From Verrucomicrobiales bacterium (GTDB lineage Bacteria; Verrucomicrobiota; Verrucomicrobiia; Verrucomicrobiales; V1-33): a DNA stretch of 33,347 bases. Below are positions 1 through 33,347 of this stretch, one piece after another. The notes beneath the pieces are model-generated. The model had not been told where the DNA came from and did not search any database. It saw nothing but the letters and a program-made list of their open reading frames with translations. Both the position numbers and the translations under genes were made by a program. Within the stretch, counting starts at the first letter, position 1; the number at the start of each line of letters is the position of its first letter. The stretch covers positions 1-33,347 of the forward strand of contig JAQGPJ010000076.1 in assembly GCA_028293125.1 (NCBI GenBank), read 5' to 3'.

Positions 1-3000
1 ACAGTCTGGGCGTGCTCCTCTACGAACTGCTCACCGGGCGCACCCCCTTTGACCCGGAGGTTTTAAGGAAAGCGGGGCTGGAGGAGATGCGCCGCCTGAT
101 CCGGGAGGAGACGCCGCCCAAACCCTCCACCGCGCTGCAGACGATGGCCCCGGGGACAAGGACCAAAGTCGCGCGGCACCGGCAGACGGATCCGGCTAAA
201 ATCGCGGGGCTGCAGCGGGGGGACCTCGACTGGATTGTGATGAAGGCGATCGAAAAGGACCGCACGCGCCGCTATGAGACGGCCAATGGCCTCGCGCAGG
301 ACATCCGACGGCATCTCGGCGGAGAGCCGGTGCTGGCCGGCCCTCCTTCCGTGCGGTACTGGGCGGGTAAGTTCATACGTAAACACCGTGCCGGTGTTAT
401 AGTCGCCGCCTCCTTCCTCCTGCTCCTGACCGCGGGCACCGCGGTCAGCCTGTGGCAGGCTTCACGGGCCATTCAGGCGCGCAAGGGGATTCAACTCCTG
501 TCAGACAGGATGCGGACAACGCTCAGGGAAGCAAGTTTAACGGCTTTTTACGAGGCGGACCGGCTCCTGGCAGTGGTGGATAACCGGAGCGTCGTTGATC
601 CTCCAAATTTATACGAGGACGAAAAATGCCGCAATGCCCTGCTGCATTTGGCGCGCGCCGTCGTATATGATCCGGAGAACGTCCTGGCCCGGGAACGTTT
701 TGGATGGGAGGCACTGACACGGCGCAGCTTCTGGCTTTCGGTGCCGCTGTTTGAGGCTGGCGGAAGCTTAAACGTTTCCTCCGACGAGGGCCGCGCCATT
801 CACCACACCTTTGACGGCTTGGTTTCAACCATCCCTCTGTCGGCCCCCGGAGCCGGGCATGCCGTTCAGATAGAGCCGGGCTGCGAAAGTTTGATCACCC
901 CCCAGGCATCCACTCTGTCATCCATTTCTCCGGACGGAGCAATACTCGTTACCACAGGGCCAAACAAGGAAAGGAACGGAGGGGGTAACCACAGTCTTTT
1001 GTTATGGGAAACACAGACTGGAAAGAAGCGGTGCCACCTCCCCGTCACCGCGGTTACTTTTATCATTTTCAGCGACGACGGCGCTTTGCTGTTCACCGCC
1101 GCGGGAGCAGGCGTGAGTGTGTGGGATGTCAAAGACGGAACATTGCTGCGCGCGCTGCCTCACGACGGGACAATCACCGGAATGGAGACTCTCCATTCCG
1201 GTCTTTTGATTACGAGGCAAAAGGAGGGGCCTTCCCTCGTGTGGCGTCCGGCAACAGGTGAACTTCTCACCACCTTTCCCGAGCCGGGGGTCCTCGCAAT
1301 TACAGCGGACGGCAAGTTCTCGATCGCGGAGCCACGGAAAGCGGACGCTGAATCCCCGCTCACGGTAAAGGATTCACAGGACCGGACTCTGGGGACCATT
1401 CCCCGTGCGCGGGCGAGGGCCCGGTTCAGCCCTGATCACTTTTGCATTATCACCTACGGGCACCGGGCCGGGATGCCGAGGTCCTCGCCAGGAGAAATTC
1501 ATAACGCGGAGGTTTGGCCTTTTCCTGATTTTCATGCAGGGAAACGGATTATTCTGGAGCATCCGGATGAAATTACGGATGCCAATTTCAGCCCCGACGG
1601 GAAATTGCTGGTCACCGCCTGTGAGGACGGTTTCGTGCGGGTGTGGAATCACCGGACCGGCCAACTGCTTCAAATGATGCGGGCCACGGGAGAAAGTGCT
1701 CCGGATGTGGGCTCCGCCATGTCGGCCGTCTTCACTTCCCAAGGGCACCGGATTATCACCTCAGGGCATGCAGCGATTCCTTCAACTCTCGGCACTGTCA
1801 CGCGCGTCTGGGAGACGGCCGTCGAAAGTCCGGCCATCCATGTGGCCGATACGGTTCAGGGAGGATGTCTTGACCACTCAGGCGGAAGGCTCCTGACTTT
1901 CAACGGGGATGGAGATGTGCGCGTCTGGAATCTCGAACAGTCTCAATCACCGCGGGTGCTTTCACACGTCGGTGTGGTGGATGAGGCGGGCTTTTGCAAG
2001 CATTGCCCAGCAGTTTTCACCATCAGGGAAAGGAGGCAGGCAGCGGAAAGCCCCGGTTCATCCAACAGGGTTTGGGCAGGGGCTGGAGACATTCAATGGT
2101 GGGATGTTCCATCCGCAAAGGTGGTGTTTGAGAGTAAGGGTGACCTGCGCGCGATCAGTCCGGGCGGGGACCGGATCGCTTATCCGGCGGACGGAGGAGT
2201 CGTTGTCAAAGAAACCCCGGCCGGCAGGGTGGTGGTCACTTTTGTCAGTCCCGGCGACGGGATTGCCGGACTTTCTTTTTCCAGCGACGCCCGAAAACTT
2301 TTCGTGTTTCACCAGTCCGGTTTTTGCGTCCTGCATGACGCCGATTCCGGCGCTGTTCTGGCGGAGGCCCGTCTGTCAGCCGCATTGGAGAGAAGCCCCT
2401 CACCCGATGGCACCCTGCTGATGCAACGCCTCACGTCTTCCCGAATATCAATATTGAATATTCTGACTGGGAAAGTGACGGCGGAAATCAGCGGACTATT
2501 TCAGGCGGATGCCATGGGGTGGGCGGCCGGAAGCGACCGTTTTTGCATCCAGAGCGGCGGAGAATTCTATTTTTATGACTCGCGGGAGGGCAGGCGGAGC
2601 CGCTTGTTCGATCTTCCGGGTATTCGGGCGCACTGGCCGCTTTTTGCCATGGACCGGGGATGCCGACGCCTGTTAGGAAACGGTCCGTTGAAGGCAACTC
2701 TTTGGGATGTGAATTCCGGAGCCGTGCTCGCTTGTCTGCCTGGCGGAGAAAGAATGGCATCCATGACTCCAGACGGAAAACGTTTCGCGGTGCACAGCAA
2801 CCGACAGGCACAGGGCGTGTCCGTGTACGATACCTCTTCCGTGGAAATACTGCGCAGAATCGGGCCTGGGTCTGTATCAGCTGCGGATTTTGAGCTAATG
2901 GCGCGGTATCTTGTTGGTCAGGAAATCACCGTTGAAGGAGTGCTGCGCAAACTTTCAAATCCAGAGTGGCGCGTCATCCGGGGGGAACTGCAGCAACGGG

Positions 3001-3116
3001 CCGCCGCGGCAGATCCACTCCATGCATGGGCATCCTGGCTGATTTTGAGAGGTTCTGGCGCTCGCCGGTGGCCGGATGGTCCTGTTATTGGTGATAATTC
3101 GGCTTTGGTAATTTGA
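1..3116 (+). CDS. Ser/Thr protein kinase with transmembrane helix and WD40-like propeller, 3' part
   Basis: This is the C-terminal part of a membrane-anchored serine/threonine kinase. The frame is already open at base 3, and the visible protein starts in kinase subdomain IX (SLGVLLYELLTGRTPFD), so the ATP-binding lobe and the HRD and DFG motifs lie upstream of the window. The stretch DLDWIVMKAIEKDRTRRYE is the usual C-lobe signature of PVC-group kinases. Counting from the GTG at base 12, one membrane helix spans about residues 127-148. About 880 residues follow with degenerate WD40-type strands (for example LLVTACEDGFVRVWN), presumably a sensor or scaffold outside the cytoplasm. The natural C-terminus is lost: an IS element enters at codon GAT-AAT, and the last residues SALVI plus the stop come from its terminal repeat. 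Without the IS the frame would read about nine different residues after the shared serine and stop at 4668-4670. The protein is therefore probably still functional. Confidence 0.9.
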   Translation, partial: SLGVLLYELLTGRTPFDPEVLRKAGLEEMRRLIREETPPKPSTALQTMAPGTRTKVARHRQTDPAKIAGLQRGDLDWIVMKAIEKDRTRRYETANGLAQDIRRHLGGEPVLAGPPSVRYWAGKFIRKHRAGVIVAASFLLLLTAGTAVSLWQASRAIQARKGIQLLSDRMRTTLREASLTAFYEADRLLAVVDNRSVVDPPNLYEDEKCRNALLHLARAVVYDPENVLARERFGWEALTRRSFWLSVPLFEAGGSLNVSSDEGRAIHHTFDGLVSTIPLSAPGAGHAVQIEPGCESLITPQASTLSSISPDGAILVTTGPNKERNGGGNHSLLLWETQTGKKRCHLPVTAVTFIIFSDDGALLFTAAGAGVSVWDVKDGTLLRALPHDGTITGMETLHSGLLITRQKEGPSLVWRPATGELLTTFPEPGVLAITADGKFSIAEPRKADAESPLTVKDSQDRTLGTIPRARARARFSPDHFCIITYGHRAGMPRSSPGEIHNAEVWPFPDFHAGKRIILEHPDEITDANFSPDGKLLVTACEDGFVRVWNHRTGQLLQMMRATGESAPDVGSAMSAVFTSQGHRIITSGHAAIPSTLGTVTRVWETAVESPAIHVADTVQGGCLDHSGGRLLTFNGDGDVRVWNLEQSQSPRVLSHVGVVDEAGFCKHCPAVFTIRERRQAAESPGSSNRVWAGAGDIQWWDVPSAKVVFESKGDLRAISPGGDRIAYPADGGVVVKETPAGRVVVTFVSPGDGIAGLSFSSDARKLFVFHQSGFCVLHDADSGAVLAEARLSAALERSPSPDGTLLMQRLTSSRISILNILTGKVTAEISGLFQADAMGWAAGSDRFCIQSGGEFYFYDSREGRRSRLFDLPGIRAHWPLFAMDRGCRRLLGNGPLKATLWDVNSGAVLACLPGGERMASMTPDGKRFAVHSNRQAQGVSVYDTSSVEILRRIGPGSVSAADFELMARYLVGQEITVEGVLRKLSNPEWRVIRGELQQRAAAADPLHAWASWLILRGSGARRWPDGPVIGDNSALVI
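3098..3114 (+). repeat. Left terminal inverted repeat of the IS
   Basis: TTCGGCTTTGGTAATTT, immediately preceded by ATAA (3094-3097). It supplies the last codons and the in-frame TGA (3114-3116) of the kinase gene. Confidence 0.93.
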
Positions 3117-3279
3117 AATGAGAAAATTCTGGCGTTTTTTCCAGACTGTTTTATACTCCGGGCGGATGGTCACTGTCCGGATGGCTGCGATGGGCGCGGC
3201 CTGAAAGACACACCAGCCATTAAAAAATGACTCCGGCTCCGGACTTCTGTCCGTCGCCGCGCGTTTCTCCGCTTTCTGC

Positions 3280-4620
3280 ATGGAGGTCTCCCACCTTTTC
3301 CGCACGGCCACCAACAACGGGGCGGAGCACGCGCGGAGCTATCTTCATGGACTGTTCCAGGCCCTTCCGGGCTCCAAAAACATGGAGCGCATGGAGGAGA
3401 CGGTGGCCGGGGCGGATTACGAGGGGATGCAGCATTTCATCTCCGGGTCCCCCTGGTCCGCGCGGCAGGTGATGGACCACGTGGCGATGGAGGCCTCGCG
3501 CCTGATGGAGGGCCCCATGGCCCTGGCTTATATTGATGAGACGTGCTTCTCCAAAAAGGGCACCGCCTCGGTGGGCGTGGCCCGGCAGTACAACGGACGG
3601 CTGGGGAAGGTGGACAACTGTCAGGTGGCGGTCTTCGCGGCCCTGGGCCGCGGTGACCGGGCGGTGCTGGCCGGAGCGCGGCTTTATCTGCCGGAGGAGT
3701 GGTGCCGGGATGCCGCCCGCTGCCGGCGGGTCGGCATCCCGGAGGAGAACCGCGTCTTTAAAACCAAAGCCGCCCTGGCCTTGGAGCTCATTCTCCATCT
3801 GCGCGGCATCGGGGCCGATTTTGAGGCCGCGGTGCTGGATGCCGGTTACGGCAGGGATCCCGCGCTGCTGCGGGCGCTGGATGATGCCGGGGAGACCTTC
3901 GTGGCGGATGCCCAGCGCAGCCAGCGCATCCGGACCACGGATCCCTGGCCGGCCCCGCCGCTGCCAGCCGGGGGCGGCCGCAAAGCCGCCACGCCCCGCG
4001 CGGCCACCGCTCCGGTCACCGTGGCGGACTGGACCGCGGCTCAGCCCGCGGACGGCTGGACGCTTACGGTCCTGCGCCGGGGGACACGCGGTGAGGTCCG
4101 CGTCGAATACCTTCATGAAAGGGTTTATTTATGGGATGGCAAAGAGGAGCAGCCCCGCCTGTGGCATCTCACCGCCCGGCGCGCGCTGGACAAAAACGGC
4201 CAGCCGGAGGAGATCTCATGGACTCTGAGCAACGCCCCCGCGGACACTCCCGCCGTCCGCCTGATCCACATGGCCTGCGCAAGGTATTTTATGGAGCGCG
4301 GCTTCCAGGACGCCAAAACCAGCCTCGGCCTCGCCGATTATCAGACACGCGGCTGGCTGGCATGGCATCATCACGTGGCCCTCGTCATGCTGGCCATGCT
4401 TTTCCAACTCCGGGAGCGGATGATGCACACGGAGGAGCATCCTCTGCTCAGCTGCGCGGATATCGTGGAGCTGCTGCGCCATTTCCTGCCCGCCGCGGTG
4501 GTGACTCCGGAGGACGTCCTGCGCCAGATGGAGCTCAGACACCGCAAGAGACGCGCCTCCATGGACTCCGCCGCGGGAGTCCAGGCTCCTTTGGAGGGCA
4601 TGCCCGAATTATTTAGATAA
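3280..4620 (+). CDS. IS701-family transposase (DDE endonuclease)
   Basis: A 446-residue DDE transposase that would cut and rejoin the ends of the surrounding IS. The family signature KKGTASVGVARQYNGRLGK is followed by VDNCQVAVFAALG and LYLPEEW, all typical of IS701-type enzymes. The likely catalytic acids are D86 (YIDETCF), D187 (VLDAGYG) and E339 (FMERGFQDAK). Its length is in the normal range for the family, and there is no frameshift or internal stop. The ATG at 3280 is about 180 bp inside the left end. No clear Shine-Dalgarno sequence precedes it, so the exact start is uncertain. No accessory gene is present. Confidence 0.92.
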   Translation: MEVSHLFRTATNNGAEHARSYLHGLFQALPGSKNMERMEETVAGADYEGMQHFISGSPWSARQVMDHVAMEASRLMEGPMALAYIDETCFSKKGTASVGVARQYNGRLGKVDNCQVAVFAALGRGDRAVLAGARLYLPEEWCRDAARCRRVGIPEENRVFKTKAALALELILHLRGIGADFEAAVLDAGYGRDPALLRALDDAGETFVADAQRSQRIRTTDPWPAPPLPAGGGRKAATPRAATAPVTVADWTAAQPADGWTLTVLRRGTRGEVRVEYLHERVYLWDGKEEQPRLWHLTARRALDKNGQPEEISWTLSNAPADTPAVRLIHMACARYFMERGFQDAKTSLGLADYQTRGWLAWHHHVALVMLAMLFQLRERMMHTEEHPLLSCADIVELLRHFLPAAVVTPEDVLRQMELRHRKRRASMDSAAGVQAPLEGMPELFR

Positions 4621-4635
4621 ATTACCAAAGCCGAA
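4619..4635 (-). repeat. Right terminal inverted repeat of the IS
   Basis: Exact reverse complement of 3098-3114, immediately followed by ATAA (4636-4639), the second copy of the target duplication. Confidence 0.93.
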
Positions 4636-4709
4636 ATAATTCCCCGACCAGGCTCTCCAGCGGGAATTAGAAGCCAGGGCTGAGCGGTTTGATGGTAAGC
4701 GTTTGACGG

Positions 4710-4925
4710 ATGAACGTCGGGTATGGAGAGCGGGGCCGCCTCCTCGACTCCGGCCAGGGCTTTGGCCTGCCTCCCAAGTGGCGCAGCGGCATCTGGTTTC
4801 TGCCTATTGACCATCTTCTGATTTCCCGGCACTGGCGGACGCTGGACCGCTGTGTCCACACCGGGGATCTGGGCTCGGATCATCAGCCTCTCATCGAAAT
4901 GCTGGCCCTTTCCTCAAATAGCCAC
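4710..4925 (+). pseudogene. C-terminal remnant of an endonuclease/exonuclease/phosphatase (EEP) family protein
   Basis: Only about 65 residues resemble a known protein. The segment DSGQGFGLPPKWRSGI is followed by LPIDHLLISRHWRTLDR and GDLGSDHQPLIEML, which match the end of EEP-superfamily hydrolases: the IDH segment and the catalytic GSDH-x-P motif near the C-terminus. The N-terminal catalytic residues are absent and a stop lies in frame just upstream of the ATG at 4710. The frame runs on without a natural stop into repeat copy A. It lies about 75 bp beyond the IS target site. The missing part cannot be placed on the other side of the IS, because there the kinase frame runs right up to the insertion. 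Confidence 0.6.
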
Positions 4926-4934
4926 TTTCCACGC

Positions 4935-6523
4935 TCACCCCGATCCAATGACCGGGACAGATTTCGGCGCCCGGACACAATAATACCTATTATTGGGTTG
5001 ACCCCGGAGTTCGTGTGACACCCTGAAAAGGCGGTTTCGCTCCGGCCCCGTGATTTGAGCCGATTTTGTGGGATTGCCAACGACCGGCGGGCCTGAATGG
5101 CAGGCGGAGGAAAAACGGGCGGCGAAAACCACAGGGGTTCCTAAGGGGAAAAGCGGGAGTTTCAGGGCCAAAAGTTTTGCATTGGCGGTCACGTAGAGAG
5201 TTCCGTCATAAATGACAGGAGGGGCGTAACCATGCGGCATGTCATTGGTGTAACGGCTGCGGCCCGGTTTCCGGTTCGTGAACTCCACGGTGCCGACAGG
5301 GACGCATTCCGCCGCGTCGCGGTAGATCGCAAGGCCATCCTCCGTGGCCAAGTACACGAACCCTCCATGAACGAGCGGCGCGGACCAAGCGCAATTGATG
5401 GCGGCGTCCTCATTGGTTTTGTCCCAGAGCGCCTTTCCGGTTTCAGGGGAATAAGCTGTCAGGCCACTGGCGTTGTGGAGGTAAATATTGGAGCCGACCG
5501 CCGCCGGAGCCACCGGGCCGCGTGTTTTGAAGGAGGTCCAAAGACATTTCATCGTCTCTCCCTGCTCAATACCCAGACAGCAAATGGGGGAGGACACATT
5601 GCGTCCAAGTTCAGGAGACTCTCCCGAGAAGACGATGAGCCTGCGGGCGTCCAGCCGCTGCAGCTCCCAGAGCGGGCCGGCCATGCGCGTGGCGGCATCC
5701 ACCGGTAGGAATTCCCCGGCCGGCCGCACGGCGTGCAGAAGCGTTCCGTCGATGGAGAACGTCCGGACATCACCGGTGGCGGTGACGACGGCGAATCTGT
5801 CAGATCCCAGCGGCACACACGAGGGGGGCCGGTCGACAGCGCCTGAAGGCCCCAGCGTGCGGGTCCAGCGGAGCCTGCCGCCGGTCAGGTTCACCGCCGC
5901 CATCGTGATATGCACCGGTTCCCGCTCCCGGACGGGGCGGAATTGAAGGTGAAAAGAAGTGTCCCGCCGCAGCGGGAAACCACCGGCATCAGATAGCCCA
6001 TATCATCGCTGAGGCGCGGCGTCAGCCCGGTGGCCACCGGAATATCGAGGTCCCACAACCGCACTGGCCCGCCGTCCCCGGCGGACAGTTCAATGCGCTG
6101 GAGATGCCAGTCCGCCGTCAGGGAGACGAACCCGTCCTCCAGCATCACCGGCGGCCAGGTGAGGGACAGTTCAAAACCGGAAACGCGCGGACGCCGTGAA
6201 ACCGGGCCGGAAAATTTATGCACGACCTCTCCGGTGGACCGGTCGCAAAGCAAAAGACGGATGACGGGCTGCCTGAAAAGAGGCGAATACCCTTTAATGG
6301 CTCCGTCCTCCGCCTGCATGGCCACCCCATCCGGGCGGGTGTCATCCGGCGCGTGGCCGCTGTCCGAAACAAAAAGAAAACGGTCCGTCGCCGCCAGCAC
6401 CGCCGCGCATCCTCTGAAAGTCCGCTCATACAGCACTGTGAAATTGCCGCCCTCCACCTCCCCGTGCGCCGTCCACAACGGAATGAGCAGCAGGGCGGTA
6501 AGGCCGGAGAGGAAATGTTTCAT
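4935..6523 (-). pseudogene. Secreted PQQ-type beta-propeller protein, frameshifted
   Basis: Two reading frames, 6523-5891 and 5915-4935, together encode one protein of about 525 residues. It begins with a signal peptide (MKHFLSGLTALLLIPLWTAHG). Repeats typical of PQQ-like propellers follow, for example GLTAYSPETGKALW, GGFVYLATEDGLAIY and YDGTLYVTANAKLLALKLP. The frame changes near 5930-5945, where one missing base, probably in the AAT-TCC stretch, moves translation into the second frame (FRPVREREPVHITMAAVNL). The last 40 or so residues are translated through dispersed repeat copy A, so the natural C-terminus is probably nearer 5080-5140. Propellers of this kind bind quinone cofactors or act as scaffolds; no catalytic residues can be assigned. 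It is either a recent pseudogene or a sequencing error. Confidence 0.75.
4960..5037 (+). repeat. Dispersed palindromic element, copy A (type 1 right flank)
   Basis: The core is CAATAA-TACCTA-TTATTG at 4978-4995; its inner part, CAATAATA-CC-TATTATTG, is a perfect palindrome. The left flank has ATTTCGG. The right flank has GGTTGACC and then GACACCCTGAAAAGGCGG at 5017-5034. It overlaps the extended 3' end of the minus-strand PQQ reading frame. Confidence 0.85.
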
Positions 6524-6848
6524 GGGATGCGCCTAGCGGTTCGCGGTTGCCAACGCATCGCGCAGAAGCGCGCGCGGGCAAGCTTCCTGAATCGGGGAAT
6601 CAGGACATGGGATGCGGCGCGGGCCTCCGGTTGTGTGAAAAAGTCTCTCTGCCGGCATGGCGCATCAAGCCGCAACAAATTTTGGAACCAATAAGATACA
6701 TTATTGTGTTGAACCTCTCAAAGGGAAACGTCGGGCGGGCCCCCGGCGCCCACTTCCCCAAATTCCTGCCTGCGGGCGGGCTTGTGCTTTCTCTCGGGAG
6801 GGACCGCCTCCGGCCCGCGCCGGGGCCGGAGGCGCTGCGCCAAGACTT
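6524..6848. other. Intergenic region holding repeat copy B
   Basis: It lies between the 5' end of the PQQ-type gene and the 3' end of the FG-GAP gene, both on the minus strand. Repeat copy B occupies its middle. A GC-rich stretch at 6738-6840 has several short inverted repeats (for example GGCGGGC/GCCCGCC-like pairs) but no convincing U-tract terminator. No gene is supported here. Confidence 0.6.
6672..6746 (+). repeat. Dispersed palindromic element, copy B (type 2 right flank)
   Basis: Core CAATAA-GATACA-TTATTG at 6689-6706. The left flank CAACAAATTTTGGAAC matches copies D and H. The right flank, GTTGAACCTCTCAAAGGG and onward, matches copy G read on the opposite strand for about 40 bp. Confidence 0.87.
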
Positions 6849-9800
6849 TCAGGGGTTCTGGCCGACTCTCCAGATTTTCAGCTCCAGACGCTCCCCGGCG
6901 AGATTGGCAGAGACAAGATCGGAGACCGCCTCCTCCGAAGGCACCGGAGCCAGAGCCACCAGCGCGGGCTCGCGCCAAGCGGCGCCGGGAAGCAGATGGC
7001 AGGTCTGGGACGCATGGCCGGCGGGGATCACCTGCCGGGTGTTGAAATCAAGGCTCCAGACATTGATCCGCAGCTCCTCGTGGTCATCGATCACCGCCGT
7101 CACCGCCATGGAGCCCTCCCAGGCATCGATGGCGAAGGTTTTGACCCGCACCGGACCCTCCGGGCCAACCTTGCCGCCGGCCTCCGGGAATTCGCGGACG
7201 CCGCGGGCATCCGGCGTGAAGAGGCGGCGGTAGCCGTAGTCGAGCATGTTCTGCACATCACCGGCGCCATCGCCAGTTTGCTGCAATCCCACGGCGAGGG
7301 TGCGGTCCAGGCGCCGTGCGGTGGCCACGCGGGAGGTGGTGCACCAGGCGGCGGAGGGCCGGGCGGGCACATTGAGGGCCTGATCGGAGTCATACCAGAG
7401 ACCGCCGTTGCCGCCCTTCCAGGCAAGCCTGCCGGGATACAGACCCATGCTCATCATCTGCGGGAAGGGCCCGCTGCACTTCGCGTTCTTCATGATGTCC
7501 TTGCCGCACAGCGCCTCCTCCGGCTGATCCCCGTAAAGCTCCAGACTGGAGAACCGCACAAAAAGAGGATGCCGCACTCCCTCGCGCAGCAGGGTGACCA
7601 GATCCTGCGGCTTGGTCACCCAGCCGCCGGCGGGATGGCCGAAGACGCTTTCGGTCAATCCCAGTTCCGCGGCGCGCTGGTTCATCATGTTGATGAACTC
7701 ATGCGGATCCCCCTTCACTTTTTCGGCAATGTGCTGGCCGATGGCCACGGAGGAGCGGTTGCAGGAATCGTTCATCATGGCCGCCAGCAGCAGGCGCAGC
7801 GGCATGACATCCCCCGGCTGGATGAACGGCTGCTCCTTCCCCTCGCCGTCGAGTTCCTCTTTTCCTTCCGCATCGTAGGTTCCCAGCTTGCTGCCTCCTG
7901 TCGTGCCCGCCAGTTCGCTGACTGTCACCAAATCATCCAGAGTGGCGAGCCCCGCCCCGATGGCCTCCACCGCCAGCAGCAGCGTCATGGTTTTGGTGGA
8001 GCTGGCGACATGCGCGGCGTCCAGAAACTCATTATGGCCGAAGAGTCTTCCGGCACCCTTTCCGCCGGCCTCCTCGCGGGCCAGATCCGTCACCAGGCCC
8101 ATCACGCGATGGCGGACCTTGGTGAACCACTCGAGGTCGGTTTGATAGGTCAGGCCGTATTCCGCCGATCCGTGAATGATCAGCGCGGCTCCGCAATCCG
8201 TGTCGTCCCCGTTATCACGGAAGGGGTTGCCCGCCACAGTATCCTCCTCGCCGTCGGCATTGAAATCCCCACCGCCCACGAGGCAGGAGCCGAAGCGGAC
8301 CCCGGCCGCGGCCTCGCCATCCACAGCATAATTCTTGCCGCCGGTTTCCTTTTTCCCGCCATCCTGATGCACACGCAGTGCACCGGTCCCGGTCAGGCCC
8401 GCGGCGCTCCCAGGGATAAGCAGAAAGGCTCCGGCGTCCGGTTTGCCCGGGAGATCAGTGCCGGGCGCTCCGGCCATCAGGTCCCTGAATCCGTCGCCGT
8501 CGGTGTCCGCCGCCGCCACGCTCCAGCCGAAGCTGTCTCCCGCTCCGGGCTGACCGGGCAGCGCGCCGCCGGAGGGAAGAATCTTGGACTCCGTGATCAA
8601 CTGCTCATTGAACCAGGTCAGTCCCAGAAAGGTGCCATAAAGGACATGCACCGCGCCGCTGTCCAGGCCGCCGGCGTCATCACCGGGAATGCCAAGTGAC
8701 AAATCCTCCGCGCCGTCCTTGTTGAAATCCCCCGCGGTGAGGCTGTAGCCGAACATGTCCCCCGCCGAGGAGACGCCCAGAATATCCTCCCCGGCCTCAA
8801 AACCGTCCCGGCAAATGAAAACGTTATTGCCGAAACCGTTTTCCGCATGACCGTAAAGAATCTGAGCGGCGCCGGCATCCTCTTTATTGCCAATGTCCTC
8901 AAAGGGAATGCCCACCGCCAGATCAGCCTTGCCATCGCCGTTGAAGTCCCCGGAGGTCAGGGAGGCGCCGAACTTATCCCCCTCCTCCGCCTCATCCTTC
9001 ATCCCTGGACTGTCCTGATGAATATAGCGGCTGCCGGTGGTGGAAAGCGCCTTGGCCGCGCCCCACAGCACATGCACGGCACCGGCCTCAGAGCGGCCGC
9101 CGACCGTTATGTTGGGTACGGAAACCGCCAGGTCATCCCGTCCGTCCTGATTGAAATCCCCCGAAGCCAGAGACCAGGAAAAATTCCCGTTTGGAAACAA
9201 GGAATGACCCAGTGTCTCCTGCGTGACCAAGTGGTTCCCGTCCGCGGCCAGACCGAAGGGCGAACCGTAGATGACCGTGACCGATCCCGCGCCGGCGGCG
9301 TTTTTCACGGTCTCCAGCGGTGAGCCGACGGCCAGATCATCGTTGCCGTCGCCGTTGAAGTCCCCCGCCGCCAGTGAGCGTCCAAAGCCGTCACCGGCTT
9401 TCGCCTCCCCGGCCAAACCGTTTTTGCCCCGCATCCAGATCTGATCATACTCCCTGTTGGTGATGCCCTCCGCTGAGCCGTGCAGAATGTAAACCGCTCC
9501 CGCGCCGGTGTCCCGGCCGGGGGCGCCGATGGCCGCGTCATCAAAACCGTCGCCGTTAAAATCCCCGACAGCCAGAGCGCCCCCGAGAAGTTCCCCGGCC
9601 TGCAGGGCGGAGGCGAACGAATCCGTCAACGCCGGCGAGGGCAGGGCAATACCGTTGAGGCCCGGGGTTTGATCCGTCGTTTCATCCGTGATGAAGTGGG
9701 CGTCATACTTAAAGGGCACGATGCGGTCCGGGCGGCGGTCCCAGACAGCCAGCCGCAGTGATCCATCCGGCCTGCGGACGGCGGTGGTGTAGCCGCTGGA

Positions 9801-11192
9801 GGTCAGCCCGGCCACGGCATTGGCCTGCTGCGGCAGGGCAGTCAGGTTTTCGCCGCGGATGTCAAAGGCCTTGTCCAGGGCGTAACCGCCGTCCGCGGAG
9901 CCGTCATCCTCCGTCCACACGGGGTGATGCGCCAGATTTCCTTTGTCGCTGGTGAAGGTGATTTGAAACTGATTGCCGCCGAGGTGCGCGAGGCGCAGCG
10001 CGGGCTTCTCCGCCAAACCGGTTGTCAGCAGGTTCCCGGAATCCTTCAATCCCGTGAGCGCACCGGTGACGGCGTTCACCTGCCAGGTGATGAGCCGGAC
10101 CGACCTGGCGCCGCCGCCGGCGGGCTTTGTCACAACCGCGGTGACAACCTGATAGTGGGTGATGCCGTCGGCCCTTGTTGAAAAGGCGCGGTGCGCCATG
10201 TCATACTCCAGCACCTCAACCCCGGCATTGCTTCCGTAGCCGATGGATTTGTGGTGGATAAAGGTGCCGGTGCCGGGGGCAAGGGCGCGGCTGGAAAGCC
10301 ACAGGTCCCCGTTGGCCCGGATGCGGCCGGTGACGAATTTCGGCGCTCCGCTCTGGGCGGCGGGCGCCAGCGGATGCACCCGCGGGTGATGTCCCTCAAT
10401 GGGCGGCGTGGTGAAAAGCGCCACCGGGTCCGCCCCCGCCGCGGCGCGCCAGTTGGTCAGTTGATGCCACCCTCCGGTGCCTGCCGCGGTCACCAGCTCC
10501 GCTCCCGGTCCGGCGGCGGCATTGCCGGAGCGGATAAAGGCCACATCCACTTCACGCAGGTCCGCCTGCGGGCGGGGGTTTCTGCCGGGATCATGGGCAT
10601 CGGCCCAGGCGCGGGCTGTTTCCGCATCCCCCGGACCCGCAGGACCTGCGGAGTTGGCGGTGGCGGGCGACGTCCCGATCACCGCCTCCTCAAAATCCGT
10701 CAGGCCGTCCTGGTCCTGGTCCCTGTCGGAGACATTCAGACGGTAGAACCCGCGCGTGGCCTGAGTGTCCATCGGAAGATCAATGGTGACCGGTCCGCCG
10801 GTCTCCCCGTTGATCGGATCGCCAAGATTCCTCCAGGAGCCGCGGGTGAGGTCCGGGGAAACCTGAAATTGATAGAGCTTGCCCGGCAGCGCGTCAAAAC
10901 CGGTGCGCAGCATCCTGCGGCCGTCCTCTCCGGTGACAGGCTCCAGCGTCCGCAGATCCAAGCGGGAGACCGGCTCCCAGGCGCTGGTGCCGGCGGCCTC
11001 CTCAACGCGGTCGGACACGCCGTCACCGTCGGAGTCCTCATCCCCGTTGGCGCTTGGGATGCCGTGGAAAACCTGCCAGATGTCCGAATGGCCGTCGCCG
11101 TCCCGGTCCAGAAAGGTTTGGGCCGGTAGAACCGGAGGGAAAAGCGCAGCCAGAGCGGCGACGGTGCGGAGGGCGGGAGTGACGTGGTTCAT
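6849..11192 (-). CDS. Secreted FG-GAP propeller protein fused to a D-Ala-D-Ala carboxypeptidase (S11) domain
   Basis: A 1,447-residue exported protein starting at MNHVTPALRT (ATG at 11192), the first start followed directly by a signal peptide. The frame is open further upstream, but that part looks non-coding. Three thrombospondin-3-like calcium motifs sit near the N-terminus (DRDGDGHSD, DEDSDGDGVSD, DRDQDQDGLTD). About residues 540-980 hold seven FG-GAP repeats with calcium loops (GDFNGDGFDD, GDFNGDGNDD, GDFNQDGRDD, GDFNGDGKAD, GDFNKDGAED, ADTDGDGFRD, GDFNADGEED), enough for one seven-bladed integrin-like propeller. About residues 1020-1330 form a serine peptidase of the penicillin-binding type, with SSTK near 1062, SCN near 1143 and KGG near 1261 matching SxxK, SxN and KTG/KGG. 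Such enzymes trim the peptidoglycan stem peptide. The propeller could anchor the enzyme at the cell surface; that is inference. Confidence 0.9.
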   Translation of the reverse strand: MNHVTPALRTVAALAALFPPVLPAQTFLDRDGDGHSDIWQVFHGIPSANGDEDSDGDGVSDRVEEAAGTSAWEPVSRLDLRTLEPVTGEDGRRMLRTGFDALPGKLYQFQVSPDLTRGSWRNLGDPINGETGGPVTIDLPMDTQATRGFYRLNVSDRDQDQDGLTDFEEAVIGTSPATANSAGPAGPGDAETARAWADAHDPGRNPRPQADLREVDVAFIRSGNAAAGPGAELVTAAGTGGWHQLTNWRAAAGADPVALFTTPPIEGHHPRVHPLAPAAQSGAPKFVTGRIRANGDLWLSSRALAPGTGTFIHHKSIGYGSNAGVEVLEYDMAHRAFSTRADGITHYQVVTAVVTKPAGGGARSVRLITWQVNAVTGALTGLKDSGNLLTTGLAEKPALRLAHLGGNQFQITFTSDKGNLAHHPVWTEDDGSADGGYALDKAFDIRGENLTALPQQANAVAGLTSSGYTTAVRRPDGSLRLAVWDRRPDRIVPFKYDAHFITDETTDQTPGLNGIALPSPALTDSFASALQAGELLGGALAVGDFNGDGFDDAAIGAPGRDTGAGAVYILHGSAEGITNREYDQIWMRGKNGLAGEAKAGDGFGRSLAAGDFNGDGNDDLAVGSPLETVKNAAGAGSVTVIYGSPFGLAADGNHLVTQETLGHSLFPNGNFSWSLASGDFNQDGRDDLAVSVPNITVGGRSEAGAVHVLWGAAKALSTTGSRYIHQDSPGMKDEAEEGDKFGASLTSGDFNGDGKADLAVGIPFEDIGNKEDAGAAQILYGHAENGFGNNVFICRDGFEAGEDILGVSSAGDMFGYSLTAGDFNKDGAEDLSLGIPGDDAGGLDSGAVHVLYGTFLGLTWFNEQLITESKILPSGGALPGQPGAGDSFGWSVAAADTDGDGFRDLMAGAPGTDLPGKPDAGAFLLIPGSAAGLTGTGALRVHQDGGKKETGGKNYAVDGEAAAGVRFGSCLVGGGDFNADGEEDTVAGNPFRDNGDDTDCGAALIIHGSAEYGLTYQTDLEWFTKVRHRVMGLVTDLAREEAGGKGAGRLFGHNEFLDAAHVASSTKTMTLLLAVEAIGAGLATLDDLVTVSELAGTTGGSKLGTYDAEGKEELDGEGKEQPFIQPGDVMPLRLLLAAMMNDSCNRSSVAIGQHIAEKVKGDPHEFINMMNQRAAELGLTESVFGHPAGGWVTKPQDLVTLLREGVRHPLFVRFSSLELYGDQPEEALCGKDIMKNAKCSGPFPQMMSMGLYPGRLAWKGGNGGLWYDSDQALNVPARPSAAWCTTSRVATARRLDRTLAVGLQQTGDGAGDVQNMLDYGYRRLFTPDARGVREFPEAGGKVGPEGPVRVKTFAIDAWEGSMAVTAVIDDHEELRINVWSLDFNTRQVIPAGHASQTCHLLPGAAWREPALVALAPVPSEEAVSDLVSANLAGERLELKIWRVGQNP

Positions 11193-11948
11193 GGCGGTCG
11201 GAGGCTTGTGGGAAACGCATCCTGCGGGGGTTGCCGCAAGGGGGGCGCAAAGGGATAAGAGGTGGTTTGGAATGAATGAGTTATTAGGCGGCGGCGGGCC
11301 GGATGATGTTGGTCCAGGCACCGGACCGGAGGCATACGCATCTTGCACGCCATCTTGATGGGTTCAGACGCAAGTATTTGACTATCAACATTATATAATT
11401 GGGGATTATTTAAACTCTCTGATTTTGTCCTGTTTGGCGGACGGTGATCTGCGGTTAGTGGAGCCTTGGCTCCATTTTATGGAGCAGTCACGCTATCAGG
11501 AAGGACGGGATAGCTTCGCGTCAGGTGTTTTGGGCGCTTTCCGGATATTTTGTTCCGCCTCCTCTCCGCCAAAGCTTATGCTGAAAATTGAGGTGGGCTC
11601 GAATCACCGTCTTCATGTCCCACCGCCTGCCCCGGAAGCTCATCATCTCCTCGGCTCCACCCTGCAGAGCAGGGCCAAATACTACGGCCCCTTTTTGGGG
11701 AGGGGGGCCGTGCGCGTGAATCTCAAAATCTCGTTTTCGGGGATCTCCCTCATCTGGAAACCGCTTACCTCATGCGCTGAAAGGATTCACAGTAAAGGTC
11801 AAACTCCAGACATTCGCATCCCGCCCCCGCCCTCCGCGAAAATCCCCCAAACCTGCGGGACCTCCCCGGACTTGGTGGGCGTTTACATTACTGAATCCCG
11901 AGACTCTTTCACTTCCCCCTGGCATCATCAACGCTGCCACATGCCTTT
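11193..11948. other. Intergenic region, 756 bp, no supported gene
   Basis: The region is the upstream side of both the FG-GAP gene (minus) and the small membrane protein (plus), so it should hold two divergent promoters. An AT-rich patch at 11375-11425 could serve one of them, but I cannot assign -35/-10 boxes. A G/C hairpin (GGCCCC-TTTTTGGGGAGG-GGGGCC) lies at about 11686-11709. Open frames here have no recognisable product. Confidence 0.5.
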
Positions 11949-12518
11949 ATGAGGGAAAACTTCTGGAACACCCACTCCGTTCTCGCCGCCATGACCCTCG
12001 GTGCGTCCGACGCCTTCCTTGTGCTCAATGGATTTTACCTCTTCCAAGGGGTGGTCCAGACCCCGGACCAGATCCTCGAATGCCAGCTCCGCATCGGCGC
12101 GGCTCTCGCTCTCTGGGCCGTCGGCTGCGGCATGACCTCCCGCACGCACCACGGATCATGGACCCGCGGCCTCTTCTGCGGAATATTTTTCCTGCCCGGC
12201 CTCTGGGTTCTGCTGCTGACCACAGGCCGCAAAACCCGGCAGGAGCTCTGGGAGCGGGAGGCGGCCAAACGGGAGCGGCAGCACCGCAATGTGAAGCCCC
12301 TTACTGAAATTTTCGGAGGCGAACCAATAATTTTATTATTGGGCCGGCCCCTTCCCCCGGAGTACCACCCTGAAATGCCGGCGAGTATGCGGGCCTGCCG
12401 GGGATACATAACGTGGTCGGGCATCATTCGAATCTGGACAAGTTTTCAGAAAATGAGGAATCAGAGGAATCCACTCTGCGCCGGCGGCTGGCTTGTGAAA
12501 ACCGGGATGCTCATGTGA
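11949..12518 (+). CDS. Small integral membrane protein, function unknown
   Basis: A 189-residue frame whose first 100 residues look like a real membrane protein. It has three hydrophobic segments, at about residues 10-34, 48-60 and 73-90 (LFCGIFFLPGLWVLLLTT), separated by short polar loops (SRTHHGSWTRG). They are followed by a charged helix, RKTRQELWEREAAKRERQHR. I do not recognise the family. From about residue 120 the sequence is a translation of dispersed repeat copy C (PIILLLG is the palindrome) and downstream DNA. The true stop may therefore have been displaced by the repeat, and the last 70 residues are doubtful. No Shine-Dalgarno sequence supports the ATG. It converges with the potassium transporter gene. 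Confidence 0.5.
   Translation: MRENFWNTHSVLAAMTLGASDAFLVLNGFYLFQGVVQTPDQILECQLRIGAALALWAVGCGMTSRTHHGSWTRGLFCGIFFLPGLWVLLLTTGRKTRQELWEREAAKRERQHRNVKPLTEIFGGEPIILLLGRPLPPEYHPEMPASMRACRGYITWSGIIRIWTSFQKMRNQRNPLCAGGWLVKTGMLM
12306..12383 (+). repeat. Dispersed palindromic element, copy C (type 1 right flank)
   Basis: Core CCAATAAT-TTT-ATTATTGG at 12324-12342, the only copy with a 5-base centre between CAATAA and TTATTG. The left flank AAATTTTCGG lies about 10 bp further out than in other copies. The right flank has GGCCGGCC and then ACCACCCTGAAATGCCGG, placed 24 bp from the palindrome as in copy D. Confidence 0.82.
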
Positions 12519-12549
12519 TCTACCTCGTAACAGCTTCTGCAGAAGGGTA

Positions 12550-14511
12550 TTACACCTCGCGCGTCAGCTTCATTCCGCGCATTTTGGCAATCACGATGGG
12601 CACGGATTCGATTTCGACGTTGCTGGCGTCCAGGCCGTAGGCGGCGTCTTCGCGGATGCTGAGCCAATGGCGGATCAAATAGTAGGCCCTCATGATGAAA
12701 TTCTGCCTGAAGGTCAGATCGTTTTCGTGGCTCAGAAACGAGCTGTGCAATACGAACCGGATGTCGCCGTCGATTTGGTGTTTCTCCAGGACCGGGTGGC
12801 GGCTGGTGATGTTCACCTCGTTATTGGCCTGCATGTCTTTGAGGGCGAGTTCAAAGAAGTAATTCAGACGTGCTTCGATGCGGAAGCCAAGGTTGAACGT
12901 CAGGTGGTAAACATCTTCTTTGATGACCGTCTTGACGCTGTATTTCATCGTGAAGGGTTCAGAATCCGTTTTGACGTGGACGAACCAGTAAACATCCGCG
13001 CGCTTCGGCGTTTTCTCCAGAATGGAGCGCACGGTCTCCTGTTCCAATTTATCCGTGGTGGGCGAGCCGGTCAGATAGACCAAATGGGTTGCATATTGGG
13101 GAAGGGTGCGGTCGTTGCTCAGCTCCTGCAATGTCTGGAAGAAGGGGCCGGTGTCTTCCATGATGGTCAAACTGCGGCGTAGCGTCCGGCCCTGATACCA
13201 CAGCCACATGATGGAAATGAGGACCGAGCCGCCGAGAATGGTGATCCACCCGCCGTGGGGGAATTTGATGAGGTTGGCGATGAGGAAGGCGGACTCCATG
13301 ATGAGGAAGAACGCGGGGATGAAAAAGGCTGCGGGCTTGGAATAACCTCTTGCGCGCAGGAAAACAGACAACAACACCGTGGTCATCATCATCGTCAGGG
13401 TCACGGATAACCCATAAGCGGCTTCCATGTGCTTGGATTCCTTGAAGAAGAGCACCACAACGACGCAGCCGGCGAACAGCAGCCAGTTGACCTGTGGAAT
13501 GTAGAGCTGACCTTTGAAGTCGGTTGGATAAACGATGCGTTGCCGATACCAGAAATGAAGCCGGATCGCCTCCCCGATCAGCGTGAACGCACCGGAAATA
13601 AGGGCTTGGCTGGCAATGATCGCGGCGGCCGTTGCTATTACAATCCCGAGGGGCAAAACAGCCCGCGGCACGATGGAATAAAATGGGGTGACCCCTTCCA
13701 GTTTCGAGCCCAGGTGGTGCATCAGAAACGCGGTTTGACCCGCGTAGCTGAGAATCAGGCAAAGCTTCACATACACCCAGCTATAACGGATATTGACACG
13801 CCCTACGTGGCCCATGTCGGAATACAGAGCTTCGGCCCCTGTGGTGCATAAAAACACCGCCCCCAAAAGCCAGAACCCGCCCGGGTATTCCACCAGGAAA
13901 CGATACACCCAAATGGGGTTCAACGCCTGCAGGACCGAGAAGTCGGAGGCCAGCGATATCAAACCGATGGCCCCGATGAAGGTGAACCAGACAAACATGA
14001 CCGGGCCGAAGAATTTCCCAATGATCTGCGTGCCAAATTGCTGCGCGAAAAAAATCAGGAGCAGAATAACTATAACAATTGGCACCGTTGGCAGATCCGG
14101 GGCGTAAATCCGCAGGCCTTCCACAGCGGACGAAACTGAAATCGGCGGCGTGATGATCCCTTCGGCCAGGATAAAGGCACCGCCGATTATCGTCGGATAC
14201 AAAATCCATTTGCCCGCCTTTTCGTAGATCAGGGAGTACAGAGAGAATACTCCGCCCTCCCCATGGTTATCGGCGCTTAGGACGATCGTGATATATTTGA
14301 TCGTGGTTTGGAGTGTCAAGGTCCAGAAGACCGCGGAGAGAGCGCCGAGCGCAAGCGTCCGGATTATCTCACGTTCTCCAACAATGGCGGCGAAGGTGTA
14401 GAGAGGCGAGGTGCCAATGTCTCCGAACACGATGCCAAGGGCAACGAACAGGCCTGCCCATGAAAGCTTATTCAGGTCATGCGGCCGGGCGTGGGAATTT
14501 TCAAATTTCAT
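12550..14511 (-). CDS. kup: KUP-family potassium uptake transporter
   Basis: A 653-residue inner-membrane protein of the KUP/HAK/KT family, which takes up potassium, probably with protons. The family hallmarks are clear: LGIVFGDIGTSPLYT at the first membrane helix, HGEGGVFSLYSLI in the loop after the second, GIITPPISVSSAVEGL, and TTGAEALYSDMGHVGR. About twelve hydrophobic segments precede a cytoplasmic C-terminal domain starting near residue 450. The start chosen is MKFENSHARPH (ATG at 14511), just before the conserved LSWAGLFVALGIVFGD; the 33 extra in-frame residues upstream look non-coding. No Shine-Dalgarno sequence is visible. A strong hairpin lies about 190-250 nt upstream on the same strand and might belong to the leader. 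Length and motifs are normal for the family. Confidence 0.97.
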   Translation of the reverse strand: MKFENSHARPHDLNKLSWAGLFVALGIVFGDIGTSPLYTFAAIVGEREIIRTLALGALSAVFWTLTLQTTIKYITIVLSADNHGEGGVFSLYSLIYEKAGKWILYPTIIGGAFILAEGIITPPISVSSAVEGLRIYAPDLPTVPIVIVILLLIFFAQQFGTQIIGKFFGPVMFVWFTFIGAIGLISLASDFSVLQALNPIWVYRFLVEYPGGFWLLGAVFLCTTGAEALYSDMGHVGRVNIRYSWVYVKLCLILSYAGQTAFLMHHLGSKLEGVTPFYSIVPRAVLPLGIVIATAAAIIASQALISGAFTLIGEAIRLHFWYRQRIVYPTDFKGQLYIPQVNWLLFAGCVVVVLFFKESKHMEAAYGLSVTLTMMMTTVLLSVFLRARGYSKPAAFFIPAFFLIMESAFLIANLIKFPHGGWITILGGSVLISIMWLWYQGRTLRRSLTIMEDTGPFFQTLQELSNDRTLPQYATHLVYLTGSPTTDKLEQETVRSILEKTPKRADVYWFVHVKTDSEPFTMKYSVKTVIKEDVYHLTFNLGFRIEARLNYFFELALKDMQANNEVNITSRHPVLEKHQIDGDIRFVLHSSFLSHENDLTFRQNFIMRAYYLIRHWLSIREDAAYGLDASNVEIESVPIVIAKMRGMKLTREV

Positions 14512-15560
14512 GGTGGGGGGCCGGCAGGCTATCAGTAGTTCCAGCCTGCTGCAAGCCAGCCCGTGCCCACGCCCCTGGCCGGTATGCGGAGGGGGGGAAC
14601 GGCTTAGCACGTCCAGAACGAATGGGCCCGAGCGCTACCATTCCAAGCACTGGCTGGCGGTCATCATAATGATGTTTACGAGGCCAGTTTGGAAACGTGG
14701 CTGCCGCTGCTTGCCACCAGCCACTCCGGGCTGGCGGTGGCAGACCTAGCGGCTGCGGCAACGGCGGGAAGACGCCAAGGACCGGGTTTCGCACTGAGGG
14801 CTCTACACTTTCCGCCCGGTATTTTTCAATCAGGGTGAGCAGCTCCGGCATGGCCTCCGGTTTCAGCTCGGCTCTCAAGTCCAACCCGGAAGTGGAGAAT
14901 CCCGAATTGATTAAATTCTTCATGCGTGACCATGTCAGAATGTATACTTGGGTCAGCATGTAAACTGATTTTTAGTCTGCTGCCTACGTCGGCTCAGAAG
15001 AGGAGGGCAGGGATGATCCCACTGCTTTCCCCCAAGCTGCAATTTCCGGAAATGTCCGGCTGAGGAGGCGGAACGCCACGGCGTCGGTTCCGGGCCATGA
15101 ATGCCTGCCGCCGCTTTGGAAGCCAACAGTTTATGGCCTGGGTCCGACGGAACCCCGATTTTTCAATCACACATGTACCCAAGGGTGAACCCATGGGGCG
15201 GGGGACCCCGAAAAAAGCCCGAAAAACGGACCTTTGGTGCGCTTGGTTTTCGGGAAATTTACGGTCTTTTTTCGGAGGATCCGCCTTCCGGCGGCAAAGA
15301 CTGAAAAAGCTCCGAGAGAACACCGAGGTCCTCTGAATTTCCGGGCCCTCAGTGCGCGGAGCGACCGCTGCCGGGTTCCAGTCCCATGGAAAATTCCCTC
15401 ATCCGGTCCTGCGGCCACCTGCGTTAAGGAAAATTGACGGAATCTCCCTGAGAGCTGTTACTCAGGTATCCGGACGGCCCAACCGGCTGCACCCCCATGA
15501 AAGGAACGCCGCCCCTGACACTGCAGTGCAAGGGGCGCCCTTCCGGCCTCCCAGTGGAGC
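14512..15560. other. Region without a supported gene between kup and the mobile-element graveyard
   Basis: A minus-strand frame from 14923 (MKNLINSGFSTSGLD) to 14501 begins plausibly but becomes proline- and arginine-rich and overlaps the kup start, so I do not call it. Several open frames at 15100-15440 show no motif. Apart from the hairpin noted above, I see nothing. Confidence 0.5.
14700..14757 (-). promoter_or_regulatory. Possible structured leader element upstream of kup
   Basis: TGCCACCAGCC (14712-14722) pairs with GGCTGGCGGTGGCA (14729-14742) across a 6-base loop with a 3-base bulge. An outer stem pairs GCCGCT (14703-14708) with AGCGGC (14749-14754). The region lies 190-250 nt upstream of the kup start. 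It does not match the known c-di-AMP (ydaO) riboswitch as far as I can see by eye. Function is unproven; it could be a terminator-like remnant. Confidence 0.25.
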
Positions 15561-15675
15561 GCCGGTCTTGGAGAGTCCCTGCGGAACGCGGAGGTGCTCG
15601 GGCGCACTTTTTGTTTTTACTAACCGGGATCGCCGCCTGCTCAAAGCCCTGTACTGGGATGGGACCGGCCTGTGA
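15560..15675 (+). pseudogene. Remnant of an IS66-family TnpB (Orf2)
   Basis: The translated stretch SGALFVFTNRDRRLL followed by KALYWDGTGL closely resembles the conserved core of IS66 Orf2 (TnpB) proteins, typically LFVF-x-NRR...LLK-x-L-YWD-G-x-GL. A stop codon follows at 15673-15675, and the sequence before the motif does not resemble the rest of TnpB. It is a short scrap of an IS66-type element, probably left after deletion or insertion of the neighbouring recombinase module. Confidence 0.65.
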
Positions 15676-15700
15676 CTCATGACAAACAGACACGCTCCAC

Positions 15701-16184
15701 AATGCGCGTTTTAGTTTGCATTCGAAAATCCTCTATCCATTTCATCCGCTGTTCGGGAAGGATTATGGGACCTTCGGCTCCGCCGGCGGTGAGCGGGACA
15801 TGGTTTATGTGCGGCTGGCCGACCGGTCGACGCGGCGTGCCCGCCTGGATGTTCGATCCGGTGATTTGTTCCGGGATCCGGCTGGAGGAGAGTCCTCTGA
15901 TCGAATGCGGGGCTTTGAATGCGCTGGCCCTTATGCTTGCGCAAGTCCGGGAAATTGCCCGGACTGGAGGCATGGACTTCCACAACCGCAATCAACGGAC
16001 GGCCCGGCGTGTGAAGCATGACGGACAGCTGATGCCCGGACTCGGCTGCCCTCACCAGCCGCAGCGCCTGTCCGAGCCCAACCGCCGCCAGTGCAACCGC
16101 CGCCAGTGCGTCACCCTGCTGGGCAGGATGCTGCTCTGCGCGCTCAACCATAAACGCGAACCCAAAACCAATATCCAGCCATGA
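15701..16184 (+). pseudogene. DUF5372-type gene of a recombinase module, frameshifted
   Basis: Two overlapping frames join into one small protein. The first half (KILYPFHPLFGKDYG, ERDMVYVRLADRSTRR) is in one frame. Near 15830 it shifts by one base into the second (RGVPAWMFDPVICSG, then NALALMLAQVREIA). The HPLFG start, the VYVRL strand and the PAWMFD motif fit the small DUF5372 proteins that often precede large serine recombinases in rhizobial-type and environmental genomes. The second frame continues to a TGA at 16182-16184 that overlaps the recombinase ATG, suggesting the two were once translated together. The role of this family is unknown. Confidence 0.6.
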
Positions 16185-17965
16185 ATGACAAAATCACCTC
16201 GGCCCATCCCGACCGGACCGCCTACATTTACATCCGCCAGTCCACGCTCCAGCAGGTGACGCACAACGCCGAAAGCGCACAGCGTCAGTATGCCCTGCGG
16301 GAACGCGCTCAAACACTTGGATTCCGCTCCGTGACCGTGGTGGATGAGGATCCCGGAGTCTCCGGCGCCGGGTCCCAGCAAAGGCCTGGGTTCAGCCGTT
16401 TGCTTGCCGCCATCTGCAATGGTGGGGTTGGCGCGGTTTTCGCGCTGGAAGCCCCGCGTTTGGCCCGCAATAACCGGGACTGGCACCACCTCATCGACCT
16501 GTGTGTGCTGACGCGCACGCTGGTGGTGGACGCCGACGGAATTTACGATCCCCGCCAGATCAACGACCGCCGGACCGACAGGTCCAGCAGGCGATCCGCG
16601 ACTTCTTCCTGCGGCTGCGGGCCAGCTCCTCCCTGAGGCAGGTTCTGTTACGGCATCATCAGGAGAGGATCACCATCCCGGTGTCGCGCATGGGTGAAGG
16701 TGGTGAATCACTTGAATGGAGGCTGCCCGACTATCAACAACTGCTGCGGATGGTGAAAAACCCCACCTATGCCGGAGCTTACGCCTGGGACGCTCGGGCG
16801 CGCGCTCCAGGGTTGTCGATGGCAGATCGCGCAAAACCGGGGGCCACCGTCTTGAAATGGATCAGTGGCAGGTCCTGTTGAAGGAGCATCATGCGCGATA
16901 TCAATCAAGTGGGAGGACTATCAGTCAAACCTCGACAGGCTCGTGTCCAACCGGACCAAATCCCATCAGTCCAGCACCGGCGCGGCCCGCGGCGGCAGCG
17001 CGCTGCTTGCCGGGCTGCTGCGCTGCGCGCTGCGGCCACAAGCTCCACACCGTCTACCGGGGCGGCGGTGGAAAAGCGCCGCGTTACTGGTGCATTACGG
17101 GCAACCGCCAACAGGGGGCACCATCCTGCCTTGCATTCGCGGGATGGCGCGTGGAGAAGGCCAAATACGAAGCCGCCCGTTCCCGCCGCCAATATGACGC
17201 CGCCGATCCCGAAAACCGGCTGGTGGCGGCCGAGCTGGAAAACCGTTGGAACAACGCGCTCATTCAGGTCGCGTCTTTGGAAAGCCGCCTTGCCCTGGAA
17301 TGCTAGTCCGACCACTCCTTCACTGAATCCGAAAAGGAGCGAATAACAACACTTGGCGCTGATCTCCAAACCCTCTGGAACGAAGCCTCAACGCCCGTGG
17401 ATCTGAGGAAGCGCGTTCTCAGGACCGTGATCAACGAGGTCCTTGTGGAGGTCAATCATGACACCGGCCACGTCGAAATGAGAATCCACTGGGCTGGCGG
17501 CGTGCATACCCCATTGCGCGTCCGCAAGAACCAGGCCGGAAAAACAGCAACGCCACTGACTCCGACGTGGTGGGGCTGGTCACGGAGCTGGCCAAGGGCC
17601 GGAACGATGGCTGTATCGCCAGTATGCTTAACCGATCCGGCATGCGGACCGGCAAGGGCAACAGCTGGAACGAAACCCGTGTCAAGAACCTCAGGCGGGA
17701 GAACAGCATTCCCGTGTTCTCAAAATCCGAAGCCCGGACATGGAGGACCATGTCGGAAGCCGCCACTCTGTTGGGTGTCAGCCTTTGTGTCATCAGGACG
17801 ATGATGAGAAACAGGATTTTGCCGGCAGAACAGGCTGCCAAACATGCTCCGTGGATAATCGAGAACACCAATCTTGAGCTTCCCGCTGTCCGGAGCTATG
17901 CCCAACAGGCGAAAACCGGCAAATCCGCCCCATTTGACAACGATACTCCACTTCTAAACCTATGA
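16181..17965 (+). pseudogene. Large serine recombinase, heavily decayed
   Basis: Homologous pieces of one recombinase are spread over all three frames. The resolvase N-domain (YIYIRQSTLQQV with the catalytic serine, then APRLARNNRDWHHL) is intact from 16181 to about 16568. There about 50 residues usually found in the family are missing. The recombinase domain (DRQVQQAIRDFF, NPTYAGAYAWD) continues in another frame, the zinc-ribbon part (CGHKLHTVY, PRYWC) in a third. An in-frame TAG at 17304-17306 and another shift near 17545 precede the last segment (NDGCIASMLNRSGM, NSWNETRVKNLRREN), which ends at 17965. At least five frameshifts, one deletion and one nonsense mutation make it certainly non-functional. 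Its expected role would have been integration or excision of a mobile unit. Confidence 0.88.
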
Positions 17966-18043
17966 TTATCAACGACGTTGCTTCCTGTCGCAGTGTGTTG
18001 CGCGCCTCAACATCACGTGCAGAAACCATGATCCCACCCCGGC

Positions 18044-18313
18044 TCATTTTGACTTGGGGGTAGCAGGTTTTCCAGACGCGTCCTGTTCACCTTGCTTTTT
18101 GATTGCGGCCTCGATCTCCGCCGCGCGCTTCAGACCATCGCCCGCCCTGTCTCCGGAGATCTGCCTCAATTGAGCAAGGTTCTTCGCGGCCTGTCTATCC
18201 CCTGCCTTGGCGGCAAAGGACATCCATCCGAAGGCCTTGACGTAATCCATCATGGCCCGCAGCCCCCGGATGACCGCGCCCGCGAAACCCTTCTGATGGA
18301 GTTTGGTGGCCAA
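18044..18313 (-). pseudogene. C-terminal remnant of a Sel1-repeat (TPR-like) protein
   Basis: The segment DYVKAFGWMSFAAKAGD followed by RQAAKNLAQLRQ has the spacing of the last Sel1-like repeat (KA-x-x-W-x-x-x-AA-x-x-G-x-x-x-A). It is followed by a charged tail of the type that normally ends such proteins. Only this repeat remains in frame, and a TGA lies just upstream of the TTG at 18313. Sel1 proteins are helical scaffolds. This is most likely the 3' end of a gene truncated when the neighbouring recombinase module came in or decayed. Confidence 0.5.
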
Positions 18314-18797
18314 GGAGGATCAAAAGACCTCCACAGCGCTTTACGACGGGCACTCGACGCTGGTTTAATCGGTGAGCCTGAGAATTCTGGCTGATTCCGA
18401 GGAGGAGGACATCACGCGGAGGGGTTTTTGACTCTTTATCAAATGGAGCCCGCAGTATGGCAAGCTGGCTGCGCGGATGTCTGCCCGCCGGCGATGGACT
18501 CTCCAGATTAAACAGACGCCCTATAAACTGCCTAAGGCCCAGCGCCGGGCGCTGGGAAACCGGACGCCGGCCCATTGTTATGGGAAGGCGTTGAGTTCCG
18601 GGCGGACCGGGAGAAAGGCTGCCAGCAGGGAGATATATTCTGTCCATGGATGGCTGGATTAGCCTGCGGCATCTTGAAATAGGCTCCAGTCATGTGGCCT
18701 GAATCAGCATCCCATGCTGAATAAAACGTATTAAACTTGACCTTTACCGAAGGTTTTGGCAGAGCGGGAGAGAACCCTCCCCGGAGTATAAAATTTT
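18314..18797. other. Region without a supported gene upstream of the large secreted protein
   Basis: No product can be recognised in either strand. Near 18721-18750 the sequence GAATAAAACGTATTAAACTTGACC faintly resembles the dispersed palindrome and its right flank but fails the core pattern. The promoter of the following gene must lie here; an AT-rich stretch at 18715-18740 is the best candidate. Confidence 0.4.
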
Positions 18798-21458
18798 ATG
18801 AATGCTTTTCCGGAAAGTCCAAAAACTGGCAAAGGCAGCGTCAGTGCCAATTTGATGAGGCTGATTGCCCTGTTCGGCGTGCTTTCCGTATTCAGCATGC
18901 CTGCGGCGGGAACTCCTTTGGGAATTGCAGATGTTGAAATTGCGCCTCCGGTTGCCGCGCAGCGTGCAGATTCCAATATCAGAGCCCAGATAGCCTCCTC
19001 GTCCAGGGGGTGGCTCGTGGTCTGGGAAAACAGAGGTCTCAGGGGAGGGGGACAGTCGGAGATTCAGGGCATGTTCGTAAACAAAAATGGCACCCCGGGC
19101 AGCCCTTTCTCCTTCTCCCTGACCGGGCCAAAGGACTACCCGGTCCGTTGTGAGGAAGCTGCGGTCACCGCAGCCGGGGATGGCTTTGTGATCGCATGGA
19201 CGGAGATAAACACAGCCGGGGAAACCTACCATGCGAGGATTGCGGCATGCACACTCAATCCTGAAGGAAAAATGGATCGAAGCCCCCGGTATATCACGGA
19301 GGAGGCCACTTTGAGCCGGTTTCCACGGGTTGCCTCCTCGGGATCGCTGATTCTTGTCTCCTGGTTGAACGATATCCAGCTGGACCACACCTTGGAGATA
19401 CAGGGAAGGATGCTCAGCCATGATCTGGCACCACTGGGAGGGCCATACAACATCTCCCCACCGGGAGTCGCCCAGCAGCAGGGGAATCTGGTTTTTTCCG
19501 GCAACTCATTTCTCAGCACCTGGATCGCCGCTCCCGCCGTGGGAGGAGCCAGTTCCGCCCAAGGGGCCGTCCTGAGTCCGACCGGTGTGGTTGAAAAGTA
19601 CATTTCAATTTCTGCGGCTGGAAGCGAGAACTACCTGTCCACGGTCCCCCTGGGTTCCGGGTTTTTGGCCGTCTGGCATGATTTTTCCCTGTCATTCGGC
19701 ACCGGAGCCGGAGTTTTCGGAGCCATCAAAGCGGCACGGATCACCGGCGACGGCCAGGTTCTCGATAACCCGCCCCTGACAGTGCGCCGGAATGATAACA
19801 ATGATCCCGTTGTTTTTACAAGGGGATCAGGAAATTTCTCCCACGCGCTCATCAGCTGGACTGAATCCCATAAGGAAAGCGCACAGTCACATCTTGAGAC
19901 CCGGATCGTGCGCCCTGACGGATCCATGACGGAACCCGCGGGAGATCCCGTTCTGGAGGAGGATTTTCAAATTTATGATGCGCAATCCAGCCCCTGTCCG
20001 GAAGCATGGCTTCTGGCATACAGCCGCCCCCTCCCGGTTCCGTTCAATGGACAATGGATTTCGGGTATGTTCGTGCGCCGCCTGAATGCGGATGGGGGCC
20101 CCTCGGGTGCTGAGACGCCTGTCAGTTTGTCAAGCAACCGGATGCAGGCGCTGGCGCTTTCGGAACTGAAGGACGGTTTTGTTGCGGTTTGGCAGGACGA
20201 CCGGAATGAACGGGATAACGAATGGGATATTTACGCCCGGCGGTTCAAAAAAGACGGAACGCCCTTGGACGCCGTTCCGATACTGGTTGGCGGGGGCGTG
20301 GAGGATCAGGGTTCCCCGTCGGTGGCGGGCCTTGATGATGTCTGGGCAGTGGCATGGAGGACCGATCTGCCAGGGCGAAGCCGGATAGAGGCCAAGGTCA
20401 TGCGCGGCGGGACGGCCGTCTCCGAAACTAAAATTCTGGATGAGGGTGCGGACAATCTTCCGAAGGCTCCTGCAATCGCGGCGGGAGCAAATGGTTTTTT
20501 GGCGGTTTGGGTGGGCCGGGCCAATGATCCAGTGGAAGACCCTTTTCATGCCATCAGGGGCACGCATTTATCTCCGGAGGGCAATGCCGGGACCCCCGGC
20601 GGCTTTGTTGTCAGCCTGAAAGCGGGCCGGCATCAGCAGGCTCCGGCGGTCGCAGGCAATTCCTCGGGTTATTATGCGGCATGGACAAGCAATGCGGGCG
20701 GCAACGGGAGTGCCGCGGCTCTGCTGGGCAGGCTCCTACCTGGCCAACCAGCGCAGCCACTAGGGAGCGCGATATCTGTCATTTCCAATTCCGACACCCC
20801 AAGGGGAGTGGACATCGCCGCTCATGACCCGAATTATTTGGTGGTATGGCGCGCGGGTCATGATGTGGACCGGATTGAGGGGGTGAGAATCAGTTCCGAG
20901 GGCGGGATACTCCGCACTCCGGTGCTGTTGGCCGATCCCGCCAGCTTCGGGCCCTTGCTGAAAGAGCCTGCCGTGGCCCCGTCAGGCGATGGGTGGGTGC
21001 TTGGTTGGCTGACGGACCGCCGGCTGTGCGGGAGGCGGATTTCGGATGATGAGGCCCTGACGGCGCATCCGGTGTTTGAGCCGCATCCGCCGGTTGCCCC
21101 TTTCACTTGGGATTTGGACACGCTATCCTGCGCCGTTCTCGGGGGCAGAATACTTTTCGGCGTTGTGGAGGAGGGAGTTCACCGCGCATCCGCTGTTTTG
21201 ACCGTGCCGGGGGAGAAGGTTCCATCTCTGAGAATCGCGCTCCTGCTTGGATCATGGGTGCATGTGACGGTGGATCCAAGCCCCTACTTCCCGATAAATC
21301 CGCAAAAGCTGGAAATGAGCGCGACGGGAACGGATTGGCGCCCTGTGGCTTCACTGCCCAAGGGAAGTTACTGGCTGAGCCCGGAGGGGGGGATTCTGGT
21401 CAAAGCCGAGGTGCCATCCCTGTTTTTCCGACTGCGTGCCAGTCTGGACCAGGAATGA
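18798..21458 (+). CDS. Large secreted protein with propeller-like W-x-D-x-R repeats
   Basis: An 886-residue exported protein. The N-terminus is polar for about 18 residues, then hydrophobic (LMRLIALFGVLSVFSMPAAG), which fits a signal peptide with a cut near AAGTP. The rest consists of about a dozen degenerate repeats of 50-70 residues built around G-[FW]-[LV]-[AV]-x-W, such as GFVIAWTEIN, GFLAVWHDF, GFVAVWQDDRNERDNEWD and GFLAVWVGRAND. Each is followed by strands resembling IYARRFKKDGTPL. This pattern is known from secreted beta-propeller proteins of myxobacteria and PVC bacteria; no enzyme active site is visible. The ATG at 18798 has GGAG 12 bases upstream. The C-terminus (VPSLFFRLRA) resembles ends seen on verrucomicrobial secreted proteins. 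Binding or adhesion is a guess. Confidence 0.85.
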   Translation: MNAFPESPKTGKGSVSANLMRLIALFGVLSVFSMPAAGTPLGIADVEIAPPVAAQRADSNIRAQIASSSRGWLVVWENRGLRGGGQSEIQGMFVNKNGTPGSPFSFSLTGPKDYPVRCEEAAVTAAGDGFVIAWTEINTAGETYHARIAACTLNPEGKMDRSPRYITEEATLSRFPRVASSGSLILVSWLNDIQLDHTLEIQGRMLSHDLAPLGGPYNISPPGVAQQQGNLVFSGNSFLSTWIAAPAVGGASSAQGAVLSPTGVVEKYISISAAGSENYLSTVPLGSGFLAVWHDFSLSFGTGAGVFGAIKAARITGDGQVLDNPPLTVRRNDNNDPVVFTRGSGNFSHALISWTESHKESAQSHLETRIVRPDGSMTEPAGDPVLEEDFQIYDAQSSPCPEAWLLAYSRPLPVPFNGQWISGMFVRRLNADGGPSGAETPVSLSSNRMQALALSELKDGFVAVWQDDRNERDNEWDIYARRFKKDGTPLDAVPILVGGGVEDQGSPSVAGLDDVWAVAWRTDLPGRSRIEAKVMRGGTAVSETKILDEGADNLPKAPAIAAGANGFLAVWVGRANDPVEDPFHAIRGTHLSPEGNAGTPGGFVVSLKAGRHQQAPAVAGNSSGYYAAWTSNAGGNGSAAALLGRLLPGQPAQPLGSAISVISNSDTPRGVDIAAHDPNYLVVWRAGHDVDRIEGVRISSEGGILRTPVLLADPASFGPLLKEPAVAPSGDGWVLGWLTDRRLCGRRISDDEALTAHPVFEPHPPVAPFTWDLDTLSCAVLGGRILFGVVEEGVHRASAVLTVPGEKVPSLRIALLLGSWVHVTVDPSPYFPINPQKLEMSATGTDWRPVASLPKGSYWLSPEGGILVKAEVPSLFFRLRASLDQE

Positions 21459-21729
21459 TTCCAACCTTCCTGTAAGCCGCACCAGCGCATGGGTCGGTTC
21501 ATCATTCCGCCATACGATGAAGCTGCCAGTGGTCCATTTCAATTTGAGCAGAAGGTGATTTTGCGGATCCATCCTGGCCTTTGTTGGAAAATTTGGTTCT
21601 TCCGGGTTTTCCGTGGTGCGTCAAACGGCAGGCAGCATGTCCAGTTTGCCTAAAAAGAAGAGGACCCGGACACGGAAGTTGCTGAACTGGCGCAGGCTGG
21701 AGGTCCGGAGAGCAAGCGTGAAGTGGGAC

Positions 21730-21809
21730 GCAACGTATTTTGGAACCAATAAAATACATTATTGTGTTGGCTGGCCCGCTTGGCGGGACACCCTGAAAAG
21801 GCGGCTTTC
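21730..21809 (+). repeat. Dispersed palindromic element, copy D (type 1 right flank)
   Basis: Core CAATAA-AATACA-TTATTG at 21747-21764, identical to copy H from ATTTTGG to TTATTGTGT. The right flank has a hairpin (CCCGC-TTG-GCGGG) and then GACACCCTGAAAAGGCGG at 21787-21804. Confidence 0.9.
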
Positions 21810-22077
21810 CACCCTCGATTGCCCCGCAGTCTGCGGGCGTCAGCTGAACCATTCCATCAGCCACAGACACCCCTTCCGGATCAGACACCACAGGCCAAAG
21901 AGAGCGCGAAGCGCAATCTCCGCCACGAGGTGGCCCAAAAGGCTGGAGCCTGAGGGGCAGTAACGGGGCAGCCGGGCTGCGCCCGGATCCCCAAAGACCA
22001 TCAGCCGGAGGCGTGAGTTGGAGCGTGGCCGGAAGAAGCGCATTTTGATGGTCGGGGTGGAACTGTTCATCATCCGA

Positions 22078-22110
22078 CGGATTCAATAAAGCACATTATT
22101 GGATCGGCGG
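22078..22110 (+). repeat. Dispersed palindromic element, copy D2 (type 3 right flank)
   Basis: Core CAATAA-AGCACA-TTATTG at 22084-22101. Its right flank GGATCGGCGGC matches copy F (GGATCGGCTGC). The left flank is short (GGATT). Confidence 0.75.
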
Positions 22111-22412
22111 CTTCCCTTGGCGCGGCCCTCCGCAGTGCGTGATTTATCCAGGATCCCTTATCGCCCGCCAGCGGTCTGCGCTTATTGTTGAAAACCTACC
22201 TGCTGGCTTGCCCCGCCAGTCCTTTTGACGGCCCCGAAAACCTCGAATAGGTGGAATTCTCCGATGATGGATGATTTTAATTTTTCTTCTTGATGGGCGG
22301 ATAGCGTTCATGATATGCGGGGGCTCTTCGGTGCCGGAACAGGCGGACGGTGATGCCGGAGAGAACCCTGCGGGCCCGGCCCAGTCTCTCCTCCGGCAGG
22401 CCGTTTTTGCCT

Positions 22413-22667
22413 ATGAAACGCCCTCCGCCCCTCCTTGCCGGCCGGCTGACCGCCGTGCTGACCATGCTTCTGCCTTGCTCCCCGGCCTCACTGGAGGCCG
22501 TCGTGCCGGCGGTGGCGGTGGGAGGCCAGCACAGCCTCTTTCTGACAGCGGGCGGGTCAATTCAGGGCCGGGTTCACACCCTGCAGTCACTCCCCCTGCA
22601 ATGTAAAGGCTGCGGTGCGCCTTTGGGGGCCGCTCTTCTTTTCTCTTCAACCCCGCATATCCGGTAA
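22413..22667 (+). pseudogene. Truncated secreted RCC1-repeat protein
   Basis: A signal peptide (MKRPPPLLAGRLTAVLTMLL) is followed by the first strand of an RCC1 repeat, AVAVGGQHSLFLTAGGSI. In the family this is normally continued by a W-x-W-G-x-N-x-x-G-Q-L-G stretch. Here the similarity ends at about 22563 and unrelated residues lead to a stop at 22667. The 5' end of the gene is thus intact and everything downstream is missing. RCC1-type propellers are common secreted repeat proteins in this group of bacteria; the remaining 50 residues cannot fold as one. Confidence 0.55.
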
Positions 22668-22767
22668 TGACGCCTGTCAGGTGATTTCTCACCGCCACGA
22701 AAGGTCTGATGCAGGGTTTTCCGGCAATTCACACCTTCAGTTCCCGGCGGGCTCACACTCCCCGGCA

Positions 22768-23541
22768 TCAGCAGGGGCTGCCGCCGGTGATATTTGTTTC
22801 GCGGCTGCGCCGCCGCCGGAAAAGGGCAAGGCCCAGACCTCCGGAGGCGGAGAGCAAAGGGACTGAGGGCTCCGGAACAACACGCCTTCCCACCAGCTGT
22901 CCGGAGAGGGTCAGGGCGCCGTCCGCATCGTCAAACGCCGTGAAGGACACAGTGGTTTCGATCGGAAGGGTGAGCGTCTCCACCCCGCCGGCCACGGTGA
23001 GGGTTCCGGGGGCGGAGGCAAGATTGGGTGAACCCTTCCCGTGCAAATCCTGATATCCCCGGGCAGTGCCGCCGCCGGAAAACCACAGGCTCCCGCCTGA
23101 GATGAAAAAGCCGAAGTCCCGCGTTCCGAACATTCCGTCCGCCGTGTCAAGGTGGCCGCCAAACTCATTGCTGATGTAGAGGGAGATGTCTTCGATGGAG
23201 AGGAGGGTCAGCCCCCTGCCCGGCACCTGTCCCTCAAGGCCGAAGGCGGCCGTCAGGTCCCCTTCACTCCCGCCCGGCAGCTGCGGGGCCGACTGGTTGA
23301 GGGAAACGAGTGTTGCGGTCCCCAAGATCAGCATGGCGCCGCTGAGCTCACCCTCGATAAAGCCGCTGAATCCCGTGGTATCACTGCCGGGGGTTTGCGG
23401 CACAAGGGCGGCGCCGGCAATGGAGACCCGGACAGAGAAGACACTCGCGCCGCTGTCCAGCGCATAGCGGACAAGGGCGCCGGAGGCGGACGCAACCGGC
23501 AGCGCGGCCAGTGCAAGAGCAGGCAAAATAAAGCGCTTCAT
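22768..23541 (-). CDS. PEP-CTERM sorted extracellular protein
   Basis: A 257-residue exported protein. The signal peptide MKRFILPALALAALPVASAS begins at the ATG at 23541, the first start that gives one. The body is a beta-rich domain without recognised catalytic residues (for example ISLYISNEFGGHLDTADG). The C-terminus carries VPEP (residues 222-225), a hydrophobic stretch (LLSASGGLGLALF) and the basic cluster RRRRSR, the three parts of a PEP-CTERM sorting signal. Such proteins are recognised by an exosortase, which removes the tag at the cell surface, often in exopolysaccharide or biofilm contexts; no exosortase gene lies in this window. A glycosyltransferase is transcribed divergently upstream. 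Confidence 0.85.
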   Translation of the reverse strand: MKRFILPALALAALPVASASGALVRYALDSGASVFSVRVSIAGAALVPQTPGSDTTGFSGFIEGELSGAMLILGTATLVSLNQSAPQLPGGSEGDLTAAFGLEGQVPGRGLTLLSIEDISLYISNEFGGHLDTADGMFGTRDFGFFISGGSLWFSGGGTARGYQDLHGKGSPNLASAPGTLTVAGGVETLTLPIETTVSFTAFDDADGALTLSGQLVGRRVVPEPSVPLLSASGGLGLALFRRRRSRETNITGGSPC

Positions 23542-24195
23542 GACATGGGGAGGAAATGATTCAAGGCGATGCGGGAATTGCTGGGGGGGACTTGAAGCCT
23601 CCCGTAAGCCCTTGAGTATCAGGCTCGCCGCTCCCGGCCAAGGAAAATCCGGCATAACCCGCTTCGCCCGGCCTCCGGCACTTATTCCGGTTTTCCCTGG
23701 CCCTCCGCTCTGAGCCTGATGGGACGTCATTATCGGATTTCGTGCGGTGAAATGCCCTTCTGAAGGGCCTTTCAGGCAATTCTCTGCTGACCTCCACTCC
23801 CACCACACCGATTCAGAGCCCCCACTCATTCCCGTTACCGCCCTTAGTGCCCTTCGGGCAGGGCTGGGGAGCTTCACGCCTGATACAGATTATGATGCCA
23901 TCACCATCCAAACCATCAGGCAGCGGCGGTTCGATCGCAATATTGCCCAGCGCGGCACCCGTTCCAACCGTCGGAGCTGATCTGTTGTTCAAGCTTCCAT
24001 GAATGTAATCGGCCCTCCCATCGCCATGAGGCGAAATGAATTTTGGGCACAATAAGATCTATTATTAGGTTGGCAGGTTTGCCGGCAGGCCACCCTGAAA
24101 AAGCGGTTTTTCCGCCGTTTCTGTCCCCGGTCCTGCGGCTCGGGCCGGTATTCACACTGCCGGCATCCGTGACACCCGATGCCGGCAGCACACCC
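23542..24195. other. Divergent intergenic region with repeat copy E
   Basis: It separates the PEP-CTERM gene (minus) from the glycosyltransferase (plus) and should hold both promoters. A minus-strand frame at 24052-23813 contains a calcium-loop-like HGDGRADYI and could be a scrap of an FG-GAP or similar protein, but this is too little to call. Repeat copy E lies about 80 bp upstream of the glycosyltransferase start. Confidence 0.45.
24034..24113 (+). repeat. Dispersed palindromic element, copy E (type 1 right flank)
   Basis: Core CAATAA-GATCTA-TTATTA at 24050-24067 with one mismatch in the last base. The left flank ATTTTGGG is conserved. The right flank has GGTTGGCAGGTTTGCC (itself a small hairpin) and CACCCTGAAAAAGCGG, 23 bp from the palindrome. 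Confidence 0.85.
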
Positions 24196-24902
24196 ATGCT
24201 CTCATTCATCATTCCAGCCCACAATGAGCAGGCCTGGCTTGGCCGTTCTCTCCCAGCCATCCGGGTGGCGATGGCGGAGGTTGAAGCCTCCCACGAAATA
24301 ATCGTCGTGGACGATGCCTCCACGGACGCGACGGCCTCTATCGTCCAAAGCCATGGGGAGCGGGCCATAAGAGTGGAGCACCGGCAGATCTCCCTCACGA
24401 GGAATGCGGGTGCTAAAGAGGCGCGGGGGGACATTTTCCTTTTCGTGGACACGGACACGCTGGTGACCGCGGAGGTGGTCCGCTCCGCGCTCCTCGCCCT
24501 CGGCGATGGAGCCGCCGGGGGCGGGGCGTGCCGCGCTTCGAGGGGCAGTTGCCGTTCTGGTTCCGGGCTCCGTATCCCGCCATGGTCTTCGCGATGCGCC
24601 GGGTCCTGCATCGGACCGGCGGGGCCTTCCTGTTCTGCACCCGCCAGGGATTTGAAGCCACGGGCGGATTCAGCGGGGCGCACTATGCGGCGGAGGAGGA
24701 CGTCTGGATCAAAGCCCTCAAACGCCACGGAAGGTTCACCGTGCTGGCGGAGGCGGTGGTCACATCGGGCCGCAGTCTGCGCACCCAGTCCTTCCTGAGC
24801 ATCGCGCAGGTGTTCCTGCTGCTGGCCGTGCGGGGCGCGGACGGATTCCGCAGACGCGAGGGGCTGGATCTGTGGTACCGGCCACGGCGGGAGGAAAAAT
24901 AA
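24196..24902 (+). pseudogene. Family 2 glycosyltransferase with a single frameshift
   Basis: The first part (MLSFIIPAHNEQAWLGRSL, ATG at 24196) is a classic GT-A fold start, with EIIVVDDASTD at residues 34-44 and the metal-binding DTD at 85-87 (FLFVDTDTLV). Near 24520-24527, in a run of G residues, the frame is lost. The protein continues in another frame from 24528 (PRFEGQLPFWF, FEATGGFSGAHYAAEEDVW, IKALKRHGRF) to a TAA at 24902. Together about 235 residues match the usual length of a short cytoplasmic glycosyltransferase that moves a sugar from a nucleotide donor to a lipid or sugar acceptor. One missing base explains the break, so this may be a sequencing error, a new pseudogene or, less likely, programmed frameshifting. 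Repeat copies E and F bracket the gene. Confidence 0.8.
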
Positions 24903-25469
24903 TGAGGCGCTTTTTTCTGCTTTTCCGACCATGAGCTCACAGCGGGGGACAACGGATTTCGGACCAATAACTTTTATTATTGGATCGGCTGCGCGTCGGG
25001 GCAGCAGGGCAGCAGGGCAGCGGCAACGGGAATTGGGAGTTCCCGCGCCCGCTTCAAAGGCTTCCGCCGGAGCAGGCTCCGCTCCACCCTGAACCCCAAT
25101 GACAGCTTTTCAAACAGGTTTCAGCCCTCAGGAAAAGCCAACGGACTGTTTGCCCTTTGGAACTCCACGTCCGCGTTTTTCCGGCAGGATCAGGCGGAGC
25201 CCGCCGGGAAAATGAGGGCACGAAATCATGAAGACTGAAGCTTGTCCAAAAGCTCCCGGCAGGGCCACCTCCGAAGCTCCCACACCCCTCCTCCACATGC
25301 CGGGCGGTTTCTCTTGCGCGAATGCATCGCTCCGGGCATAGTGGGGAAAATCAGGTGCGGATTTCTCCCGTTTTCTGATTATCCCGTATTTTCCGGGCAC
25401 TTCCGCAGCAGAGTAAGGGTGATCACCTTCTGCAATGCCGCCGGTCAAGCAACACTGCCATCCTGCAAT
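24903..25469. other. Intergenic region with repeat copy F and a short tandem repeat
   Basis: Repeat copy F lies 50-90 bp downstream of the glycosyltransferase. Three copies of an 8-bp unit (GGGCAGCA, GGGCAGCA, GGGCAGCG) follow at 24999-25022. The reading frame of the beta-helix protein is open upstream to 25242, but that part has no signal peptide and looks non-coding. No other gene is seen. Confidence 0.5.
24950..24992 (+). repeat. Dispersed palindromic element, copy F (type 3 right flank)
   Basis: Core CAATAA-CTTTTA-TTATTG at 24965-24982. The left flank CAACGGATTTCGGAC matches H and D. The right flank GGATCGGCTGC matches D2. Confidence 0.85.
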
Positions 25470-27641
25470 ATGGGAACATTGAGATTTGCTGCCGCGTTGA
25501 GCCTCCTGGTGGCAATGGGGGGATTTCAGTTTCTGCCGGATGCGGCGGCCGCCGCGCCGGGTGAAGGCACGGGCCGCGTGGACCTCTATGTGTCAACGCG
25601 CGGGAATGACCGCTGGTCGGGGCGGCGGGCCGACCCCGGTGAGGGGGATGGTCCATTCGCTTCCGTCGCGCGGGCCCGCGAAGCCGTCCGGGCACTGCTG
25701 AAGGCACAGAGAACCCCGGAACCGGTCCGCGTCGTCCTGCGCGGCGGAACATACTATCCTGACGCCACGCTTGAGTTCGGTCCGGAGGACTCGGGCACCG
25801 GGGGCAATCCGGTGACTTACGCCGCCGCACCGGGTGAAGAAGTGGTGCTGAGTGGAGGACACCGTCTGAATGGCGGCCGTTGGGACGAAGCGAACGGGCG
25901 AAAGGTCTGGACGGTGGACATCCCGGAGGTGAGGGAGGGCACGTGGCGCTTCCGGCAACTCTTTGTCAATGGCGGGCGCCGGCCGCGGACCCGGTTGCCA
26001 AAGCACGGGGAATACCGCATTGAATCACTGCCGGGCTACACGGGGGATTTTCTGCGAAGTCCCACGAAGCATTTCGTCTATGCCCCGGGCCACATTGTGC
26101 CTTCCTGGCGCAATCTGCGGGACGTGGAGGTTGTGGGGATCACGCGCTGGCTGGACAACCGGTTGCCGGTCGAAAGCGTCAACGGCGGGACGCGCACGGT
26201 CACCTTCGACCGCCCGAGCCTTTTTGCCCTCGTCTCCTCGGCCCCTTGGGGTGATGGCACCGCCACACCCTCGGTTTACTGGGTCGAGAACGTGTACGAA
26301 GCTCTGGACACCGCGGGCCAGTGGTATCTTGACCGCGCGCAGGGCCGTCTCCATTACCTGCCACAGCCGGGCGAGGACATGGCCACGGCTGAGATCATCG
26401 CGCCGCGGCTCCTGCGCGTGGTGCAGGTGGCCGGGCGCCCGGAAGCGCCCGCGCATGACATCCGCTTCGAAGGCATCACATTTTCCCATACCGAATGGCA
26501 GCCGCCGGCGGACTACGCCTCATCGCTTCAGGCTGGAATCGAAGTGCCCGGCGCCCTTTTGTTCGACTGGGCCGAAAGATGCGCTGTCACCGGCGGGCGC
26601 ATCGAACACACCGGCAACTACGGCATTGAGGTGGGTGTGGGCTGTTCCGACATTGAGATTTCACACAACCAGATCACCGACCTCGGAGCGGGAGGAATCC
26701 GGATCGGCCATTTCTTCTCCTGGGAGACGGACGGTTCGGGCCAAATGACAGAGCGGGGCAGGCAGCGCAAAGCCGCTATGCCCCAGGGCCCGCACAGCCA
26801 GCGGATCACGGTGGCGGATAATGTGATCGCCCACTGCGGGCGGTTCACTCCGGAGGCGGCAGGCGTGTTCGTGGGCGACAACGCCAACAACCAGATCATT
26901 CACAACCACGTCCATGATCTGTTTCAGTGTGGTATCTCGGTGGGATCGGTCCAGGACTTCGGGCCGGGCCAGGCCCGGAGCAATATCATCGAGCACAACC
27001 ACGTTCACGACACCGGCCAGGGCATGCTCAGCGATGTGGCGGGCATCTACACGTGCAGCACGCCGGCCACCCGCATCCGCTACAACCGGGTGCATGATGT
27101 CTCGCGCCGTGACTATGGCGGCTGGGGAATCTATCCGGATGAAGGCAGCCACGACCTCTTGATCCAAAACAACCTTGTCCACCGCTGTCAGGACGGGGCC
27201 CTGTTCGCGCACCACAACCGGAATATCACGGCGGAGAACAACATCTTCGCCTTCAATGGCACGGCGCAAATCGAGCGTTACGGCACCGGCGGATTCGAGC
27301 TCAACTGCCGGCGAAACATCATTTATTATCAGGAGGGACTGGCGGTCGGGAGCTCCGGCATCGGGAACAGCGGGACCGGCGTGTGCGTGTTCGACCGCAA
27401 CATCTATTGGAACACTTCAGGCGCGCCGGTGCTGTTCGGTTCCAAAAGCTTCGCCGGGTGGCAGGCGCTGGGACAGGACGGGCACAGTCTCATCGCGGAT
27501 CCGCTGTTCATGGACCCGAAGCAGGGGGACTTCAAACTGCGCCCGGAATCTCCGGCGCCGCAAACAGGCTTCGAGCCCTGGGACACGTCCGCGGTTGGAC
27601 CGCGCCCGCTTTCAATTGTGAGAAAGGCCGGCGCGGAGTAA
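25470..27641 (+). CDS. Secreted right-handed parallel beta-helix protein, probable carbohydrate-active enzyme
   Basis: A 723-residue exported protein. The ATG at 25470 gives a signal peptide (MGTLRFAAALSLLVAMGG, cut near AAAA). It is followed by the typical opening DLYVSTRGNDRWSG, then DGPFASVARAREAVR and VVLRGGTYYPDATLEFGPED. About residues 300-680 contain repeated beta-helix coils with N-ladder positions, such as NQIIHNHVHDLFQCGI, NIIEHNHVHDTGQGM, RIRYNRVHDVSRRDYGG and NNLVHRCQDGALFAHHN. This layout is known from polysaccharide lyase-like and GH141-like proteins that attack plant or algal glycans; I cannot assign the exact family or substrate. The gene is complete. It stands alone, converging with the next minus-strand gene 92 bp away. 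Confidence 0.87.
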   Translation: MGTLRFAAALSLLVAMGGFQFLPDAAAAAPGEGTGRVDLYVSTRGNDRWSGRRADPGEGDGPFASVARAREAVRALLKAQRTPEPVRVVLRGGTYYPDATLEFGPEDSGTGGNPVTYAAAPGEEVVLSGGHRLNGGRWDEANGRKVWTVDIPEVREGTWRFRQLFVNGGRRPRTRLPKHGEYRIESLPGYTGDFLRSPTKHFVYAPGHIVPSWRNLRDVEVVGITRWLDNRLPVESVNGGTRTVTFDRPSLFALVSSAPWGDGTATPSVYWVENVYEALDTAGQWYLDRAQGRLHYLPQPGEDMATAEIIAPRLLRVVQVAGRPEAPAHDIRFEGITFSHTEWQPPADYASSLQAGIEVPGALLFDWAERCAVTGGRIEHTGNYGIEVGVGCSDIEISHNQITDLGAGGIRIGHFFSWETDGSGQMTERGRQRKAAMPQGPHSQRITVADNVIAHCGRFTPEAAGVFVGDNANNQIIHNHVHDLFQCGISVGSVQDFGPGQARSNIIEHNHVHDTGQGMLSDVAGIYTCSTPATRIRYNRVHDVSRRDYGGWGIYPDEGSHDLLIQNNLVHRCQDGALFAHHNRNITAENNIFAFNGTAQIERYGTGGFELNCRRNIIYYQEGLAVGSSGIGNSGTGVCVFDRNIYWNTSGAPVLFGSKSFAGWQALGQDGHSLIADPLFMDPKQGDFKLRPESPAPQTGFEPWDTSAVGPRPLSIVRKAGAE

Positions 27642-27732
27642 TGATCCAGGAAGCTGTTCAGTGAGCGTGCCGTCCCTGCGCACCCCTGACACTGAAAGCG
27701 GGCGGTGTAAGGAGAACCGGGGCGCGTGCGCT

Positions 27733-29061
27733 TCAGCGTCCCGCGGGCGCCGACAGGACGCGGGTCTGAAGGTCAGGCGTCAGATTGGCTGCCATCCATG
27801 CCTGCGCGTCAACAGGCGCGGCCGCCTGCCACCTCCGGGCAATCTCCACCTGCACGTCATCCCTTTGCCGGGGGTCGGCCACAGTGCCGGCCCAAGCCAG
27901 GGCATCCGTGGGATTCTCGCGCGCCAGAGTCCGGGAAAACGCCAGAATGGCCGCATCACGGCCCGTCCCCCGCTCCATCGCGTCAAGGCTCCGGCTCGCC
28001 GCCAGCGGGTCCGCCCTCGTCCACCGCTCAAAGACATCCTCAAAGGCATGATTGCGGCCCGGTCCCTCCGGCAGCCTGGACACCCACGCCGCGGCCTCCT
28101 GAGGGTTGCCCCTGGCCATTTGATCGGCCACGTCAGCCACCGCCTCGTGGGCCTCGGGCCGGGCCGCGATCCTTTCCGCCCACTGCACCGCACCGTCCGG
28201 ATCCCGGGTCATGAACTTTTCGCCCACAACCTCAAGAGCGCCCGTCCGCATCCCCTCTCCGGGCAGCTGCTCCGCCCATGCGGCGGCGGCCGGGATGCCG
28301 TCCTTCAGTTTATGCTCCGCAAGCAGGCCGGCCAGTTCATTCCGCCGGCTCTCCTTCAGGGTCATCAGGTGGCTGAGCGCGAAATCCACATCACGGCGCG
28401 CCAGCCCGCTGACGAGGCCGCGCTCCAGCGCCAGGCCACGGCTCTGCTGAGCGGCGTCCGCGCTGCTTTGCGCGCCGCGCTTCTCCAGCCACTTCAAAGC
28501 CGCCTCCGGGTCCGCGGCGGCCCACGCGGCGAGGGCCGCGCCTCCGGCGGATTCCCCTTCCCGCCCCTGCATCAGGTCAAAAGCCCCGAGTGCGGCCCTG
28601 CCGTCCTTCTCCCCCCATGCCTGTGCCAGAAGGGCCAGCGCGCGCATCCGGTCCGGGCCGTCCGTGTTCCCGGTGACGGCCAGCAGTGCGGCGGGAGCAT
28701 TTTCAGGCGTCAGCTCCTTCAGGAGGCAGGCGAAGGAGAGCATGGACTTCAAGGGGTCCGGGTCCTGCAACGCGCTCTGCAGCGCCTCCCTCATCCGCTG
28801 CGGCGGGATTTTTCCCTCCGGGCCGCGGAGAGAGTCCATTCTGAGGGCGGCCCCCGCGCTCCAGGCGGTGAAGGCGCTCTTTGTTTTCCTGCTCCCGTCA
28901 GCGGCGGGACTCAAAACCTCCGTGGAAAAACCTGCTCCGGGCACCGAAGCGGGCAGAGGGGTCAAAGAACCCCGCCCGCCGCGCGGATGGAGAGCGCCGG
29001 CAAAATAGCAGGCTGCCGCGAGGAGGAACCAGGCGCCATGAACAGGAAGGGAAAGCTTCAC
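27733..29061 (-). CDS. Exported alpha-helical repeat protein, function unknown
   Basis: A 442-residue protein starting with a hydrophobic segment (MKLSLPVHGAWFLLAAACYFAGAL) that acts as a signal or membrane anchor. The start codon is GTG at 29061. The rest is helical, with repeats of about 35 residues centred on D-P-x-A-A-x-x-W and LP-x-G-x-x-R-x-x-A, such as ADPEAALKWLEKR, RDPDGAVQWAERIA, GNPQEAAAWVSRLPEGPGR and ENPTDALAWAGTV. Such HEAT/TPR-like repeats are frequent in Verrucomicrobia proteins of unknown function and probably mediate protein contacts. No catalytic motif is seen. A longer open frame on the opposite strand covers the same DNA but has no domain and is judged a shadow. Confidence 0.82.
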   Translation of the reverse strand: MKLSLPVHGAWFLLAAACYFAGALHPRGGRGSLTPLPASVPGAGFSTEVLSPAADGSRKTKSAFTAWSAGAALRMDSLRGPEGKIPPQRMREALQSALQDPDPLKSMLSFACLLKELTPENAPAALLAVTGNTDGPDRMRALALLAQAWGEKDGRAALGAFDLMQGREGESAGGAALAAWAAADPEAALKWLEKRGAQSSADAAQQSRGLALERGLVSGLARRDVDFALSHLMTLKESRRNELAGLLAEHKLKDGIPAAAAWAEQLPGEGMRTGALEVVGEKFMTRDPDGAVQWAERIAARPEAHEAVADVADQMARGNPQEAAAWVSRLPEGPGRNHAFEDVFERWTRADPLAASRSLDAMERGTGRDAAILAFSRTLARENPTDALAWAGTVADPRQRDDVQVEIARRWQAAAPVDAQAWMAANLTPDLQTRVLSAPAGR

Positions 29062-29341
29062 GGGCTGGATGCTTGTTTAAAAGGCATTTTAATGGTAAGC
29101 CCCCCGGCCTCCGGGTCAAGCCTTCATGCCAGGGAAGTGCCTTGCTTCGGGCGGCGCCCCCGGGACCGGGAAACTTCAACACCCGCAGGATCCCTCCGGG
29201 GGAAAAAGACACAAAACCGCGCCCGCGGGCTGGAATTTGCGAAAGCGGGCACCAGGTCCGCCCAGCGTTTTCCCTTTGGGAGGTTCAACCCAATAATATT
29301 TATTATCGGGTCAGCTGCCGGGCGGGGAAAACCGGTCCAAG
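29062..29341. other. Upstream region of the helical-repeat gene with repeat copy G
   Basis: The region holds repeat copy G in the opposite orientation to all other copies, about 195-250 bp upstream of the GTG start on the same strand as that gene. No gene is seen. Confidence 0.5.
29255..29311 (-). repeat. Dispersed palindromic element, copy G (type 2, inverted)
   Basis: Core CAATAA-TATTTA-TTATCG at 29291-29308; on the plus strand CCCAATAATA-TTTATTATCGGG is nearly perfect. Read on the minus strand, the right flank (GTTGAACCTCCCAAAGGG, then AAAACGCTGGGCGGACC) matches copy B for about 40 bp with few differences. Confidence 0.85.
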
Positions 29342-29640
29342 ATGTGGATTCCCGAATTAACATCCACGTGCGCAGAACTCCGCCATGCACAGCATGAAGT
29401 CTGGAAAAAAAGGCCCGGCCCGCCGCCGCCTGATCTGGAACGCATTAAGAAGGCCGTTGCCGCTCTGCTTTGGCTTACGGCTTCGACTCACCGGCGCGAT
29501 TTCGAGTTTGCGGTGACTATGGCTTGGAAGGGTCATGATTGGCGGGCGTTGTGCCGTCTTCACGAAAAAGGGTCTCATCGACGATCCGGTGGTCGCGTCC
29601 TGCCGCCTTTGCCGCGCGGATGCGCAGGTGAATGACTCCC
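29342..29640 (+). pseudogene. DUF6429-like small protein, frameshifted
   Basis: The conserved parts LERIKKAVAALLWLT and AWKGHDWRALCRLHEKG are in the frame starting at 29342. The expected next residues, GLIDDPV, are in another frame after one extra base in the run AAAAAGGG near 29570. This order (A-x-LYLT, then AWKG-x-DW-x-AL-x-RLHEKG, then I-x-DPV) is what I remember for the roughly 75-residue DUF6429 family, which often sits beside transposons; its role is unknown. The C-terminal continuation does not resemble the family. The inactivating indel is real or an error. Confidence 0.55.
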
Positions 29641-30019
29641 TGAGGCTGATGGAGATCCCTGGGCCGGCGTTTGATCAGCCCGTCAAGGCGCGGGGCATGG
29701 AAAGAAAGGTCGCGGGCCTGGCGCGGGCCTGGCCCGGATCCCCGAACCGTCGAACCATTTGCTCCTCTCAACGCCCGGTGCCGCACCACTTTGATATTGT
29801 CCCGCCAGCTTCCGGCTTTTATTCTCCAGCCATGCCCGCTCCCGACCGAGCCGTGAAAGTGTCCGACCGTTCGGCCATCCGGCCCCGGTCAGGACCCGCG
29901 GCAGCCTCCGGAACCGGCGTGACTCATTGGCAAATCGAAGACTGGCCGGACAGCCCTGGGGAGTGCCGGTCAGGGACCACATTGTTGTGGCGGGGACTGA
30001 TTGACAGGAAAGCTACCTT
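29641..30019. other. Region without a supported gene upstream of the methyltransferase
   Basis: No recognisable product. A short direct repeat (GCGGGCCTGGC twice) is present at about 29713-29736. The promoter of the methyltransferase gene should lie in this interval. Confidence 0.4.
30006..30009 (+). promoter_or_regulatory. Shine-Dalgarno sequence of the methyltransferase gene
   Basis: AGGA lies 10 bases before the ATG at 30020. It is one of the few clear ribosome-binding sites in the window and it fixes this start. Confidence 0.55.
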
Positions 30020-30730
30020 ATGACTGATCGTGCACTCCCCCCACGGCGTGGATCGTACGGGATCGATGCGCCCTTGGCACCGATTTTCATGACCGCGATG
30101 GCCAGCTTCGTTCTGGTTACGGCCATCATCTCCGGACGCTGGCAAACGTTTGTGCCCACCACGTTTATATTGGCGGTGCTCGGGCTCTACCTTCACAACA
30201 CGCTGCGGGGCAAGTTCGTGGTTTGGGCCGGCTTGATCGGGCAGTTGCACCTGCGGGGTGATGAACGGATTCTGGACTTGGGATGCGGCCGGGGCGCCGT
30301 GCTGCTCATGGCCGCTCAACATTTGACCACAGGCCGGGCGGTGGGTGTGGACCTGTGGCGGAAATTCGACCAGTCCGGCAACTCCCTGGAGGCTGCGCGG
30401 CGCAACGCCATCGCCGAAGGAGTGGCCGACCGCGTCGGATTGCATACTGCGGACATGACGGCGCTCCCCTTTGAGGACAGCTGTTTTGATGTGGTTGTCT
30501 CCAATTTCGCCATACACAACATTGGCGGAAGCGCCGGCCGGGAGAAAGCCATCAGTGAAGCGGTGCGGGTGCTGCGTCCGGGCGGCCGGCTGATGATCGC
30601 CGACATCCGGGGCACGCGGCGGCACGCGGCCCAGCTCGCCAGGCTTGGGATGAGCGCGGTTGCACGGCGTCGGCTGGGGTGGCAGCCTTGGTGGGTCGTG
30701 ACCGCCACCAGGCCGGAGAATCGGAATTGA
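30020..30730 (+). CDS. Membrane-anchored class I SAM-dependent methyltransferase
   Basis: A 236-residue protein. Two membrane helices at about residues 20-39 and 44-62 (TTFILAVLGLYLHNTL) precede a Rossmann-fold methyltransferase domain. SAM-binding motif I is ILDLGCGRGAVLL (residues 84-96) and the acidic end of strand 2 is VGVDLW (D111). Motif II appears as FDVVVSNFAIHNI (residues 156-168), and the post-motif is EAVRVLRPGGRLMIADI. These are typical of Methyltransf_11-type enzymes. The substrate cannot be told from sequence; the membrane anchor hints at a lipid, quinone or membrane-associated acceptor, which is inference. The start is supported by an AGGA ribosome site. It has no obvious operon partner: the upstream DUF6429-like gene is broken, and the next gene follows after 368 bp that include a repeat copy. 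Confidence 0.9.
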   Translation: MTDRALPPRRGSYGIDAPLAPIFMTAMASFVLVTAIISGRWQTFVPTTFILAVLGLYLHNTLRGKFVVWAGLIGQLHLRGDERILDLGCGRGAVLLMAAQHLTTGRAVGVDLWRKFDQSGNSLEAARRNAIAEGVADRVGLHTADMTALPFEDSCFDVVVSNFAIHNIGGSAGREKAISEAVRVLRPGGRLMIADIRGTRRHAAQLARLGMSAVARRRLGWQPWWVVTATRPENRN

Positions 30731-31098
30731 GCCGGCGATGGGCATTGCGCGGAGCGATAGCGGAGCCGCCATGCTGACTGTTGTGGGCGGTCGTACCGGC
30801 CGGGCGTGGCCCCCGCTCACGGTGGCACCGGCGTGGGTGCGGCCGGCGGTGCATCGGGTCCGGGTCTGAGCGTTTCCAGCCGCTTCACCCCTCACCCAAA
30901 TTGCCCGGATAATCCAATTCGAATCGTTCAAACCCGCGACCCCCACAGAGGCGAAGGAAGGCGCATGAGACTTGCATGACAACTGCGGTGCAACGGATTT
31001 TGGAACCAATAAAATACATTATTGTGTGTGACTCTCCCAAGGGGAAACCCAAAATAGATGCTTCCCATTTGCGGAAAATTTCCCTCTAATCCGGACCT
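30731..31098. other. Intergenic region with repeat copy H
   Basis: No gene supported. Repeat copy H ends about 50 bp before the GTG start of the next gene, so it sits where that gene's promoter or leader should be. Confidence 0.5.
30991..31048 (+). repeat. Dispersed palindromic element, copy H (type 2-like right flank)
   Basis: Core CAATAA-AATACA-TTATTG at 31007-31024. The left flank CAACGGATTTTGGAAC differs from copy D by one base. The right flank, GTGACTCTCCCAAGGGGAAAC, is a variant of the B/G type. Confidence 0.9.
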
Positions 31099-32523
31099 GT
31101 GGCCACTTTTCAGCTTTGTCTTGTTCCGCTCCTGGGCAGCCTCCTTGCGGTGGCCGTCCCCCGGGCTTTCAGCCAGGAACCTCCTGTCCCGTCCCTGGCT
31201 GATTCCTCTGCGGCCGCTTCACCATCCGCCGTCCCCCGGGCTGGCATGGTCCGGCTGGAAAGTCATGGTTTCGCTGATGACCGGGGACCATTCCTGGGGC
31301 TGGCAGCCTCTTATTTCACCGCCCTCCAGCGCTGCCGCCAGGACCGTGCGCGGCTGGAGTCGGATCTCGCTTTTCTGGCCGCGCAGGGCTTCAATTCCTA
31401 CCGCATGTTCTCCATGGTCGGGCACAATGCGTCCTGGTCCGGACTGGAAATCGCCCCCGTCAGCTTCACCAGCCGGGAGGGCCGGCGGGTGGAGGCGTGG
31501 CCGGATTATGTGGATCAGTTCCGGACTCTCATTGACCTCGCTTTCGACAAATACGGCCTGCGCACGGAGATCACGGTTTTTGCGGATGCCCAGCTGATGC
31601 CGGAGAAAACGGCGCGTCTCGCCCACCTCGACCGCCTGCTGGCGGAAGTCCTGCCGGGCCGCGAACACAGGATCCTCCTCATCGAAGTCGCCAATGAGGC
31701 TTGGCAGAACGGCTTCCCCGGAGACGCGGGAGTGGCGGAGCTCCGCGGGCTTGCCAAACACCTCAACGAACGCACGGAAATCCTGGTGGCCATCAGCTCC
31801 AATCATGGCGGACCGGGATCAGGGGATTTGACGGGTTTCGATCAATTGCACGCGGGAGGCGTGGCGGATCTCGCCACTTGGCATTTCAGCCGTGACCGCC
31901 GGGCGGATGCCGGCTGGCGTCCCGTCTTCGACTGCTGGGAATTGGGCGGACGCCCCGGAGCTCCGCCCGTCTGCAGCAATGAGCCCATTGGTCCGGGAGC
32001 CTCCGTGAATTCCGAGCCGGACCCGGTGAAGCTGGTGATGGCGGCCGCTTTCGCCTGGACGGCCAGGCTCCCGCTTTATGTCTTCCACAGCGAAGCGGGA
32101 GTGCATGGACGCACGGGGTTTGAGGACACTCCGTCCATCCGCCAGTTTCAATCCGTCACCCGTCTGCTGCCTGCGGATCTTCCGGCCTGGCCGCGCAACG
32201 ACGGGTTGTCCGCCGCCGCCCCTTTCACAGTCCACTGCGGCGGCAAAACGAACCATTACTGGTCGGAGGAAAAAGACGGCGGCGATGGCTGCGTGCGCAA
32301 CATCGGAGGCCGGAAAGACGATCATTTTGTCTGCCTGCCCATCGGTATACGCCCGGCCGGGCTGAAGGTCACCGCCCGGCAGCCCATGGCCTTCACCGCC
32401 TTTGATCCGCTGACAGGATCACCACTCACTTCCGCGACTCTGGCCTCCGGGGAAACCCGCACCCTCCCCGCCGGACCGGGCGCCCTCATTGTCACTGGAA
32501 GGATTTTGCCGGAAGGAAAGTGA
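31099..32523 (+). CDS. Secreted putative glycoside hydrolase (TIM-barrel type)
   Basis: A 474-residue exported protein. The only start that preserves the frame is the GTG at 31099, because a TAA lies 12 bases upstream; it gives a good signal peptide (MATFQLCLVPLLGSLLAVAV, cut near FSQ). The early segment PFLGLAASYFTALQRC and later FLAAQGFNSYRMFSM resemble the first strands of clan GH-A barrels. The motif LIEVANEAWQNG places a likely acid/base glutamate at E200 after an asparagine, as in GH5-like enzymes. CSNEPIGPG offers a possible nucleophile at E295. A small C-terminal beta-domain follows (about residues 385-474). The exact family and substrate are not recognised. It probably works on polysaccharide outside the cytoplasmic membrane. 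Confidence 0.75.
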   Translation: MATFQLCLVPLLGSLLAVAVPRAFSQEPPVPSLADSSAAASPSAVPRAGMVRLESHGFADDRGPFLGLAASYFTALQRCRQDRARLESDLAFLAAQGFNSYRMFSMVGHNASWSGLEIAPVSFTSREGRRVEAWPDYVDQFRTLIDLAFDKYGLRTEITVFADAQLMPEKTARLAHLDRLLAEVLPGREHRILLIEVANEAWQNGFPGDAGVAELRGLAKHLNERTEILVAISSNHGGPGSGDLTGFDQLHAGGVADLATWHFSRDRRADAGWRPVFDCWELGGRPGAPPVCSNEPIGPGASVNSEPDPVKLVMAAAFAWTARLPLYVFHSEAGVHGRTGFEDTPSIRQFQSVTRLLPADLPAWPRNDGLSAAAPFTVHCGGKTNHYWSEEKDGGDGCVRNIGGRKDDHFVCLPIGIRPAGLKVTARQPMAFTAFDPLTGSPLTSATLASGETRTLPAGPGALIVTGRILPEGK

Positions 32524-33028
32524 GGTCTCCGCCGCAAAGGCCTCTCCCGGAGGGATTTGGGCTTGGGGAGCAACGGAACCGCCAACCGATTCAAGGGGCT
32601 GGGATCGCAATGGGCACCGAAAAATGGAAAAATCCGGCTTCGGGTGGCTGTTCAGGAGGGGTAAATCCTGATGTGCCGGGCTGCCCGGTGCCATCAGTGG
32701 GAGAATGGAGGCGGTCTTTTCGCCTGAAATAGTCCCACAACCAGGACTTCCGGTCATTTTTGAGGTGATCCGGGCTGAAGCCGGCTCGCTGTTCCGTTGC
32801 TCCCCGGACCCCGAAAACTGGAGAACAGCGCGGCATCATTCCGCTATACCTCTTATCACTCAATGATGGCCTTTGTCCGCGCGGCGCGGCGCGGCGGGCC
32901 TGCGGGCGATGGGCGGACGAAAGAAGCGTCAGGGAAAGGCAGTTTCTCATTCCGCCCCGCCAGCTTAACTTTTTGAGCCCCCCGCCGGGCTGATCTGAAA
33001 AGCTCCGCCTTTCCCGCCTCCATCATCC
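32524..33028. other. Intergenic region, 505 bp, no supported gene
   Basis: No recognisable coding frame, repeat copy or terminator. A GCGCGGCGCGGCG tract lies near 32879-32894. Confidence 0.5.
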
Positions 33029-33347
33029 ATGCTCCGTCCGCGCAAAAAATACACCGTCCATGATCTCCGGCAGCTGAAGGGGAAACGGATTCTCACCCAC
33101 ATTCATGTCAAATCCCCCGACGAGGCCGCCGCCGCCGAGGAGGCCGGGGTCGATCTGATGAGCTGCAGTTTTGACAGTCCGGAGTCGCAGGCCCGCCTGC
33201 CGCTGCTGGTGGCCGCGGCGCCGCAAAGTTTTCTGTCCGCCGCCACTCCGCATGGCCTGGCGTCGCGGGAGGAGGCCATCCGCGTGGCCTTCCGCGCCTT
33301 GGAGGCGGGAGCCAGCTCGGTTTATTGCTCCGCCAGTCCATGGATCA
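33029..33347 (+). CDS. PanB-like protein (ketopantoate hydroxymethyltransferase superfamily), 5' part
   Basis: The frame starts at the ATG at 33029 and runs off the window after 106 residues. The opening YTVHDLRQLKGKRI is the standard start of PanB proteins, and EEAGVDLM and REEAIRVAFRALEAGA align with the following helices of that barrel. PanB transfers a hydroxymethyl group to 2-oxoisovalerate in pantothenate synthesis. The catalytic features are not conserved here: the usual VGDS is MSCS, the LADLPF aspartate segment is FLSAATPH, and the VKIEGG lysine segment is VYCSAS. The part between is also shorter. It is therefore better called a PanB-like paralogue with a different or lost activity. 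Only the first 40% of a normal PanB is visible. Confidence 0.6.
   Translation, partial: MLRPRKKYTVHDLRQLKGKRILTHIHVKSPDEAAAAEEAGVDLMSCSFDSPESQARLPLLVAAAPQSFLSAATPHGLASREEAIRVAFRALEAGASSVYCSASPWI

Follow-up and report, generated by a model that had tools for sequence, protein, structure and literature searches.

The window, as we refer here to the whole stretch of 33,347 nucleotides analysed, is a 33-kb contig from a verrucomicrobial genome of 6.48 Mb assembled in 120 contigs. An open frame on its minus strand spans positions 6849-11348, within which the ATG at 11192 was taken as the start codon because homologues begin at an equivalent methionine. The resulting gene (6849-11192, stop codon at 6849-6851) encodes a protein of 1447 amino acids to which homologues align end to end, and its coordinates agree with those of an initial annotation of this DNA. 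Residues are numbered below from the methionine encoded by this ATG. The next gene downstream on the same strand (4935-6523, minus strand) codes for a PQQ_2-type propeller and is split, as if frameshifted, into two overlapping frames, the first of 210 amino acids with a signal-like start and the second of 326 amino acids with the Pfam match. A Kup-type potassium transporter gene is found upstream, a DDE_5 transposase of 446 amino acids is encoded nearby on the plus strand (3280-4620), and a further plus-strand gene (18798-21458) codes for a protein of 886 amino acids that begins with a signal-like stretch, gave no match in Pfam and appears repetitive by eye.

A Pfam search of the 1447-residue protein returned FG-GAP repeats (E 1.6e-55), Peptidase_S11 (8e-14) and a sub-threshold hit to TSP3_bac. 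The first 24 residues (MNHVTPALRTVAALAALFPPVLPA; 11121-11192, minus strand, as are all features of the gene described below) resemble a signal peptide, and a similar hydrophobic start is present in the aligned fusion homologues; read by eye, this N terminus indicates that the protein is probably exported or secreted. A cassette follows (residues 25-190, 10623-11120), in which the thrombospondin-3-like motifs originally described take the form of three DxDxDG loops at residues 29, 51 and 158, apart from the loops of the FG-GAP region. Its TSP3_bac (PF18884) score of 18.6 bits falls below the cut-off of 25, which the homologue from Roseibacillus persicicus exceeds (26.1 bits). Between the cassette and the FG-GAP repeats lies a beta-repeat domain (residues 213-515, 9648-10556) conserved in all four complete proteins of this build, for which neither a Pfam match nor a credible sequence relative in the PDB was found. 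It occurs as a single copy per genome, confined to the fusion protein, and is predicted to be all-beta, with block pLDDT values of 56-85 across residues 274-433 in a first AF2 model. At the other end, the S11 domain had been regarded as C-terminal, but it is succeeded by a tail of about 110 residues (1335-1447, 6852-7190) conserved in five family members. The layout is thus more than a propeller joined to an enzyme, since both the N-terminal beta-repeat domain and the C-terminal beta tail are also conserved.

The FG-GAP region comprises residues 526-1012 (8157-9617) and matches PF01839 with 184.7 bits; six stretches individually pass the Pfam cut-off in the window protein, and seven do so in each of the three complete homologues. 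Seven DxDxDG loops were located within it, whose sequences fit the consensus of putative calcium-binding loops: DFNGDGFDD at residue 544 (9537-9563), DFNGDGNDD at 611 (9336-9362), DFNQDGRDD at 679 (9132-9158), DFNGDGKAD at 749 (8922-8948), DFNKDGAED at 822 (8703-8729), DTDGDGFRD at 896 (8481-8507) and DFNADGEED at 976 (8241-8267). The first AF2 model, covering residues 244-1443 and built from five sequences, had a mean pLDDT of 53; it was good across most of the FG-GAP region and unusable in the S11 part. In this model the propeller matched that of integrin alpha-V (VIA-align Z 34.3, rmsd 2.7, 384 residues aligned) and that of integrin alpha-5 (Foldseek TMt 0.71). The region is accordingly predicted to form one end-to-end, seven-bladed propeller of the integrin alpha type, and the earlier count of exactly seven calcium-loop repeats, enough for a single propeller of this type, was borne out.

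The S11-fold (penicillin-binding-protein-like) domain, residues 1017-1331 (7200-8144), scored 52.1 bits against Peptidase_S11 (PF00768), above the cut-off of 27.6, and matched dacB (3mfd) at 1.1e-16 in a sequence profile search. Because this part was unusable in the first model, residues 1010-1447 were folded separately from 35 sequences, stand-alone S11 proteins among them, which gave block pLDDT values of 55-98, mostly above 80, in the S11 part. The closest structure was the Streptomyces K15 DD-transpeptidase (1es5; Z 28.6, rmsd 2.2 A, 240 residues aligned), and further matches included Bacillus subtilis DacB and PBP5/6, the whole range being Z 25-28.6. Both folds are hence supported, as the AF2 models match integrin and penicillin-binding-protein structures and the sequence profile search agrees for S11. 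These results confirm that a seven-bladed integrin-type propeller and a domain of the S11/penicillin-binding-protein fold, both already named in the initial annotation, are joined in one protein; the lack of an S11 fold in a structure prediction, which would have refuted that annotation, did not materialise.

Complete fusion proteins of the same build were identified in Puniceicoccaceae K14, Verrucomicrobiae DG1235 and Roseibacillus persicicus, with end-to-end identities to the window protein of 46%, 46% and 38%, respectively; within the S11 domain, identity was 54% for K14 and DG1235 and 44% for Roseibacillus. In the last species, recovered by the phylum search, the S11 domain lies inside a frame of 1477 residues. 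A fifth member is truncated at a contig end; of its S11 domain it retains the half that contains KGG, followed by the tail. Chance read-through or misassembly, which the 33-kb contig, the 120-contig assembly and the nearby transposase gene might have brought to mind, is excluded by these homologues, which come from three independent genomes and align end to end with identities of 38-46%, and the low dN/dS between K14 and DG1235 likewise argues against a decaying gene; we regard an artefactual or degenerating frame as extremely improbable.

The fusion architecture is rare, yet not confined to the genome of the window. It was found in one other genome among 387 in a phylum-level search, in one other among 384 in a class-level search and in two of 260 genomes in a search of the Roseibacillus family, these samples overlapping. 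Of 13 genomes searched from the window's own family, the remaining 12 lacked it. A DNA-pattern scan of a collection of 84,980 species, which relies on two short peptide patterns and so would miss distant cases, returned three loci and brought in the K14 and DG1235 proteins. In a survey of S11 proteins across the order (113 genomes), the matches listed, which stopped short of weak ones such as the fusion protein, were all stand-alone frames with lengths of 231-536 amino acids, and the longest other frame in the list of relatives from the whole phylum, of 831 amino acids, shows an S11 domain with KTG in the part compared. The possibility of a widespread, known architecture, raised at the outset, is not supported, given its rarity in the phylum-, class- and family-level samples searched. 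A search for plasmid carriage yielded solely 30-35% matches to ordinary S11 proteins, and PADLOC returned no match to a defence system. The RpoB of the window's organism is closest to that of Roseibacillus (75.7% identity, against 68-69% for K14 and DG1235), which conflicts with the relatedness of the fusion proteins. The comparison, based on four sequences only, therefore suggests that the fusion gene was transferred between verrucomicrobial orders, or else that an old duplication was followed by loss. In Roseibacillus (locus L032, 7274-14924), genes for an ECF sigma factor, a FecR protein, the fusion protein and a TSP3 protein follow one another closely in a single orientation, with gaps of about 6 bp both between FecR and the fusion gene and between the latter and the TSP3 protein gene.

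The catalytic motifs SSTK, SCN and KGG had been reported after the propeller and are indeed present at residues 1064, 1143 and 1259. The first, SSTK 1064-1067 (7992-8003), with Ser1064 as the putative nucleophile, aligns with the SxxK of 31 stand-alone S11 proteins and is replaced by SVTK or SCTK in the fusion homologues. The second, SCN 1143-1145 (7758-7766), aligns with SAN, SCN or SGN of the stand-alone proteins; SCN is invariant across the four complete members of the fusion family, and canonical S11 enzymes can have it too. The third, KGG 1259-1261 (7410-7418), occupies the position of the S11 KTG. It departs from the S11 consensus, the alignment giving KGGN in each of the five fusion proteins and KTG in every one of the 31 stand-alone relatives. 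The fusion protein thus has the fold, the SxxK and the SxN of peptidase family S11 and lacks the K[T/S]G that is the family's third motif. The spacing of the motifs, which had been considered proper, is so only in part: the 116 residues between SxN and KxG fall inside the range of 105-121 of the stand-alone S11 proteins compared, whereas the 79 residues between SxxK and SxN exceed their 55-64 because of an insertion before SxN. About 19 additional residues follow KGG relative to the stand-alone proteins in the alignment, and an extra loop geometry is predicted there at the active site. The residue after SxN is also changed, being Arg in all four complete fusion proteins and Asp in 31 of 31 stand-alone ones. 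The catalytic Ser/Lys/Ser/Asn/Lys set is retained, and in the third motif both Lys and Gly are intact. Judging from the alignments, the changes at the presumed active site are shared across the fusion proteins and are not random. Between K14 and DG1235 the S11 domain has a dN of 0.032 and a dS of 0.416 (~0.42), and since this is the lowest dN of all domains (0.058-0.082 in the others), it is strongly constrained and not decaying.

The label of D-Ala-D-Ala carboxypeptidase is not secured by these data, because every one of the five fusion proteins has an altered third catalytic motif. A conventional DD-carboxypeptidase or DD-endopeptidase of the low-molecular-mass penicillin-binding-protein type, carrying a propeller, tolerating KGG and still trimming peptidoglycan, would account for the Pfam score above the cut-off, the close fold matches to the K15 DD-transpeptidase, dacB and PBP5/6 and the third motif's retained Lys and Gly. 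Such low-molecular-mass proteins (PBP5/6, B. subtilis DacB, Streptomyces K15) share with the fusion protein the fold, SxxK, SxN and the third-motif Lys and Gly. The fusion protein differs from them in its KGG (0 of 31 stand-alone relatives), in the 79-residue spacing and the loop after KGG, i.e. two insertions close to the active site, and in being a 1447-residue, probably secreted protein with no Pfam match to PBP5_C at E 1 after the S11 domain, where the distinct conserved beta tail is found instead. Two other S11 proteins with KTG in the same genome could also serve the ordinary role, and we therefore consider a conventional trimming enzyme rather doubtful. We consider a role in resistance, as a serine beta-lactamase or a related enzyme, very unlikely. 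The similarity to Beta-lactamase2 (PF13354) is weak (14 bits against a cut-off of 22, E 0.032 for the window protein; E 1.9e-4 for the Roseibacillus homologue) and far exceeded by the S11 scores, and KGG is devoid of the hydroxyl important for the turnover of beta-lactams by class A enzymes (PMC6478378).

We give somewhat better than even credence to an active SxxK acyl-enzyme hydrolase of altered specificity, displayed on an exported, calcium-stiffened multidomain scaffold. In the proposed mechanism, Ser1064 would attack an amide or ester carbonyl to form an acyl-enzyme, with the assistance of Lys1067, Ser1143 and Lys1259, and the lost threonine hydroxyl of KTG together with the new loop would shift specificity away from free-ended D-Ala-D-Ala. 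Candidate substrates at the cell surface would be peptides, either cross-linked or amidated, or else esters, while the propeller and the beta tail might anchor the enzyme to a surface ligand or wall polymer. A precedent for such a change is offered by the Cpe proteins, in which KAG or KGG replaces KTG, KGG being found in non-producers (PMC6478378). The Cpe of Streptomyces clavuligerus (KAG) has esterase activity and no detectable beta-lactamase activity, and serine beta-lactamases use the Ser/Thr of the KTG-type motif to contact the carboxylate of the substrate (PMC6478378). Like the fusion protein, S. clavuligerus Cpe resembles penicillin-recognising enzymes, has replaced KTG and has kept SxxK; unlike it, Cpe is a small, two-domain, class A beta-lactamase-like protein without a propeller (PMC6478378). 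From this comparison we infer that a free D-Ala carboxylate would not be the primary recognition target of the hydrolase, an argument by analogy only, because Cpe is a relative of class A beta-lactamases and not of S11. None of the neighbours of the homologues points to peptidoglycan, and as genomic neighbours differ among homologues, context names no substrate.

The altered third motif would also fit a domain that no longer catalyses but binds or senses cell-wall peptides or esters, within a surface adhesin or signalling protein, and the Roseibacillus fusion gene comes after genes for an ECF sigma factor and FecR, an arrangement linked to envelope signalling. Neither a sigma factor nor FecR was recognised, however, among the scanned neighbours in the window, K14 and DG1235, both SxxK and SxN are retained in the four complete proteins, and S11 is the most constrained domain between K14 and DG1235; a binding or sensing module thus seems distinctly improbable. 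Under the favoured reading of an active hydrolase, the conserved and rare build makes an enzyme of the penicillin-binding fold part of a large, probably secreted scaffold, the absence of the KTG threonine throughout the fusion family would provide a directly testable case of substrate change in S11, and the propeller predicts a calcium-dependent surface partner. The Verrucomicrobia are a phylum with a long-debated cell wall.

Parts of this architecture have precedents. The partner domains of S11 enzymes compiled in a review comprise SPOR, CWB1, LysM, SLH and SH3, propellers being absent (PMC6403190). Among bacterial integrin-type FG-GAP propellers, Chouhan et al. 2011 report 229 seven-repeat proteins, which have in common with the window protein seven repeats that each carry a DxDxDG loop and a single integrin-like propeller; the downstream hydrolase-fold domain sets the fusion apart, and the text of the paper mentions no enzyme partner of the S11 kind (PMC3192720). 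A trypsin-FG-GAP fusion of Streptomyces avermitilis (NP_825221.1) also combines a bacterial serine-hydrolase domain with FG-GAP repeats, but its protease fold is unrelated and its fewer repeats (three or four) follow the enzyme (PMC2605481). The 2008 survey of serine protease architectures, with S11 as such outside its scope, records FG-GAP with trypsin only (PMC2605481). No fusion of FG-GAP repeats with a D-Ala-D-Ala carboxypeptidase or serine hydrolase of this kind was found described in the mainly open-access literature searched, in keeping with the view first taken of the architecture as undescribed. Bacterial FG-GAP propellers and S11 enzymes are thus individually well known, and it is their join for which no description was found. 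In eukaryotes, GPI-specific phospholipase D is a secreted enzyme with a seven-bladed FG-GAP propeller, its zinc-dependent catalytic domain being different from that of the fusion protein.

The beta-repeat domain and the beta tail might belong together. The tail consists of two groups of about four strands, of modest pLDDT in the second AF2 model, and a pattern such as LVTA..G..L.L..W recurs in both regions. By ungapped score, with repeats picked beforehand by eye, the tail unit at 1362 was the best-scoring one outside the N-terminal domain in two of three proteins (the window protein and Roseibacillus), although in K14 it scored lower, at rank 9 overall, and the second tail unit scored far lower than the first. 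In a profile built from the N-terminal repeats the C-terminal ones did not rise above shuffles, and hhalign aligned the two sets at E 0.47. A second propeller closed by the N-terminal domain and the tail is accordingly possible, yet unproven. More speculatively, the family may form a novel class among secreted enzymes of the penicillin-binding fold, in which about five blade-like N-terminal units and two from the tail close this second propeller, the integrin-type propeller and the KGG hydrolase being inserted between its blades, with a substrate other than free D-Ala-D-Ala; we hold this to be unlikely. Among giant DUF1800-type proteins (loci L045, L046, L047 and L049), several of which carry PA14, CHRD and Ig-like domains, those of the window's family also begin with a stretch resembling the cassette at residues 25-190.
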